Positions 1-64,000 of a stretch of DNA of 64,000 nucleotides are shown in pieces. Location of the stretch: positions 1-64,000 of the forward strand of contig JAFYVH010000021.1 of NCBI GenBank assembly GCA_017549205.1. The letters run 5' to 3'. The translations under genes were made by a program, and so were the position numbers. Numbering within the stretch: position 1 is the stretch's first letter; the number at the start of each line of letters is the position of its first letter. The stretch is from Clostridia bacterium. Its GTDB lineage: Bacteria > Bacillota > Clostridia > UBA1381 > UBA9506. The notes beneath the pieces are model-generated. The model made no database searches. It was given only the letters and a program-made list of their open reading frames with translations, and was not told where the DNA came from.

Positions 1-721
1 AAAGGACCGAGTTTGCATCCCAGGGTTTTTGGGGGTTATAGCTTTTGCCCAATTGTGCTTGTCGATACTCTAGAGGAGGAAGCTCTTTATTTTTGGTGAG
101 TATTTTAGCAATTGCTGTGCTTCCTAATCCTGCTTCATACATGGAAAAAATCTGCTTTACAACCTTTGCAGCGGTTTCCTCTACAATGAGCCGGTTTTTG
201 TTGTCAGGTGCTTTTTTGTAGCCATAGGGGGCATAATTACTTAGAAAATCACCGTTGCGTTTTTTTGTCCTTACGGCAGACCGGATTTTCTTCGAAATGT
301 CCTTCGAATACATTTCATTTAAAATGTTTTTAAATGGTGTAATATCATTGTTGTTTTTAAGAGTGTCAACGCCGTCGTCAATCGCGATAAATCGAACACC
401 ATAATTTGGAAAAACAATGTCTGTATATTGGCCGGTTAGTATATAATTCCTTCCCAATCTAGAAAGGTCTTTAACAACCACCATATTTACATTTCCCAGT
501 TCTATGTCTTCTATCATCCTTTGAAAGTCTGGACGGTCAAAATTTGTTCCGCTCCAGCCGTCATCAATATAAAGGTCATAAACAAACCAAGAATGATCGC
601 GAACATATTTCATTATCATTGATTTTTGGGTTGAAATGCTGGAGCTCTCTATATTTTGCACAAGATCATCTTTTGACAACCTGCAATAAATGGCGACACT
701 ATAATTTTCACGTTCCCTCAT
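1..721 (-). CDS. Large serine recombinase, C-terminus cut off by the window edge
   Basis: The reading frame is open from an ATG at 721 to the left edge (about 240 residues seen), so the C-terminal part is outside the window. The N-terminal resolvase domain shows the catalytic serine in YCRLS (residue 16), then DDGWSGTNFDRP and VKDLSRLGRN, all typical of large serine integrases/resolvases that cut and rejoin DNA at att or res sites. A Recombinase domain follows (YAPYGYKK region, about residue 160 on). The ribosome binding site AGGAGGGG sits just before the ATG. Such enzymes mobilise prophages, ICEs or excisable elements, so this one probably belongs to an element extending to the left. Family assignment is secure; target and partner sites cannot be seen. 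Confidence 0.93.
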   Translation of the reverse strand, partial: MRERENYSVAIYCRLSKDDLVQNIESSSISTQKSMIMKYVRDHSWFVYDLYIDDGWSGTNFDRPDFQRMIEDIELGNVNMVVVKDLSRLGRNYILTGQYTDIVFPNYGVRFIAIDDGVDTLKNNNDITPFKNILNEMYSKDISKKIRSAVRTKKRNGDFLSNYAPYGYKKAPDNKNRLIVEETAAKVVKQIFSMYEAGLGSTAIAKILTKNKELPPLEYRQAQLGKSYNPQKPWDANSVL

Positions 722-762
722 TTTTCCCCTCCTGAAGAAACACGAAGTTGTAACAATTATTC

Positions 763-791
763 ATTATATTACAATAAAGCTTATTTTGCAA
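763..791 (-). promoter_or_regulatory. Promoter of the serine recombinase
   Basis: Reading the minus strand, TTGCAA (791-786) and TATAAT (768-763) are separated by 17 bp, a near-consensus sigma-A promoter about 40 bases upstream of the recombinase ATG. Confidence 0.7.
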
Positions 792-826
792 TTATTAAAT
801 TATTAGTGAATTAGTCATTTAATAAT
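791..826. repeat. AT-rich 10-bp inverted repeat between immA-like gene and recombinase promoter
   Basis: ATTATTAAAT (791-800) and its reverse complement ATTTAATAAT (817-826) flank a 16-base spacer. It could be a weak terminator for the gene at 850-1536, or an operator just upstream of the recombinase promoter. The stem contains no G-C pair, so a terminator role is doubtful. Confidence 0.35.
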
Positions 827-849
827 TTTAGAATATTTTTTGGAAAATA

Positions 850-1536
850 TTATTCTCCGATACACAACCGACATGGTTCATAGCCATTTTCTATTAACTC
901 ATTTAATGGATATGCACTCACATTATTTCGATTTTTTACGATAACGCAAAAATGATTATGATATTTATCCCCGGATGGTGTGACATAATATTCCGTTGTT
1001 TCTATTTGTAATGTTGGTATATGTAGGTAGGTATGAGTGATATGTAGGCCGAAGCCAACGACAAGGAATAGAAAAATTGTCAAAATAGTAATGGTGACAG
1101 GTTTTAAAGAAAAAAAAGAAAGTAATCTAACAAAATAACTAGGGTTTTGTAGATAAAAGGAAAACTGATTGGCAAATTCTTCGCGTTGAATTGTAGAATG
1201 AGATAAAGCAGAGGTCAATAAGGCAGGGTCGACAATGTGGCCTAGTTCGTGGCATAAAAGAATACATTTATCTTTGGTAGGTAAATCCGAATTAATAAAG
1301 ACAAGCTTTAAATTATTATTTAAGTATAGAAAAGAGTCATGTTGTTGAATTTCATTTTCCAAGTTAAGTTTAGCAATACATGCAGAAATATCCTTGGAGT
1401 TGTTATATTTTTTGTAAGGGACAACTTGAAAGCCTTTTTCTTCAATAATATGCTGCAAATTCTCATAAGTTAGTGTTGAATATAATTTGTTTTGTTTTCT
1501 TGTTTCAAATGCGAGACGATTAGCGATTTTATTCAT
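850..1536 (-). CDS. ImmA/IrrE-type metalloprotease with membrane segment and external Cys-rich tail
   Basis: This 228-residue protein has a zinc-metalloprotease HELGH motif (about residues 96-100) in an N-terminal cytosolic domain like ImmA/IrrE proteases, which cleave XRE-family repressors. A hydrophobic segment (about residues 146-168) follows. The last 50 residues contain YVTPSGDKYHNHFC and PCRLC, resembling the small Ada-like metal-binding motif (YH...C...PCxxC). With a cytosolic protease domain, this tail would face outside and could sense a signal. It overlaps the upstream XRE gene by 8 bases, so the two are co-translated. The protease family is clear from the motif and the neighbour. 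The sensing role of the tail is inference. Confidence 0.8.
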   Translation of the reverse strand: MNKIANRLAFETRKQNKLYSTLTYENLQHIIEEKGFQVVPYKKYNNSKDISACIAKLNLENEIQQHDSFLYLNNNLKLVFINSDLPTKDKCILLCHELGHIVDPALLTSALSHSTIQREEFANQFSFYLQNPSYFVRLLSFFSLKPVTITILTIFLFLVVGFGLHITHTYLHIPTLQIETTEYYVTPSGDKYHNHFCVIVKNRNNVSAYPLNELIENGYEPCRLCIGE

Positions 1537-1963
1537 GCTTGGAATAGTTCTCCTTGCTTTTCTGTATTAAATTTAAAATAACCTTTTCTTCATCGGTCAG
1601 CGATGTGCTGTCTGAAAGTCCGCCATATGCAGCAATTAAAGCATTTGTAGACGAAGAACCGTTTATACGCCGACATTCTGTTTCAACCATCGACTCTACA
1701 GCATGTTTTCCCATATCATCCAGTTTTTCAAAATCATTGAGAAGTCTAATAGAGCGTGAATTAAGAGTTATAGGACAATCCCGAAAAGGATAAATATCAA
1801 GAACCTCAAAAATTCTATTAATTAAATCATAACTTGAGGAGCCAACGCCTTTTTTTAAGATAGAATTAATGGTTGTACGAGGAATGCCTATATATTTTGC
1901 AAAGCTTTCTATCGTCTTAAATTTTTCCTTTATTCTTTTTCTGATTAAAGTCGTATAATCCAT
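1529..1963 (-). CDS. XRE-family transcriptional repressor, partner of the ImmA-like protease
   Basis: The 144-residue protein has an N-terminal helix-turn-helix (about residues 12-65: IESFAKYIGIPRTTINSILK). Its C-terminal region (about residues 85-144) is uncharacterised and may be the cleavage and oligomerisation part. I chose the ATG at 1963 because GAGGAAG lies 8 bases upstream; a GTG three codons earlier would overlap that site. The pair with an ImmA-like protease copies the cI/ImmA immunity module of Gram-positive mobile elements. It is divergent from the Ig/LRR-Rhs operon, so that operon and its own promoter are natural targets. Confidence 0.8.
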   Translation of the reverse strand: MDYTTLIRKRIKEKFKTIESFAKYIGIPRTTINSILKKGVGSSSYDLINRIFEVLDIYPFRDCPITLNSRSIRLLNDFEKLDDMGKHAVESMVETECRRINGSSSTNALIAAYGGLSDSTSLTDEEKVILNLIQKSKENYSKHE

Positions 1964-2007
1964 TTTAACCACTTCCTCTCCTATAGTCTACAATAAAAAC
2001 TTATTTT

Positions 2008-2058
2008 GGTCAACATTAAAAAATTTTTTGTTGACATATGTCAAGCTTATGATATAAT
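2008..2058. promoter_or_regulatory. Divergent promoter/operator region between XRE gene and Ig-LRR/Rhs operon
   Basis: On the plus strand TTGACA (2031-2036) and TATAAT (2053-2058) are 16 bp apart. The -35 box is part of a perfect 14-bp palindrome, TTGACATATGTCAA (2031-2044). A further GTCAACA at 2009-2015 is an inverted copy of TGTTGAC at 2029-2035. On the minus strand TTGACC (2013-2008) could be the -35 box of the XRE gene, with TAGACT 17 bp downstream. TTGAC half-sites therefore overlap both -35 boxes, which suits a repressor that controls both directions. TTGAC is also the ordinary -35 core, so the overlap alone is not proof. Confidence 0.6.
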
Positions 2059-2061
2059 AAA

Positions 2062-2108
2062 AGACGCTATAATATACATATCGACAGCAAAAATATAACA
2101 AAGCGTCT
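2062..2108 (+). other. Long-range inverted repeat in the leader of the Ig-LRR/Rhs operon
   Basis: AGACGCT (2062-2068) is complementary to AGCGTCT (2102-2108), so the 5' leader may fold into a 7-bp stem closing a 33-base loop. GTCTATTTAGAC (2105-2116) could form an alternative small hairpin just before the ribosome binding site. It may be a fortuitous pairing. Confidence 0.3.
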
Positions 2109-2134
2109 ATTTAGACACAAAGGAGAGACAGAGA

Positions 2135-4315
2135 ATGAAAAAAAAGCTTTTATACCTTTTTATATTGTGTTTGGTGATTGTATTTGGCGTTCCTATTGTT
2201 TCTGTGTCGGCAAATGCAGAAATACAATGTAATGCAACACTAACTAAAAAAGTTGTGAAAGTAGAAGGGACCATTAGTAGTGGCGCTGGTCAACAGGTAA
2301 CGCTTTTAGTGACGGATTCTAACGGAGCGTATATTTACATAGATCAAACGACAAGCGAAACCGACGGCAAATTTAGTTTTAACTTTCCTATGCCTGATGG
2401 TGCAAAAGACGGAAATTATACAGTTAAGGTCGGTGGTACAAATGTATCATCATCGGCAGAAACCAATTTTGTATATTACTACGACAACATTTCTGTCCAG
2501 GAGCCCCAGGTTACGAACAATTGGGTGCGTATTAATGGTTCAATCAGCAGTGGCACTGGTCATGAAATAGCACTTTTGGTGAAGGATCCTACACACAGCA
2601 TAATTTATATAGATCAAACGACAAGCGAAACGGATGGCAAATTTTGCTTTAACTTTCCTATGCCTGATGGTGCAAAAAGCGGAATTTATACAGTTAAGGT
2701 TGGCGGACCAAATGTATTGCCATCCGTACAAACCAATTTTGATTACTATAAAGAGGATATTTCCAAACCAGAAATTACGGCTACTGCTCAATATAAAAAT
2801 GGTCGTGTGCATGTTAATGGTACAATCAGCAGTGGCGCTGGTCAACAGGTAACACTTATGGTGAAGGATCCTACGAATACAATCATTTATACGGATCAAA
2901 CGACAAGCGAAACTGGCGGGAACTTTAGTTTTAAATTTCCCTTGCCAGATGAAGCAAAATTTGGAACTTATACTGTTACGGTTGGCGGTACAAATGTACC
3001 ATCACCGACACATATCAACTTTGGTTATAGTGGTGAAAGTTTTTATGGACTTGATATTCAGGTTACCAATAGCCACGTGTGTATTAGTGGTTCAATCACC
3101 AGTGGTGCTGACCAACAAGTAACGCTTCTGGTAACAGATCCTATGCATACAACCATTTATACAGGTGAGACGATAAGCGGAACGGATGGCAAATTTTGTT
3201 TTGACATTACCATGCCTGATTTCGCTACAAGCGGAATTTATACAGTCAAGCTAAGCGGAAAAAATGTTGTACCATCGGTACAAACCGATTTTATTTATTA
3301 CAATGACGGTTTTTCTGCAGTCTCTGTTCAGGTTGCGAATAATCAAGTGAGTGTTGATGGCACAATCAGCAGTGGTGCCGATCAGGAAATAGAGATTAAG
3401 GTGACAGATTCTACGGGTACAATGATTCGCAGAGACGTAATTACATGCAATAGCGACGGCAAGTTTAGTTATAGCTTTTCTATGCCGGATTCCGCTACAA
3501 GCGGAATTTATACGGTTACCTTGAAAAAAGACGGAATCGAAGAACCCGAGCAGGTTTTATTCCTTTTTACCACGGAATTGCCTGCACAGGCTATTGAGAA
3601 AAATCAAAACAAAAGTTTGTATAACGCCTTAAAAAGAGCTCGGCCTCTGCTTGACCCTGATGCTGATGGCACGATTACAGCATTGGAATTGTCTAACATT
3701 TCAGGAGCGTTAGATATAAGCAATAGTAATATCGAGAGTTTATACGGACTTCAATCGTGTACAGGCATTACAGAGCTATACATCAACGATAATAAAATTT
3801 CCAATTTGCAACCAATTGAGAATCTGCAAAATTTAAAAAGCCTAATTGCAGATAATAATCAGCTTAGTCATATAGCGGCACTCCCAACCAATTTAAAGTT
3901 ATTAAATGTCGAGAGGAACCAACTTACAAATATGGAAGGAGTGACATTGGCACAGGAATTAGAAATTTTGTTTGCCTCTGAAAACAACCTTAGCTCTATA
4001 GATTTTTTAAGAGATAAAACAGCCTTGACACATGTCACATTAAAGAATAATACAATTACCGATTTATCACCCTTAGCTAACGATAAAGCCTTAATACATG
4101 TAGATTTAGCAGACAACTTAATCAGCGATATAAGTGTTTTAGGGGATAAAACGAATATAAAGGTTTTACGGCTAAGCGGCAATCCGATAAACAGCCTGTC
4201 GGCTATCCCGAAAAACTTCTTCCATATTTTAGATTATGTCACATTGAATTTAAGGGAAGAAATATTAAAATTTAATGCGTTGAACACGATATATACAACT
4301 GCCGATATATACTAA
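2135..4315 (+). CDS. Secreted Ig-like repeat / leucine-rich repeat surface protein
   Basis: The 726-residue protein starts with a clear signal peptide (lysines, hydrophobic core, cut near SVSA). Five tandem beta-rich repeats of about 85-95 residues follow (about 30-480), each with a GxISSGAxQ...D...DGKFxFxxxMPD...GxYTVxxxG pattern. Next is one EF-hand/dockerin-like loop (DPDADGTITALEL, about 507-519), then about eight leucine-rich repeats of 21-22 residues (about 525-715) of the bacterial internalin type. No transmembrane anchor or LPXTG is seen, so it is probably released or held non-covalently. AAAGGAGAG precedes the ATG. It is joined to the downstream Rhs gene (stop and next ribosome binding site overlap), suggesting it works with the Rhs protein, perhaps in adhesion or target binding; that is inference. 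Confidence 0.85.
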   Translation: MKKKLLYLFILCLVIVFGVPIVSVSANAEIQCNATLTKKVVKVEGTISSGAGQQVTLLVTDSNGAYIYIDQTTSETDGKFSFNFPMPDGAKDGNYTVKVGGTNVSSSAETNFVYYYDNISVQEPQVTNNWVRINGSISSGTGHEIALLVKDPTHSIIYIDQTTSETDGKFCFNFPMPDGAKSGIYTVKVGGPNVLPSVQTNFDYYKEDISKPEITATAQYKNGRVHVNGTISSGAGQQVTLMVKDPTNTIIYTDQTTSETGGNFSFKFPLPDEAKFGTYTVTVGGTNVPSPTHINFGYSGESFYGLDIQVTNSHVCISGSITSGADQQVTLLVTDPMHTTIYTGETISGTDGKFCFDITMPDFATSGIYTVKLSGKNVVPSVQTDFIYYNDGFSAVSVQVANNQVSVDGTISSGADQEIEIKVTDSTGTMIRRDVITCNSDGKFSYSFSMPDSATSGIYTVTLKKDGIEEPEQVLFLFTTELPAQAIEKNQNKSLYNALKRARPLLDPDADGTITALELSNISGALDISNSNIESLYGLQSCTGITELYINDNKISNLQPIENLQNLKSLIADNNQLSHIAALPTNLKLLNVERNQLTNMEGVTLAQELEILFASENNLSSIDFLRDKTALTHVTLKNNTITDLSPLANDKALIHVDLADNLISDISVLGDKTNIKVLRLSGNPINSLSAIPKNFFHILDYVTLNLREEILKFNALNTIYTTADIY
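2222..3570 (+). repeat. Five tandem ~270-bp coding repeats in the Ig-like protein
   Basis: Strings such as TCAAACGACAAGCGAAAC and CAATCAGCAGTGG recur at roughly 250-290 base intervals (blocks near 2222, 2500, 2760, 3046 and 3320). Copies 1-3 are most alike at the DNA level; copies 4 and 5 are more diverged. This is recent internal duplication and a likely site of copy-number change. Confidence 0.8.
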
Positions 4316-4327
4316 GGAGGAAGAACT

Positions 4328-7300
4328 ATGCAAAAGATAAAACAATATATAGCACTGATGCTCTTATTGGTTATGATCCTTCCGGGTTCTTCTGCATTTG
4401 CAGAAACCGCAACAATTGAAGATTCTTTTGAAAATGCAGCAATAGAGAATCGGGATACATCAACAACCAATTCAAAAAATGAGAAAATTCGACAGAGACT
4501 TGAGGCAACTACGCTCACACCATATAAAGGAAGTATTATTGAAGATGAAAAACCTGACTCAACTTACAGTTTAAACACCTCAACTAGAGAAGAAAATTCA
4601 GACAACGAAATTGGTACAAGTCGATCGGGGTATTCAAAAATTCCTTCGACTGAAACTGTAGCTGAGCGTGCTGTTATGCAAGAAGCAGCCGTAATGTCCA
4701 CTTCTCTTTCATCCAGTAACTATGAATCAATAATTAGTCCTTCTTTTAAAAATGGAGTCAATCATCCCCATTTGGGCGGCAGAAGTGAAAATGAATATGT
4801 TTCACCATTTGATGGCACACTGCAGCTTAATTATACAGACTTGCACCTACCCGGGCGAAACGGATTAGATTTAACCTTGAGCCGTTTTTACAAAAGTGAA
4901 CATGACGGTGCAGAAATTTCTAATTCAGGAGGCGAATTCGTAGTCAATCCAACCACATATTATAACAAACGATATGCACTGGGTATTGGTTGGTCTTTTG
5001 GCTTTCCCTCGGTGGAAGTGCGTGAAAAATATGATGGTACTTTACAGGCTTTCTATCATGACGGAAAAGGCTCCTCTTATCGCTCAAATTACAATGATTC
5101 AGAAAAAAATGAAGAGGGAAATGAATACTATAATGGACATTGGATCTATTATTCTAATTTAGATAATTATTATACTGATAATGTAAAATTTAAAGAAAGA
5201 GACCGTTCCTACACACGCGGAGAATATCGATCGGAATATTCTTTTAAGGCGGCCGATGACACAATGCAATATTTTGGAAAAGACGGCCAGATTCTTTCTA
5301 TTCAAGACAGATTTAATAATGAAATTAAATTTGACTATACATATTTACCGGGTGAAAACATCATCCCTTTCTATTCTCATGCAAAATATTCATATGGAAC
5401 CTCATGGAGTTATTCATCACAACAAATTACATTTAATCCCCATTCGACCAGAAGAAGCACAGAAGCCAAAACACAATTAGTGGATATTGATGAAGATGAT
5501 GATGAATATTATGTGAGCCTAATGTATCAAGCAGAAGATGCTCTTAATACTTTTGATGGTAGCTTCAATGTGTATTGTGATTTATACCAAAATAGTAATT
5601 TGTTAGAGAGTGTATTAATTGTCACAGAAACACCCACAGTATATAATGAGGGCATCAAATTGGAGGGAGAGTTCTCCATCAGTGAGCTTGATTTGGATGC
5701 AGTTCCCAACCGGGCGAGATTGCGCATTGAAATGGTGCGCAGTCGATATACAATTTACTTTACTGATCTTCGTTTATCGCCCAAAATCCCGTTAATTTCA
5801 AAAATTACCGACACAATCGGTCGAACGGCGGTGTTTGATTATCAGGGAGATGTTTATACAAGATATGCAGAAGGTTCCCCCGATCTTCCTCTTATTGTAA
5901 CGGTCTATGAGCCGAATGGAACACAAATTCAAAAACTAACCTATTACAGAAATAGGTATACTTTTTATGTAGACGATTATGATGGAAACACTCTAGAGGA
6001 ACACAGAATGTATGTATTTTGGGGTTGTAACAACGGTTTGTATTCAACCTGGGTCAACTATGAGAAAAAAGAAGGACGGGGCAGCACCATTTATTCCAAC
6101 GACACGGTTGACAAGAGCTTTTCCTTTAGTCGAAATATTGTATCTCTGGCACAAAACTGGCACAGTGATGTTTATTTTGAATATGAGGATGTAACCAAAT
6201 GGACGGATAACCGTCCCTTAGGGTCTACAAGCACCGCAACAACAAGCAACACCGGTTTTATTGAAACTTGGCGAGTGGCCAGCAAATATGTGGTTAATTC
6301 TCCCATTAGCGAAACGGAAAACCCGCAATACAATAAATATACATATAATTATACAAGTGGCAGGTATAGGGATGAAACCGGATATAGCATGAAGAGTCGA
6401 TTGCCTGACGGCCCCGGTTATCTTGATCCCGACTTCGGTGTTTACCGCGTAGAGGTGACAAATCCCAACGGTAGCGTTGAAGCCTATGAATATACCAGCC
6501 ACACATTTGGGATGGGCTATCGGCGAAGATGGAAAATTGTTTTACCTCTTTTGGATAGAAAAATTGTAACCGAAAGCACAACTTCAGGAGCAGATGAGAT
6601 CATCGAAGAGTATAGTTATAAAGATGATTATGCCATTACTTCTCCCACACAGATTAAGACCACCGAAACCCTGGACGGCACAGCTCGTGTGTACTACACC
6701 AAAACAGAATATGATGCAGATTCATGCTTGCCCATTCTGACAAGCTTGCCCTTAACAGAGGCCGAGGCCAAGCTCGACCAAATTCCAACAAAAAAACAAA
6801 TTACCACCGATTACCAGGGGCTGGGCAATAGAACCTTTATCCCCAAAAAACAAACCTATTACCAAAAGGAAGATGGCCCCCTGCTGAGCGCAAGCTATAA
6901 TTTAGACAGTTTGGGGCGCATCACAAGCGCGGTCGATGCGCAGGGCAACATCACATATTATGAATATGACACCACATATACATGGTTGCCCACACGCATC
7001 TATTTTTCTGACCCCGAAAACAACGGGGACGACAGCCGAATAGCCGAAACACAATATGCCTATACCGATGCCTATGGCTTAGGCGCTACAGAAGAGCGCA
7101 TTAAATATGCTGATGGCAGCTATGCGGTGACGCGTTATACATATGAGCCAAAATATGGTAATATTATTCAAAGTGTAGATGCCATGGGCAATACGACAGA
7201 TTATAGATATGATAGCCATGGTCGAATTTGTGATGTATACTATCCAAGCTATAAGTCAGAAAACGGCTTAGTCAAAAAGCATGATGCCTATTCTTATTAC

Positions 7301-10009
7301 GAATGGACAGATTATAATAATTATGAAGTATATGAAATTAGAAAATATACCTATTCAGGCTCATCGTTGGTTATGCGAGAATGTGCTTACTATGATGATG
7401 TCGGAAATCTGCTTCGAAAAAGAAATTTGCCAACCTATGGAAAAGCGTTGGAAGAAAAATACATCTATGATAGCGCAAGCCACGTGGTAGGCTATCAGAA
7501 CTGGACGGATTTTGACACGGAAACAAACACACAAAGCTATACCTATGATGGCTTTGACCGCATCACATCCGTGACAGATAAAATGGGAAATGCGCAAAAG
7601 GCGACATATAAAAGCCTCTCCAATGAATATAGCTTTGTGCCGGCGGGCAGCAGTGCGGCAGAGAACCATTACATAGAAAATTATGATATGTATGGTAACA
7701 AAATTGCTGAAAGCGTATATCCCAACGGCCTCTCCTCCAGCCCGTTGACAACGGCTTATCAATACGATTTAGTAGGCAATGTAATCCAGGTAACAGACGC
7801 TAACGGCAAAATAACCAAAACAGAATATGATGCATTAAACAATCCCATCAGCATTCTGCAGCCGGACGGCAACAAAATTATGTATCATTATACCAAATGG
7901 GGCACGGTCGGCACCACCACCCGTTATGACGGCGACCAGCCCTATAACATCACGCAGACACATGATGACAGAGGCCTTGCAACCAGTCACCGCCAAACAG
8001 GTCTTGCAATTCAAACAAAACCGTGGTATTATGAATATAACGCCGATGGCTCACAGTCACAATCCTGTTCCCCCGGCGGCAATCAGACAAACCTTAGTTA
8101 TGATGGCATGGGGAATTTAATTCAGCAAGAAACCGAGCATCTCCTTTACATGATAAGGTATAGTCCCTATGGCCCGGTTGATGATATTATTAAATGTGAA
8201 AATCATTATGCGACAGATGTTATAGACTATACCTATAACAAATTGGGATGGCTTGTGTCTAAGGACAGGAACCGTGCAATCACAACATACACATATAATG
8301 ACATGGGCAATCTCGCATCCATGACCTCCCCCGGCGGTTTGCAAAGGACTTATGTTCGGGATGAGTTGGAGCGGCTTTCGGCAATTCAAGTGGATAATAA
8401 AAATTTTGTGTATGAATATTATGGTGACGGTCTCATTAAAAAGCTGACCTACCCCGGTGGCATGACCACAGAATATACCTATGATAATGCCAACCGCTTG
8501 CAAACAATGGTCACCAAAAAAGGCACAACCGTGTTGAAGACTTATAGCTACACCTACGATGGCGTGGGCAACATTCTCACGGTTTCAGGCAGTGAAAATA
8601 AAGTTTATACCTATGACGATTTATATCGCTTAAAGACCGTCAAAGAAAATGGTGTCACCACCGCCTACAGCTATGACAATCGGAATAATCTCATTTCCGA
8701 AACCCGTCCCGGTTACAGCAAAACCTATGAATACAGCGGCGACAACCGACTGTATAAGGTGACGGAAAACGACATTGTAACGACTTATGAATATGATTTA
8801 AACGGCAACCTGATTAAACGCGGCGATGACGAATTTGGTTATGATGTCATCGATAAGCTGATATATGCCAAGGTAAACGGTGTTGTGACTACCTATGAAG
8901 TTGGAGCCGACAATCTGCGCATGAGCAAAACCACTGAGGGCACCACCACGACCTATCAGTTGGACGAAAACGGCAATGTCATTTGCGAAAACAATAATGA
9001 AATTATTGCAGGACACAAGCCCTTGGCAAAGAAAATTGACGGAACCTATTATTACTATGTCTATAACGGTCACGGCGATGTGGTGCTGGTTGTGAATGAA
9101 AACGGCAATGTGCAAAACAGCTATACTTACGATGCCTGGGGCAAGGTTCTCAACCAAAGCGAAACCGTTGATAACAGTTTGCTCTATGCAGGCGAATATT
9201 TTGATGAAGAGACGGGTTTGATTTACCTGCGGAATCGGTATTATGACCCCAACGCAAGACGATTCATTACCGAAGATCCGGCAAGGGATGAACTGAATTG
9301 GTATGCGTATTGCGGGAATAATCCGGTGAACTGCGTTGATCCGTGGGGGTTGTATTATTTAGAGAGGGATGCTGGCGGGCGCATTTATGCATATATTCAA
9401 AAAGGAGATACTTTATCAGGTATAGCTACTTCTGAGGTGAATGATGCAAATGCATATACTAAAATGAACTATGCTGGAGATCCAAACGTTATAAAAGTAG
9501 GTCAAAAGATAGAAATCACTGGAATTTACAATGAGAATTATCCAAAAGAAAATACCGCTAAAAACGCTATTATAGCCGCAGAATTTCGACCAAATTATTC
9601 CGCCTCCAAACCAATTTTTACTTTTCATGCTAATTACGGAACTGGATTAGCGGCTGAGGTTAATATAGCTGGAGTTGGAATTGAAATTGGCGGAAAGAGA
9701 TATTATGATATGACAACGGCGTTTGCTAATATTCCTACCGAAAGCTTGCAGTTGTCTGCTGAAGTAAAATTAACGGATAATCTGAGGTTTGGAGCGAGTT
9801 ATACTGGTACCATTAATGCCATGACAAAAGAGCATTTGAAAAACGAAGGTTATGCAGGCATAAAAATAGGAAACAAAATTTATGGTCTTGGTGGAATGTC
9901 AGAAAACGATTTGGTTATTGTGGTTGGTATAGGCGGTTATCTTGGTGTTGGGGGCGATCTTGAGCTTAGCGTGAATTTTTCGGAAATAAAAAGAAGATAT
10001 TTTGATTAA
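4328..10009 (+). CDS. Secreted Rhs/YD-repeat protein with LysM-containing C-terminal tail
   Basis: This 1893-residue protein has a signal peptide (residues 1-25), an N-terminal Rhs/WapA-like domain (LxLSRFYKS...GWSFGFPS region, about 150-230), YD repeats (about 850-1620, many YxYDxxGN units), and the Rhs tip (about 1622-1675: GEYFDEETGLIYLRNRYYDP, ending VDPWGL). After the tip comes a LysM domain (about 1690-1732, QKGDTLSGIA) and a glycine-rich 160-residue tail with alternating beta-like pattern that I do not recognise. The Rhs shell of such proteins encloses a C-terminal toxin released at the tip. LysM suggests a peptidoglycan-binding step. AAGGAGGAAGAACT before the ATG overlaps the stop of the preceding gene. 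The toxin activity is unassigned. Confidence 0.9.
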   Translation: MQKIKQYIALMLLLVMILPGSSAFAETATIEDSFENAAIENRDTSTTNSKNEKIRQRLEATTLTPYKGSIIEDEKPDSTYSLNTSTREENSDNEIGTSRSGYSKIPSTETVAERAVMQEAAVMSTSLSSSNYESIISPSFKNGVNHPHLGGRSENEYVSPFDGTLQLNYTDLHLPGRNGLDLTLSRFYKSEHDGAEISNSGGEFVVNPTTYYNKRYALGIGWSFGFPSVEVREKYDGTLQAFYHDGKGSSYRSNYNDSEKNEEGNEYYNGHWIYYSNLDNYYTDNVKFKERDRSYTRGEYRSEYSFKAADDTMQYFGKDGQILSIQDRFNNEIKFDYTYLPGENIIPFYSHAKYSYGTSWSYSSQQITFNPHSTRRSTEAKTQLVDIDEDDDEYYVSLMYQAEDALNTFDGSFNVYCDLYQNSNLLESVLIVTETPTVYNEGIKLEGEFSISELDLDAVPNRARLRIEMVRSRYTIYFTDLRLSPKIPLISKITDTIGRTAVFDYQGDVYTRYAEGSPDLPLIVTVYEPNGTQIQKLTYYRNRYTFYVDDYDGNTLEEHRMYVFWGCNNGLYSTWVNYEKKEGRGSTIYSNDTVDKSFSFSRNIVSLAQNWHSDVYFEYEDVTKWTDNRPLGSTSTATTSNTGFIETWRVASKYVVNSPISETENPQYNKYTYNYTSGRYRDETGYSMKSRLPDGPGYLDPDFGVYRVEVTNPNGSVEAYEYTSHTFGMGYRRRWKIVLPLLDRKIVTESTTSGADEIIEEYSYKDDYAITSPTQIKTTETLDGTARVYYTKTEYDADSCLPILTSLPLTEAEAKLDQIPTKKQITTDYQGLGNRTFIPKKQTYYQKEDGPLLSASYNLDSLGRITSAVDAQGNITYYEYDTTYTWLPTRIYFSDPENNGDDSRIAETQYAYTDAYGLGATEERIKYADGSYAVTRYTYEPKYGNIIQSVDAMGNTTDYRYDSHGRICDVYYPSYKSENGLVKKHDAYSYYEWTDYNNYEVYEIRKYTYSGSSLVMRECAYYDDVGNLLRKRNLPTYGKALEEKYIYDSASHVVGYQNWTDFDTETNTQSYTYDGFDRITSVTDKMGNAQKATYKSLSNEYSFVPAGSSAAENHYIENYDMYGNKIAESVYPNGLSSSPLTTAYQYDLVGNVIQVTDANGKITKTEYDALNNPISILQPDGNKIMYHYTKWGTVGTTTRYDGDQPYNITQTHDDRGLATSHRQTGLAIQTKPWYYEYNADGSQSQSCSPGGNQTNLSYDGMGNLIQQETEHLLYMIRYSPYGPVDDIIKCENHYATDVIDYTYNKLGWLVSKDRNRAITTYTYNDMGNLASMTSPGGLQRTYVRDELERLSAIQVDNKNFVYEYYGDGLIKKLTYPGGMTTEYTYDNANRLQTMVTKKGTTVLKTYSYTYDGVGNILTVSGSENKVYTYDDLYRLKTVKENGVTTAYSYDNRNNLISETRPGYSKTYEYSGDNRLYKVTENDIVTTYEYDLNGNLIKRGDDEFGYDVIDKLIYAKVNGVVTTYEVGADNLRMSKTTEGTTTTYQLDENGNVICENNNEIIAGHKPLAKKIDGTYYYYVYNGHGDVVLVVNENGNVQNSYTYDAWGKVLNQSETVDNSLLYAGEYFDEETGLIYLRNRYYDPNARRFITEDPARDELNWYAYCGNNPVNCVDPWGLYYLERDAGGRIYAYIQKGDTLSGIATSEVNDANAYTKMNYAGDPNVIKVGQKIEITGIYNENYPKENTAKNAIIAAEFRPNYSASKPIFTFHANYGTGLAAEVNIAGVGIEIGGKRYYDMTTAFANIPTESLQLSAEVKLTDNLRFGASYTGTINAMTKEHLKNEGYAGIKIGNKIYGLGGMSENDLVIVVGIGGYLGVGGDLELSVNFSEIKRRYFD

Positions 10010-10032
10010 TTTTATTAGAGGTGTTGTATAGT

Positions 10033-10392
10033 ATGAATAAGCGTATTTTAGCGTTTTTAGTAGATTATTTTGCATCGATGATAATACTCGCATTGGTAGG
10101 GTTATTTTCATTTTTAAATATTACAAACAGGTTTTGGAGTCAATTGTATGGCATATTGTTGTTTTTTTGTGTATTTATTATATGTTTTAAAGATATATTT
10201 GCAGGACAAAGTTTTGGAAAACGAATTATGAAACTTAAGGTGGTTAGTTTGGAAAATAAACAACCTAATGTTTTAGTTTTGCTTATTAGAAATATTACCT
10301 TATTAGTATGGCCAATAGAGGTATTATTGGTTCTGTTAGATAAGCCACGCATTGGCGATGTAATAGCTAAAACAAAAGTAGTGACACGGTGA
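10033..10392 (+). CDS. RDD-family membrane protein, candidate immunity protein for the Rhs tail
   Basis: The 119-residue protein has about three hydrophobic helices and RDD-family features (MNKRILAFLVDYFASMII, then GQSFGKRIMKLKVV). Its place directly after the Rhs gene, 23 bases from its stop, is where an immunity gene is expected, and the membrane location would suit a toxin acting at the envelope. I chose the ATG at 10033, nine bases after GAGGTG. RDD proteins occur in other settings too, so immunity is inferred from position only. The gene ends at the first repeat of the REP cluster. Confidence 0.65.
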   Translation: MNKRILAFLVDYFASMIILALVGLFSFLNITNRFWSQLYGILLFFCVFIICFKDIFAGQSFGKRIMKLKVVSLENKQPNVLVLLIRNITLLVWPIEVLLVLLDKPRIGDVIAKTKVVTR

Positions 10393-10579
10393 CAAGGTAC
10401 GGCGACAGGACACAAGGGGACGGTTCTCTTGTGTTTGGTTCGTGACCGGGACACAAGGGGACGGTTCTCCTGTGTTATGGCCCCGAGACAGCGAGACAGG
10501 GGGACGGTTTTATTGACACCGTCCCTTCTATCCTTGCGGGGAATATTCTGAGGACACAAGGGGACGGTTCTCTTGTGTT
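10393..10579. repeat. REP-like palindrome cluster 1
   Basis: Full copies lie at 10409-10435, 10450-10476 and 10553-10579: arms ACACAAG and CTTGTGT around a GGGGACGGTTCT core. A variant at about 10494-10525 forms a separate hairpin (GGGACGGT 10501-10508 with ACCGTCCC 10518-10525). The last copy runs directly into the Rhs tip copy at 10580. The family resembles REP sequences that are spread by Y1 (RAYT-type) transposases; no such transposase is in the window. Confidence 0.85.
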
Positions 10580-11412
10580 CAGGCGAATATTTTGATGAAG
10601 AGACGGGTTTGATTTACCTGCGGAATCGGTATTATGATGCGAGCACGGGTAGGTTTATAACGGAGGATCCGATTAGAGATGGACTGAATTGGTATGTGTA
10701 TTGCGGGAATAATCCGGTTATGTTTGTGGATCCGTGGGGGTTGGTTGTAACTGCTTGGGATGAAAATAACCTTTCAAGTGATGATTTAGAGAAGATTAAA
10801 GAAAATGATAGATTGTGGAATAGCGGTGATGAGTATCAAAAACAAATGGCGACAGCGTCAAGTCGTCAAATCAGAGAAAAATATTTGAAGGAAAATCAAA
10901 CAATACTTGATAATGGATACGTCGAAGAAACAATACAAAAAAATATATCTAGTTCAATTTTCCAAGGAGAAGTAGTTATAAATTCCAGTATAGGAATTCA
11001 AAGAATATATACAGAGGATGATATTTATGTCAGGTTATGTAATGTGGATATTAAATCATATACCGCTACACCTCGAACATCTATCAGTGAACTTTATCTG
11101 CACATTGGACAGTCATCTAAAGCTTCACCAACTCAAAAACATACGGAAAGAGTATATGATAACACCTATTCATATTCGCCTAATTGGGGATGGGTTCTTG
11201 ATGTTGACACAGAAGGTTATGAAGTTCCAGTAGGGGTTGTTATAGAGGCTAATATAAAGCGTGGCACTGCAACACATAATGTAATTATCAATAATCAACT
11301 ATACTCAAATGATCTTTTCATTAACGGACACATACAAATAAATAAAATTTCTGAATTTGATGTGTTGAGAGATATTATACAAGACATAAAAATACCAAAA
11401 TCTTCGAGGTGA
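10573..11412 (+). pseudogene. Silent Rhs tip + C-terminal toxin cassette 1
   Basis: From 10580 to 10637 the DNA is identical to the main rhs gene at 9189-9246, and the protein copy of the tip continues to VDPWGL near 10743. A different tail of about 220 residues follows (from VVTAWDENN), which I do not recognise. The frame is open from a TTG at 10573 that belongs to the REP repeat. There is no ribosome binding site, and an in-frame TGA lies at 10549. It is therefore best read as a non-expressed donor cassette that could replace the tail of the main rhs gene by recombination at the shared tip. It is followed by its own small gene at 11418. Confidence 0.75.
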
Positions 11413-11417
11413 TAAAT

Positions 11418-11774
11418 ATGAAAAAGATATCCCATATTTGTACTATTGTAGCGATTATAATTCTTATATGTGCAATAAGCTTTTGGGTAAAATCAGAAAA
11501 GAACAAGTATATTGAAGCCTATCAGGCTACAGAAATTGTAGCTGTTGAAAAACTTGGGGAAGATTGTATGTTGGTTAGGAATGGACATTATTGGGGACCA
11601 AAACCTTATAAAAAAGGATTTTGGTTTGGTTATGTTGATAAAAAAGAATTAACAGCTGTTATGTATACAACTGTCCCTACTCTTGGTGGCGATGATTGGT
11701 TTGTACAGGAGTATATCTCACAAGTCGGCGGGGACTATAATGAGTTTTTTGATATTGTGTCAAAGGGACGGTGA
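11418..11774 (+). CDS. Small membrane-anchored protein, candidate immunity for cassette 1
   Basis: The 118-residue protein has one N-terminal membrane helix (about residues 5-22) and a soluble domain with YWGPKPYKKGFWFGYVDKKE. I recognise no family. The start ATG at 11418 follows GAGGTGAT, which overlaps the stop of the preceding toxin frame, so the pair is arranged as a translationally coupled toxin-immunity unit. Its last residues (KGR) and stop codon come from a degenerate REP copy, suggesting that the original 3' end was cut by the repeat. Confidence 0.6.
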   Translation: MKKISHICTIVAIIILICAISFWVKSEKNKYIEAYQATEIVAVEKLGEDCMLVRNGHYWGPKPYKKGFWFGYVDKKELTAVMYTTVPTLGGDDWFVQEYISQVGGDYNEFFDIVSKGR

Positions 11775-11786
11775 CCCCCTTGTGTT
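11757..11786. repeat. Degenerate REP copy
   Basis: AAAGGGACGGTGACCCCC followed by TTGTGTT is a decayed member of the GGGGACGGTTCT family. It supplies the stop codon of the upstream gene. Confidence 0.6.
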
Positions 11787-11791
11787 AGGAC

Positions 11792-12145
11792 ATGTTAACA
11801 AAAAATTGGCTTGATGATTCTACTCGTTTTACGACGATGAACTCTCCCATGGTGTATGGAAAAATGAATCAAGCCATGTTAATGGATTTATGGAATAACC
11901 AAGTAGGTAGAGAATTAGCAAATAATAAGGATTTTAAAGATATGTCATATAAACAATTGTTTGATATGGCGGTTAAAGAGGATTACTTAATAACCAATGC
12001 TTCTTTAGTATATGATAAGTTAGGTATTACAGGGTTTATTATAAAAGATAATGATTGGGCCGTTAATGTAGAATGGAATATGGATACTGGCAATATTACC
12101 TTTATAAAGGATGAGCAAAGAATTACTTTAAAAATAGGAGTATAA
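11792..12145 (+). pseudogene. Orphan toxin-tail fragment without Rhs tip
   Basis: This 117-codon frame has no Rhs tip, no good ribosome binding site, and an in-frame stop just upstream (TAG at 11786). Its middle (MNQAMLMDLWNNQVGRELA) weakly recalls the helical core of DUF6973-type Rhs tails, which contain a histidine/asparagine-rich helix. I read it as the decayed C-terminal part of a third Rhs toxin. It is followed closely by a membrane-protein gene that would be its immunity partner. A free-standing small protein cannot be excluded. Confidence 0.45.
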
Positions 12146-12152
12146 CAGTAAA

Positions 12153-12467
12153 ATGAAAAATATAAGATATTCGTTACCTTTTCTTTTTTCTGCTATTATA
12201 TCTTGTATATATACTTTTATCACATATCATGGCGCATTGCTATTTTCTGCTAAAACTTTTATTGCTTGTACTTATATTGTAGGTATAATCACACAAATAA
12301 TAGTGCTTATAATGATTTATAAGCTTAGACTATTTCAAAATAAAAAAAAATTATTTAAATTTTTTGCAGGAGTTGTATTTTTATTTTTATCTGCAATAAT
12401 ATTTTTTGTTACTAATTTTTATTTAATCAGTATACTCTATCACTATATAATGAAAGAGCCATTTTAG
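12153..12467 (+). CDS. Small three-helix membrane protein, candidate immunity protein
   Basis: The 104-residue protein is mostly hydrophobic, with about three membrane helices (residues 8-28, 36-57, 68-98), and belongs to no family I recognise. It starts 7 bases after the stop of the toxin-like fragment, with AGGAG about 12 bases upstream. Position after a toxin-tail fragment and before the next REP cluster suggests immunity. The evidence is positional. Confidence 0.5.
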   Translation: MKNIRYSLPFLFSAIISCIYTFITYHGALLFSAKTFIACTYIVGIITQIIVLIMIYKLRLFQNKKKLFKFFAGVVFLFLSAIIFFVTNFYLISILYHYIMKEPF

Positions 12468-12476
12468 GTGACAGGG

Positions 12477-12538
12477 TGACATATGACACGACACAAGGGC
12501 GACACAAGGGCGACACAAGGGGACGGTTCTCTTGTGTT
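12477..12538. repeat. REP-like palindrome cluster 2
   Basis: One full copy (12512-12538) is preceded by two truncated direct copies of the 5' arm (GACACAAGGGC, from about 12490 and 12501). The full copy again abuts the Rhs tip sequence, at the same base as in cassette 1. Confidence 0.85.
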
Positions 12539-13335
12539 CAGGCGAATATTTTGATGAAGAGACAGGGTTGATTTACCTGCGGAATCGGTATTATGATGCG
12601 AGCACGGGTAGGTTTATAACGGAGGATCCGATTAGAGATGGACTGAATTGGTATGCGTATTGCGGGAATAATCCGGTGAATTGCGTAGATCCGTGGGGGT
12701 TGTATGAGCAAGGGGATGAAAAGCTTCCTGTTGTGGAACAGGCCAAAATTAATGTATTAACGACACTGTTTTATCAATTTAACCAAGAGAATAATATTGC
12801 AGCTAGAGACGCTGCTAGAAAAAAGGCTGTAGAGATTCGTAGACAATATTGGGATTATGTTGACACATATAATTATTGTACGAACTATGAAAGTGTAAAA
12901 ATGTCAATGGAGGTTCTTTCTGCTGGAGCAGCACATATGTATGGAGGGGATGCAACAAATTTTACACAGGAAATAATTTTCCCTAGTGTTGTAGAGGCAA
13001 CAACAAAAATAATTAAAAGCCCCGTCATTGATAAACTAACATCATTGGATACTATTATTAAAGTACTAGACCATGAATACTATAAAGCTATGAGCGCATT
13101 AAGAGAAGGTGATGTTCGTGTTGTAATAAAGCAAGACTACACTACTTATTTAAATAAAAATGGTAAATTGAATTATGGCGAGTTAGCTATGAAATATACC
13201 ACAAGTTTTTATAAGGCAGAGGGCATGTATATTGCTAGTGATGTATCAGAAATTCGATATCGATATACATATCATACGCCAAATAATACTTATACAAACC
13301 GTTTTAGATATGCTAATTCAAACTTATTCAATTGA
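12532..13335 (+). pseudogene. Silent Rhs tip + C-terminal toxin cassette 2
   Basis: The tip copy from 12539 (GEYFDEETGLIYLRNRYYDA to VDPWGL near 12702) is almost identical in DNA to cassette 1. It then diverges into an unrelated tail of about 210 residues (EQGDEKLPVVEQ onward), rich in charged helices, with no motif I recognise. As in cassette 1 the only start is a TTG inside the REP copy, with no ribosome binding site, so it is probably a silent donor. The DNA around 12564 differs from the other copies (GACAGGGTTG in place of GACGGGTTTG). A membrane-protein gene follows at 13346. Confidence 0.75.
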
Positions 13336-13345
13336 GGAGCACGCC

Positions 13346-13975
13346 ATGAAAAGAATATTTATACTAATTTATGATAATTATCATGTGCCTTTTCTTTCAG
13401 TTTTAAATTTTCTCTCCGTTAGGGTTTTGACACTGACGATACATATGGAAAATGGTTTGTTAAGATTGTTTTTAATAAGTTTTGGTTATTCTTGTACTCT
13501 TGCAACCGTGTTAATGAGTTTATATTTTATGATGTACTGTAGTGAAAGTTTTAAACCAACTATAAAACTTATCTATAGAATTATTAAAAAAGATTTTTTA
13601 AGTATGATTCATTTTTGGAAAGAACAGATGTTTTGTAAAAAATTTCTATACATCCTATTTGTTTTTGTAATGATTATATTGTTTTTCCTTATACCCATAA
13701 ACGAAAGTATTTCATACATTTATGTTTATTATTTTATGTTTGCTTTTGGGATATATTTTATTGTTTTACATTTTTTATGGTGTGACATAAGGCTTCAATA
13801 TCGAGATATAATCCAATGTATAATTATGTATTTCCCTTTTTATGTTCCGTATTTGTTTGAAGCGTATGTAATATCTAATAATATTCCAATAAGCTTTTAT
13901 ACGCTTACAATATTAATGTATATGTATGCTAATGCATTAGTAGCTATTCGTTTAGGTACAAGGCGAGATAAGTGA
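13346..13975 (+). CDS. Polytopic membrane protein, candidate immunity for cassette 2
   Basis: The 209-residue protein has about five to six hydrophobic helices with aromatic-rich loops and no recognised family. ATG at 13346 is preceded by GAGGAG; an upstream open stretch in the same frame overlaps the toxin and is not needed. It starts 10 bases after the toxin stop, the spacing of a toxin-immunity pair. A membrane immunity protein would fit a membrane-acting toxin. The function is inferred from position. Confidence 0.55.
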   Translation: MKRIFILIYDNYHVPFLSVLNFLSVRVLTLTIHMENGLLRLFLISFGYSCTLATVLMSLYFMMYCSESFKPTIKLIYRIIKKDFLSMIHFWKEQMFCKKFLYILFVFVMIILFFLIPINESISYIYVYYFMFAFGIYFIVLHFLWCDIRLQYRDIIQCIIMYFPFYVPYLFEAYVISNNIPISFYTLTILMYMYANALVAIRLGTRRDK

Positions 13976-14206
13976 AGGACACAGGGGAGACACTAGGGGA
14001 CGGTTCTCTAGACACAAGTGGACACAAGGGGACGGTTCTCTTGTGTTGACAAAAAGACACAAGGGGACGGTTCTCTTGTGTCGTTAAAGCGGTAGCCTTT
14101 CCTATGCGTATAACGATTTCGGTCAGGTGACGAACCTCACCGATGGCAGACACAAGGGGACGGTTCTATTGTCTCGCTGGAGATAGGGGGACGGTTCTAT
14201 TGTCTT
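13976..14206. repeat. REP-like palindrome cluster 3
   Basis: Copies lie at about 13989-14015 (variant arms CTAG/CTAG), 14021-14047, 14056-14082 (perfect arms), 14149-14175 and 14180-14206 (arms altered to ATTGTCT). This is the densest cluster and marks the right edge of the Rhs region. Confidence 0.85.
14089..14149 (+). pseudogene. 61-bp remnant of an Rhs YD repeat between two REP copies
   Basis: Read in one frame, the stretch gives SGSLSYAYNDFGQVTNLTDG, a perfect YD-repeat unit (YxYNDxGQVTxLTDG). It does not match a unit of the main rhs gene at 4328-10009, so it comes from another rhs gene now lost. REP copies flank it directly on both sides. Confidence 0.7.
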
Positions 14207-14225
14207 TGGTTGATGTAACGATTAA

Positions 14226-14260
14226 AAGCGCTCTTGCTAAGCAGCAGGAGCGCTTGTTTT
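14226..14260 (+). terminator. Rho-independent terminator at the end of the Rhs island
   Basis: AAGCGCTC (14226-14233) pairs with GAGCGCTT (14248-14255), followed by GTTTTATT. Confidence 0.75.
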
Positions 14261-14311
14261 ATTACAATCCGCACCTTTCCCCGTCAGACCGGAAGCAATG
14301 CTTTCTCTTGA

Positions 14312-14340
14312 TTGACAACTCCTTTTTTTTATGGTAGAAT
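14312..14340 (+). promoter_or_regulatory. Promoter of the threonine aldolase gene
   Basis: TTGACA (14312-14317) and TAGAAT (14335-14340), 17 bp apart, lie 30 bases upstream of the ATG at 14371; GGAGAGAGG is the ribosome binding site. Confidence 0.75.
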
Positions 14341-14370
14341 AAGGCGATTACATAAATAGGAGAGAGGCAA

Positions 14371-15393
14371 ATGTTATATTTTATTAATGACTATTCCGAA
14401 GGAGCACATCCTGAGGTTTTAAAACGTTTAGTTGAAACGAATATGGAGAAGCTGACAGGCTACGGCACTGATGTTTACACCGAGTCTGCCGCAGAGAAAA
14501 TCAGAGAAGCCATTGGCGTGCCCGATGCAAAGGTTTATTTCATTTCAGGCGGCACACAAACCAACCAGCTTGCCATTGACAGCCTTTTGGAAAGCTATGA
14601 GGGCGTTATTTCTGCCGCCAGCGGTCACATTATGGGTCACGAGGCCGGCGCTATTGAATATACCGGTCACAAGGCTATTGCCCTGCCCCACAAAGAAGGC
14701 AAAATCACCGCCGAGGCTGTTCAGTCTTACATTGATATTTTCTATGCCGATGCGCACCACGACAGAATGGTGTTCCCCGGCATGGTTTACATTTCGCATC
14801 CCACAGAATATGGCACGCTTTACACAAAAAAAGAGCTTGAAGCCCTTTCAAAAGTTTGCCGCAGCAACAACATTCCCCTATATTTAGATGGTGCTCGTTT
14901 GGGTTATGGCATTGCCACCCCCGAATGTGATGTTACTTTGAAGGAAATTGCACAGCTTTGCGACGCTTTTTATATTGGCGGCACAAAGGTTGGCGCCCTT
15001 TGCGGTGAGGCACTCATTTTCACAAAAGAAGAGCCCTCCCGCTTTATCACAAGAGTGAAGCAGCACGGCGCTCTGCTTGCTAAAGGCAGACTTTATGGCG
15101 TGCAGTTTGACGCTCTTTTCACCGATGATTTATATTTCAAAATCAGCAAAAACGCCATTGACACCGCTGACCGCATCCGCGCAGCGCTGCGCGAGAAAGG
15201 CTATACCTTCTTCCTCAACACCACCACAAATCAGACCTTTATTGTGATGGAAAACGAGCAGCTTAAAAAGTTTGGTGAACAAGTGCAATATGACTTTTGG
15301 GAACGGTACGACGACAATCACACGGTGATTCGTCTTTGCACCAGCTGGGCAACCAAAAGCGAAGATGTTGATGCGCTGATTGAATTATTATAA
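14371..15393 (+). CDS. Low-specificity threonine aldolase (PLP enzyme)
   Basis: The 340-residue fold-type I PLP enzyme cleaves threonine or allo-threonine to glycine and acetaldehyde. Family marks are NDYSEGAHPEVL at the N-terminus, SGGTQTNQLAID, the SGHIMGHEAGAIE segment, LDGARLGYG (PLP-binding Asp), and GGTKVGALCGEA with the Schiff-base lysine (about residue 212). Length fits the family. It has its own promoter and terminator and stands alone between the Rhs island and the TPR/DUF4037 pair. Confidence 0.92.
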   Translation: MLYFINDYSEGAHPEVLKRLVETNMEKLTGYGTDVYTESAAEKIREAIGVPDAKVYFISGGTQTNQLAIDSLLESYEGVISAASGHIMGHEAGAIEYTGHKAIALPHKEGKITAEAVQSYIDIFYADAHHDRMVFPGMVYISHPTEYGTLYTKKELEALSKVCRSNNIPLYLDGARLGYGIATPECDVTLKEIAQLCDAFYIGGTKVGALCGEALIFTKEEPSRFITRVKQHGALLAKGRLYGVQFDALFTDDLYFKISKNAIDTADRIRAALREKGYTFFLNTTTNQTFIVMENEQLKKFGEQVQYDFWERYDDNHTVIRLCTSWATKSEDVDALIELL

Positions 15394-15403
15394 TGTTGAT
15401 TTT

Positions 15404-15437
15404 AAAGACGGTAGCCTTTGCTGCCGTCTTTTTTTAT
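15404..15437 (+). terminator. Terminator after threonine aldolase
   Basis: GACGGTAGC pairs with GCTGCCGTC (one wobble) and is followed by TTTTTTT. Confidence 0.85.
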
Positions 15438-15471
15438 GCCCGTAAGTCCCGCTAAATCATAGTTTTTATTA

Positions 15472-15516
15472 TTGACTTTCTTATGCTGCATGGTATAATT
15501 TAAGTAAGTAACTTAC
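15472..15516 (+). promoter_or_regulatory. Promoter with overlapping palindromic operator for the TPR/DUF4037 pair
   Basis: TTGACT (15472-15477) and TATAAT (15494-15499) are 16 bp apart. Immediately downstream, at the expected start site, GTAAGT-A-ACTTAC (15504-15516) is a perfect odd palindrome of the kind bound by dimeric repressors. No candidate regulator gene is adjacent. Confidence 0.65.
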
Positions 15517-15541
15517 ATCCTTTTTAGACAGGAGAAAGCCT

Positions 15542-16366
15542 ATGAATACGGATAATTCTGCCGAAATTTTAAAGATTGATTTTGAATGTTCCACATGTAA
15601 CAAAGCAAAAATGGCAAGCCGGCACATCCCTGTACAAAGAGTGATTGAAAAGCTTGACCGCTTTTTTGATACAAACGACTTGGCAGGGGCAAGAAGCTTG
15701 CTTGAATATTGGCAGGCCGAGGCGCAAAGTGTGGGTGATGCCTCGGGCGAGCTTTCAATTGTGAACGAGATGCTGGGGCTTTACCGCAAAACCGCTGAAA
15801 AAGAAAAGGGGCAAAACGCCGTCGCCCGTGCCTTAGAGCTGCTTGCTTTAACGGGTAAAGCCGAAACCATCTCCGGCGCTACCATTTTAATTAACGCCGC
15901 CACCACCTCAAAGGCCTTTGACGAGCCTGAAAAAGCCGTACTCTTATACGAAAAAGCAACGAAAATTTATAAAGATTGCGGCGTTTTGGAAGATGACTTG
16001 CAATTTGCCGCACTTTACAATAACTTTGCAATCACCCTAGTTGATTTAGAGAATTTTGAAAGAGCAAAAGAGTTTTATGAAAAAGCTATTGCCATCACAA
16101 GCCGTCAGGTTGAAAGCCTGCTTGACTGCGCCGTTTCTTATGTAAATCTGGCGCATCTTTATGAGCGGTGGCAAGGTATAGAGAATGAGCACATTGAGCC
16201 CTGCCTGAAGAAAGCGGAAGCACTTTTGGGGGACGAGCGACTCAATCAAAACGCTTATTATGCCTTTGTTTGCGAAAAATGTGCCCCCTCTTTTGATTAT
16301 TTTGGCTACTTTATGCTGGCAAAGAAATTAAACGATAAAGCGAGGGAAATCTATGGGCGGTCTTGA
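15542..16366 (+). CDS. Tetratricopeptide-repeat protein paired with DUF4037 gene
   Basis: The 274-residue soluble protein is almost wholly helical. TPR-like units include KAVLLYEKATKIYKDCG (about 140), AALYNNFAITLVDLENFERAKEFYEKAIAI (about 156-190), and a further degenerate unit to about 230. An N-terminal CSTC pair (about residues 17-20) could bind metal. No signal peptide or membrane segment is seen. It overlaps the next gene by 14 bases, so the two products are probably made together and may interact. TPR domains bind proteins; the partner here is likely the DUF4037 protein. Confidence 0.75.
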   Translation: MNTDNSAEILKIDFECSTCNKAKMASRHIPVQRVIEKLDRFFDTNDLAGARSLLEYWQAEAQSVGDASGELSIVNEMLGLYRKTAEKEKGQNAVARALELLALTGKAETISGATILINAATTSKAFDEPEKAVLLYEKATKIYKDCGVLEDDLQFAALYNNFAITLVDLENFERAKEFYEKAIAITSRQVESLLDCAVSYVNLAHLYERWQGIENEHIEPCLKKAEALLGDERLNQNAYYAFVCEKCAPSFDYFGYFMLAKKLNDKAREIYGRS

Positions 16367-17291
16367 GCTTTGTGAAAAATTTTATAATGCTTATGGAAAA
16401 GAGGCCCTCTGTGCTGAATTTTCGGATGTTTTATCACGAATCGCCGTCGGTTTGGTTGGGCAAGGCTCTGAGTGCTTTGGCTTTGACGATGCCCTCTCAC
16501 AAGACCACGACTTTGAGCCGGGGTTTTGCCTTTGGGTTACCAAGGCCGACTACGATGATTTTGGCTTTCGTTTAGAGCGCATGTATGCAAAACTCCCCAA
16601 AGAGTTTAAGGGCTTTCATCGGCTGACCCTTTCTCCCGTTGGCGGAAGTCGCCACGGTGTTTTTTGCATTGAAGATTTTTATGCCTCTTTTTTAGGCTCG
16701 CCCTCGGCACCCGTTTCCCCGGAGCATTGGCTTTCCATTCCCCCGCATGCTTTGGCCTGTGCCTGCAACGGCAAGGTGTTTCGGGACGATGCCGGCATTT
16801 TTTCTGCCATAAGAAATGTGCTGCTTTTGGGCTATCCCGAAGATGTTCGCTTAAAAAAGATTGCGGCCCATGCCGCTATGATGGCACAAACCGGACTGTA
16901 TAACTATGGCCGTTGTCTTTCTCGTGGTGAAAACGGGGCGGCACAGCTTTGTGTGTTTGCCTTTGTTAAACACGCTATTTCTTTAATTTATCTGCTGAAC
17001 AACCAATATGAACCTTTTTATAAATGGGTGTATAAAGGCATGCGGGGTCTACCCCTGCTTTCCAGTCTTGAAAAGGATTTGGTGGTGCTTTCAGAGGGCG
17101 GAAACACCCCGGCAGAAGCCACCGCAAAAAAGAAAAGCATGGAAAAAATTTGCCATGCCTTTTCAAACGAGTTTAAAGAACAAAACCTGATAGCTGACAC
17201 AGGCTGCGATTTTGAAAAGCATGCCTTTTTGATTCAGGATAAAATTGCAGACCCCTCTCTTCGAAACATGCATATTATGGAGGCCATCTAA
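16353..17291 (+). CDS. DUF4037 nucleotidyltransferase-fold protein
   Basis: The 312-residue protein shows GQGSECFGFDDALSQDHDFE (from about residue 36), which fits the nucleotidyltransferase GS...D.D pattern seen in DUF4037 proteins. The C-terminal two-thirds are helical and contain conserved-looking RDDAGIFSAIR and KKIAAHAAMMAQTGLYNYGR. This architecture suggests transfer of a nucleotide to an unknown acceptor, as in MNT-like or aminoglycoside nucleotidyltransferases. The ATG at 16353 is preceded by GAGGGA. The substrate is unknown. Confidence 0.75.
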   Translation: MGGLELCEKFYNAYGKEALCAEFSDVLSRIAVGLVGQGSECFGFDDALSQDHDFEPGFCLWVTKADYDDFGFRLERMYAKLPKEFKGFHRLTLSPVGGSRHGVFCIEDFYASFLGSPSAPVSPEHWLSIPPHALACACNGKVFRDDAGIFSAIRNVLLLGYPEDVRLKKIAAHAAMMAQTGLYNYGRCLSRGENGAAQLCVFAFVKHAISLIYLLNNQYEPFYKWVYKGMRGLPLLSSLEKDLVVLSEGGNTPAEATAKKKSMEKICHAFSNEFKEQNLIADTGCDFEKHAFLIQDKIADPSLRNMHIMEAI

Positions 17292-17383
17292 AGCACGAGT
17301 TGTTCTGCAGGAAAGCGTAATAACCGTTGCTTAACTCACAAGAAAAAGCCCTGTTTTATATAAAATTTTTTAATAAAAACCTC

Positions 17384-17412
17384 TTGCAAACTTGAATATA
17401 ATGGTATATAAT
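17384..17412 (+). promoter_or_regulatory. Promoter of GH109-like gene 1
   Basis: TTGCAA (17384-17389) and TATAAT (17407-17412) are 17 bp apart. The stretch just upstream, TATAAAATTTTTTAATAAAAA then CCTC, matches that of the second gene copy. Confidence 0.75.
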
Positions 17413-17511
17413 GAAAGGTGTAGAAAATTATGCTTTATTCTGGCAGTTTTCTACACCTTAAATTTTATGTTGCACAAGCGATTTTGCTCTGTGGCAGGAT
17501 TGGAGATTGAA

Positions 17512-18768
17512 ATGGACAAACTGAAAGTTGGCGTAGTTGGTCTTGGTCAGCGCGGCTTTGCTTCCGGCGCTGAATATTGCGGCTTGATTCATGTTTTGAT
17601 GGATTTAGGCACAGTTGACATCGTTAGCGTTTGCGATGAACTGCCTGACCGTGTGGACCGTGTTGTCAAATTCATGAAAGACGAGCACAATGTGACCGTT
17701 AAAGGAACTACTGATTATAAAGAACTGGTTAAAGACCCGGATATTGATGCGGTTTGTATTTTCTGTGCATGGGAGATGCATGTGCCCGTTGCCATTGCCG
17801 CTATGCGTGCCGGCAAGGCCGTTGGTCTTGAAGTTGGTGGCGCTTACTCTCTGCATGATTGCTATGAACTGGTGAGAGTGCAGGAAGAAACCGGCGTGCC
17901 CTTTATGATGCTTGAAAACTGCTGCTATGATCGTGATGAAATGACGGTTATGAACATGGTTCGTCAAGGTCTTTTTGGTGAGATTGTTCATTGCACCGGC
18001 GGTTATGGTCACGACCTGCGAGCTGAAATCTCTCTGGGCGACGAAATGAACCACTATCGTCTGCGGAACTATCGCAAAAGAAACTGCGATAACTATCCCA
18101 CCCACCAGCTGGGTCCCATTTGCAAGATTTTGAACATCAACCGTGGTAACCGCATGGTTAGCCTTTCATCCTTTGCTTCTAAAGCCCGTGGCTTGAATGA
18201 ATATAATGCAAGAATTTTGGGTGAGGACCACCCCCGTGCAAAAGAAACCTTTGCTCAGGGCGACATCATTACAACCAACATTCGTTGTGCCGGTGGCGAA
18301 ACCATCACCTTGGTGCTGGATACCACCTTGCCGAGACCGTATTATTCCCGCTATTTTACCGTTCGTGGTACACGCGGCATGTATGCTGAAGACACAAAAT
18401 CAGTTATTATTGAAGACAAAATGCCGGATAAGGTTGAGCTTGACTGGGAAGAACATGAACCCATTAAAGACAACATGAAAGATTATTATGATGATTATAT
18501 TTCTCCCATCTGGAAGGAATATGACGAGCTGGGCATCACAGCCGGCCACGGCGGTATTGACTGGCATGTATTAAACGCCTTTGTTGATATGGTCCGGTTT
18601 AACAAGCCCTCTCCCATTGATGTTTATGATGCAGCTGCCTGGATGTGCATCACCGCTTTGAGTGAAGCCTCCATTAACATGGGCGGCGCTTTGGTTGAAG
18701 TGCCTGACTTCACCGGCGGCAAATGGGTTAAGGTTGAGCCCCAGGAAGAGTGGAAATATAGCCTGTAA
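17512..18768 (+). CDS. GH109-like Gfo/Idh/MocA-fold protein, copy 1
   Basis: The 418-residue protein begins with a Rossmann NAD-binding site (GVVGLGQRG). The usual EKP lysine motif of Gfo/Idh dehydrogenases is replaced by EVGGA. The segments MMLENCCYDRDEM, GLFGEIVH, HDLRAE and NYPTHQLGP (Tyr and His) match the pattern of GH109 glycosidases, which use bound NAD in an oxidation-elimination route to hydrolyse sugar bonds such as alpha-N-acetylgalactosamine. It may therefore be a glycosidase instead of a dehydrogenase. There is no signal peptide, unlike many secreted GH109 enzymes. ATG at 17512 follows GGAG. A tandem copy at 19058 is about 85% identical by eye. Confidence 0.8.
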   Translation: MDKLKVGVVGLGQRGFASGAEYCGLIHVLMDLGTVDIVSVCDELPDRVDRVVKFMKDEHNVTVKGTTDYKELVKDPDIDAVCIFCAWEMHVPVAIAAMRAGKAVGLEVGGAYSLHDCYELVRVQEETGVPFMMLENCCYDRDEMTVMNMVRQGLFGEIVHCTGGYGHDLRAEISLGDEMNHYRLRNYRKRNCDNYPTHQLGPICKILNINRGNRMVSLSSFASKARGLNEYNARILGEDHPRAKETFAQGDIITTNIRCAGGETITLVLDTTLPRPYYSRYFTVRGTRGMYAEDTKSVIIEDKMPDKVELDWEEHEPIKDNMKDYYDDYISPIWKEYDELGITAGHGGIDWHVLNAFVDMVRFNKPSPIDVYDAAAWMCITALSEASINMGGALVEVPDFTGGKWVKVEPQEEWKYSL

Positions 18769-18788
18769 AATTAAGTTTTACATAAGGA

Positions 18789-18819
18789 AAGCCATCTGCT
18801 TTAAGCGGGTGGCTTTTTT
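18789..18819 (+). terminator. Terminator after GH109-like gene 1
   Basis: AAAGCCATC pairs with GGGTGGCTTT (wobble allowed), followed by TTTT. Confidence 0.7.
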
Positions 18820-18862
18820 GTTTATAGAAAAGCGGAGACCGGCTATAATTTATAAAATATTA

Positions 18863-18914
18863 TTATAAAATTTTATAAAAACCTCTTGCATTTTATAATG
18901 CGTTGGTGTATAAT
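18863..18914 (+). promoter_or_regulatory. Promoter and upstream palindrome of GH109-like gene 2
   Basis: TTATAAAATTTTATAA (18863-18878) is a perfect 16-bp palindrome directly upstream of TTGCAT (18886-18891), which is 17 bp from TATAAT (18909-18914). An imperfect version lies at the same place before gene 1. It may be an operator or an UP element. Confidence 0.65.
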
Positions 18915-19057
18915 GGCAGGGCGTAAAGAGTTTTGGCACACTTGGATTGGCAAGGTTTTGACAATTTTTTTGCTAAAATTCTTTGATTTAAATTTTTATA
19001 GCAAAATTTTTATTGCTTCGGCGAAGAAATTTGCCCAGGGCAGAAAAGGAGAAAAGG

Positions 19058-20314
19058 ATGGATAAACTTAGAATTGGCGTGGTTGGTCTTGGTCAGCGCG
19101 GTTATGCTTCCGGCGCTGAATATTGCGGCTTGATTCATGTTTTAAACGATATGGATTCTGTTGAAATTATTAGTGTTTGCGACGAGCTTCCCGACCGTGT
19201 GGAAAGTGCAGTGAAGTTCTTTAAAGACAAGCACAATTTGACCATTAAAGGAACCACTGATTATAAAGAAGTCGTAAACGACCCGGATATTGATGCGGTT
19301 TGCATTTTCTGTTCATGGGAAATGCATGTGCCCATTGCTTTGGCGGCTATGCGTGCCGGCAAGGCCGTTGGCATGGAGGTTGGCGGTGCTTATTCTCTGC
19401 ACGATTGCTACGAACTGGTGAGAGTGCAGGAAGAAACCGGCGCACCCTTTATGATGCTTGAAAACGCTTGCTATGACCGTAACGAAATGACCGTTATGAA
19501 CATGGTTCGTCAGGGTCTTTTTGGCGAGATTGTTCATTGCTCCGGCGGCTATGGTCACGACCTGCGTGCTGAAATCTCTTTGGGCGATGAGATGCCTCAC
19601 TATCGTCTGCGGAACTATCGCACAAGAAACTGCGAGAACTATCCCACTCATCAGCTGGGTCCCATTTGCAAAATTTTGAACATCAACCGTGGTAACCGCA
19701 TGGTTGCGCTCTCTTCTTTTGCTTCTAAAGCCCGCGGCTTAAATGATTATAATGCAAGAATTTTGGGCAAGGACCACCCCCGTGCAAAAGAACACTTTGC
19801 TCAGGGCGATATTGTTACAACCAACATTCGTTGCGCCGGCGGCGAAACCATCACTCTAGTGCTGGATACCACTTTGCCCCGTCCTTATTTTTCTACTTAT
19901 TACAATGTTCGTGGTACCCGTGGCATGTTTTCTGCAGATACAAAATCGGTTGTTGTTGAAGACAAAATGCCGGATAAGGTTGAGCTTGACTGGGAAGAAC
20001 ACGAACCCATTAAGGACAATGTTAAAGATTACTACGACGAATATCTTCCTGACATCTGGAAGGAATATGATAAGTCGGGCATTAAGGCCGGCCATGGCGG
20101 TATTGACTGGCATGTGTTAAACGCCTTTGTTGACATGGTTCGGTTTAACAAGCCCTCTCCTGTTGATGTTTATGATGCGGCTGCCTGGATGTGTGTCACC
20201 ACCTTGAGCGAAGCTTCTGTTAGCATGGGTGGTGCCGTGGTTGAAGTGCCTGATTTCACCGGCGGCAAATGGGTTAAGGTTGAGCCCCAGGAAGAGTGGA
20301 AATATAGCCTGTAA
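19058..20314 (+). CDS. GH109-like Gfo/Idh/MocA-fold protein, copy 2
   Basis: This 418-residue paralogue has the same Rossmann site (GVVGLGQRGYASG), the EVGGA in place of EKP, MMLENACYDRNEM and NYPTHQLGP. The changes from copy 1 (about 58 of 418 positions by eye) are mostly conservative and cluster away from the motifs, so both copies look functional. GGAGAAAAGG precedes the ATG at 19058. The transcript has a leader of about 140 bases, longer than that of copy 1. Own promoter and terminator allow separate expression. Substrate specificity cannot be read. Confidence 0.8.
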   Translation: MDKLRIGVVGLGQRGYASGAEYCGLIHVLNDMDSVEIISVCDELPDRVESAVKFFKDKHNLTIKGTTDYKEVVNDPDIDAVCIFCSWEMHVPIALAAMRAGKAVGMEVGGAYSLHDCYELVRVQEETGAPFMMLENACYDRNEMTVMNMVRQGLFGEIVHCSGGYGHDLRAEISLGDEMPHYRLRNYRTRNCENYPTHQLGPICKILNINRGNRMVALSSFASKARGLNDYNARILGKDHPRAKEHFAQGDIVTTNIRCAGGETITLVLDTTLPRPYFSTYYNVRGTRGMFSADTKSVVVEDKMPDKVELDWEEHEPIKDNVKDYYDEYLPDIWKEYDKSGIKAGHGGIDWHVLNAFVDMVRFNKPSPVDVYDAAAWMCVTTLSEASVSMGGAVVEVPDFTGGKWVKVEPQEEWKYSL

Positions 20315-20333
20315 AATTAAATTTTTATATAAA

Positions 20334-20366
20334 AAGCCCCCGCACCTTTTCGGTGTGGGGGTTTTG
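20334..20366. terminator. Bidirectional terminator between GH109-like gene 2 and rluA-like gene
   Basis: AAGCCCCCGCACC pairs with GGTGTGGGGGTTTT; U-runs are present on both strands. It serves both converging transcripts. Confidence 0.9.
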
Positions 20367-21272
20367 TTATTTCCAAGGATTTTGAATGGTAAAAATTTTG
20401 CCCGCCAAGGCGGTGAGCACCTTTGTTTCTGATGTAAAGTTAAAGGTTATGCGATAGGCACACAGCGCCTGATAGGCAAACTTTTCATCTTTAGGTGCCC
20501 CATACTTTCTATCGCCCACCAAAGGGTGACCAGCATGGGCAAGCTGCACACGAATCTGATGCTTGCGACCTGAAAGCAGCGTGACCTCAAGCAATGCTCT
20601 GTCCTTTTGCTGCTCAAGGACCCGATAGATAAGCTTGGCCTCTTTTGCACCTTCTTTTTCTTTTGAAGCTACAAAAACGCGGTTTTCATCCGGGCTTATG
20701 TATAACCAATTTTCCAGCTGGCCCTCTTTTTCTTTAAAGGTGCCATGGGCTAAGCAAAGGTATTGCTTGGTGACTTCTCCGGCTTTAATTTTTTCGTTCA
20801 GCTCTCTCTGTGCCGCTGCATTTTTTGTAGCCAGAATAAGCCCCGCCGTGTTTTTGTCCAGTCGATTAGAAAGCGCCGGCGTGAAGCTGTGTTCATCTTT
20901 TGGGTTATAGGCACCGGTATGATATAAATAGCTTTGAATTTGTGCTAAAATTGAGTCCTCGCCACCATGAGATGAGACCCCTGCCGGCTTGTTGGCTATT
21001 AAAACATTTTCATCTTCATAAATGACAGAAAGACCCGAAAAATCGCCTTTTGGCGCCTCTTTTTCTTCAAAAAATTCATCGTTAATATATAGATAGAGCT
21101 CATCGCCTGCACAAAGAATGTCTTGGGCTGCCAGGGCTTTTTTGTTTCTTTTAATCCTTTTTTTGCGCAGCTGCTTATAGAGCAGGCTTTTGGGCATATT
21201 CGGCAGATATTTAGACAAAAATTTATCCACCCTTTGTCCGCTGTCATTTTCATTGATGGTAACAATTTTCAT
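20367..21272 (-). CDS. RluA-family pseudouridine synthase
   Basis: The 301-residue enzyme converts a uridine in rRNA or tRNA to pseudouridine. An S4 RNA-binding domain (about residues 10-60, QRVDKFLSKYLPNMPKSLLY) precedes the catalytic domain with the RLDKNTAGL motif carrying the catalytic Asp, and the GRKHQIRVQLAHAGHPLVGD segment. The ATG at 21272 follows GGAGGCCTTTTC. It is the last gene of a long minus-strand series, 11 bases after the cardiolipin synthase gene. The target site (RluC-like or other) cannot be decided. Confidence 0.88.
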   Translation of the reverse strand: MKIVTINENDSGQRVDKFLSKYLPNMPKSLLYKQLRKKRIKRNKKALAAQDILCAGDELYLYINDEFFEEKEAPKGDFSGLSVIYEDENVLIANKPAGVSSHGGEDSILAQIQSYLYHTGAYNPKDEHSFTPALSNRLDKNTAGLILATKNAAAQRELNEKIKAGEVTKQYLCLAHGTFKEKEGQLENWLYISPDENRVFVASKEKEGAKEAKLIYRVLEQQKDRALLEVTLLSGRKHQIRVQLAHAGHPLVGDRKYGAPKDEKFAYQALCAYRITFNFTSETKVLTALAGKIFTIQNPWK

Positions 21273-21283
21273 GAAAAGGCCTC

Positions 21284-22810
21284 CTACATTAGCGGTGCAA
21301 GCAATCGGAACAGACCACGAATGATTCTTGTTAAAAAATTTACCCGGCAATCTGCCGCTGTTATAGCTTTAGAAACTTTCTGGGTTTTTAAAAAATCCTG
21401 TCGAATGTCAGACACTGTTTGGCTTCCGCACAACCAGGCGCCACATTCAAAATGAAGATACAGGCTGCGGCAATCCATATTAATGGTGCCTACAACTGCC
21501 ACGGCATCGTCTGCAGCCAAAACCTTGGCATGAATGAAGCCGGGGGTGTATTCAAAAATTTTCACGCCACCGGCGATCAGTTCGCGGTAATAGGAGCGGG
21601 TCGTCATGTGGACATAGCGTTTATCCGGCACACCGGGGGTGATAATGCGCACATCCACGCCGTTTTTGGCCGCTAAAATCAAGGCAGAGACCATGGTATC
21701 GTCTAAAATCAGGTAGGGCGTTTGAATGTAAACATAGTTTCGGGCGCTGGTGATTAAGTTGATATACACCTGCTCGCTGACATATTCCCTGTCGATAGGA
21801 CTGTCGCAAAAAGGAATGATGACCCCGTCTGTTTTTTGAGGTGTTGTTTTTTGCTCAAAAAAGGTTTCGGTTTTTTCTGTTTCACCGGTCAGAGCCTGCC
21901 ACATGATTAAAAACATGCGGGTAAATCCCTGCACCGCCTCGCCCTTTATTTCAATGGCCGCATCTTTCCAATGGCCAAAACGCTTTATTTCGTTGATATA
22001 TTCGTCTGCCAGATTAATACCGCCGGTAAATGCCACGCGTCCGTCAATCACGGCAATTTTGCGGTGGTCACGGTTGTTTTGCAAGGTGCTGAACACGGGG
22101 CGGAATTTGTTAAACACCACACAGCGTATACCTGCCGCAGAAAGCTTTTTCTGATAATCTGCCGGCAGCAACATAAAACAGCCCATGTCATCATAAATCA
22201 GGCGCACATCCACGCCCTCTGCTGCTTTTTTCTTTAAAACATCTAAAATAGAATTCCAAAACTTGCCTTCTTGAATGATAAAAAATTCTAAAAAAATGAA
22301 TTTCTTTGCCGACTCGAGTGCTGCTAAAAGTCTTTGGGCATAGCGCTCACCTTGAGGAAGATAGGTTGACTCTTCGTTTTGATAAATGGCAAAGCCGCCT
22401 GCTGATTGCAAAAATCGTGCCTGATGACGAGAGTCTGCCGGCACTTTTTCGAGAGCCTTTTCAGCCTCGTGGCTGTTTAGTTTTTTCCCATATGTTTTTT
22501 CTGCTCCGTCTAAAAGCCGACGAAAGTTCGTGGTTGTGCCCTGAAACTGCACAAGAAGATAAAGGGGGCCGCCAAACAGCGGAAACGCTAAAACCACAAC
22601 AGTCCACAAAAGCTTATAAGATGCGCGCTTTGCACTGGTGATAATATGCAAAATAACGCCCAGGCTGATCAGATTTAAAAGATTATATATCCAGCGATAT
22701 GTTTGGCTGGAGCTGTAAATGGCTGTGGCCATTAACGAAAGCTGCAAAATTAATAAAAAAATGACCGTGACACGACGGCGAAATAAAATTTTCACCCATT
22801 TTTTTGACAT
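21284..22810 (-). CDS. cls: Cardiolipin synthase
   Basis: The 508-residue phospholipase-D family enzyme joins two phosphatidylglycerol molecules to cardiolipin in the membrane. Two N-terminal membrane helices (about 12-65) are followed by two HKD catalytic motifs: HRKIAVID (about 226) and HAKVLAADD (about 426), each with the downstream GG or GTIN(M)D element. The ATG at 22810 is preceded by AAGGAGAG; an upstream extension overlaps the hemW end and is not supported. It lies 13 bases after hemW. Confidence 0.92.
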   Translation of the reverse strand: MSKKWVKILFRRRVTVIFLLILQLSLMATAIYSSSQTYRWIYNLLNLISLGVILHIITSAKRASYKLLWTVVVLAFPLFGGPLYLLVQFQGTTTNFRRLLDGAEKTYGKKLNSHEAEKALEKVPADSRHQARFLQSAGGFAIYQNEESTYLPQGERYAQRLLAALESAKKFIFLEFFIIQEGKFWNSILDVLKKKAAEGVDVRLIYDDMGCFMLLPADYQKKLSAAGIRCVVFNKFRPVFSTLQNNRDHRKIAVIDGRVAFTGGINLADEYINEIKRFGHWKDAAIEIKGEAVQGFTRMFLIMWQALTGETEKTETFFEQKTTPQKTDGVIIPFCDSPIDREYVSEQVYINLITSARNYVYIQTPYLILDDTMVSALILAAKNGVDVRIITPGVPDKRYVHMTTRSYYRELIAGGVKIFEYTPGFIHAKVLAADDAVAVVGTINMDCRSLYLHFECGAWLCGSQTVSDIRQDFLKTQKVSKAITAADCRVNFLTRIIRGLFRLLAPLM

Positions 22811-22823
22811 CAATCGGCTCTCC

Positions 22824-23948
22824 TTACACAAATTCACAAAAAACACTGTTGGAAACATCAACGCCTCTGTTTGTCAAGCGCAAAATGTCGCCCGCATCTT
22901 CTAAAAGCCCCAGACGGCAAAGCCTTGCAATCTGCTCTTTATACACCTTGTCGAGCTCTTTTTTAAAGCAAGAAAAAAATGCTTTTTTTGAAACCCCTGC
23001 CTTTATCATCCGCAGGCCTAAAAACATAAATTCTGCCATGGCGTCTTTTTCGGTGAGGCTTGTGCCCTCACGCTCTTGCTCGCCACGGGCGACCTTTTCA
23101 TAGTCAGAAAAAGTTGCCGGATTTTCAAAACGGCGACCACCAAAAAAAGAATGAGCTGCTGCGCCCAGACCGATATAGGATGCTCTTATCCAATATTTTG
23201 TGTTGTGCCGGGATTCATATCCCTTTTTTGCAAAATTTGAAATTTCATATCGGTCAAAGCCGCTTTCTTTTAGCTTTCCGCAAATAAGTTCATACATGGC
23301 TCTGTCACTCTCTTCGTCGGGCACCTCTGTTTTGCTCAGGCTCACCGCTTCATAAAGGGGCGTGCCCTCACAAAGCGTCAGAGAATAGCAGGAAATATGG
23401 TTGGGGTTTAAAGCTATCAGCTCTTCTAAACTATATAAAAGGCTCTCCTCTGTCTGACCGGGGAGAGAAAACATTAAATCGAGGCTGATATTTTGGATGC
23501 CACCCGCACGGATGGCCAAGACCGCCTCTTTAATTTGCGCCGCTGTGTGAATGCGGCCAATGGCTGAAAGCTCTGTATCCACAAAAGTCTGGGCGCCCAA
23601 GCTGATGCGGTTTGCTCCCGCTTTTTTAAGAGCGCTGATGGTTTCTTTTTGGCAGGTGCCGGGGTTGGTCTCCACCGTAATTTCGCTGTCATCTGCTAAA
23701 TTAAAACAGTCTTTAACCCCGTCTAAAATCCGCACAAGCAAATGAGGCGGAAGCGCTGTGGGCGTTCCGCCTCCTAAATATACCGTGTCTGCCTGCTCAC
23801 CGCGATATTGCTCCATTTCTAAAAGCAGATTATCCACATAAGCTGCGGCAATCTCTACCTGATTTTCATACGAAACAAAGTCACAGTAAGCACATTTTTT
23901 GATACAAAAAGGAAGATGTATATAAATTCCGTTCGATTGATTATTCAT
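22824..23948 (-). CDS. hemW: HemW-like radical SAM protein (heme chaperone)
   Basis: The 374-residue protein resembles oxygen-independent coproporphyrinogen III oxidase but belongs to the HemW group, which handles heme rather than making it. The radical-SAM cysteines CIKKCAYC occur near residue 16, then [12 protein letters not shown] and ETNPGTC. The C-terminal HemN-type domain follows. It overlaps the end of lepA by 8 bases; lepA-hemW is a common order in Firmicutes. Confidence 0.9.
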
Positions 23949-25746
23949 CCAGCTTTAAAACGGACATAAATGCCTCCTGGGGCACCTCGACGCTGCCCAC
24001 CTGGCGCATCCGTTTTTTACCCTCCTTCTGCTTTTCAAGCAGTTTCTTTTTACGGGTAATGTCACCGCCGTAGCACTTTGCCAAAACATCCTTGCGCATG
24101 GCCTTTACGGTTTCACGGGCAATAATCTTGTTGCCGATGGCTGCCTGAATGGGAATTTCAAAAAGCTGGCGGGGAATGGCCGCTTTCAGCTTTTCGGCAA
24201 TTTTTCTGCCACGGGCATAGGATTTTGTGTTGTGAACAATGAAAGAAAGGGCGTCTACCATGTCGCCGTTTAATAAAATGTCCAGCTTAACCAAGTCTGA
24301 TTTTTCATAGCCCGCCAGTTCATAATCAAAGCTGGCATAGCCACGGGTACGGGATTTTAAGGCATCAAAAAAATCATAGATAATTTCATTCAGCGGCAGG
24401 TCATAGTGAAGCTGCGCACGGTCGGTATCGATATAGGTCATGTTGTGATACACGCCGCGCCTGTCCTGACACAGTTCCATAACGCTGCCCACAAATTCGG
24501 TAGGCGTCATGATGTCGGCCTTAACCATAGGCTCTTCCATGTATAATATTTCATTGGCAGAGGGCATGTTTGTGGGGTTTGAAATCCACAGCTCCTCGCC
24601 ATTGGTTTTCTTTATTTTGTAAACAACGCTGGGAGCGGTGGTAACCAAATCAAGATTATATTCACGCTCTAAGCGCTCCTGAATGATTTCCATGTGCAAA
24701 AGACCCAAAAAGCCGCAACGGAAACCAAAGCCCAACGCCACCGATGTCTCCGGCTCATAAGAGAGAGAAGCGTCGTTTAACTGCAGCTTGGCTAATGCAT
24801 CACGCAAGTCGTCATAGCGGGCACCGTCTGCCGGATAAATACCGCAAAAAACCATGGGGTTAACCTGCTTATAGCCGGAAAGGGGCGCATCAGCCGGGCG
24901 ATTTGCCAAAGTGATGGTGTCACCCACCCGGGTATCAGATACATTTTTAATTGAGGCGGTGAGATAACCAACCTCGCCGGCGGAAAGAGCTTCACTCTTT
25001 AAAAAGCCGTTGGGGTGAAGATAGCCAAGCTCAACAACCTCAAACTCTTTCTCTGTTGCCATGAGCCGAATGGTGTCGCCTCTTTTTAATGTGCCCTCTT
25101 TGACTCTGAAATAAATAATAACACCTTTATAAGGGTCATAAAAACTGTCAAAAATCAAGGCCTTAAGGGGTGCTTTGGCATCGCCTTTCGGCGGGGGAAT
25201 TAAAGAAACAATCTGCTCTAAAACGCTTTCGATGCCAATGCCGTTTTTTGCAGAGATGCGGGGCGCATCCTCTGCCGGAATGCCAATGATGTTTTCAATT
25301 TCACCAATGACAACCTCTGGCTGTGCGGCAGGCAGGTCAATTTTGTTAATAACGGGCATGATTTCTAAATCATGGTCAATGGCAAGGTAGGTGTTTGCCA
25401 GGGTTTGTGCCTCAATGCCCTGGGCCGCGTCCACAACCAAAAGGGCGCCCTCGCAGGCGGCTAAAGACCGGGAAACCTCATAATTAAAGTCTACATGTCC
25501 CGGGGTGTCAATCAGGTTCAGCACATATTCTTCGCCATCGTTTGCACGATAAAGCAGGCGAACGGCTCTTGCCTTAATGGTGATGCCACGCTCGCGCTCT
25601 AAATCCATGTTGTCTAATACCTGCGCTTCCATTTCACGCTCGGTGAGTAGACCGGTTTTTTCTAAAAGCCGGTCAGCCAGGGTGGATTTGCCATGGTCAA
25701 TATGCGCAATAATTGAAAAATTTCTAATATGTTCCTGATTTACCAT
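23941..25746 (-). CDS. lepA: Elongation factor 4 (LepA) GTPase
   Basis: The 601-residue translational GTPase back-translocates or remodels ribosomes and aids initiation. Motifs are the P-loop [31 protein letters not shown], and the LepA-specific C-terminus with [23 protein letters not shown]. Length is exactly that of the family. The start [15 protein letters not shown] is preceded by GGAGG (minus strand). It is co-transcribed with hemW. Confidence 0.97.
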
Positions 25747-25823
25747 AAATGCCTCCGATGTTAACGCTTCATAGGTGTGGTGAAAACCAACGCCTCAAAG
25801 TTGCCTGCTGCATTTTGTCAATT

Positions 25824-28800
25824 TTATTTAAAATATGCCACGCCGGACCGGAAGATTTTTTGATCCTGGTCTCCGTAGATATTTTTAGCAATCTGGTCGC
25901 CGCGACGCTCTGAATGTGCCATTTTACCCAAGACGCGTCCGTCGGGACTGGTGATGCCCTCAATGGCGCAAACAGAACCGTTGGGGTTAAAGGCGGTTTC
26001 ATAGGTGGGTGCGCCGCCAAGGTCTACATACTGGGTTGCAATCTGACCATTTTCAGCAAGGCGTTTAACCCATTCTTCGCTTGCCACAAACCGACCCTCG
26101 CCATGAGAAACGGGAACGGTGTGAATGTCGCCCACCTGACAAAGCGAGAGCCAGGGTGACAGGCAAGAAGCCACACGGGTGTTAACCATTTGTGAAACAT
26201 GGCGGCCAATGGCGTTATAGGTCAAGGTAGGGGAATCGGGCTCTAAATCACAAATCTTGCCATAGGGCACAAGACCCAGCTTGATAAGTGCCTGGAAGCC
26301 GTTACAAATACCCAGCATCAAGCCGTCTCTTTGTTCTAGGAGCTCTGTTACCGCATCACGAATGGCAGGGTTGCGGAAAACTGTGGCAATAAACTTGCCG
26401 GAGCCTTCCGGCTCGTCACCGGCAGAGAAGCCGCCGGGAATCATAATAATCTGGCTGTTTTTAATCCGCTTCACCATTTGCTCAACCGAGTCGGTAATAT
26501 CGGCAGGTGTTAAATTTTTGAGAACAAATACATCACATTCGGCCCCTGCATTGCGGAAAGCCTTTTCGGTGTCATATTCACAGTTTGTCCCAGGGAACAC
26601 AGGAATAAACACCCGAGGTCTTGCAATTTTTGATTTGGCGACTGTGGGGCAGCTGATTTTTCCGTTAAATGCGGGGATAGCACCCTCGCCGGCGGCTGCT
26701 TTTGTGGGGAAAATGCTCTCTAAAGGCGCACGCCAAACAGCCAGCATCTCATCAATGGTAAGGCTTGTGGCACCAATGGTGATGGTTTCTTCGGCACAGG
26801 TGTGACCGATTTTTTTGCCAAAGGGCACTTCAAGGTCTTTTGCTGTTTCAATGATGATAGCGCCTAAGTTAGGCACAAACAGAGTGTCTTTCACGCTTTC
26901 ACAAAGCACAGCACCGATTTTGCTGCCAAAGGCCATTTTGGAAACAGCTGCAGCAATACCGCCCTCTTTAACGGTGTAAGAAGCACGAACAAGACCTTTT
27001 TGGATTAAATCATATAAGGCGTCGTATTTTGCTTTTACATCACAGAAATCGGGCAGGCCATCTTCGCCACGCTCCGGTGCGATAAGCCACAGAGCGCTGT
27101 CTGTTTCTTTTAATGCGCCGGATACCACTGTTTTTGCAGAGGTGGGCACCACGGCAAAAGAAACCAAAGTGGGGGGCACATCTAAATCGTTAAAGGAGCC
27201 GGACATGGAGTCTTTGCCGCCAATGGCGCCAATGCCCAAAGCTGTCTGTGCACGATAGGCACCTAAAAGCGCTGCAAAAGGCAGACCCCAACGGGCCGGG
27301 TCACTATACAGGCGGGGGAAATATTCCTGGAATGTGAGATACACTTCTTTTCTGTCACCGCCGGCTGCCACAATTTTGGCTAAGGATTCAATAACGGCAT
27401 ATACGGCACCATCAAAGGGGCTTTCTTTTGCCAGACGGGGCTGATAACCGAAAGACATCAAGGTTGCCGTATCGGTCTTTCCGCCTGTGGGCACTTTAGC
27501 CGCCATGCAATCTTCGGGGGTTAACTGATATTTGCCACCAAAAGGCATCAGCACAGTGCCGGCACCGATGGAAGCATCAAACCGCTCGCAAAGACCTTTT
27601 TGAGAGCAAACATTTAAGTCGGCCAAAGTGTCAAGCCATGCTTTTTTCAAATCAGCAACCGGCTGGGCTTTAAAGTAAGCCGGTGCTTTGGGTGCACAAA
27701 GCGCCACATTGGTGTGCTTGGTTGCACCATTGGTATTTAAAAATTCACGGGAAATATCGCAAATCAACTTGCCGCGCCACTGCATTTTCAGGCGGGGTTC
27801 TTCGGTAACCACGGCCACGCGGGTTGCCTCTAAATTCTCTTCTTTGGCAAGCTCAAAGAAGCGCTTTTCGTTTTCCGGCGCAATCACAACCGCCATACGC
27901 TCTTGCGATTCGCTGATGGCAAGCTCTGTGCCGTCTAAACCCTCATATTTTTTGGGCACTTTATCAAGGTCAATAAAGAGACCGTCTGCCAGCTCGCCCA
28001 CAGCAACGGAAACGCCGCCGGCACCAAAGTCGTTACAACGCTTAATCAGCTGCGCCGCCTCTTCTTTGCGGAAGAGTCTTTGCAGTTTTCTTTCAACAGG
28101 GGCATTACCCTTTTGCACTTCGGCACCGCAGGACTCCAATGAATGGTCATCGTGCGCCTTGGAAGAGCCGGTTGCACCACCACAACCGTCACGACCGGTA
28201 CGACCGCCTAAAAGGATGATAACATCATCGGAAGCAGGACGCTCGCGCACAACATTCTTTTTGGGTGCTGCTGCAATAACTGCACCAATTTCCATTCTCT
28301 TTGCCACATAACCCTCGTCATAAATTTCGGTTACCTGACCTGTTGCGAGGCCAATCTGGTTACCATAAGAGCTGTAGCCGGCAGCTGCACCTGTGGTGAT
28401 TTTACGCTGCATCAACTTGCCGGGCAAAGTTTCTACCAGGGTTTTGCGAGGGTCGCCCGAGCCGGTAACACGCATAGCCTGATACACATAAGAACGACCG
28501 GAAAGGGGATCGCGAATAGCACCACCCAGGCAGGTAGCCGCGCCACCGAAGGGCTCGATTTCTGTGGGGTGGTTGTGGGTTTCGTTTTTAAACATAATGA
28601 GCCAGGGCTCTTTTTGGCCGTCTATATCAACGGTGACCTCAATGCTGCAGGCATTGATTTCTTCTGACTGGTCAAGCTTTGTAAGGTAGCCGTCTTTTTT
28701 CAGCTTTTTAACAGCAATGGTGGCCAAATCCATAAGGCAAAGGGTTTTATTTTTGCCAACATACAGCTCTTTTCTTACTGCCTGATAGTCTGAAAGGGCA

Positions 28801-29549
28801 TCTTTTACTCTTTCCGGTGCACCCTCTACATCAATGTTTTCAATTTCGGTTGCAAAGGTGGTGTGACGGCAATGGTCAGACCAATATGTATCAATCATGC
28901 GCAGCTCGGTCAGTGATGGGTCACGCTTTTCGGTATTTTTAAAATAATCACGGCAGAAGCGCAGGTCCTCATCATCCATGGCAAAGCCATAGGTTTTGAT
29001 CAGACCCGAAAGAGCCGCCTCGTCCATTGTGATAAAGCCTGTAACAACAGGTACATCTGCAGGAATGTCAGCCTTTGCATCTAAGCTTTCGGGCTTGTCG
29101 GCTGAAACCTCGTGGGCTTCTACGGGGTTGATATAATATTTCTTAACAGCCAAAATTTCTTCATCTGTAAGCTTACCCTCAAGAACAATCACATGAGCTG
29201 CCTGCACCGCGGGACGCTCTGCCTGGGTGAGTAGCTGAACACACTCTGCTGCCGAATCGGCCTGCTGGTCATACTGACCGGGAAGCAGCGCTGTTATAAA
29301 ACAGATGGCATCTTCCGGGATGGGACAAACCTCGTCATAGACATTATCCACCGGCGGCTCGCTGAAAATGGTGGTGCGGGCTGCGGCAAAGGCCTCGTCT
29401 GATACGCCCTGCACATCATAGCGCTGCAAAACGCGAACGCCTGTTAAGCCGGTTAGGTTCAGGTTTTCTTTCAGGTCTTTGTAAAGGCGTCTTGCCTCTA
29501 CATCAAAGCCTTTCTTTTTTTCTACAAAAATTCTTCTGACTGTATTCAT
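25824..29549 (-). CDS. purL: Phosphoribosylformylglycinamidine synthase, single chain
   Basis: The 1241-residue enzyme turns FGAR, glutamine and ATP into FGAM in purine synthesis. It contains the linker and two AIRS-like synthetase halves (ATP site near KNETHNHPTEIEPFGGAAT, DDHSLESCGAEV, FGAGGVSVAVGELADG, IGGKDSMSGSFNDL). The C-terminal glutaminase domain has the nucleophile cysteine in GICNGFQ (about 1085) and VSHGEGRF. The size matches the fused clostridial form, so no separate purQ/purS is needed. The ATG at 29549 follows AGGAGCACAGC. No purine riboswitch lies in the 34-base gap upstream. It is isolated from other purine genes. Confidence 0.95.
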   Translation of the reverse strand: MNTVRRIFVEKKKGFDVEARRLYKDLKENLNLTGLTGVRVLQRYDVQGVSDEAFAAARTTIFSEPPVDNVYDEVCPIPEDAICFITALLPGQYDQQADSAAECVQLLTQAERPAVQAAHVIVLEGKLTDEEILAVKKYYINPVEAHEVSADKPESLDAKADIPADVPVVTGFITMDEAALSGLIKTYGFAMDDEDLRFCRDYFKNTEKRDPSLTELRMIDTYWSDHCRHTTFATEIENIDVEGAPERVKDALSDYQAVRKELYVGKNKTLCLMDLATIAVKKLKKDGYLTKLDQSEEINACSIEVTVDIDGQKEPWLIMFKNETHNHPTEIEPFGGAATCLGGAIRDPLSGRSYVYQAMRVTGSGDPRKTLVETLPGKLMQRKITTGAAAGYSSYGNQIGLATGQVTEIYDEGYVAKRMEIGAVIAAAPKKNVVRERPASDDVIILLGGRTGRDGCGGATGSSKAHDDHSLESCGAEVQKGNAPVERKLQRLFRKEEAAQLIKRCNDFGAGGVSVAVGELADGLFIDLDKVPKKYEGLDGTELAISESQERMAVVIAPENEKRFFELAKEENLEATRVAVVTEEPRLKMQWRGKLICDISREFLNTNGATKHTNVALCAPKAPAYFKAQPVADLKKAWLDTLADLNVCSQKGLCERFDASIGAGTVLMPFGGKYQLTPEDCMAAKVPTGGKTDTATLMSFGYQPRLAKESPFDGAVYAVIESLAKIVAAGGDRKEVYLTFQEYFPRLYSDPARWGLPFAALLGAYRAQTALGIGAIGGKDSMSGSFNDLDVPPTLVSFAVVPTSAKTVVSGALKETDSALWLIAPERGEDGLPDFCDVKAKYDALYDLIQKGLVRASYTVKEGGIAAAVSKMAFGSKIGAVLCESVKDTLFVPNLGAIIIETAKDLEVPFGKKIGHTCAEETITIGATSLTIDEMLAVWRAPLESIFPTKAAAGEGAIPAFNGKISCPTVAKSKIARPRVFIPVFPGTNCEYDTEKAFRNAGAECDVFVLKNLTPADITDSVEQMVKRIKNSQIIMIPGGFSAGDEPEGSGKFIATVFRNPAIRDAVTELLEQRDGLMLGICNGFQALIKLGLVPYGKICDLEPDSPTLTYNAIGRHVSQMVNTRVASCLSPWLSLCQVGDIHTVPVSHGEGRFVASEEWVKRLAENGQIATQYVDLGGAPTYETAFNPNGSVCAIEGITSPDGRVLGKMAHSERRGDQIAKNIYGDQDQKIFRSGVAYFK

Positions 29550-29583
29550 GCTGTGCTCCTTCGTAATATTATATTCCTTAATT

Positions 29584-30180
29584 TTAAACTTCATTAAAAG
29601 CGGTTAGGACACCGCTTGCATTTTCATCAATCATCACCCGGCAAATGCCACCGTTATTCACTTGAAAACGCCATGAGCCCTCAATGCCCATGCCAAGTAA
29701 ATAAGCCAAAATGCAGCGAATGGTTCCCAGGTGAGAAACCACAACAACCGAGCCTTCATTGTGTTTCTTTAAAAGCTCATTAATAACCTCGGCGCAGCGG
29801 TCATAAACCTGTCTGGCGCTTTCGCCACCGGGAATGGCATAATCGGCTAAATCTTGTTGCCATGCCGTGTATTCTGCCTCATATTCTGCCCGGATGTCGT
29901 CCACTGCCATGTTCTCCCAAATGCCAAACCGCCGTTCACACAAATCGAAAATTGTTTCCACGGTTATGCCGTGGGGCTGTGCAATGGCCTCGGCAGTTTC
30001 ACTTGCACGCCGCAGGGGGCTTGTGTAAATCGCCTCGGGCCGCTTGAGTGCAAAGACCCTGGAAAGAGAGTTGGCTTGCCGCCGACCCCGTTCTGTCAGG
30101 GGCAGGTCCGTTGTGCCTAAAGCCGTGGGACGCAGGTTGCCTGCTGTTTCGCCGTGTCTGACCAAAATTAACTCTAACAT
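29584..30180 (-). CDS. Histidine phosphatase family protein (phosphoglycerate mutase-like)
   Basis: The 198-residue protein starts with ELILVRHGETAGN, carrying the phospho-accepting His of the RHG motif. The second catalytic His lies in VVVSHLGTIRC (about residue 147). The family contains cofactor-dependent mutases, alpha-ribazole phosphatases and sugar phosphatases; at this length a small-molecule phosphatase is more likely than a glycolytic mutase, since gpmI is present at 51398. It lies 7 bases downstream of the transporter gene. Confidence 0.85.
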   Translation of the reverse strand: MLELILVRHGETAGNLRPTALGTTDLPLTERGRRQANSLSRVFALKRPEAIYTSPLRRASETAEAIAQPHGITVETIFDLCERRFGIWENMAVDDIRAEYEAEYTAWQQDLADYAIPGGESARQVYDRCAEVINELLKKHNEGSVVVVSHLGTIRCILAYLLGMGIEGSWRFQVNNGGICRVMIDENASGVLTAFNEV

Positions 30181-30187
30181 TTGCAGC

Positions 30188-31063
30188 TCACTCCTTTGAT
30201 AAGCTCAAAATGATAACCGACGCTAAAATCATAAAAATGCCAATTAAAGAGGGCAGGGTAAGTACTTCATGGAACACCATCACGCTTAAAAGCGTGGCCG
30301 TCATGGGCTCTACGGAGCCTAAGGCGGTGGCTGTGCCCGCGGGCAAATTCTTCATGCCCATGGTGTAAAACAAGTAGGGAAGCGTGCTGGTGATAACGCC
30401 CACACCCAAAGAAAGAGGAATCATGGGGGCAGGGTTTTGTGCAACGGCGCCTACAAGCGCAAAGGGATTTGCCGTTACAATCGAGAAAAAGGCCGAGAAC
30501 ATAAAACAATAAACCGCTGCTGTCACAGGGTTGTTGCCGCGACGCATAGCCCACTTGGTGCATATGTTATAGGATGCATATGAAACGCCGGCCAAAAGAC
30601 CGGTAATGATGCCAACGGCGCTAAACCGGGCATTGCCCATAATGCCGGTGACCAAACCGCAACCTGCCAGTACGGCCAAAACCGCAATGGCCTTTAAAAG
30701 TGTCAACTTTTCGCCAAAGAGAAAAACCGATGCAACCATGACCATAACCGGCGCTGTATACATCAAAATAACAGCCACAGATAAAGAAGCGGTTGCCATG
30801 GAGCAATAGTAAAATGTTGAGGTGAGAAAAAGGAACAAACCGCTGGCGGCAAAAATGGCCACCTCCCGCAGTTTTGTTTTAAACACCTTTCGGCTTGTTA
30901 AAAAGAAAAAAACACAAATAGCAACACCGGCCACAATGTTTCTTATGGCCGAAAGCTGCACCGGGCTCAACTCGCTATAGGTTTTAAGCAGAGTAAAGAA
31001 CACCCCCGATGTACCCCAAAGAGCCCCGGCTAATATAATATAAAACAGAGATAATTTCTTCAT
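30188..31063 (-). CDS. EamA/DMT-superfamily transporter
   Basis: The 291-residue membrane protein has about ten helices in two EamA halves (first half with GALWGTSGVFF, second with ASYNICTKWAMRR and PLSLGVGVITSTLPYLFYTMGM, ending near LGSVEPMTATLLSVMVF). Such proteins export or import small metabolites such as amino acids or nucleosides; the substrate is unknown. The ATG at 31063 follows TTGAGG. It lies 34 bases after the carboxypeptidase gene. Confidence 0.88.
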   Translation of the reverse strand: MKKLSLFYIILAGALWGTSGVFFTLLKTYSELSPVQLSAIRNIVAGVAICVFFFLTSRKVFKTKLREVAIFAASGLFLFLTSTFYYCSMATASLSVAVILMYTAPVMVMVASVFLFGEKLTLLKAIAVLAVLAGCGLVTGIMGNARFSAVGIITGLLAGVSYASYNICTKWAMRRGNNPVTAAVYCFMFSAFFSIVTANPFALVGAVAQNPAPMIPLSLGVGVITSTLPYLFYTMGMKNLPAGTATALGSVEPMTATLLSVMVFHEVLTLPSLIGIFMILASVIILSLSKE

Positions 31064-31097
31064 TTTAATCCTCAATGTCTAACTGCGCTTGTAGGTG

Positions 31098-32399
31098 TTA
31101 CTGATAAAAGTTTCTGCGGGCCTGCTCTCTTCGTTTTTCCCTGGCAATACGACGTTTTTTTGCCTCGTGCATGGAGTGCAACAACGAAAGAACAACAAAG
31201 AGTGCCAAAGGAATCATAACCCAGGGACCAAAAACGAAGTTTAAAAGGCTGATAAAAATCATTTTGAAAAAGCTGCGCCTGATATCCTGCGTGGCAACCA
31301 AATCAACGGAGCCCGCAAATTCGCCATCATAATAATACGTCAGACGACCTAACACATCGCCTTTTTTAACCGGCGCAACAATGTTTTCTTCTGCCACGCT
31401 GTCGGTTGTGAGCTTTGCTTTGTCATAGCCTTTAGGCAGTAAAATTTCAAGGGGCTCTTTAGCAGATAAAATCACCTGGTCAGTGCCGCGACCCCATTTA
31501 ATGTCATGAGTTGTCACAATGTCGTTGGTGTTGGAAACAGTTTGTAATGAATAAGCGCCAAAGGCATAATCAAAAAGCGCCATTGTGTCTAAAAACGAAT
31601 AATTGCCCTCGACCTCTATAGGCGCTGCAAGGGTGACACAGAAAAAGCCCCGTCCGCCACGCTCTGCATAGGAGGAAAGGCACGCTCCTGCATCGCTGGT
31701 GTGACCCGTTTTGACGCCTGCGGCACCGTTATAAGCATAACGATGGTCGCGGAACTGGTTCACAAGACAGTTGTTGTTAGACAAAATGCGTGTTTCTGTA
31801 TATTTATTCGTGGGCGGGATTTCATAAATTGCTGTGGAAACAACCTGACGGATTAAGGGATGTTTCATTGCCTCGACGGACACAGTGAGCAGGTCTCTTG
31901 CCGTGGTGTAATGCTCTTCATCGTGGTAGCCGTGGGCGTTAACAAAGTGCGTATTCGTCATGCCCAGCTCTGCTGCACGAACATTCATGGCATCAACAAA
32001 GGCAGAAAGCTCGCCCGAAACAGCTTCGCCCAAGGCGTTAGCCGCATCGTTTGCCGAGTGGACCAGAAGACCATATAAAAGCTGCTCAACCGTTAAGACC
32101 TCGCCGCTTAAAAGGCCCATGTTGCTGCCGTCACGGTCAATATCAATTGCTGTTTCGCTGATGGTCAGCTCTTGCGCCGGGTCTAAATTTTCAACCGCCA
32201 AAAGAGCTGTCATAATTTTCGTGGTGCTGGCCGGGTACATTTTTTTGTCTGCATCTTTTTCATACAAAATCCGACCGCTGTCTTCATGCATTAAAATTGC
32301 CGATACCGATTTGATATCCGGCGCCTTTGCTTCGGCAAAAACGCTGCCAAAAGAAAAAATAATGCCCGCTATTAAAAGAAATGCCACCACTTTTCGCAT
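31098..32399 (-). CDS. D-alanyl-D-alanine carboxypeptidase (DacF/PBP5 type)
   Basis: The enzyme trims the terminal D-Ala of peptidoglycan stem peptides outside the membrane. A signal peptide is followed by the penicillin-binding motifs STTK (in YPASTTKIMTALLAVE), SAN (HSANDAANALGE) and KTG (GVKTGHTSDAGAC). A C-terminal PBP5-type beta domain and a membrane helix (FVFGPWVMIPLALFVVLSLL) follow, so the protein is anchored at its C-terminus. I chose MRKVVAFLL at 32399 as the likely start, because it begins a normal signal peptide; starts at 32417 or 32435 are possible and no strong ribosome binding site decides. Confidence 0.9.
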   Translation of the reverse strand: MRKVVAFLLIAGIIFSFGSVFAEAKAPDIKSVSAILMHEDSGRILYEKDADKKMYPASTTKIMTALLAVENLDPAQELTISETAIDIDRDGSNMGLLSGEVLTVEQLLYGLLVHSANDAANALGEAVSGELSAFVDAMNVRAAELGMTNTHFVNAHGYHDEEHYTTARDLLTVSVEAMKHPLIRQVVSTAIYEIPPTNKYTETRILSNNNCLVNQFRDHRYAYNGAAGVKTGHTSDAGACLSSYAERGGRGFFCVTLAAPIEVEGNYSFLDTMALFDYAFGAYSLQTVSNTNDIVTTHDIKWGRGTDQVILSAKEPLEILLPKGYDKAKLTTDSVAEENIVAPVKKGDVLGRLTYYYDGEFAGSVDLVATQDIRRSFFKMIFISLLNFVFGPWVMIPLALFVVLSLLHSMHEAKKRRIAREKRREQARRNFYQ

Positions 32400-32509
32400 T
32401 TTGAATCCACAACCCATCTTTTTTACTAAAAACATCTTTTGCAAACCCTGTCATACCTCATTGGAACAGGTCTTTTTTGTGTGTTTACAAAAAAATATTT
32501 CCATTATTT

Positions 32510-32538
32510 ATTGTATCATATTATAGGCTTTCTGTCAA
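32510..32538 (-). promoter_or_regulatory. Promoter of the carboxypeptidase gene
   Basis: On the minus strand TTGACA (32538-32533) and TACAAT (32515-32510) are 17 bp apart, giving a leader of about 100 bases. Confidence 0.75.
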
Positions 32539-32664
32539 TGAACTAAGGTGGGTTTTGTCGAAAAAGCGGCGTCCTTTAAAAGCAAAAGGGGAACTTTCTT
32601 TTGCTTTTGTGCATTATGACCAAAAGTTTTTATTTTCATTTGTTCGGTTTGTTAAATGAGTGTA

Positions 32665-32693
32665 TTGCAAAAAAAGTCGAATCGTGTTAGAAT
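32665..32693 (+). promoter_or_regulatory. Plus-strand promoter inside a gene-free region
   Basis: TTGCAA (32665-32670) and TAGAAT (32688-32693), 17 bp apart, point rightwards although both flanking genes are on the minus strand and no plus-strand frame follows. Confidence 0.6.
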
Positions 32694-32699
32694 AAAAAT

Positions 32700-32798
32700 A
32701 CACCACAACAAACACAACAACCAAATTTTTTTCATTTTCCCTCCTTTAGGTAATAAAGGAACTTTTATGGATTAAAGGCCGTTTTTACGGTCTTTTTT
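32700..32798 (+). ncRNA. Candidate small RNA of about 100 nt
   Basis: A near-consensus promoter at 32665-32693 and a terminator (AAAGGCCG 32774-32781 pairing with CGGTCTTT, then T-run to 32798) bracket a region without an open frame. The 5' third is G-free and C/A-rich (32700-32725). Then come U-rich DNA and CCCTCC (32739-32744), which is complementary to Shine-Dalgarno sequences. A small hairpin TCCTTT/AAAGGA (32742-32760) partly covers it. This is the layout of a trans-acting small RNA that blocks ribosome binding. No known family is recognised. Confidence 0.45.
32774..32798 (+). terminator. Terminator of the candidate small RNA
   Basis: AAAGGCCG and CGGTCTTT form a stem (one G-U) followed by a T-rich tail on the plus strand. 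Confidence 0.65.
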
Positions 32799-32825
32799 CT
32801 TTTTTCCGGTTGCATAAATATGCAA

Positions 32826-32864
32826 AAAAACGAGTCCAAAAGCAAGTTTTGGACTCGTTTTTTC
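32826..32864. terminator. Terminator downstream of ytxC-like gene
   Basis: AAAACGAGTCCAAAA pairs with TTTTGGACTCGTTTT; it reads as a terminator on both strands and ends the minus-strand gene at 32866. Confidence 0.9.
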
Positions 32865-32865
32865 T

Positions 32866-33705
32866 TTATTTGTTTTTCTCACACAAAGGGCAGCCGTCGC
32901 AATAGGCCATCTGGCCGTCAAACACCCGGGAAATTGTTGTAAACAATTCATGATTGCGGATGTTTTCTTTTTGATGAATAAAGATTTTTTGCGGTGCCAA
33001 GGTGATGAGCACGCTGATGAGCAAATCGTCATAAGCCTCTTCGGTGAGCAAGACCTCACCCTCTAAAAAATCGGCAAAACAGCGGGCTGTAATGTCGTTT
33101 TTTTCTTTATCTAAAATTCTGTAGCCGCCTTTTGCGCACACAAAAATGTGCACCCCTTCGGGTCTTGGTGCTTGCACATTAACAAAATATTTTAAAAGAC
33201 CCACAAATTCTTCATATTCCTTGCCGGCAATATAGCTCTCAACCAAACGCTCTGCCAATCGCGCCAAGAGAGATTCATAACTTTTCAGGCGGAACGCCAC
33301 AAAGCCGTCTAAAAACATGGTTTTGTTTTCACGCAGGTAATCATAAACGCTTAAAAACACCGCTTGCTTTCGGGCGTTGTAACCGATTTCCGGGTCGTCG
33401 CTACAGGTTTCAATGCTTTTTAAAATTTCTCTTTTTTCTATGGGGGAAAGCTCTTGATAGGTAGTTTCTAAAATCCGGCGAAGCAGCCTTGTTTCATAAC
33501 GGTCGATGATGTATTCTGCCACCACATTGACATATTGCTCTAAAATAAAGGTATCGTCGGCGGGGTCAAATTCAATGTATGTTACCGATTTTTCCGCCTC
33601 GTCTTTGGAAACAGAAATCGGGAAAACACATTCGGGATGGTTATAAAGCCTGGTTTGTATCAGGTTTGAATCGCCTTTTATCCCCAATGTGATTCGGTCA
33701 AACAC
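32866..33705 (-). CDS. ytxC: YtxC-like sporulation protein
   Basis: The 279-residue protein matches the YtxC family of putative sporulation proteins by length and by the helical central region (LRRILETTYQELSPIEKREILK, YLRENKTMFLDGFVAFRLKSY) and the C-terminal half ending in ITLAPQKIFIHQ. Unusual is a C-terminal CDGCPLCEKNK tail that could bind metal. The biochemical role is unknown for the family. The ATG follows AAGGAG. It supports a spore-forming host. Confidence 0.75.
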   Translation of the reverse strand: MFDRITLGIKGDSNLIQTRLYNHPECVFPISVSKDEAEKSVTYIEFDPADDTFILEQYVNVVAEYIIDRYETRLLRRILETTYQELSPIEKREILKSIETCSDDPEIGYNARKQAVFLSVYDYLRENKTMFLDGFVAFRLKSYESLLARLAERLVESYIAGKEYEEFVGLLKYFVNVQAPRPEGVHIFVCAKGGYRILDKEKNDITARCFADFLEGEVLLTEEAYDDLLISVLITLAPQKIFIHQKENIRNHELFTTISRVFDGQMAYCDGCPLCEKNK

Positions 33706-33759
33706 ATGGGTTCACTCCTTCCCAAAAGAATGGTGTTAGTTTGTCGTTATTTTTCTTTT

Positions 33760-34476
33760 TTATGCAGAGAATGTAACAGCAAAAATAGTACCCACATCCA
33801 AGAGGAGCCGACCGGGTAAATCGCGGACTGCATAGCCCTGCTTTAAGATAAAGTCTTTGATGCGCGCCCCGTCGGGATGGGTGTCTAATCCGCCGTAAAA
33901 TACCACGGTTTTTTCTTCTAAAATTCCGGCAGCACCGCCGATAAAACCATAATCATAACCCGGCAGCATCACATGCCCCGGGCAAATGGTTAAAACCGAA
34001 AGACCCACGCCCTCTGCCGCTTTGCTGATGGAGGGGTCCGCCGTGATAATGCCGCCATCTACCGCCAGTGCACCGCACCGGCTGTAACCCTGCGCAACCT
34101 GTATTTTTTGAACGCCTTTTTGCTGCAGGACTTCTGCGATTTTCTCTTCGGTTTTGTCCCATCGGGCAAAGGCAAAGCCCCGGGTAGATAATACATTATA
34201 TGCAACATCTTCGGGATAGTCACAAAAAATCCGCTTTTTGCCTTGTACCAAAGGAATTCCAAAAGGCGACAAAAGTCGGCTGTAGGCCTCATAAACCGTA
34301 GGCTCACAAATCACCTCTCCCAAATCGTTTTGAAACAGAACCATATCAGGGTGATAAGAAACCGGCTCGGCAAGATTTTCACACCGCACCGATGGCAAAA
34401 CCGTGCCATCTTTTCCCAAAAGCCGTGAAATGTCCTCACGATACCGCCCGTCGACAATGTAGATTTGTTTACGCAT
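33760..34476 (-). CDS. DUF6873-family protein
   Basis: The 238-residue soluble protein resembles DUF6873, a guanidino-modifying-enzyme-like (GME) fold without assigned activity. Recognisable segments are GKKRIFCDYPEDVAYNVL (about 80-97), VAQGYSRCGALAVD with a cysteine (about 130), TADPSISKAA and GFIGGAAG. GGAGGGGTG precedes the start. It is upstream of ytxC in the same direction (54-base gap) and divergent from the DJ-1 gene. Confidence 0.65.
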   Translation of the reverse strand: MRKQIYIVDGRYREDISRLLGKDGTVLPSVRCENLAEPVSYHPDMVLFQNDLGEVICEPTVYEAYSRLLSPFGIPLVQGKKRIFCDYPEDVAYNVLSTRGFAFARWDKTEEKIAEVLQQKGVQKIQVAQGYSRCGALAVDGGIITADPSISKAAEGVGLSVLTICPGHVMLPGYDYGFIGGAAGILEEKTVVFYGGLDTHPDGARIKDFILKQGYAVRDLPGRLLLDVGTIFAVTFSA

Positions 34477-34514
34477 AAAACACCCCTCCTCTCTCTTTAA
34501 AAATCAGTTTTCTC

Positions 34515-34543
34515 TTGTATTTGACCGATAAAATAAGTATAAT
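34515..34543 (+). promoter_or_regulatory. Promoter of the DJ-1 family gene
   Basis: TTGTAT (34515-34520) and TATAAT (34538-34543) are 17 bp apart, 38 bases before the ATG. Confidence 0.6.
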
Positions 34544-34580
34544 ATAAGCATAACTAAATGTCAACGAAAGGAAAATTGCT

Positions 34581-35117
34581 ATGACCTATGTATTTTTAGC
34601 CGAAGGCTTTGAAGAAATCGAAGCCCTCTCTGTTGTGGATATTCTGCGCCGCTTAGGGCTTTTGGTTAAAACTGTTTCCATCACCGAAAATGTGCAGGTT
34701 ACCGGTTCTCACGGCATAACTGTTATGGCCGATGCCACCTTGGATGCCGTGGATTTTGACTCTGCCCGGGCCCTTGTGCTCCCCGGCGGTCTTCCCGGCT
34801 CTGACCATCTGCAAAACTGCAAACCCTTGGGCGAGGCCCTTTGCCGCGCCAATACCTCGGGCAAAATTGTGGCCGCTATTTGCGCCGCTCCCAAGGTTTT
34901 GGGTGCTTTGGGTTTGACAAAGAATAAAAAAGCAACCTGCTATCCCGGTTATGAGCCCGAGCTTTTAGGGGCAACGCCCGTACAGGATAAGGTGGTTTGT
35001 GACCAAAATCTCATCACCTCTCGGGGTGCCGGCACCGCCGGTGACTTTGCTTTTGCTCTGGCAAAAGCTCTGGGGGCTGACCCGGAACCTGTTCGCAAGG
35101 GCATGCTTTTTGACTGA
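34581..35117 (+). CDS. DJ-1/ThiJ/PfpI family protein
   Basis: The 178-residue protein has the DJ-1 nucleophile elbow AAICAAPKVLG with the reactive cysteine (about residue 103), the conserved Glu in AEGFEEIEA (residue 12-15 region) and SRGAGTAGDFAFAL. DJ-1/YajL proteins protect against oxidative or glyoxal damage or act as small-molecule hydrolases; exact activity is unsure. It is monocistronic with AAAGGAAAATTGCT before the start. Confidence 0.88.
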   Translation: MTYVFLAEGFEEIEALSVVDILRRLGLLVKTVSITENVQVTGSHGITVMADATLDAVDFDSARALVLPGGLPGSDHLQNCKPLGEALCRANTSGKIVAAICAAPKVLGALGLTKNKKATCYPGYEPELLGATPVQDKVVCDQNLITSRGAGTAGDFAFALAKALGADPEPVRKGMLFD

Positions 35118-35161
35118 TTACATGCTTTTGGTTGTATTTGTGAAAGGTTTTCACAAAGCTA

Positions 35162-35190
35162 TTGATAAATTTGGGAAAAGAAGGTATAAT
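35162..35190 (+). promoter_or_regulatory. Promoter of the yajC-SCIFF operon
   Basis: TTGATA (35162-35167) and TATAAT (35185-35190), 17 bp apart, followed by a leader of about 90 bases. No other promoter is evident up to the rlmD gene. Confidence 0.75.
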
Positions 35191-35286
35191 TAAGTATGCT
35201 ATATATTCTGTCCTGACGGGCAGAAAGAGTGCGTCTTGCCGTTTTGTTAAAATAGGCATTATGCCATTATTTTTGGAGGTGTTTAC

Positions 35287-35640
35287 ATGCTTTCTGTATT
35301 TGCAGAGCCCGCTGCAACCGGCGCAGCACAAGCAGGAGAAGCTGCACAAGCAGGTCCTTTAGGTCTTATCACCAGCTTTCTTCCTATGATTCTTTTGATT
35401 GTCGTTTTTTATTTTCTCTTAATTAGACCCCAGCGCAAGAGAGATAAAGAAAACAGAGAAATGCTGGCTAACTTAAAGGTTGGCGACGAAATTATCACCA
35501 TTGGCGGTATTGTTGGCACAATCACCAAGATTAAAGACGAAAAAATTGTGATTGAAACCGGCACAAAAACCGAAAAACAGCTTATGACCTTAGAGCGCTG
35601 GGCTGTTAGAAGCGTTGAAAAAAAGCTGTCTGCTGACTAA
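35287..35640 (+). CDS. yajC: Preprotein translocase subunit YajC
   Basis: The 117-residue protein has one membrane helix (about 29-46, FLPMILLIVVFYFLLIRP) followed directly by the YajC hallmark RPQRKRDKE and the domain ANLKVGDEIITIGGIVGTI. YajC associates with SecDF at the Sec translocon. GGAGGTG precedes the ATG. The alanine-rich N-terminus (residues 6-25) is longer than usual. Confidence 0.93.
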   Translation: MLSVFAEPAATGAAQAGEAAQAGPLGLITSFLPMILLIVVFYFLLIRPQRKRDKENREMLANLKVGDEIITIGGIVGTITKIKDEKIVIETGTKTEKQLMTLERWAVRSVEKKLSAD

Positions 35641-35723
35641 GCTTTTCTTTATCCTTTGTCCGGCATAATTCCTATCCTGTTCGCATAGAGTTTTAATAAC
35701 TCGATGTTGGGAGGAATTAAAGC

Positions 35724-36143
35724 ATGAGCAACGATTATAAACAAACAGCCTTACCCGGCTTTTTGGGGGGTCGCTTTGGCGGTTTTGCCAAGGCTATGCT
35801 CCTGGCCGTCGGTTTTACTGTTTTGGTGTTTTTCATTTTTGCCCTTTTGTTAACATATACGGGGCTCTCTGAAAGCACCATTCCGTTTATTGTTATCATA
35901 ACCGCTGTGGCCAGCGTGGTGCTTGCCGGTGCGGTGACCGGAAAACGAGCCGGCCAAAGAGGATATTTAAACGGAGCATTGACAGGTGTCGCCTATATGG
36001 CTTTATTGTACATCATTTCCCTTTTGGTGGGCGGTGATTTTTACTTTGGCACCTACATATTAATTTTGTTAATTATTGGTCTTTTGGGCGGTGCCTTTGG
36101 CGGCATTTTGGGGATTAACCTCTCCGGCCGGCGCCGGCGCTAA
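35724..36143 (+). CDS. TIGR04086 family membrane protein
   Basis: The 139-residue protein has four hydrophobic helices (about 22-48, 55-75, 88-105, 108-132) and ends with a basic RRRR tail. The family typically sits next to SCIFF peptide genes in Clostridia, and here it is 47 bases upstream of one. Its role is unknown; linkage suggests a part in handling or exporting the modified peptide. GGGAGGAATT precedes the ATG. Confidence 0.8.
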   Translation: MSNDYKQTALPGFLGGRFGGFAKAMLLAVGFTVLVFFIFALLLTYTGLSESTIPFIVIITAVASVVLAGAVTGKRAGQRGYLNGALTGVAYMALLYIISLLVGGDFYFGTYILILLIIGLLGGAFGGILGINLSGRRRR

Positions 36144-36190
36144 CCAAAAAGACAGCTTCATTTACTAAACAAACAAAGGAGGAAACAAAC

Positions 36191-36331
36191 ATGAAGCATA
36201 TTAAGGTTGTTACAAAAGGAACTTTAAAGGAAACTGCTAAAAAGGGCGGTTGCGGCGAATGTCAGACATCTTGCCAGTCCGCTTGCAAAACCTCTTGCAC
36301 TGTTGCCAATCAGAAGTGCGAAAGAGCGTAA
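36191..36331 (+). CDS. scfA: SCIFF peptide precursor (six cysteines in forty-five)
   Basis: A 46-residue ribosomal peptide with six cysteines arranged as GGCGECQTSCQSACKTSC...KC, exactly the SCIFF pattern. It is the substrate of the radical-SAM maturase encoded next, which forms a thioether link between a cysteine and an acceptor residue. It is one of the most widely conserved modified peptides of Clostridia; its final role is unknown. AAAGGAGGAAACAAAC lies before the ATG. A hairpin with T-run follows, so more peptide than enzyme is probably made. Confidence 0.95.
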   Translation: MKHIKVVTKGTLKETAKKGGCGECQTSCQSACKTSCTVANQKCERA

Positions 36332-36343
36332 GGCAAATTTTTG

Positions 36344-36385
36344 AAAAGCAAGGCCGGAACTTTTAACCTCCTGCCTTGCTTTTTT
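36344..36385 (+). terminator. Intra-operon attenuator between SCIFF peptide and maturase
   Basis: AGCAAGGC (36347-36354) pairs with GCCTTGCT (36373-36380), then TTTTT. Read-through would set the peptide-to-maturase ratio. Confidence 0.75.
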
Positions 36386-36444
36386 CCTTTGTAGCTTTTT
36401 TAAAAGATTTATTTTGCTGTTACACGAGAAAGGAAATTACAGTT

Positions 36445-37815
36445 ATGGTACATAGTTTTACAATGAACGGCACCTATATTGTTATGGATTCTAACAGCGG
36501 TGCTGTGTCCGTTGTTGATGAGGTAACCTATTTAATTTTGCAGGCAATTGGTCAAAATGCACCCAAAGAAGAAGCTGTACCTGCGGCTGTTTCTGCATCG
36601 CTTTCTTCTTTTGATGAAGAGGTGATTAAAGAAGTGTGGGAAGAGCTTTTTGCTCTGGCCCAAGAGGGCATTTTGTTTGCCGAAGACCCCTATGAAGAAA
36701 TTGCAAAAAACCGCCCCCTGTCAGGCTCGGTTGTTAAGGCTATGTGCCTGCATGTAGCTCACGATTGTAACCTGCGTTGCCGCTATTGCTTTGCCGAAAC
36801 CGGCAGCTATGAGGGGCCTCGTGGTCTGATGAGCGCCTGGGTGGGCAAGCAGGCCATTGACTATTTAATTGCCGCTTCCGGTCACCGCAAAAATTTAGAG
36901 GTTGACTTTTTTGGCGGCGAGCCCCTTTTAAATTTTGAGGTTGTAAAGGAAATTGTTCGTTATGCCCGGGAAAGAGAAAAGGAATGTGGCAAAAACTTCC
37001 GTTTCACCATTACAACCAACGGTCTTTTGCTGGATGATGCCAAAAAAGAGTTTATCAACGCCGAAATGGGCAACATTGTGCTGAGTATTGACGGCCGCAA
37101 AGAGGTTAACGATGCCATGCGCTGCCGTGTGGACGGCACCGGTAGCTATGATGCTATTGTGGACAAGTTTGTTGACATGGCCGAATCTCGCAATCAGGAT
37201 AATTACTATGTCCGTGGCACTTTCACCCGCAAAAATCTTGACTTTGCTGCCGATGTTTTGCATTTGGCAGACCTGGGCTTTAAGCAGATTTCCGTTGAGC
37301 CGGTGGTTTCATCCCCCGAAGCAGACTACATGCTGAAAGAAAGCGACCTGCCTTTGCTCTATGAACAATATGAAAAGCTGGCCAAAGAATATGTCGCTCG
37401 CAAGAAGGCAGGAAACGGCTTTAACTTCTTTCACTTTATGATGGATTTAACCGGCGGACCCTGCATTTTAAAGCGGCTTTCCGGCTGTGGCGCCGGTCAC
37501 GAATATGTGGCCATTTCGCCGGATGGCGATATTTATCCCTGCCACCAGTTTGTTGGTGACGAAAGCAAAAAACTGGGTAATGTGGCTTCTCCCGGCTTAA
37601 ACCGTGAAATCAGTCAGGTTTTCCGTGAGTCTAATGTTTACACAAAGCCTGCCTGCCAGAGGTGCTTTGCCAAATTTTATTGCAGCGGTGGTTGCCCTGC
37701 CAACGCTGTGCAATATGGCGGCGGCATTAACGACCCGCTGCCCCTTTCCTGCGATTTAATGCGCAAACGCTTAGAATGTGCCCTCTATTGCGCCGTTATG
37801 GCCGAGGAGGAATAA
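36445..37815 (+). CDS. scfB: SCIFF thioether maturase (radical SAM/SPASM)
   Basis: The 456-residue radical SAM enzyme forms thioether bonds in the SCIFF peptide. An N-terminal peptide-recognition (RRE-like) part (about 1-85) precedes the SAM cluster CNLRCRYC (about 103-110) and FFGGEPLLN. The C-terminal SPASM domain with extra cluster cysteines has CGAGHEYVAISPDGDIYPC and CQRCFAKFYCSGGCPAN. I chose the ATG at 36445 (AAAGGA ten bases upstream); a longer frame upstream runs into the attenuator. Confidence 0.95.
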   Translation: MVHSFTMNGTYIVMDSNSGAVSVVDEVTYLILQAIGQNAPKEEAVPAAVSASLSSFDEEVIKEVWEELFALAQEGILFAEDPYEEIAKNRPLSGSVVKAMCLHVAHDCNLRCRYCFAETGSYEGPRGLMSAWVGKQAIDYLIAASGHRKNLEVDFFGGEPLLNFEVVKEIVRYAREREKECGKNFRFTITTNGLLLDDAKKEFINAEMGNIVLSIDGRKEVNDAMRCRVDGTGSYDAIVDKFVDMAESRNQDNYYVRGTFTRKNLDFAADVLHLADLGFKQISVEPVVSSPEADYMLKESDLPLLYEQYEKLAKEYVARKKAGNGFNFFHFMMDLTGGPCILKRLSGCGAGHEYVAISPDGDIYPCHQFVGDESKKLGNVASPGLNREISQVFRESNVYTKPACQRCFAKFYCSGGCPANAVQYGGGINDPLPLSCDLMRKRLECALYCAVMAEEE

Positions 37816-37833
37816 GTTAAAGGAGGCTTTCCT

Positions 37834-38199
37834 ATGCAATTTAAAATGGTACATAATAACATCAATGTGGCTGACCTTGCCATTAGCATGGATTTTTACG
37901 AAAAAGCCCTGGGGCTTAAAGAAACCCGCCGGATTGAAAAAGACGATTTTACCATTGTTTTTTTGTCTGACGGCACAGGGGGTCACCTTTTAGAGCTCAC
38001 CTGCCTGAAAAACCATCCCCAGCCCTATAACCTTGGCGAAAATGAAATTCATTTGGCCTTTGTGACGGCCGACTTTGATAAGGCCCTTGCCTACCACAAA
38101 GAGCTGGGCTGTGTTTGCTTTGAAAACGAAGCCATGGGCCTTTATTTCATTGAAGATCCTGACGGCTATTGGCTTGAAATTTTACCGGAGATGCGATGA
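37834..38199 (+). CDS. VOC-family (glyoxalase I-like) protein
   Basis: The 121-residue single-domain protein has two beta-alpha-beta-beta-beta units: HNNINVADLAISMDFYEKALGL (1-25) and EIHLAFVTADFDKALAYHKELG. Likely metal ligands are the His near residue 5, Glu in LLELT, His in IHLAF and Glu in WLEILP. It is close to lactoylglutathione lyase-like proteins that detoxify methylglyoxal, but VOC proteins vary in substrate. It overlaps rlmD by 4 bases. Confidence 0.85.
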   Translation: MQFKMVHNNINVADLAISMDFYEKALGLKETRRIEKDDFTIVFLSDGTGGHLLELTCLKNHPQPYNLGENEIHLAFVTADFDKALAYHKELGCVCFENEAMGLYFIEDPDGYWLEILPEMR

Positions 38200-39569
38200 T
38201 GATAAAACAAGGCATGAAGGCAACAATCACCATAGATTCCATTGCCGCCGGCGGCGATGGCGTGGGGCGCATAGACGGTATGGCCGTTTTTGTGCCAAAC
38301 ACCTGCCGGGGCGATGAAGCGGAAATCGTTCTTAACAAAGTTAAATCAGGCTGTGCCTATGGCACCGTGACAAAAATTTTGCAGCCCTCCTCTTGCAGAA
38401 GGGCTGATTTTTGCGCCCTTTCAGGGGCCTGCGGCGGTTGTGATTTTGCCCACATGACCTATAGTGAGCAGCTTTTGGTCAAGCACCAGATTGTGCAAGA
38501 TGCCCTGACCCGCATTGGCGGATTTAAAGATGTTAGCTTGAGCGATACCCTGCCGGCACCTCGCCCGGAGCGCTATCGTAACAAAATGGTTTTTCCCTTT
38601 GGTCGTGACGAGGCGGGATATGTGCGGGGTGGCTTTTTTGCGCAAAACAGCCATACCTTGGTCCCCCTTGATGATTGTCGACAAGGAGACGAGGCGGTTT
38701 CCCGCTATCTTTTTGCTGTGGTGGAATATCTAGAAGAAACCCGCACCACTCTCTATGACGAAAAGACAGGGCGGGGTGCAGCCCGGCGGTTGTTTGTCCG
38801 TTTGGCAGAGGGCACAAAAGAGGCCATGGTTGTGCTGGTTGCCAACACAAAGAAACTAAAAGAGCCACAAGTTTTGATAGATAAGCTTTTGGCCGTTGAA
38901 TCAGACTATGAAATTAAAAGCATTATGCTTAACATTCATACAAAGCCCAACAATCTTGTGCTGGGTGAACAAAACAAGGTGCTCTATGGCAAAGATACCA
39001 TCTCCGATGTGCTGTGTGGTCTCACCTTTTCCATTGGTGCCCACAGCTTTTATCAGATTAACAGCCCGCAAACAGAAAGGCTTTATAACACGGCGCTGGA
39101 TATGGCAGAGCTCTGTGGCAACGAAACAATTTTGGACCTATATTGTGGCATTGGCACCATTTCGCTTTTTGCGGCAAAACGCGCCAAAAAGGTTATTGGC
39201 GTTGAAATTGTGCGCCAGGCTATTGAAAACGCAAAGGAAAACGCCGCCAAAAATGGCATTATAAATACAGAATTTATGCTGGGCAGTGCCGAATCGATAG
39301 CACCAAAGTTGGCACAAACAGGTCTTAGCCCCTCGGTTGTTGTTTTAGACCCACCCCGCAAGGGTGCCGAAGCTTCAGCCCTTGATGCCATCATCAAAAT
39401 GAATCCTGAAAAAGTGGTTTATGTCTCTTGCAATCCCGCCACCCTGGCCCGTGACGCAAAATATCTTTGTGCTCATGGCTACCACCTTAAAAAAGCCACG
39501 CCGGTGGACATGTTCCCAAACACGAGTCACGTGGAGTGCTGTGTGCTACTATGTCGCACACAGCAGTGA
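38196..39569 (+). CDS. rlmD: 23S rRNA uracil-C5 methyltransferase (RlmD/RlmCD type)
   Basis: The 457-residue enzyme methylates U in 23S rRNA with SAM. It has a TRAM domain (about 1-60), four iron-sulfur cysteines (CRRADFCALSGACGGC, about 68-83), the SAM site LDLYCGIGTISLF (about 312) and the catalytic cysteine in YVSCNPATLARD (about 410). The usual end of the family is near SHVECCVLL; here the sequence runs on for CRTQQ and stops exactly at the start of the hairpin array. This suggests that the 3' end has been remodelled by insertion. Confidence 0.9.
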   Translation: MMIKQGMKATITIDSIAAGGDGVGRIDGMAVFVPNTCRGDEAEIVLNKVKSGCAYGTVTKILQPSSCRRADFCALSGACGGCDFAHMTYSEQLLVKHQIVQDALTRIGGFKDVSLSDTLPAPRPERYRNKMVFPFGRDEAGYVRGGFFAQNSHTLVPLDDCRQGDEAVSRYLFAVVEYLEETRTTLYDEKTGRGAARRLFVRLAEGTKEAMVVLVANTKKLKEPQVLIDKLLAVESDYEIKSIMLNIHTKPNNLVLGEQNKVLYGKDTISDVLCGLTFSIGAHSFYQINSPQTERLYNTALDMAELCGNETILDLYCGIGTISLFAAKRAKKVIGVEIVRQAIENAKENAAKNGIINTEFMLGSAESIAPKLAQTGLSPSVVVLDPPRKGAEASALDAIIKMNPEKVVYVSCNPATLARDAKYLCAHGYHLKKATPVDMFPNTSHVECCVLLCRTQQ

Positions 39570-39744
39570 TATAAATTCTTAAAACAATTTGCGATATATC
39601 TTCGATGCGATATATTACTTTGTAATGCGATATGTCCCTTCGGGACGTGAAATAGAATTTATATCATATCGCAACCGAATGAAATGAGGTTATATCGTAT
39701 TTTGCACAGCAAAATATATCGAACGAGCAAAGCGAGTATATCGC
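39567..39744. repeat. GCGATAT-linked hairpin array before the four-helix-bundle gene
   Basis: Outer ends TGATATAAATTCT (39567-39579) and AGAATTTATATCA (39654-39666) are perfect 13-bp inverted repeats. Between them GCGATAT recurs at 39591, 39607 and 39627, separated by small hairpins (ATC-TTCG-AT, ATTAC-TTT-GTAAT, GTCCC-TTCG-GGAC). After them, ATATCG(C) recurs at 39666, 39692, 39716 and 39738, again split by hairpins (for example TATTTTGC-ACA-GCAAAATA). The forward and reverse modules can pair in several registers. It ends 15 bases before the ATG of the next gene. Confidence 0.85.
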
Positions 39745-39759
39745 AGAAAGGAAAGAATT

Positions 39760-40107
39760 ATGGAAAACAAAACAATTAAAGAATTGTCAGTTGAACTTGT
39801 CGTTGAAATAACAGCTATCTGCGATAGTATTAAAGGGCGTTCGGTTTTTGTCAACCAATTACTACATTCTTGTTCATCAATTGGTGCAAATTCACACGAA
39901 GCCAAATATGCTCAAAGTAACGCGGATTTTATCAACAAAATGGAGATTGCTCTTAAAGAATGTTTCGAAACAGAATATTGGCTTGAGATTTTATTTAAAG
40001 TTAAATCTTTAGATCAAATTACATACAAAAATCTGCTAAATAAATGCGGAACGATAAGAAGAAAGTTAATTGCATCGGTTACTACTGCGAAAAACAGAAA
40101 GGAATAA
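39760..40107 (+). CDS. Four-helix-bundle protein of the S23/IVP (Avd-like) family
   Basis: The 115-residue all-helical protein fits the four helix bundle family related to proteins encoded in 23S rRNA intervening sequences and to the Avd factor of diversity-generating retroelements. Typical segments are IKELSVELVVEITAICDSIKG, NQLLHSCSSIGANSHEAKYAQS and FINKMEIALKECFETEYWLEIL. The bundle binds nucleic acid in Avd. It is more AT-rich than rlmD and has AGAAAGGAAAG before the ATG. Direct adjacency to the hairpin array suggests that the protein recognises that RNA or DNA. Confidence 0.8.
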   Translation: MENKTIKELSVELVVEITAICDSIKGRSVFVNQLLHSCSSIGANSHEAKYAQSNADFINKMEIALKECFETEYWLEILFKVKSLDQITYKNLLNKCGTIRRKLIASVTTAKNRKE

Positions 40108-40111
40108 TGTG

Positions 40112-40471
40112 ATGAAAAAATATATTTTGGCATTAATACTAAATATTGTTCCATTCTTTTTAACTTGCTTTTTATACGAAGGTGGTATAGCTGTATCGTT
40201 GATATTGCCAATTATTCAATTTTTACTAAATACTCTTAATTATAAATGGACAAAAAAGATATTATCATTTGCAATTTTAAATTTAACAATGTTGATTTCA
40301 AGTGTAGCAAGTATTAAAATAAACACTTGGCTATATTACAATAATATTAGTTCAGATACTGAAACATTGGCTGTTGGAAGTTTTGAAGTTCAAGTTTGCA
40401 TACTTTTTATTCTTCTAATGACATTAATCAGCATTGCTTGCAGAATGTTGAACAAAAAGACCAACCAATAG
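40112..40471 (+). CDS. Small membrane protein next to the four-helix-bundle gene
   Basis: The 119-residue protein has three to four hydrophobic helices (about 4-22, 27-45, 50-70, 90-110) and no family I recognise. The ATG at 40112 lies 4 bases after the preceding stop, with GAAAGGAAT upstream. It is AT-rich like its neighbour and seems to be cargo of the same insertion. Confidence 0.55.
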   Translation: MKKYILALILNIVPFFLTCFLYEGGIAVSLILPIIQFLLNTLNYKWTKKILSFAILNLTMLISSVASIKINTWLYYNNISSDTETLAVGSFEVQVCILFILLMTLISIACRMLNKKTNQ

Positions 40472-40547
40472 TGTCGCAGACTTCACACAACACATGTGGA
40501 AGCAGTAATTTTGCTACAAAAATCATAATTTTTATAAATAACATGCA

Positions 40548-40579
40548 AAAAGCAGGGGCTTTAGCCCCTGCTTTTTTTA
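40548..40579. terminator. Bidirectional terminator between the two converging operons
   Basis: AAAAGCAGGGGCT pairs with AGCCCCTGCTTTT with T-runs on both strands. Confidence 0.9.
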
Positions 40580-40582
40580 TGC

Positions 40583-41503
40583 TTAACCCTTTAATTCTAA
40601 ATCGTCAATCACCTTTTGAAAGTGCTGTGGCACAGGTGCGGAAAAGGACACCGCTTCCTCCGTTGTGGGGTGAATAAAGCCCAGCTCGGCTGCATGAAGC
40701 AGCTGCCCTGCCAGCCCATATTTTTTCGCCAGACGGTCGGTTTTCACGCCGTAAACCGGGTCGCCCACCACAGGATGACCAAGGCTTGAAAGATGCACGC
40801 GGATTTGATGGGTGCGCCCTGTCTCAAGCTGACAGCGAAGCAAGGCACAATCCTCATATTGTCGAAGCACCGTCACATGCGTCACGGCGTTTCGCCCGCC
40901 GCGAGAACACACTGCCATTTTCTTTCGGTCTTTCGGGTGACGGTCAATGGGCTTTTCCACCGTGAACTCGGTTTCTTTAAACCGGCCATATGCCAAACAA
41001 AAATACACCCTGTGAACAGAATGCTCCTTAATTTGCTTGGCTAAAGAAAGGTGCGCCTCGTTGGTTTTGGCAACCACCAAAATGCCGCTGGTGTCACGGT
41101 CAATCCGATGGACAATGCCGGGCCTGATGACGCCGTTGATTGCCGAAAGGCGCCCTTTTGCATGAAAAAGAAGAGCGTTAACCAGGGTGCCGCCCACATG
41201 TCCCGGTGCCGGATGCACCACCATGCCCTGGGGCTTGTTCACAATGATGCAATCCTCATCTTCAAACACAATGTCAAGTGGTATGTCCTCTGGCGCTGCC
41301 AAAAGCTCTACCGCTTCCGGCAGGGTTACCTCCATCACATCGCCCAGCCGCAGCTTGTAGTTCTTTGAAACGGCGCTGCCGCCCACTAAAACACTTTCAT
41401 TTTCAATTAGCTTTTGTGCCGCCGAACGGGTCAAGTCCCCTTGTTCAGACAGAAAAACGTCCAGCCGAAGGCCGGCGGACGCTTCATCACATACATACTG
41501 CAT
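40583..41503 (-). CDS. RluD-type pseudouridine synthase
   Basis: The 306-residue enzyme has an N-terminal S4 domain (about 10-60, LRLDVFLSEQGDLTRSAAQKLIE), the catalytic motif HRIDRDTSGILV (Asp about 137) and GRTHQIRVHLSSLGHPVVGD. Of the two RluA-family proteins in the window, this one is closer to RluD/YlyB, which lies next to lspA in many Firmicutes, as here (10-base gap). It modifies uridines in 23S rRNA. Confidence 0.9.
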   Translation of the reverse strand: MQYVCDEASAGLRLDVFLSEQGDLTRSAAQKLIENESVLVGGSAVSKNYKLRLGDVMEVTLPEAVELLAAPEDIPLDIVFEDEDCIIVNKPQGMVVHPAPGHVGGTLVNALLFHAKGRLSAINGVIRPGIVHRIDRDTSGILVVAKTNEAHLSLAKQIKEHSVHRVYFCLAYGRFKETEFTVEKPIDRHPKDRKKMAVCSRGGRNAVTHVTVLRQYEDCALLRCQLETGRTHQIRVHLSSLGHPVVGDPVYGVKTDRLAKKYGLAGQLLHAAELGFIHPTTEEAVSFSAPVPQHFQKVIDDLELKG

Positions 41504-41513
41504 ATTTTCTCAC

Positions 41514-42023
41514 TCATTCCGTTGTACTTTCTTTTTCCGGCTCCTTTTTGCCCTCAATGAAAATGACATAATAAGCAAGCAAAACAGCTCCGCAAACCAC
41601 AAAGCAATCTGCCGGATTAAAAATGGGAAAGCCAATCAGGCAAAAATCAAAAAAGTCAACTACAAAGCCACGAAAAATACGGTCAATCAGGTTGCCGATG
41701 GCACCGCCAACCAATAGAGTCAGCGATATGGAAAGAAGCCGGGATGCAGGTCTTTTTTTGACCATGTAAAAAGTGACGGCAATAACCACCAAGGCCGTGA
41801 TGACATAAAACAAACCAAATTTGTTTTGCAAAATGCCAAAGGCTGCACCTCTGTTTTCACAATAGGTTAAGTGAAACACATTCTCCCAAAGGGGAACGCT
41901 TTCTAAGGGGGCAAGGTTTTGCACAACAGCCCATTTTGAAAGCTGGTCGATTAACACCAGCAGGATAACGCCGATACTGTATAACGCGAGCAATCTTTTC
42001 TTCTCCTTCACCTGATAATTCAT
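41514..42023 (-). CDS. lspA: Lipoprotein signal peptidase (signal peptidase II)
   Basis: The 169-residue aspartic protease of the membrane cuts prolipoproteins before the lipidated cysteine. Four helices are seen, with the conserved NRGAAFGI motif and the catalytic aspartates in GNLIDR and VVDFFDF. GGAGAAG precedes the start. It lies downstream of ileS behind a terminator-like hairpin and is coupled to the RluD gene. Confidence 0.95.
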   Translation of the reverse strand: MNYQVKEKKRLLALYSIGVILLVLIDQLSKWAVVQNLAPLESVPLWENVFHLTYCENRGAAFGILQNKFGLFYVITALVVIAVTFYMVKKRPASRLLSISLTLLVGGAIGNLIDRIFRGFVVDFFDFCLIGFPIFNPADCFVVCGAVLLAYYVIFIEGKKEPEKESTTE

Positions 42024-42042
42024 TTCTTTTTTTGGCTTTTAG

Positions 42043-42084
42043 TTAAAAAGGCGGTGCGGCGTGCTTTGCCGCACCACTTTTTTA
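42043..42084. terminator. Hairpin terminator between ileS and lspA
   Basis: GGTGCGGC (42053-42060) pairs with GCCGCACC (42068-42075), with T-runs on both strands; it should reduce read-through from ileS to lspA. Confidence 0.75.
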
Positions 42085-42108
42085 ACACAGCTTTTAAGTC
42101 AATGGCTT

Positions 42109-44895
42109 TTATGCCAGATTTTCAGCGCAACGATGACACAGGGTGGGATGTTCGCTGTTTGCACCAACGGATTCAGAAATCATCCAGCAACGTTCACATT
42201 TTTCGCCGGGTGCTGCCGCAACCTCAATTTTCACGCCGGTTTCGCCCTCTGCCGCGTCCGCGCCTGCATCAGAGATGGCTTTAACATTGGTTTTGGAAAC
42301 AATGAAATAAGTCGTTAAGTTTGCGGCTTCTTTCTCCAGCAGGTCATAAAGAGCACCCTCGGCATAAAGGGTTACCTCTGCGCCCAGAGAATGACCGATT
42401 ACCTTAGCGTTTCTTGCTGCTTCCAAAGCCTTTGCAACATCGCTGCGAACAGCTAAAATGGAATCCCACTTGGCTTCCAGCGCTTCATCACGAAGAGAAG
42501 CATCGGGGGTGGGCATATCATTTAAAATAACAAATTCTTTGTTATCCTTTGCGCTATGGGGCATGAAGGACCAGATTTCTTCACAGGTAAAGGCCAGAAT
42601 GGGTGTGAGCAAGCGCACCAAGCTATCCAAAATGCGATACATAACGGTTTGTGCACTGCGACGAGCCACGCTGTCGGCCTTTTCGGTGTAAAGTCTGTCT
42701 TTAATAACATCCAAATAGAAGTTACTCATGTCTACAACACAGAAATTGTGAATGGTGTGGAAAACACTGTGGAACTCATAGCTGCGATAGGCTGCCAGAG
42801 TTTTTTCAATCACTTTGTCCAGACGGCTCATAGCAAAGCGGTCGATTTCGGGCATGTCGCAAACGGTTACGCTGTCGCGGTCCGGCTCAAAGTCATGAAT
42901 GTTACCCAAAATGTAACGAGCGGTGTTTCTGATTTTGCGATAAGCTTCAGAAAGCTGTTTTAAAATGTTTTCTGAAATGTGCATATCGGTTTTATAATCG
43001 GCAGATGCCACCCACAAACGAAGGACATCGGCGCCGAATTGCTTGATAATATCCTGGGGACTCATGCCGTTACCTTTGGATTTTGACATTTTGGCACCGG
43101 ATTCGTCCACAATCATGCCGTGGGTGATAACGGCTTTATAAGGTGCTTCACCACGAGCAGCAATGGCTGTTAACAGTGAGGACTGGAACCAGCCGCGATA
43201 TTGGTCGTTACCCTCTAAATAGAGGTCGGCGGGGAACTTAAGACCCTCTTTAACCTCTAAAACAGCGGTGTGGCTGGAGCCGGAATCGAACCAAACATCC
43301 ATGATGTCGGTTTCTTTGGTAAAGTGATTGTGTCCGCAAGCGGGGCAAACTGTTCCGGCGGGCAAAATCTCTTCTGCCGGCAGTTCATACCAGGCGTTTG
43401 AGCCTTTTTCGCCAAAGACTTTGGATACCGCCTTGATGGTTTCGGCATTAATCAGCTCTTTGCCACATTCTGCACAATAGAAAATGGGAATGGGAACGCC
43501 CCAGGTACGCTGACGGGAAATGCACCAGTCGCTTCTGTCCTGCACCATGCCGGTGATTCTGTCTTCACCCCATTTGGGCAGCCAGGTTACATCTTGAATC
43601 GCCTTAACGGCATCATCTTTGATGGCATCAACCGAGGCAAACCATTGCTCTGCCGCACGGTAAACGATGGCATCGTGACAGCGCCAGCAATGAGGATATT
43701 GGTGAATGATTTCTTCAACGGCAAAGAGAGCACCCAGCTCTGTTAATTTATCAATGATTTTGCTGTTTGATTTTTCATAGTAAAGACCTGCAAACTCACC
43801 GGCCAGCTCATTTAAATAACCCTTTTCGTCAACGGGCACGATGATGGGAATGTCTTTATACTGCTGGCAGGCAATATAGTCTTCAAGACCGTGACCGGGC
43901 GCTGTGTGAACGCAACCGGTACCGGCATCCAGTGTGACATGGTCGCCTAAGATGACCACAGACTCGCGGTCAATAAAGGGATGAGCGCAACGGATTAATT
44001 CAAATTCAGAACCCTGATAGGAACGAACAGTGGAATAGCTTGCATGGCCGCCGGCTTTCATAACATTATCAACCAGCTCATCGGCAATAATGTAATATTC
44101 ACCGTCAGCTTCAACCAGATTATAGGTGAAGCGGCTGTTTAATGCGATGGCAACATTGCCGGGCAGGGTCCATGTAGTTGTTGTCCAAATCAAGAAGTTA
44201 ATTTTTTCTTTGGGGATGCCGCAATCGGCAAACACACCGTTATCTTCAGAAACGGCAAATTTTACATAAATGGAATTTGTTTTATCTTCCTGATATTCAA
44301 TTTCGGCTTCAGCCAGAGCGGTTTCGCAATCGGGGCACCAATAAATCGGCTTTAAACCCTTGTAAATATAGCCTTTTTCTGCCATTTTGCCAAAGATTTC
44401 GATTTGCTTGGCTTCAAACTTGGGGTCTAAGGTGAGGTATGGGTCTTCCCACTTACCCAGGGCGCCAAGGCGCTTTAAGGAGCCCATTTGCAAATTGACA
44501 TATTTCATGGCAAAGTCGCGGCACAGGTTGCGGAAAGAAACCGTGTCAACCTCGTGGCGGTTAATGCCCAGGCTTGCAATGGCCTGTCGCTCAATGGGCA
44601 GACCATGAGTATCCCAGCCATGAATGTAGGGAGCCTTAAAACCATCCATGTTTTTAAAGCGGGTGATGATATCTTTTAAAGTTTTGTTTAAAGCATGACC
44701 CATGTGCATATCGCCATTGGCATAAGGCGGGCCGTCATGCAGAATAAAGAGAGGCTTACCCTCGTTTTTCTCCATGAGCTTATTATACATTGCGTCTTCT
44801 TCCTGCCGTTTTAAAGTTTCCGGCTCACGCTGAGGCAGATTGCCTCGCATGGGGAATTCGGTTGCGGGCAGGTTAAGAGTCTGACTGTAATCCAT
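42109..44895 (-). CDS. ileS: Isoleucyl-tRNA synthetase
   Basis: The 928-residue class I enzyme charges tRNA-Ile. The HIGH motif variant is HMGH in GPPYANGDMHMGHA, KMSKSKGN is the second motif, and a C-terminal zinc finger (CERCW...CHRC) is present. I prefer the ATG at 44895 (MDYSQTLNLP), because AAAGG abuts the ATG at 44907 with no spacing but is about 12 bases from this one. There is no T-box upstream; the gene follows divIVA by about 33 bases. Confidence 0.96.
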   Translation of the reverse strand: MDYSQTLNLPATEFPMRGNLPQREPETLKRQEEDAMYNKLMEKNEGKPLFILHDGPPYANGDMHMGHALNKTLKDIITRFKNMDGFKAPYIHGWDTHGLPIERQAIASLGINRHEVDTVSFRNLCRDFAMKYVNLQMGSLKRLGALGKWEDPYLTLDPKFEAKQIEIFGKMAEKGYIYKGLKPIYWCPDCETALAEAEIEYQEDKTNSIYVKFAVSEDNGVFADCGIPKEKINFLIWTTTTWTLPGNVAIALNSRFTYNLVEADGEYYIIADELVDNVMKAGGHASYSTVRSYQGSEFELIRCAHPFIDRESVVILGDHVTLDAGTGCVHTAPGHGLEDYIACQQYKDIPIIVPVDEKGYLNELAGEFAGLYYEKSNSKIIDKLTELGALFAVEEIIHQYPHCWRCHDAIVYRAAEQWFASVDAIKDDAVKAIQDVTWLPKWGEDRITGMVQDRSDWCISRQRTWGVPIPIFYCAECGKELINAETIKAVSKVFGEKGSNAWYELPAEEILPAGTVCPACGHNHFTKETDIMDVWFDSGSSHTAVLEVKEGLKFPADLYLEGNDQYRGWFQSSLLTAIAARGEAPYKAVITHGMIVDESGAKMSKSKGNGMSPQDIIKQFGADVLRLWVASADYKTDMHISENILKQLSEAYRKIRNTARYILGNIHDFEPDRDSVTVCDMPEIDRFAMSRLDKVIEKTLAAYRSYEFHSVFHTIHNFCVVDMSNFYLDVIKDRLYTEKADSVARRSAQTVMYRILDSLVRLLTPILAFTCEEIWSFMPHSAKDNKEFVILNDMPTPDASLRDEALEAKWDSILAVRSDVAKALEAARNAKVIGHSLGAEVTLYAEGALYDLLEKEAANLTTYFIVSKTNVKAISDAGADAAEGETGVKIEVAAAPGEKCERCWMISESVGANSEHPTLCHRCAENLA

Positions 44896-44928
44896 TGCTT
44901 GTTTCATCCTTTCTGGGCTGTGAATCTG

Positions 44929-45807
44929 TTAGATGCTGTCATCTGAAAAAACATCAAATGACTGTAAATTGCTTAAATCAATTTCAGAAATGTCTGATTT
45001 TGAATCTTTGGAGATGGTTTCTTTTATGACTGAAAAGCCCGCTTCTTCCTCTTCGGCAGGCTCGTCTGCCTCTTTGGGCTCTTCTTTTATCACTGCACTT
45101 TGCTGCTCTTCTTTTTTCTTGCGCAAAAGCTCTTCAACCACGGGATTTAATTTTCTTTCGCTTTGAAATCCCGCCGGTGCGGATTTTATAACCTGCACAG
45201 GCTTTGGCTCTTCTTCTTTTGGTGTAGCTAGTGGCAGCGTGTAGACATTTGTATCTTCACAGTTTACTTCTTGTTCTGAAGCGGCTGTTTCTGCCGGTTT
45301 TTCTTCCTTCTCCGGCACGGGCTCTGCCACAAGTTCTGCCTTAAAGGGCTTTGATGCTGCGGTTTGTTCCGGCAGTTCGCTAAGCAGCTGGCTGTATGTA
45401 GATAAAAGCGCGCTCATCTTGGCTTTAAACCCGTTCATCTCCTGCTGCATGGATAAATAGGTTTTTTCTAAATTGCTGATGGCACGGTTTGCCTTGTCAA
45501 TGGCTTCTGCCGCGCGGCGCTCTGCATCCTTTATAATGGTTTCGGAACGCTCATAGGCGTTCTGCTTAATGTCCTCTGCTGTGCGCTGTGCCACCAAAAT
45601 GGCATTTTGCATGGTTTCTTCCATACCTTTATAGTTAGTGATGGCATCATTAAGCAGGGCATTTTTTTCTTTTAAATCGCCGTTATCGCGGTAAAGCTTT
45701 TCATAATCGACCACTAAAGCTTTCATAAACTCTTCCACTTCATAAATGTCGTAGCCGCGAAAAGCCTTGGTAAATTCTTTGTTTTCAATATCAACAGGCG
45801 TAAGCAT
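44929..45807 (-). CDS. divIVA: DivIVA-domain protein
   Basis: The 292-residue coiled-coil protein starts with the DivIVA membrane-binding region (LTPVDIENKEFTKAFRGYDI, then VEEFM), continues with coiled coil to about residue 150, and ends in a long acidic, Pro/Glu-rich tail (about 160-292). DivIVA marks curved membranes at poles and septa. The tail is longer than in Bacillus. The ATG at 45807 follows AAGGGAAGAG; the upstream frame overlaps ylmH and is not needed. Confidence 0.9.
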   Translation of the reverse strand: MLTPVDIENKEFTKAFRGYDIYEVEEFMKALVVDYEKLYRDNGDLKEKNALLNDAITNYKGMEETMQNAILVAQRTAEDIKQNAYERSETIIKDAERRAAEAIDKANRAISNLEKTYLSMQQEMNGFKAKMSALLSTYSQLLSELPEQTAASKPFKAELVAEPVPEKEEKPAETAASEQEVNCEDTNVYTLPLATPKEEEPKPVQVIKSAPAGFQSERKLNPVVEELLRKKKEEQQSAVIKEEPKEADEPAEEEEAGFSVIKETISKDSKSDISEIDLSNLQSFDVFSDDSI

Positions 45808-45824
45808 ATTGGCTCTTCCCTTCA

Positions 45825-46568
45825 TTAAATATATTTTTTTAATTGAATTCTGGTTCTTCCTTTTTTGGTTTCGCCACCGATTTCTAAAATCTCGGCACGA
45901 CCAAACTTGCGGACGCTCAAAGTGTCGCCGGCAGATAAAAGCACCGAACCCTTTGTGGTTACTTTGTGGTTAACGCTAACCATTTCCCGCTTTAAAAGCT
46001 CTTCGGCACCGGAGCGGGACACGCCGGTTAAAAGACCCAAAACGCAGTCAAGCCGCAAAGATGCCACCGTTCCGCCCACAGCCGTCCAAGCCTTAGGCAA
46101 AACCGCAAGGCTCCCAAAAGGCACCTGGGTTACGCTGACATGCGCCCTGCCTACACGGGTTAAATTCAGGCAAATGTAATCGCAGATTGAATCGCAAGCA
46201 AACAAAACCGGACCCGCCTCTTCCATGGCCACATCACCAATTTGATTGCGCTCCAAGCCCAGACCCATAACAGAGCCTAAAACCGTGCGGTGACCAAGGT
46301 CTTCTTTTGAACGAATGCGAAGAGCGCGCAAGGGAAAATCTTGGATGTCCGGCTCCATATAGTCCGGAAAAAAACCAATCATTTGCCGCTCTGCTTCTTC
46401 ATATCCGCCCCAAAACATGTAAGGCACTGCCGGATGCAGTTTTTGCTTGCATATCATAATTTCGCCGGGGTCTAAAAAACGGCTAAAGCACGGCTTGTGG
46501 CCGCGCTCAGCTCGTTGCTCTAAGTCCGAAAGTCGGGCCAGAAGCAGTTTTTCTTCCGCCTGTTCCAT
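45825..46568 (-). CDS. ylmH: YlmH RNA-binding protein (S4 domain)
   Basis: The 247-residue protein has the YlmH N-terminal region (FSRFLDPGEIMICKQ, FWGGYEEAERQMIGFFPDY) and a C-terminal S4 domain (about 175-235, LDCVLGLLTGVSRSGAEELLKREMVSVN). YlmH binds RNA or ribosomes and acts in ribosome quality control; the gene is classically between sepF and divIVA, as here. It starts 2 bases after the sepF stop. Confidence 0.93.
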   Translation of the reverse strand: MEQAEEKLLLARLSDLEQRAERGHKPCFSRFLDPGEIMICKQKLHPAVPYMFWGGYEEAERQMIGFFPDYMEPDIQDFPLRALRIRSKEDLGHRTVLGSVMGLGLERNQIGDVAMEEAGPVLFACDSICDYICLNLTRVGRAHVSVTQVPFGSLAVLPKAWTAVGGTVASLRLDCVLGLLTGVSRSGAEELLKREMVSVNHKVTTKGSVLLSAGDTLSVRKFGRAEILEIGGETKKGRTRIQLKKYI

Positions 46569-46570
46569 GC

Positions 46571-46999
46571 TTAATATGCAAAGGGAAAGCCTTTTGTCAG
46601 CTCGTCTTTAAAGTCACCCATAATGCCTACTGTGTAGGGTGCAATTAAAAAGATGCCGTTTGCAACTTTTTGAATGTTACCGTCTACACCGTAAACTGCG
46701 CCGGAGAGAAAATCAACAACGCGACGGGAAACATCTTTATCCAGCTTTTCAAGATTAATGACAACCGGCTTTTTCGCCTTTAAGTGATCAGCAATGTCAC
46801 GGGCGTCTTCAAAGCTTGTCAGTTGAATAACAACAACCTTCAGCTGAGTGGAGGTGTGAATGTTAACAACCTTGCCCCGCTTGCCTGCAGGAATAACCGG
46901 TTCTTCCGGCTCTTGCTGAGGGCTGGTTAAAAATTCTTCTTCCTCGTCAATCTCGTCTGAAAGTCCAATCCATTTGAGCATTTTGTTCATGGGTCCCAT
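46571..46999 (-). CDS. sepF: Cell division protein SepF
   Basis: The 142-residue FtsZ-associated protein has an N-terminal membrane-binding helix (MNKMLKWIGLSDE), an acidic linker, and the C-terminal domain with SFEDARDIADHLKAKKPVVI, DFLSGAVYGVDGNIQKV and IFLIAPYTV. It anchors FtsZ bundles to the membrane. GAGGAAAAC precedes the start. Confidence 0.95.
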   Translation of the reverse strand: MGPMNKMLKWIGLSDEIDEEEEFLTSPQQEPEEPVIPAGKRGKVVNIHTSTQLKVVVIQLTSFEDARDIADHLKAKKPVVINLEKLDKDVSRRVVDFLSGAVYGVDGNIQKVANGIFLIAPYTVGIMGDFKDELTKGFPFAY

Positions 47000-47057
47000 T
47001 TTGTTTTCCTCCTATACTTTTCTTTTCAATGGTTTATAATTTTAAAAGCCCCGTGGC

Positions 47058-47735
47058 TTATTTAAACAAAGCTGTGCCCACGCGAACCAGCGTGGCGCCT
47101 TCTTTAATGGCATCCTCAAAATCGCCGCTCATGCCCATGGAAAGCTGTTTCATGGAAACGCCGGCAAATTTTTCGGCATCAATTTTTTCTGAAAGTGTTT
47201 TAAGTGCAGCAAAAATCCGGCGATTTTCATCGGTTCCCACACCTATGGGCGCCATGGTCATAAGACCCTGAACCGAAACACCTTTCAGCTCGGACACCGC
47301 CTCCAGCAGCCGTTTTGCCTCGTCGGCAGTTGCCCCCGATTTGCTCTCTTCGCCCGAGATGTTAAACTGCATTAAAATATTTTGACAAACCCCTAACGAC
47401 AGGGCTTTTTTGCTGATTTCTTCTGCCAGGTGCAAAGTGTCTACCGAATGAATCAGCCCCACCTTGCCCACGATGTATTTCACCTTGTTGGTTTGCAGGT
47501 GACCGATTAAGTGCCAATGGGGCACATCGCCCATCTCGGCATATTTATCCAAAAACACCTGAACTCTGTTTTCGCCCAGGTGGTGAACACCGGCTGAATA
47601 AACCTCTTGTGCCTGGGGAACGCCCACCGTTTTGGTCACAGCAACCAAGGTGACATCCTCCGGCTTTCGCCCGGCTGAAAGGGCGGCTTTTGCAATTCTG
47701 TTTTGAGTGGTTTCTACATTTGATGCAATACTCAT
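47058..47735 (-). CDS. YggS/YlmE-family PLP-binding protein
   Basis: The 225-residue alanine-racemase-fold protein binds PLP through the lysine in VAVTKTV (about residue 33) and takes part in vitamin B6 and amino-acid homeostasis without known catalysis. Other family marks are LGENRVQ, HWHLIGHLQTNK, FNISGEESKSG and SMGMSGDFEDAI. It overlaps the preceding gene by 4 bases and lies before sepF, the usual ylmE-ylmF order. Confidence 0.94.
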   Translation of the reverse strand: MSIASNVETTQNRIAKAALSAGRKPEDVTLVAVTKTVGVPQAQEVYSAGVHHLGENRVQVFLDKYAEMGDVPHWHLIGHLQTNKVKYIVGKVGLIHSVDTLHLAEEISKKALSLGVCQNILMQFNISGEESKSGATADEAKRLLEAVSELKGVSVQGLMTMAPIGVGTDENRRIFAALKTLSEKIDAEKFAGVSMKQLSMGMSGDFEDAIKEGATLVRVGTALFK

Positions 47736-48937
47736 CGAAGGAGTTTCCCCTCCTCATAACTATCGGCTCGGACAACCACCTCGTCGTAAAGGCGCAGAGG
47801 CGTTTGTTCGTCCTTTGATGCTACAATGACAACCTCTTCTGTGTTATATAAAATTTCTACCGGAATAAACTTAAGCATGTTTTCGCGACGAACATAAACC
47901 CCTGTTACATCGTCTTTGGTGCGCAGGCTTTCAACGCTCACCCGATAGCCCTCATGGCGACCTTTTACAAATTCAAGATTGACAAGTCTGCGTTTTAAAA
48001 GGCTTTCTAAATATCGGTTGCCTTCAACAATCACCGTTTTTTGCCCCTCTTCTTCTGGAGAGATATACAAAATTTTCACCGGCACAATGTCGCCGGATAA
48101 ATCATAAAACCGAAGACCGGCCGTATCATCAATCTTTACTGTTTCAACACTTTCAGCAGGCACATTAATGGCCACAAAATATCGGAAGTTCTGCATGATT
48201 TTGCAGGCCACCTTGTCGCTTTCGCCCTCTTCTTTGGAGTTGCGCGCCAAAAGCTCTGTGACCGCCGAGGGAGTTAGCTCCATCATGTTATAAGGCGTTA
48301 CCACGGTTTCAAGGCCGTCTACCGCCGTGGAAAAAACACCTGCCGTGCGGGCATAAAGCCTTCTGGTCGCGGCGCCGGCCCGCGCCTCAAGGCTTTTCTT
48401 TTTTGCCTTTAGCTCTTCAATCAGATTGCCGGCAGCACCATCACCTGTGATTTGCGCTTTTTTTTCACAAAGCATTTCAATGACAAGTTGGGCTTCACCT
48501 GCGCCAAGCAAATCGCCAGCCATACTTTTTTCAACCAAAACCGCAGTTTGCTCTGTAATTTTTTGTTCCAGACGGGATACATCGTTGCTGAAAGAAAACA
48601 GGTTTGCCTGATTTTTTTCGATCTGCTCGATTTTTTTATTCACTTGTTCCAGTTGGTTTTTTGTTTCGGTATCCACCCGACCAGAATAAACAGCTGCAAC
48701 TTCCTGACCAACCGAAACACGAGCGCCCTCTTGTACCGATGGCTCTAAGGCACCTAAAATGCCGGGGTCTATTACGCTTTCATACTTAACCATGATGCCT
48801 TTAGTGCTGACTACCTCTTCCATACTGACCCGACGCAAAGATTCTGTCTGAATCCGCGGACCCAAGATGGAACGCACAACATACACCAAAACCAAAATGG
48901 CAAAAATCGGTATTAAGATGTTTATTTTACGCTTCAT
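47732..48937 (-). CDS. HlyD-like membrane-fusion protein of the division cluster
   Basis: The 401-residue protein has one N-terminal membrane helix (about 5-25), a beta-barrel/lipoyl-like segment (EPSVQEGARVSVGQEVAAVYSG, about 66-88), a long coiled coil (about 90-200) and a C-terminal beta domain, like periplasmic adaptor proteins. No transporter gene lies beside it. In Clostridia a gene of this type often precedes yggS-sepF; its role may be in the envelope at the division site. It is the first gene of the cluster with its own promoter. Confidence 0.75.
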   Translation of the reverse strand: MKRKINILIPIFAILVLVYVVRSILGPRIQTESLRRVSMEEVVSTKGIMVKYESVIDPGILGALEPSVQEGARVSVGQEVAAVYSGRVDTETKNQLEQVNKKIEQIEKNQANLFSFSNDVSRLEQKITEQTAVLVEKSMAGDLLGAGEAQLVIEMLCEKKAQITGDGAAGNLIEELKAKKKSLEARAGAATRRLYARTAGVFSTAVDGLETVVTPYNMMELTPSAVTELLARNSKEEGESDKVACKIMQNFRYFVAINVPAESVETVKIDDTAGLRFYDLSGDIVPVKILYISPEEEGQKTVIVEGNRYLESLLKRRLVNLEFVKGRHEGYRVSVESLRTKDDVTGVYVRRENMLKFIPVEILYNTEEVVIVASKDEQTPLRLYDEVVVRADSYEEGKLLR

Positions 48938-48997
48938 GGCTTTTGTTCTCCGTTTTCTGTCAGTTGCATATTCTTAAAAAAACCTACAACTATTTTT

Positions 48998-49026
48998 ATT
49001 GTAACACAAAATTCCCGTTTATGCAA
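48998..49026 (-). promoter_or_regulatory. Promoter of the division cluster
   Basis: On the minus strand TTGCAT (49026-49021) and TACAAT (49003-48998) are 17 bp apart, about 60 bases before the HlyD-like gene. Confidence 0.7.
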
Positions 49027-49357
49027 CGGCATATATGAAAAAAAGATGCAAATTTTTTTTGTTTTTTAAAGAGCTTAAAATGAAATTTTGTTTTTGTTTT
49101 ATGGGGCAGAAAAAGGAGAAAGAGCAACAACAAAAGTTATCGCTCTTTTTAGGGGGATTATTATGAAATTGAGAGAAAGCTCTCGCCGGAATTTCTTCCG
49201 ACATTTATAGTATATGCCAAAATTATTGCCTCAATATGAACAATTTTTAAACATTTTTGTAACCCTGTAAACTAACATTTTTTGCTTTTGGTGTAAATTT
49301 CCTAAAGAAATTGAGAAAATAAAGGATGAATTTAACAAAAATTTATCAAAGTTATAC
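49027..49357. other. Gene-free stretch between two divergent operons
   Basis: It holds several small inverted repeats: AAGAGC/GCTCTT (49120-49147, followed by T-run), GAGAG/CTCTC and CGGAA/TTCCG near 49171-49196. A 15-codon frame with a GGGGG site (49163-49210) is too short to call. No RNA family is recognised. Confidence 0.4.
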
Positions 49358-49386
49358 TTGAAACTTTTGCAAAAATCAAATATAAT
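49358..49386 (+). promoter_or_regulatory. Promoter of the glycolytic operon
   Basis: TTGAAA (49358-49363) and TATAAT (49381-49386) are exactly 17 bp apart; the leader to the pgk ATG is only about 30 bases. Confidence 0.8.
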
Positions 49387-49420
49387 AGAAGAGTATATTA
49401 AAATAGAGGGGAAGAGGATT

Positions 49421-50602
49421 ATGTTAAAGACTGTTGAAGACATTAATGTCAAAGGTAAAAAGGTTTTGGTTCGTTGTGATTTTAATGTGCCCATGGATGA
49501 CAATGGCAACATCACAAACGACAACCGTATTGTAGGCGCTCTGCCCACCATTAAATATCTGGTTGCTCAGGGTGCTAAAGTTATTCTTTGCTCACATATG
49601 GGTCGCCCGAAGGGTGAATTTAACATGAAGTTCAGCCTGGCTCCCGTTGCCGCTCGTCTTTCTGACTATTTGGGTCAGACCGTTAAAATGGCAGAAGATG
49701 TGGTTGGCGAAAGCGCACAGGCGCTGACAGCCGGCATGGCTGATGGCGAAGTTGTTTTGCTTGAAAATGTTCGTTTTCATGCAGAAGAAACCAAAAATGT
49801 TCCCGAATTTTCCAAAAAGCTGGCTGATTTGGCCGAGATTTTTGTTAACGATGCATTTGGCACAGCTCACCGTGCACATTCTTCCACCGCCGGTGTTGCA
49901 GACTATCTGCCCGCTGTTGCCGGTTATTTGATTCAAAAAGAAATTGACATCATGGGCGGCGCATTGGAAAATGCACAGCGTCCCTTTGTTGCTATTTTAG
50001 GTGGCGCTAAGGTTAAAGACAAAATCGGCGTTATTAACAACCTGTTAAACAAGGTTGACACCATCATCATCGGCGGCGGCATGGCTTACACCTTCTGCAA
50101 GGCTATGGGCGGCTCCATTGGCGATTCCTTGCTTGATGAAGAGCGCATTGACTATGCTCGTGAGGTTATGGCCCTTGCAAAAGAAAAAGGCGTTAACCTG
50201 ATGATTCCCACCGATAATGTTGCTGCTGACAGCTTCTCTAACGATGCGGCTCAAAAGGTTTGCTCCTCCATGGAGATTCCCGATGGCTGGCAGGGTCTTG
50301 ACATTGGTCCTGAAACAACAAAAGCATTTGCTGATGTTATTAAAAACGCAAAAACTGTTATCTGGAATGGTCCTATGGGCGTTTTCGAATTTGAAAACTT
50401 TGCAAAAGGTACCATCGCAGTAGCCGAAGCAGTAGCCGAAGCTGATGCTGTGACCATCATTGGCGGTGGCGACAGTGCTGCAGCTGTTACAAACCTGGGC
50501 TTTGCTGATAAAATGACACACATCTCCACCGGCGGTGGTGCAAGCCTTGAATTCTTAGAAGGCATTGAGCTTCCCGGTGTGGCTTGCCTCGCTAAAAAAT
50601 AA
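49421..50602 (+). CDS. pgk: Phosphoglycerate kinase
   Basis: The 393-residue enzyme transfers phosphate from 1,3-bisphosphoglycerate to ADP. Motifs are [10 protein letters not shown] (substrate-binding), [18 protein letters not shown], the hinge [12 protein letters not shown], and the nucleotide-site GGGDSAAAV. The ATG at 49421 follows GAGGGGAAGAGG; the open frame upstream contains the promoter. It is the first gene of pgk-tpiA-gpmI-eno; gapA is not beside it. Confidence 0.98.
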
Positions 50603-50635
50603 AACCTATACAGTTTGAGAAAGGATTGTTGGAAT

Positions 50636-51382
50636 ATGAGACAGATTGTTGCCGCAGGTAACTGGAAAATGAACAAAACCCCTTCCGAAGCCGTTGCTTT
50701 GGTGAAGGAGTTGGCGCCTCTTGTTAAAGACGCTAAAAACAAGGTTATTGTTTGCCCCACCGCTGTTTGCTTGCCCGCTGTTGTTGAAGCAGCTAAAGGC
50801 ACAAACATTTTGGTTGGTGCACAGAATATGTATTTTGAAGATAAGGGTGCTTTCACCGGCGAAATCAGCGCTGACATGCTTTTAGACATCGGTGTTACCC
50901 ATGTTATCCTGGGTCACAGCGAGCGTCGTCAGTATTTTGCTGAAACCGATGAAACCGTGAACAAAAAAGTTTTAAAAGCTTTAGAAAAAGGTCTTTGCCC
51001 CATCATTTGCGTTGGCGAAAGCTTAGAACAGCGTGAACAGGGCATCACCGCTGACCTGGTTCGCATGCAGGTTAAAATTGCGCTGCAAAACGTTCCTGCA
51101 GAGCAGGCAAAAACCCTGATTATTGCTTATGAACCCATCTGGGCCATTGGCACAGGCAAAACCGCAACAACCGAGCAGGCTGAAGAAGTTTGCAAAACCA
51201 TTCGTGATTGCATCGCCGAAGTTTATAACAGCGACGTGGCAGAAAGCGTTATCATTCTGTATGGCGGCAGCGTGAATGCCGGCAACAGCGCTGAGCTTTT
51301 TGCACAGGCAAACATTGATGGCGGTTTGGTTGGCGGCGCCAGCTTAAAAGCTGCTGACTTTTCTGTGATTGCCAATTCTTAA
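50636..51382 (+). CDS. tpiA: Triosephosphate isomerase
   Basis: The 248-residue barrel interconverts dihydroxyacetone phosphate and glyceraldehyde 3-phosphate. GNWKMNK (catalytic Lys), [10 protein letters not shown] (His) and [15 protein letters not shown] (Glu and loop 6) are all present. The ATG at 50636 gives the standard N-terminus [17 protein letters not shown] lies upstream. It follows pgk by 33 bases. Confidence 0.98.
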
Positions 51383-51397
51383 TCAGGAGAAAGAATC

Positions 51398-52921
51398 ATG
51401 AAACAACCTTTATTGTTATGTATTTTAGATGGCTACGGCACAAACGCTGCCACAGAGGGAAACGCCATTTATGCGGCTAAAACGCCTTACATGGATAAGC
51501 TGCTCTCTGCGTGCCCCAACACCCTTTTAGATGCCTCCGGCATGGCTGTTGGTCTGCCTGAGGGACAAATGGGTAACTCTGAGGTGGGTCACACCAACAT
51601 TGGCGCCGGTCGTATTGTGTATCAGGAGCTGACACGCATTACCAAGTCAATCAAAGACGGTGACTTTTTTGCAAACGAGGCCTTTATGGACGCCGTGAAA
51701 AACTGCAAAGAGAAAAATTCGGCGCTGCACATTATGGGTCTTTTGTCTGACGGCGGTGTGCACAGCCACAACAGCCATATTTACGGCTTGGTGGAGCTTG
51801 CTAAAAAGCAAGGTCTTTCAAAGGTTTATCTGCATTGCTTCTTAGACGGTCGCGATGTGCCCCCTGCTTCGGGCAAAGATTTTGTGGCAGCCCTAAAGGA
51901 CGAGCTTGGTCACATCGGCTGTGGCAAGATTGCCACTGTAATGGGTCGCTATTATGCCATGGACCGCGACAATCGTTGGGAGCGCGTTGAAAAAGCGTAC
52001 TCTGCCATGGTTTTGGGCGTTGGCGAGCCGACTTGTGACCCGGTGGCTGCTGTTCAGGCTTCTTATGACAATGAAGTGACCGACGAATTTGTTGTTCCCG
52101 TTGTTGTTATGGAAGAAAACGCCCCCGTTGGTGTTATCACCGAGGGCGACAGCGTTATTTTTGCTAACTTCCGTCCTGACCGTGCCAGAGAAATCACCCG
52201 CACCTTAGTTGACCCTGAATTTGACGGCTTTGCCAGAGAATTTCAAAAGCTTCACTATGTGTGCATGACCCAGTATGACAAGAGCATGCCTAATGTGGAT
52301 GTGGCTTTTCGTCCCCAATCTTTAGAAAACACTTTGGGTGACTATCTGTCACAAAAGGGGCTTTCTCAGCTGCGTATTGCTGAAACCGAAAAATATGCCC
52401 ATGTAACCTTCTTCTTTAATGGCGGCGTTGAGGCTGTCTGCGAAGGTGAGGACAGAGCGCTCATTGCTTCTCCAAAAGTTGCAACCTACGACTTAAAGCC
52501 CGAAATGAGCGCCATTGAGGTTACAGAAGAGGCGCTTCGTCGGATTGAATCTGACAAGTATGATGTTATCATTTTAAACTTTGCCAATTGCGACATGGTT
52601 GGTCACACCGGCGTGTTTGATGCGGCTGTGAAAGCGGTTGAAACCGTTGACGCCTGCATGGAGCGTGTGATTGAAGCCGTGCTTTCCCGTGGCGGTATTG
52701 CTCTGGTTACCGCAGACCACGGTAACGCAGACCAGATGGTTGACCCGGACAACGGTGACACCTTCACGGCACACACCACCTTCCCCGTGCCCTTTGTTGT
52801 AGTCGGCAAAGATGTGAGCTTGCGCGCAGGCGGCTGTCTGGCCGATATTTCCCCCACCATGCTCACACTTTTAGGTTTACCCCAGCCCAGTGAAATGACA
52901 GGCAAGAGCCTGATTATTTAA
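51398..52921 (+). CDS. gpmI: Cofactor-independent phosphoglycerate mutase
   Basis: The 507-residue manganese-dependent enzyme interconverts 3- and 2-phosphoglycerate. The alkaline-phosphatase-like core carries LDGYGTN, the phosphoserine in GNSEVGHTNIGAGR (about 61-62), HIMGLLSDGGVHSH, FANCDMVGHTG and TADHGNADQM for metal binding. The Mn form is typical of spore-formers. AGGAGAAAG precedes the ATG. Confidence 0.98.
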   Translation: MKQPLLLCILDGYGTNAATEGNAIYAAKTPYMDKLLSACPNTLLDASGMAVGLPEGQMGNSEVGHTNIGAGRIVYQELTRITKSIKDGDFFANEAFMDAVKNCKEKNSALHIMGLLSDGGVHSHNSHIYGLVELAKKQGLSKVYLHCFLDGRDVPPASGKDFVAALKDELGHIGCGKIATVMGRYYAMDRDNRWERVEKAYSAMVLGVGEPTCDPVAAVQASYDNEVTDEFVVPVVVMEENAPVGVITEGDSVIFANFRPDRAREITRTLVDPEFDGFAREFQKLHYVCMTQYDKSMPNVDVAFRPQSLENTLGDYLSQKGLSQLRIAETEKYAHVTFFFNGGVEAVCEGEDRALIASPKVATYDLKPEMSAIEVTEEALRRIESDKYDVIILNFANCDMVGHTGVFDAAVKAVETVDACMERVIEAVLSRGGIALVTADHGNADQMVDPDNGDTFTAHTTFPVPFVVVGKDVSLRAGGCLADISPTMLTLLGLPQPSEMTGKSLII

Positions 52922-52928
52922 TCAATAA

Positions 52929-54272
<1,344 letters not shown>

Positions 54273-54306
54273 GATTTCTCTGTTTAGATTAAACAAATAG
54301 AGACAC

Positions 54307-54348
54307 AAAGGCGGTATAAAAACAAATTGTTTTTATACCGCCTTTTTT
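54307..54348 (+). terminator. Terminator of the glycolytic operon
   Basis: A perfect long stem (AAAGGCGGTATAAAAACA with its complement ending in ACCGCCTTTT) followed by T-run. Confidence 0.95.
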
Positions 54349-54378
54349 ATCGTTAATATTTAATTTACAAAATAAAAC

Positions 54379-54407
54379 TTGCAATTGTTAAAAAAGTGTT
54401 GTATAAT
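54379..54407 (+). promoter_or_regulatory. Promoter of the M23 endopeptidase gene
   Basis: TTGCAA (54379-54384) and TATAAT (54402-54407), 17 bp apart. It lies inside the longest open frame, which shows that the true start is further down. Confidence 0.8.
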
Positions 54408-54492
54408 AGACCATGGTTTTAACAATTTTGTAATAATTTCGTGTGCGCTTACATATAATAAGCATATACAGTTTATCTTTCGAGGTGATCTC

Positions 54493-56106
54493 GTGAACGA
54501 AAACCAAATCCGTGTGACGGTCCGTCGCTTGGAAAAGGTGCCCACACAGTTTTATGTGCAGGCTCCTCAAATGAAAGCAAAGGCCAGAACAAAGGTGAAG
54601 GTAGAGGTTGCAGATTCTCTGTGGGCTGAACGCAAACGGCTCTCCCGGGCGCTTTCTTTTATGCCCCCCTTGCCTTCCGATTTTTCCGGCACACTTACCG
54701 CCACATGTAAAAAATGGTTTTTAAAAGCAAAATCTGTCGCAGTGGGCGGTGCATCTGCTCTTTTGTGTTTGCTGACAGAGCATGCCAAACGGCTGGCTTT
54801 TTCATTTGGCGTTTCCGGCTCTTTGGCAGCAATTGCCTGCCTTGTGCTGATTAGCACCTGCAGCATTGGCTGTCAGGTCAGCCTTGACGGTCAAGTTCTT
54901 GGAACCATTAAAAATAAAACTGAATATAACCAAATTATTGAGTCTATCAATTATGAAATTGCACAGGTTAGCAACGAGGCTTTTGCGCTGCCTATCGAGC
55001 CTGAGCTTTCTACCCGATTCATCCAAAAAGGTGCATTTTCAAATATAGATGATGTGCGGGAGCGGATTAAAGCCGCCTGCCACGATATGCTGCCTGCCTA
55101 TGGCGTTTATGCTGAAAATCAGCTTTTGTTTGCTCTTCCTAACGAGCAGGCTGCCCTTTTTGTTTTGGAAAGCTACAAAAACAGCTTTTTAAAAGAGGGC
55201 GATGAGGTTTCTGCCGAATATTGTGAGGAAGTAACCGTGGCACATCGCTTTGTGCCTAAAGCTTCATTAAAAACCGCAGATGGTGCTGCGGCACGGCTGG
55301 CTGAAGGCAAGGTTATAACCCATAGCTTGTCGGCAGATGAAAACATCTATTCTGTAGCAGATAAATATGGTATTACCATTGACGATATTTTACAGACAAA
55401 TCCCATTGATGACCTTGAAAACGTCTCTCTTGCAGAGTTAAAAATCCGCACAGGTGAGCCACTTCTCTCTGTTAAAACCGTTGCCTTAAAGCATATTGAA
55501 GAAGAAATTCCTTTTGGGACTATTGAGAAAAAAGACCCCTCAAGCTACGAGGGAAACATTTGGGTTGAGCAAGCCGGCGCACCGGGTGCACGGGCGATTG
55601 ATGCCTATGTCACCTGGGTTAATGGGGTGGAAACAGACCGCTATATTGTTTCGGAACATATTTTATCTGCTGCGGTGGATGAAATTATCTTTTCCGGCAC
55701 AAAAGAGCGCCCCAGTCCCATTGGTACAGGCGTTTTGGCTGTTCCCACCAACGGAAGTCTTTCCTCTCGCTTTGGGTCTCGTTGGGGCAGAAGCCACACA
55801 GGAATTGACTTTGCAGCGTCTGTTGGCACCGACATTTATGCAACGGATAACGGCACGGTTATTTATTCTGAATATAACAATGGAGGATATGGCTATTTAA
55901 TTCAGATTGACCACGGAAACGGCATTGTGACTTATTATGGTCACTGCAGCGAGCTTTTAGTGCCCGAGGGGCAAGTGGTTGCCAAGGGCGATTTAATTGC
56001 AAGGGTTGGCAACACCGGGCGCAGCACCGGTCCGCATCTTCACTTTGAAGTGCGGAAAAATGGTGAGCCCGTTGACCCTTTGCATTATTTAAAAGGGCTT
56101 AATTAA
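54493..56106 (+). CDS. Membrane-anchored LysM/G5/M23 metalloendopeptidase
   Basis: The 537-residue protein starts at GTG 54493, directly after GAGGTGATCTC; earlier starts would lie upstream of the promoter's transcript start. A basic cytosolic N-terminal part of about 80 residues precedes one membrane helix (about 95-125, SLAAIACLVLISTCSIGC). Outside lie a linker, a LysM domain (about 272-312), a G5-like region (about 325-400) and the M23 peptidase with HTGIDFA and HLHFE zinc ligands (about 425-530). Such enzymes cut peptide cross-bridges of peptidoglycan in growth, division or spore engulfment. Confidence 0.9.
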   Translation: MNENQIRVTVRRLEKVPTQFYVQAPQMKAKARTKVKVEVADSLWAERKRLSRALSFMPPLPSDFSGTLTATCKKWFLKAKSVAVGGASALLCLLTEHAKRLAFSFGVSGSLAAIACLVLISTCSIGCQVSLDGQVLGTIKNKTEYNQIIESINYEIAQVSNEAFALPIEPELSTRFIQKGAFSNIDDVRERIKAACHDMLPAYGVYAENQLLFALPNEQAALFVLESYKNSFLKEGDEVSAEYCEEVTVAHRFVPKASLKTADGAAARLAEGKVITHSLSADENIYSVADKYGITIDDILQTNPIDDLENVSLAELKIRTGEPLLSVKTVALKHIEEEIPFGTIEKKDPSSYEGNIWVEQAGAPGARAIDAYVTWVNGVETDRYIVSEHILSAAVDEIIFSGTKERPSPIGTGVLAVPTNGSLSSRFGSRWGRSHTGIDFAASVGTDIYATDNGTVIYSEYNNGGYGYLIQIDHGNGIVTYYGHCSELLVPEGQVVAKGDLIARVGNTGRSTGPHLHFEVRKNGEPVDPLHYLKGLN

Positions 56107-56119
56107 AAAAGTAAATAAA

Positions 56120-56151
56120 AAAGGCTGAACAAATTTTGTTCAGCCTTTTTT
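56120..56151 (+). terminator. Terminator after the M23 gene
   Basis: AAGGCTGAAC pairs with GTTCAGCCTT, followed by TTTT. Confidence 0.92.
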
Positions 56152-56165
56152 CATTGTGAATTATT

Positions 56166-56270
56166 GCGGGGCGCCCCAGACGCCGTCCCCTACAAAAAGA
56201 TATTGAAGATGGTTTCTCTGACTTCCCGTTTTTACATAATTTCGTAGGGGATGGCCTCCCCGACATCCCG
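56166..56270. repeat. Inverted pair of GTAGGGGAyGGC repeats
   Basis: On the minus strand GTAGGGGACGGCGTCTGGGG (56193-56174) and on the plus strand GTAGGGGATGGCCTCCCCGA (56244-56263) are related 26-28 bp units in opposite orientation about 50 bases apart. They resemble a short dispersed repeat family of gut Clostridia (from memory). No open frame lies between them. Confidence 0.6.
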
Positions 56271-56285
56271 ATTTTTCGCAATTTA

Positions 56286-56319
56286 GAAACCCCCACTCAA
56301 AAAGAGCGAGGGCTTTTTC
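56286..56319. terminator. Terminator of serS
   Basis: AAACCCCCACTC pairs imperfectly with GAGCGAGGGCTTT around AAAAA; T-runs appear on both strands. It ends the minus-strand serS transcript. Confidence 0.65.
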
Positions 56320-56329
56320 ATCTTTTTTA

Positions 56330-57598
56330 TTAGCGGATAACATCTGTTCCCATGTAAGGCAGAAGCGCCTCGGGGATGCGGACGCTGCCATCTGCATTCT
56401 GATAGTTTTCCAAAATAGCAGCCACTGTACGACCAACCGCAACACCGGATCCGTTCAAGGTGTGAACAAACTGGGGTTTATCTGCCTGAGATTTTTTATA
56501 TTTAATGCCGGCACGACGCGCCTGGAAATCTTCAAAGTTACTGCAGGAAGATATTTCTACATAGCGTCCATAGCTGGGCATCCAAACCTCAATGTCATAT
56601 TTCATTGCGGCGGTGAAACCCAGGTCGCCAACACAGATTTTAACCACGCGATATGGCAGACCCAAACCCTTTAACACGGCTTCAGCATCTAAAACCAAGG
56701 TTTCAAGCTCTTCATAAGAATGTTCTGGCTCAACAAATTTAACCAACTCAACCTTATTAAACTGATGCTGACGGATAAGACCACGGGTGTCACGACCGGC
56801 AGAGCCTGCTTCAGCACGGAAGCAAGCAGAGTAAGCCACATGACGAATGGGCAGGTCTTCTGCTGATAAAATCTGTTCACGGTATAAGTTAGTGACAGGT
56901 ACTTCGGCTGTGGGGATTAAGAAATAGTCTGTGTCCATTACTTTGAAGGCGTCTTCTTCAAATTTCGGCAGCTGACCTGTGCCCACCATGGAATTTCTGT
57001 GCACCATGTAAGGCGGGAAAATTTCGGTGTAGCCATGCTTGTCGGTGTGCATATTTAAGAAATAGTTAATGACCGCACGCTCTAAACGGGCGCCTAAACC
57101 TTTATAAACAGTGAAACGGGCACCGGTAATTTTGGCTGCGCTGGCAGCATCTAAAATACCCAGCTCCTCACCTAAATCCCAATGAGCCTTTGGTTCAAAA
57201 TCAAACTTTGTAGGCTCGCTAAATTTACGAACTTCAACATTATCCTCATCGGTGTCGCCATCGGGAACAGTTTCATTAGGAATGTTTGGAATGCGCAGCA
57301 TTAAGCTGTTAATAGCTTCATCAAGCTCACGAAGGTTTTGGTCAAGACCCTTAATTTTTTCAGAAAGCTCTTTCATTTCTGCAAAAATCGGTGCTGTGTC
57401 GCCACCCTCTTTTTTTATCTGCGGAATTTGCTTGCTCACGGTGTTTTGCTTGCTTTTTAACTGCTCTACTTCATAGAGCACATCGCGGCGCTTTTTGTCA
57501 AGCTCAAGCAATTCATCAATTTTGTCTTCTTCTTTGCGGCGTGCCAGGGCTGCTTTCACTTTTTCCGGCTCTTGTCTGATTAATTTAATGTCAAGCAT
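56330..57598 (-). CDS. serS: Seryl-tRNA synthetase
   Basis: The 422-residue class II enzyme charges tRNA-Ser. The N-terminal coiled-coil arm (about 1-105) binds the tRNA; motif 2 is [20 protein letters not shown] and motif 3 [20 protein letters not shown]. No T-box leader is present; the gene lies 13 bases after the DUF4446 gene and so belongs to its transcript. Confidence 0.97.
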
Positions 57599-57611
57599 CT
57601 TTTTCTCTCCT

Positions 57612-58145
57612 TTATCTCTGTTCCTTAATTAATTCACTGTTTATAATTCTTTCATAGTTTAATTGTGCTGTGCGAATGGCTTCTTCTTCCTCTTCTGACA
57701 GCTCAAATAAAGACTTGCCTTTTTGGATGGGTTTTAAATAAGTTGCCGTTTGTTGTCTGGTGTAAACCCCGTTTAAAACAAAACCCGTATTTTCTTCATC
57801 TAAAATGGCTGTGGCAAAGCTCAAATTGCCATTGTTGCCGCCAAAAGCGTTGTAACGAATGGCACCCACCTTTTTTACACAGCTCTTGCTTTCAATCTCA
57901 AGCTTTTTCAGTCGATTTTCGGCCGCTTTATAATCATCCATAATTTCGGTACATTTTTTATAGTAATTCACAATGGCCTCTGTGATGTCACGACCGGCAC
58001 CGTCTTTCAAAATTCTTTTTGAACGGCGACTCACCCGACATGCCACAACGAGTGCAATAAATGCAAAGAAAAAACCGACAATGCAAAAAATGCAACTATA
58101 AAACAAAATTAATTCCTGGGGAATGACATAACCTAAAATTTCCAT
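57612..58145 (-). CDS. DUF4446 family membrane protein
   Basis: The 177-residue protein has one N-terminal membrane helix (about 12-38), a helical linker, and the DUF4446 domain with [19 protein letters not shown] and [20 protein letters not shown]. The family is found near parB and serS in Firmicutes; its function is unknown. AAAGGGCG precedes the start. Confidence 0.85.
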
Positions 58146-58274
58146 TTTTTCGCCCTTTCTTTTCTTTAGCCGACAATTTGTCTTCGCTTTATGTTAACCG
58201 TTTTATTTTGCTTGGATTCTTTTTCTATTTCTTTTTTTCTCATTATTTTGGTCTAATTATATTCGTTTTTTATA

Positions 58275-58298
58275 AAAATGGCTATTATAGCCCATTTT
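58275..58298 (-). terminator. Possible terminator after parB
   Basis: AAAATGGCTA and TAGCCCATTTT can pair with one bulge, followed on the minus strand by a T-run (ATTTTTATAAA). Confidence 0.5.
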
Positions 58299-58318
58299 AG
58301 GCTTCCATTTTTTACCAA

Positions 58319-59182
58319 TTAACTGATTAAATTCATAATTCTCTCAAAATCGTCATTGTTATAATATTCAATTTCAATTTTGCCGCGGTTTTTCTTGTTT
58401 TGAATGGTAACCTTTGTGCCCAATGAATCAGACAGCTTTTTTTCTAAGGTGGATAAATATCGACGCAGTTCTTCATCAATGGGATTTTTCTTTTTTGGTT
58501 TTTTAACCTGCAAAAGATTTTTTATCAGCTCCTCCGTCTGACGAACGGTTAAACCTTCTTTAACAATCCGACGAGCTGCCAAAAGCTGAATTTCTTCTTT
58601 ATCTGTGGCAAGCAGCGCCCGAACATGACCAACAGTTAACTCTTTGCCCAGCACCATTTCTTTAATTTCGTCACACAGAGTGAGCAGTCGAATACTGTTT
58701 GCAACGGCAGAGCGGCTTTTGCCCACTTTTTGCGCCACCTGCTCTTGTGTTAAAGAAAACAGGTCCATCAGCTCACGATAGCCCCTTGCCTCTTCAAAGG
58801 GGTTTAAGTCTTCTCTCTGCAGGTTTTCTACTAAAGCTATTTCCATTGTTTCCTGGTCGTCAAATTCGCGAATGGAAACCGGAACTTTTGAAAGTCCTGC
58901 CAGCTTTGCAGCACGCCAACGGCGTTCACCGGCAATAATTTTATAAAAACCATTATCCAGCTTTTTAACAACAATCGGCTGCAAAATGCCGTATTTTTTG
59001 ATGGAGTACGCCAAATTCTGCAATTTTTCTGCATCAAATTCTGTTCTTGGCTGGTTTTTATTAGGCTCAATTTGTGTTATTTTCAGCTCTGTGCCTTGTT
59101 CTAAGGTGCTGTCTATGGCTTCGTCTGTATTTAATAGAGCTCCAAGACCCTTGCCCAAGCCCTTCTTTTCGTTCTTTTTCAT
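58319..59182 (-). CDS. parB: Chromosome-partitioning protein ParB (Spo0J)
   Basis: The 287-residue CTP-dependent clamp loads at parS sites and slides on DNA to organise the origin. The N-terminal GLGKGLGALL binds ParA; NKNQPRTEFD and GERRWRAAKLAG form the CTP-binding boxes, LVENLQREDLNPFEEA follows, and a helix-turn-helix (LTQEQVAQKVGKSRSAVAN) reads parS. The C-terminal dimer domain ends at about 287. It overlaps parA by 4 bases. Confidence 0.97.
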   Translation of the reverse strand: MKKNEKKGLGKGLGALLNTDEAIDSTLEQGTELKITQIEPNKNQPRTEFDAEKLQNLAYSIKKYGILQPIVVKKLDNGFYKIIAGERRWRAAKLAGLSKVPVSIREFDDQETMEIALVENLQREDLNPFEEARGYRELMDLFSLTQEQVAQKVGKSRSAVANSIRLLTLCDEIKEMVLGKELTVGHVRALLATDKEEIQLLAARRIVKEGLTVRQTEELIKNLLQVKKPKKKNPIDEELRRYLSTLEKKLSDSLGTKVTIQNKKNRGKIEIEYYNNDDFERIMNLIS

Positions 59183-59964
59183 TCAGCACTCGACTCCTTT
59201 GCCTGATTGTTTTTAAGTACTTCTTTTGCCAGTTTTAAATAGCTGCGGGCACCCTTTGAATATTTATCATAAGAAATAATGGGTTCACCATAGCCTGGCG
59301 CCTCTGAAAGCCTTACATTACGGGGAATGACAGTTTTAAACACACTTTCAGGGAAATATTTTTTTACCTCATCCATCACTTGTGTTGATAAATTGGTTCT
59401 GGAATCAAACATTGTCAGCAAAACGCCCTCAAAAACCAGCTTGGGATTTAACTCTTTTCGCAGATTTTTTACTGTTTTGGTAAGCATACTGAGTCCTTCA
59501 AGTGCATAATATTCGCATTGGATGGGCACAAGCAAGCTGTCTGCCGCCGCAAATGCATTCAAGGTGAGCAGCCCTAAAGATGGCGGACAATCAATAATAA
59601 TATAATCATAGTCCTTTAAAACCGGCTTTAATGCTTCTTTTAACAGATTGTTTCTGTTTTTCATTGAAACCAGTTCAACTTCAGCACCGGCTAAATCAAT
59701 ATTAGAAGGACAAGCAAAAAGATTTTTTATCTTTGTTTCAACTATGGTTTCTTTTATGGCTGTTTCGTTAATCAAAACATCATAAACTGATTGTTCTACC
59801 GCCTCTTTATCAATACCAACACCACTTGAAGCGTTGCCTTGCGGGTCAAAATCAATCAATAAAACCTTTTTCTTTAAGGTTGCAATGCAAGCAGCCAAAT
59901 TAACAGCCGTCGTGGTTTTACCCACGCCACCTTTTTGGTTTGCCACAACAATCACTTTTGCCAT
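59179..59964 (-). CDS. parA: Chromosome-partitioning ATPase ParA (Soj)
   Basis: The 261-residue ATPase has the deviant Walker A KGGVGKTTTAVNLA, LLIDFDPQGNAS, and IIDCPPSLGLLTLNA. It works with ParB in origin segregation and, as Soj, in control of DnaA. I chose MAKVIVVANQKGG at 59964 over the longer frame because AAAGGG lies 11 bases upstream and this is the family N-terminus. Confidence 0.96.
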   Translation of the reverse strand: MAKVIVVANQKGGVGKTTTAVNLAACIATLKKKVLLIDFDPQGNASSGVGIDKEAVEQSVYDVLINETAIKETIVETKIKNLFACPSNIDLAGAEVELVSMKNRNNLLKEALKPVLKDYDYIIIDCPPSLGLLTLNAFAAADSLLVPIQCEYYALEGLSMLTKTVKNLRKELNPKLVFEGVLLTMFDSRTNLSTQVMDEVKKYFPESVFKTVIPRNVRLSEAPGYGEPIISYDKYSKGARSYLKLAKEVLKNNQAKESSAE

Positions 59965-60054
59965 CTTTTTCTCATCCCTTTCTCCTTGTAGTCTTTTCAT
60001 TCTACCTCTTTTATTTTACCACATTTGTTCGTATTTTTCAAGTGTATAATGTAT

Positions 60055-60070
60055 TGTTTCACATGAAACA
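60055..60070. other. parS-like site 1
   Basis: TGTTTCACATGAAACA differs at one base from the Bacillus parS consensus (TGTTNCACGTGAAACA) and lies just upstream of parA. Confidence 0.8.
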
Positions 60071-60110
60071 TTCTTATTTTTTTACTATTTTTTATTGATT
60101 ATTTTTATAG

Positions 60111-60126
60111 TGTTTCACATGAAACA
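60111..60126. other. parS-like site 2
   Basis: An identical TGTTTCACATGAAACA 56 bases (start to start) from site 1. Two exact copies in one short gap support a binding site rather than chance. Confidence 0.8.
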
Positions 60127-60137
60127 TTTACCTTAAT

Positions 60138-60174
60138 AAAAAAGCCATATCACACATTTTGTGTAATATGGCTT
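60138..60174 (-). terminator. Terminator of greA
   Basis: AAGCCATAT-ACAC and GTGT-ATATGGCTT pair around ATTTT, with a T-run on the minus strand. Confidence 0.85.
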
Positions 60175-60184
60175 ACTATCATTT

Positions 60185-60661
60185 TTATTTACTGATCTCT
60201 AAAATCTTTAACTCAAATTCACCGTTTGGTGCTTCTACAGTTACTACATCGCCAACCTTTGCACCTAACAGGGCACGACCCACCGGCGACTCATCAGAAA
60301 TTTTATTATTCATAGGGTCAGCCTCTTCAGAACCTACAATACTGTAAATCTCTTCTTCTTCCATTTCAATATCAAGAACTTTAACTTTAATACCAAAAGA
60401 CACAGCATCGGTCGAAACTTCTTCTTCGTCAATAATTTTAGCGTTTTTCAACATTTTTTCAAGCTTTAAGATTTTCAGTTCAACTTCTGCCTGTTCATTT
60501 TTTGCTTCGTCATATTCTGCATTTTCGGATAAGTCACCAAAACCAAGAGCAACTTTAATTTTTTCAGAAATTTCTTTCCGCTTTTCTGTTTTTAAATATT
60601 CAAGCTCTCTTTCTCTTTCTTTTAAGCCCTCATATGTTAAGTAAATTGTCTTTTCAGACAT
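60185..60661 (-). CDS. greA: Transcription elongation factor GreA
   Basis: The 158-residue factor rescues backtracked RNA polymerase by stimulating transcript cleavage. The N-terminal coiled coil carries the acidic tip ([19 protein letters not shown]), and the C-terminal FKBP-like domain ends in [21 protein letters not shown]. The ATG at 60661 ([12 protein letters not shown]) gives exactly the family length; AAAGGG lies 8 bases before it. An upstream extension is not supported. Confidence 0.96.
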
Positions 60662-60725
60662 TTCCTCATCCCTTTCACCTTTACTCACCTTTAATTCAGT
60701 ATTATAAACAAAATAATTACATTTG

Positions 60726-61532
60726 TCAATCATTATTTACAATTTTACTCACTTTTATCATATAATCTTTACAAAATCTCTTTATATTTTCCTCATTAAT
60801 ATTGTTATATTGCTGAAAAATTAAGAATTCTAAGGACATTTGATTTAAATCTAAATATTTTGTTATATTTTTAAATTTCTTCTTTGAGCCAAAAATAATT
60901 TTACTTGAGCGATTGATATCTGAAGAAATGTTTAAAACCTTTTTTTCTTCAACCATTGAATCAAGTTGTATTAAAATCTCATTTTCTTCTTGCGATTTTT
61001 TTTGTTCAACCGGAATGAACAAGCCATATTCTTCTAAAAAAAACTTCGTAATTTCGCTAAACTTTGCTTCGTTTTCTGATTTGATTATTATTTTTTTTAC
61101 ATATTTATAAATTTTCAAAATATATTGTCTTGCTTTTTCTGGGCTGTCTGTTTCAATAATCAGAGTGGAGATTCCAAGGTTAATGCCTTTGCTACCCGCA
61201 TATTTTCTCAGTATATCATATAATTTATACTTAACAAATTCTGTACCGGTAAATGTTTCAAAAGTAGTTTCCATTTTTTTCCTTATTAAATTGTTTTTAT
61301 ATGCTTTGTTTGATAAAATTATATGTGTGATGCCTTCTTTAATTAAAAAGGAAGAAAATTTTTCAATGGCTTTTTCCCTTGGATTTTTTTCTGTTACAGG
61401 AACCAGGTAAACCGGAATTTTTATTTTTTCTTCTTTTATTTCTTTCTTGGTGTGTAGTAATGCTTTTTTTATGCCAAAAGTCTGATTAAAATGAGAAAAA
61501 ACAGGCTCAAAGTGAATCATTGCTGCCTTCAT
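60726..61532 (-). CDS. Uncharacterised protein of the origin region
   Basis: The 268-residue protein is lysine- and isoleucine-rich, without signal peptide or membrane helix. I recognise no family. An alternation of beta strands and helices ([65 protein letters not shown]) suggests one or two Rossmann-like alpha/beta domains. It lies between the RNase M5-like gene and greA. Its ribosome binding site is buried in a perfect hairpin (61539-61578), so its translation is probably controlled. Confidence 0.7.
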
Positions 61533-61538
61533 AAAAAA

Positions 61539-61578
61539 TCCTCCATATATTGTTTAAATTAATACAATATATGGAGGA
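61539..61578 (-). promoter_or_regulatory. 15-bp perfect hairpin burying the ribosome binding site of the unknown gene
   Basis: TCCTCCATATATTGT (61539-61553) and its exact complement (61564-61578) flank a 10-base loop. In the minus-strand mRNA the 3' arm ends ATGGAGGA, which is the ribosome binding site, followed by TTTTTTATG. The structure could block translation, or end transcription as a terminator whose T-run leads into the start codon. Confidence 0.8.
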
Positions 61579-61582
61579 AGGT

Positions 61583-62152
61583 TTAAAATAATTCAAAAAA
61601 TTCTTTTTTAGTGTAAAGAGCATTTATAACATCCAAAAGCATGTTAGCAGAAATACGAGGTGGTAAATTTAATTTTTTTGCCAACTTTTCTCTTTTTTCT
61701 CTACTGTCTTTTTTTCCTGAAAGACCAAGAGTGAAAAAGTCTACCTTTGTTATTTTTTCTTCTTCCTTTTGCTCTTTATGATATCCGGCTATGGCCAGCG
61801 CCTTAATAAGCGCTTCATCCCGCATACCCTCAACACCTAAAAGACCTTCTTTTCCCGGTTTTTCTTTTCTTTTTTCTTTTCCGGAAAGAGAGGGGATAAA
61901 AGCATGCTTTACATTTTTATCTTTTAAACAGCTTTTGATGTAATTTCTGATTTTAAAACCAGCACCGTCAGAATCCGTCAGCACAATAATGCCTGTTTCG
62001 TCAGCTAAGCGACCTAATAATGAAAGCATTTCTTTGTTTTTAAAAATCATAAAACCATCTGTTTGAATGATGTTGGCATCGAAAAGGGAAGAAAGGCGAA
62101 TTTTATCATATTTTCCCTCAACCACAATGGTTTCTTTAATAATCTCTTTCAT
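61583..62152 (-). CDS. RNase M5-like Toprim protein (DUF4093 type)
   Basis: The 189-residue protein has an N-terminal Toprim domain with the catalytic Glu in IVVEGKYDK (about residue 13) and the acidic pair in IVLTDSDGAGFKIRNYI (about 57-62), then the DUF4093-like C-terminus (LGLSGKKDSREKREKLAKKLNLP). Relatives are RNase M5 enzymes that mature 5S rRNA in low-GC Gram-positives. The start codon overlaps the dnaN stop by one base (TAATG). Substrate is inferred from the family. Confidence 0.85.
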   Translation of the reverse strand: MKEIIKETIVVEGKYDKIRLSSLFDANIIQTDGFMIFKNKEMLSLLGRLADETGIIVLTDSDGAGFKIRNYIKSCLKDKNVKHAFIPSLSGKEKRKEKPGKEGLLGVEGMRDEALIKALAIAGYHKEQKEEEKITKVDFFTLGLSGKKDSREKREKLAKKLNLPPRISANMLLDVINALYTKKEFFELF

Positions 62153-63255
62153 TAGTGCAACCGTACCGGCAAAACAATATAATGGAAGCTATTACCCTCA
62201 ACAGGTTGAATCACAACAGGATTTAACGCTGTTGAAAAACTCAATTTAATTTCTTTGCAATCAGCATTTTTAAAGGCTTCCATTAAATAGCGGGGGTTAA
62301 AGGCAATTTCAATGGGATCACCCTGCATGTCTACCTCAAACTTATCTTTCACCTGGCCTAAAACCGTTTCACAATTAATGTTCACCTGTCCATCTTCAAT
62401 CTGCAAAAGAACATGTGCTTTTACAGCCTCACTGGCGATTAAGGATGCACGGTCAATTGAATCTAAAATTTCTTTTGTTTCGGTGACAACAAAAAGCGTA
62501 TTTTCGTGTTTTGCAACACCTTCATAATTTAAATAATCTCCATCAATTAACCGTGTGGTAACGATGCAGTTTTTAAGTGTCAGGCGAGCTTGCTTGTCAC
62601 TTACTTTAATTTTCACTTCAAAATCAGATTCGCCAAGCAAGGTCAAAAGCTCTCTTGCAGTTTTACCCTGCATAATAAATTTTAAAGTGCCGGCATGAGC
62701 TGTTTCTTCACGGCGAATGGCTAAACGGTAACCATCACAGCCAACAACATTTAAAACACCATCTTTAATATCAAACAAAATGCCGGTTAAATAAGGCTTG
62801 GTGTCATTTTGGGAAATGGCATAAACTGTTTGACGAATCATATTTTTAAGTAAATGTTCCTGAATCGTAACCTCATCAATGGCAGTTATCTCTTGGGGAC
62901 GAGGAAATTCATCGGCAGTTGCAATTGAAAAATTAAATTTTGCATTTCCGCAGGAAAGTAAAATAACATTGCTTTCATTTACTTCAATATTGGCTTCATC
63001 GGCATGAAAGGGGAGTTTTTTTACGGCATCAGAAAATAAATTGGCTTTAACAACACAACTTCCTTTTTTTTCTATTCTGCCGGGAATGCTGCAGTCAATG
63101 CACAATTCAAGATTATTGCCTAAAAATCTGATTTCATTGTCTTTTGCTTCAATAAAAATACCTTCCAGTATATTCATTGTGCTTTTGCTGGCAACAGCTC
63201 GTTCTACAATGTTAACAGCATCAAGCAAATCACTTCTGCGACAAGTAAACTTCAT
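62152..63255 (-). CDS. dnaN: DNA polymerase III beta subunit (sliding clamp)
   Basis: The 367-residue clamp encircles DNA and tethers the polymerase. Three repeated clamp domains (about 1-120, 128-245, 247-367) are visible, with family segments EGIFIEAKDNEIRFLGNN, LTGILFDIKDGVLNVVGCDGYRLA and the C-terminal IVLPVRLH. AGGAGAAAAAA precedes the ATG. It is usually preceded by dnaA, but here an AT-rich gap and a divergent glycosyltransferase gene lie upstream. Confidence 0.97.
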   Translation of the reverse strand: MKFTCRRSDLLDAVNIVERAVASKSTMNILEGIFIEAKDNEIRFLGNNLELCIDCSIPGRIEKKGSCVVKANLFSDAVKKLPFHADEANIEVNESNVILLSCGNAKFNFSIATADEFPRPQEITAIDEVTIQEHLLKNMIRQTVYAISQNDTKPYLTGILFDIKDGVLNVVGCDGYRLAIRREETAHAGTLKFIMQGKTARELLTLLGESDFEVKIKVSDKQARLTLKNCIVTTRLIDGDYLNYEGVAKHENTLFVVTETKEILDSIDRASLIASEAVKAHVLLQIEDGQVNINCETVLGQVKDKFEVDMQGDPIEIAFNPRYLMEAFKNADCKEIKLSFSTALNPVVIQPVEGNSFHYIVLPVRLH

Positions 63256-63786
63256 TTTTTTCTCCTCTTTTCTTTTATAATATAAAGTAAAAAATAATCG
63301 TTATAATAGTAAGGGTTGTTAGTTCTGTTAAAAACCTTTTTAAATGAGAACAGAAAAGGGTTTTTGGCTATTGATAACCTTGTTGATAAAAAGTTTATAA
63401 AAATAATAATTAACAGATAAAATTATGAAAATTTACAATAAATGTAAACAAAAAATCTATTCACAGTATTATTTACAAGAAGTAACAATAAAGAAACAGG
63501 TGGTTGTTGAAAAGTGTAAAATAACCCATAACAAAGAGAAAAAATAAGGTTATAAAAGGAAAAGAAATTGCGAAAAACCCCATAACTTCGTTAAAAAGTT
63601 ATGCACACATCTGTTAGTAAACAACCAAAAATATGTAATATATATAATATACTATAATTGTATCATATTTTAGTTATAAAAAAAAGAGAAAAGAGAAAAA
63701 AATTTTTAAAATTATAGATGTTTGTGTCAAAATTTGCTACAATAAGAGAGGAATATTTTTAAAATAAAAGAAAAGGGGGTAGTGGG
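63256..63786. other. AT-rich intergenic region with DnaA box: candidate oriC or part of it
   Basis: A perfect DnaA box TTATGCACA lies at 63599-63607. One-mismatch boxes are CTATTCACA (63457-63465) and TTATTTACA (63469-63477). Inverted repeats include TTTACA/TGTAAA (63432-63448) and CATAAC/GTTATG (63581-63604). Very AT-rich runs (63630-63720) could serve for unwinding. The neighbourhood (dnaN, parAB, parS) agrees with an origin. dnaA itself is not in the window, so the main origin may also be elsewhere nearby. Confidence 0.5.
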
Positions 63787-64000
63787 ATGATTTCTGTGAT
63801 TGTGCCGGCATTTAATGAAGAAAAAAGAATTGAAAAAACGGTTAAAGCCATCGAAGAAATACTTTTGAAACAAGAAGATGCATTTGAAATTATTGTGGTA
63901 AATGACGGTAGCCGTGATAAAACAGAGGAAGTTGTTAAAACTCTTGAAAATACCCATATACGCCTTTTATCGTATGAGAAGAATAAAGGAAAGGGTGGGG
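63787..64000 (+). CDS. Family 2 glycosyltransferase, C-terminus cut off by the window edge
   Basis: The first 71 residues show ISVIVPAFNEEKRIEKTV, then IIVVNDGSRDKT (nucleotide-sugar binding) and LSYEKNKGKGG, the pattern of dolichyl-phosphate mannosyltransferase-like GT2 enzymes that load a sugar on a lipid carrier. AAAGGGGGTAGTGGG precedes the ATG, and TGCTACAAT (63736-63743 region) could be an extended -10. Acceptor and sugar cannot be read from the fragment. Confidence 0.88.
   Translation, partial: MISVIVPAFNEEKRIEKTVKAIEEILLKQEDAFEIIVVNDGSRDKTEEVVKTLENTHIRLLSYEKNKGKGG

Follow-up and report, generated by a model that had tools for sequence, protein, structure and literature searches.

A hairpin behind a dnaN operon in Clostridia as a predicted terminator, Shine-Dalgarno lock and nested sigma-E-type promoter

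In the window analysed here (the whole stretch of 64,000 nucleotides from a gut Clostridia bacterium), a perfect hairpin lies between the last gene of the dnaN operon, which encodes an RNase M5-like protein, and a gene encoding a protein of 268 residues. We propose that this hairpin is a three-in-one junction element, comprising the terminator of the operon, a lock on the Shine-Dalgarno sequence of the next gene and a nested sigma-E-type promoter, and we put the probability of this reading at about 0.7. The 268-residue gene would then probably be read only during spore formation. The hairpin, the locked site, the T-tract, their conservation, the sigma-E-like motif, the spore-forming gene set and the recurrence of the same anatomy at unrelated genes can all be read directly from the genomes compared. 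The genus of the window (g1) is represented by 10 genomes, and g3, g4 and g6 are other genera of the same family, for which a set of 20 genomes, metagenome-assembled from uncultured organisms, was used.

The junction and its hairpin

The gene order on the minus strand is dnaN (63255-62152), the RNase M5-like gene (62152-61583), the hairpin, the 268-residue gene (61532-60726), greA, soj and spo0J. The first-pass annotation had described the locked gene as belonging to the origin region, which holds in that the gene adjoins dnaN and soj/spo0J, and the term means no more than this. It had also recognized an RNase M5-like enzyme upstream. Toprim and DUF4093 domains were found in this protein above the Pfam cut-offs, whereas the score against TIGR00334 was 96.2 bits, below the cut-off of 110.65 bits for assignment as RNase M5, and the gene is therefore named only M5-like. 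Farther along the same strand, a 12/12 match to a sigma-70-type promoter (TTGACA-17-TATAAT, window 60729-60701, minus strand) precedes greA and begins inside the last codons of the 268-residue gene, and boxes resembling it were seen at the same place in relatives. Two near-perfect terminator-like inverted repeats, at 56117-56151 and 60142-60174, mark where the M23/serS and greA genes end. The features of the junction are listed in Table 1.

Table 1. Coordinates of the observed and predicted features of the junction in the window
Feature	Position	Strand	Remarks
RNase M5-like gene, last of the dnaN operon	61583..62152	-	Toprim + DUF4093
Stop codon TAA of the RNase M5-like gene	61583..61585	-	4 nt before the stem
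Predicted -35 element GAATTAT, inside the M5-like ORF, in its final codons	61588..61594	-	14 nt upstream of the -10; weak PWM score, -0.1 bits
5' arm (anti-Shine-Dalgarno arm)	61564..61578	-	Sequence and fold; nearly invariant across 10 genus genomes
Predicted -10 element of sigma-E type, CATATATT, lying in the 5' arm	61566..61573	-	PWM 7.9 bits; 1 vs 7 changes
Loop, in which the sigma-E transcript is predicted to start near 61559	61554..61563	-	7 nt past the -10; leader of 27 nt
3' arm of the hairpin	61539..61553	-	Sequence and fold
Shine-Dalgarno GGAGGA within the 3' arm	61539..61544	-	Sequence; opening cost computed
T6 tract, read as terminator U-tract and Shine-Dalgarno-to-start spacer	61533..61538	-	T-tract after the stem in 10/10 g1 and 2/2 g3
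Downstream gene, 268-residue protein of no named family, adjoins greA	60726..61532	-	Two-domain Rossmann-like model

The minus strand from 61578 to 61539 reads TCCTCCATATATTGT / ATTAATTTAA / ACAATATATGGAGGA and is followed by TTTTTT (61538-61533) and the ATG start codon (61532-61530). Its 15 uninterrupted pairs enclose a loop of 10 nt, and GGAGGA ends the 3' arm, so that a flawless 15-bp stem including the GGAGGA and a T-run touching the start codon, both noted in the first-pass annotation, were borne out. The minimum free energy of the region is -27.5 kcal/mol (z -4.14), a stability that was equalled in none of 200 dinucleotide shuffles, and the hairpin ranks top among the inverted repeats of the surrounding 8 kb. 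A 14-mer from the hairpin arm, searched in the 1.39-Mb genome with up to one mismatch, matched its own two arms only, which rules out a repeated mobile hairpin. No Rfam family matched the window at gathering score.

The cost of opening the Shine-Dalgarno sequence was computed for read-through RNA and for the predicted sigma-E leader, the start of which was placed 7 nt after the -10. It amounts to 13.7 kcal/mol in the read-through RNA of the window locus and 2.6 kcal/mol in the predicted leader, and the corresponding ranges across 12 genomes are 11.6-17.9 and 1.1-7.4 kcal/mol. The earlier claim of a ribosome binding site locked by the stem is supported by this cost, since the other 31 window genes tested did not exceed 8.6 kcal/mol. 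In g6, where the terminator stands upstream of the site, opening costs 1.9 kcal/mol in read-through RNA and 2.2 kcal/mol in the predicted leader; for spoIVA of the window genome, the leader of which is not locked, the value is 4.2 kcal/mol.

The hairpin also has the form of an intrinsic terminator, i.e. a stable stem with a G+C-rich base followed by a T-tract, and the T-run appears better read as the U-tract of a terminator. A simple terminator scan did not list it, the loop limit of the scan being 8 nt against the 10-nt loop. Elsewhere in the window genome, look-alike terminators (CCTCC...GGAGGA-TTTTT) follow stop codons without a gene beginning after them. The corresponding junction is readable in four other loci of the family (three g4 genomes and one g6 genome), and in all four an ordinary terminator lies ahead of a separate Shine-Dalgarno sequence. 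Taken together, these terminators point to a likely history in which either the dnaN-M5 operon terminator moved into the region where the next gene starts or that start moved into the terminator.

Conservation and the predicted sigma-E promoter

Conservation of the stem in close relatives, on which the first-pass annotation had staked its proposal beforehand, was found in all 10 genus genomes; the hairpin, the Shine-Dalgarno sequence in its 3' arm, the T-tract and the start codon are all kept there, despite 21-49% identity of the genus orthologues to the 268-residue protein of the window. The two g3 genomes in which the gene occurs show the same layout with a different sequence (CCTCAATATAC/GTATATTGAGG). 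A covariance model built from eight genus hairpins gave the locus as the best match, on the strand of the gene, in 9 of the 10 genus genomes; in G004 and G001 a marginally higher score went to this hairpin as read on the opposite strand. Compensatory changes, which had also been sought in the stem, appeared in part: paired changes are seen only when the hairpin is compared with G004 and g3, whereas covariation in the eight aligned g1 hairpins was not above shuffles (181/500), because most pairs never vary, and covariation within g1 was dropped as proof of structure.

The two arms have not drifted equally. Over the whole arms, 6 changed cells were counted in the 5' arm (10 genomes) vs 12 in the 3' arm (8 genomes, G001 and G003 being left out for an indel there), and over CATATATT (arm positions 6-13) there is 1 change in the 5' arm vs 7 in the 3' arm that pairs with it. 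Such a difference goes beyond what pairing requires and suggests that something reads the 5' arm, and the near-invariant arm seems better read as a sigma-E -10 element. In G009, G005 and G007 (L005, L006 and L008, respectively) the M5-like ORF extends into the 5' arm and gains a short tail ending FLHIL, so that the arm would there be protein-coding sequence, promoter and RNA stem at once.

The predicted promoter at the locus is GAATTAT-N14-CATATATT. It was scored with a PWM trained on 29 promoters of spoIVA, yqfC and yabP-type genes of the same family, the first two being sigma-E genes in C. difficile (PMC3789822). The motif learned from these upstream regions is [GT][AC]AT-N-A-[AT], 14 nt, [CA]ATA, and in the same genomes spoIVA has KMATAAW-N14-[CA]ATATA and yqfC has TAATGAA/TAATTAA-N14-CATAA. 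For spoIVA, upstream sequence was obtained from 17 of 19 loci (L079 lies at a contig end and L087 has no motif), and 14 of the 17 fit the training pattern. The gene spoIIIAA was kept out of the training, and SpoIID, with no match in any of the 10 g1 genomes, was not used for calibration.

A two-part site was accepted with a -10 of at least 6 bits and a -35 of at least -0.2 bits, thresholds that were set after the sites had been looked at. Promoters were tested in 19 genomes; a twentieth that carries the gene, G015, was left out, its gene being cut by the contig start. A sigma-E-like site was found within 110 nt upstream in 16 of the 19 orthologues, including 10/10 in g1 and 2/2 in g3, and in these 12 genomes the -10 always lies inside the 5' arm. 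In the 10 g1 genomes the -10 scores 6.5-7.9 bits with the 29-site PWM, and the -35 is spaced by exactly 14 nt but scores low, from -0.1 to 4.1 bits; an unconstrained scan placed the best-scoring site elsewhere in 3 of the 10. No site passed in three orthologues (L064, L069 and L071), of which L071 has one by eye. As controls, such sites were recorded in 5.0% of dinucleotide shuffles of these upstream regions and in 10 of the 325 genes of the genome sample, two of the ten being spoIVA and the target itself; AT-rich DNA makes them cheap, and 57 of 200 shuffles of L065 pass. A sigma-A promoter in the 5' arm was also considered: TATATT is a fair -10, but by eye there is no -35 at 16-18 nt, and this candidate was set aside after the sigma-E calibration.

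Spo0A is present in 20/20 genomes of the family, SpoIVA in 19/20 and YqfC in 19/20, so by gene set the members of the family are spore formers. SpoIID gave no match in any of the 10 genus genomes; of the ten remaining genomes of the family, seven gave strong matches and one a weak match. The spore formers of the genus may lack this usual engulfment hydrolase or hold a diverged one. Elsewhere in the window, the gene of an M23 peptidase with a G5 domain (window 54493, plus strand) has a near-perfect sigma-E-type promoter, GTAATAAT-N14-CATATAAT (17.4 bits), which suggests that it is probably another mother-cell gene.

The 268-residue protein matched no family in a Pfam search. Its AlphaFold2 model (pLDDT 91.1) resembles two-domain Rossmann enzymes, e.g. 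acyl-ACP reductase and shikimate dehydrogenase, and the best VIA-align match, with no sequence family behind it, is acyl-ACP reductase 6jzq_D (Z 10.4, 241 aligned, with a large rmsd of 7.2). Fold matches of such quality (Z near 10, rmsd 7-8) assign the modelled protein no function, and no glycine-rich nucleotide motif was seen by eye in its alignment. The gene is present in 10/10 genomes of the genus, 17/20 of the family and 20/95 of the order, and its orthologues in other families have no M5 gene upstream. A mother-cell role of the protein is what we infer from the predicted promoter alone.

Recurrence of the anatomy at other genes

A genome sample of 464 kb (the window plus 20 further stretches, about a third of one genome) contained 325 genes with a Shine-Dalgarno sequence. 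Only two of them need 10 kcal/mol or more for the site to be opened, the target and a gene encoding an M14 peptidase (M14 by Pfam; L199 8722, minus strand, contig C15 of G000), and both have the fused anatomy. The M14 gene has a T-tract with a TTG start within it, and its 5' arm contains CATATACT, with TTCTAAA placed 13 nt upstream; in spoIIIAA, TTCTAA stands about 14 nt before [CA]ATA in 16 of 17 loci. The gene ahead of the M14 peptidase is, judging by its sequence, presumably rubredoxin-like. The M14 orthologue of G006 matches this layout. T-tract spacers occurred in 10 of the 325 sampled genes, mostly without a hairpin.

Nine further matches of the covariance model, taken from the twenty family genomes, were read, and a start codon was found behind the T-tract in six. 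Among these six, four have a sigma-E-like -10 in the 5' arm, namely an SpmA-like gene (G018), ClpP-like genes (G012 and G013) and the M14 gene (G006), and two (L181 and L183) have no sigma-E-like site. At L180, L184 and L185 no ORF of 70 codons lies behind the hairpin. The hairpins at L181 (G006 contig C22, about 94 kb) and L183 (G006 contig C25, about 6.7 kb) lock the Shine-Dalgarno sequences of small genes without a known family. For the G018 gene Pfam gives only Gate (PF07670), and from its sequence we take it to be SpmA-like. Its promoter, read by eye, is TCATAAA-N14-CATACTAT, and spmA is under a sigma-E promoter in C. difficile (PMC3789822).

There is, in our estimation, an even chance that a general developmental insulator exists in this family, i.e. 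a fused element of about 50 nt with terminator, nested sigma-E promoter and Shine-Dalgarno sequence that has arisen repeatedly at unrelated genes (Rossmann-like, M14, SpmA-like and ClpP-like). Mother-cell genes could then be placed directly behind unrelated vegetative genes and be silenced twice, by termination and by the lock, until sigma-E initiates inside the hairpin.

Proposed mechanism, alternatives and known systems

During growth, RNA polymerase transcribing dnaN and the M5-like gene would stop at the T-tract, the stem and T-tract acting as an intrinsic terminator. RNA that reads through would have its Shine-Dalgarno sequence shut inside the 3' arm, and because this arm is itself the Shine-Dalgarno sequence of the next gene, such RNA would be untranslatable. 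In the mother cell, sigma-E polymerase would bind the hairpin DNA, with the -35 in the end of the M5-like ORF, and start in the loop, so that the message would lack the 5' arm, could form no terminator hairpin and would leave the ribosome site free for translation. Terminator, lock and promoter would thereby occupy the same 50 bases. Termination, the sigma-E start within the hairpin and the sporulation role of the protein are all three steps that we infer. Translation of the M5-like ORF takes the ribosome up to or into the 5' arm, which it would melt, so that some leakage through the lock is probable unless the transcript has been terminated beforehand.

The same movement of ribosomes could serve translational coupling, in which the ribosome ending the M5-like ORF melts the 5' arm, frees the Shine-Dalgarno sequence and has the second gene translated only in step with the first. 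The position of the M5 stop, at or just before the stem in 10/10 g1 and 2/2 g3 genomes and inside the 5' arm near the loop in G005, G007 and G009, is what coupling would expect, but the T-tract, the sigma-E-like motif and the greater constancy of the 5' arm over the 3' arm are left unexplained by it. The terminator kept at the junction by the g4 and g6 orthologues argues against co-expression with the M5-like gene, and in other families M5 is absent upstream of the orthologues, so that we regard coupling as unlikely. These g4 and g6 terminators, together with the look-alikes elsewhere in the window genome, would be consistent with a hairpin that is no more than an intrinsic terminator ending dnaN-M5 transcription, in chance contact with the next start, the lock being a by-product and the promoter lying elsewhere. 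An accidental contact of this kind seems improbable, however, given that the overlap with the Shine-Dalgarno sequence is kept in 10/10 g1 and 2/2 g3 genomes and that the -10-like core is more constant than pairing needs; moreover, the transcript of any promoter upstream of the hairpin would be both terminated and locked.

The first-pass annotation had proposed an RNA switch, answering temperature or a binding protein or cleaved by the M5-like RNase, for which the locked Shine-Dalgarno sequence and the adjoining M5-like gene speak. We consider a switch very unlikely, and the proposal is not supported: the same anatomy recurs at the SpmA-like, ClpP-like and M14 genes without an M5 neighbour, the orthologues outside the family also stand without M5 upstream, and the window has no Rfam family. 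Fifteen pairs are also very stable for a thermometer. As to mimicry of a 5S target, no evident likeness was found between the hairpin and the ends of two 5S genes, both cut at contig ends with the processing helix unreadable.

The three-in-one reading has precedents for parts of its design. In B. subtilis, a large hairpin has been proposed to block translation of sigG (spoIIIG) from spoIIG read-through RNA, and RNA initiated at the sporulation promoter of sigG itself is unable to fold it (PMC5942855). As in sigG, read-through RNA would here be locked by a hairpin and own-promoter RNA free. The sigG case differs in its sigma-F/sigma-G promoter and its 20 or more pairs, and no terminator is named in the account given by PMC5942855. 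In the present element the stem runs into a T-tract, a housekeeping operon (dnaN) lies upstream and the motif is sigma-E-like. In gene e (lysozyme) of phage T4, longer early transcripts hide the ribosome site, and late promoters in the region of the 5' strand give transcripts that lack this strand and are well translated (PMC3014915). The nesting of a promoter in the 5' strand of a hairpin is thus shared with the prediction made here, whereas T4 gene e depends on a phage late sigma factor and its description in PMC3014915 includes no terminator function.

With intrinsic (Rho-independent) terminators the element shares the G+C-rich stem base, the T-tract and the position at an operon end, but its 3' arm and T-tract double as the Shine-Dalgarno sequence and spacer of the next gene. 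Its predicted promoter is like those of spoIVA, yqfC and spoIIIAA in the family (KMATNAW or TTCTAAA, 14-nt spacing, [CA]ATA -10), but the leaders of these genes are not locked. A survey of the open-access literature by listings, for fusions of terminator, promoter and ribosome binding site in sporulation, gave only the sigG and T4 cases.

The working principle is already known from sigG and T4 gene e. What looks new is its fusion with a terminator, the placing of a sigma-E-type promoter behind a housekeeping operon, and the repeated occurrence at unrelated genes. If the reading is true, a single element of 50 nt can silence sporulation genes during growth in compact genomes, acting on both transcription and translation, with the key (the sigma-E -10) hidden inside the lock, and the unnamed greA-adjacent gene found in 20/95 genomes of the order would acquire a role in sporulation. 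Mother-cell genes in uncultured spore formers could then be recognized easily by a signature consisting of a locked Shine-Dalgarno sequence, a T-tract ahead of the start codon, a 5' arm containing [CA]ATA, and KMATNAW or TTCTAAA 14 nt upstream, and the single case of B. subtilis sigG would be widened to a recurring design.
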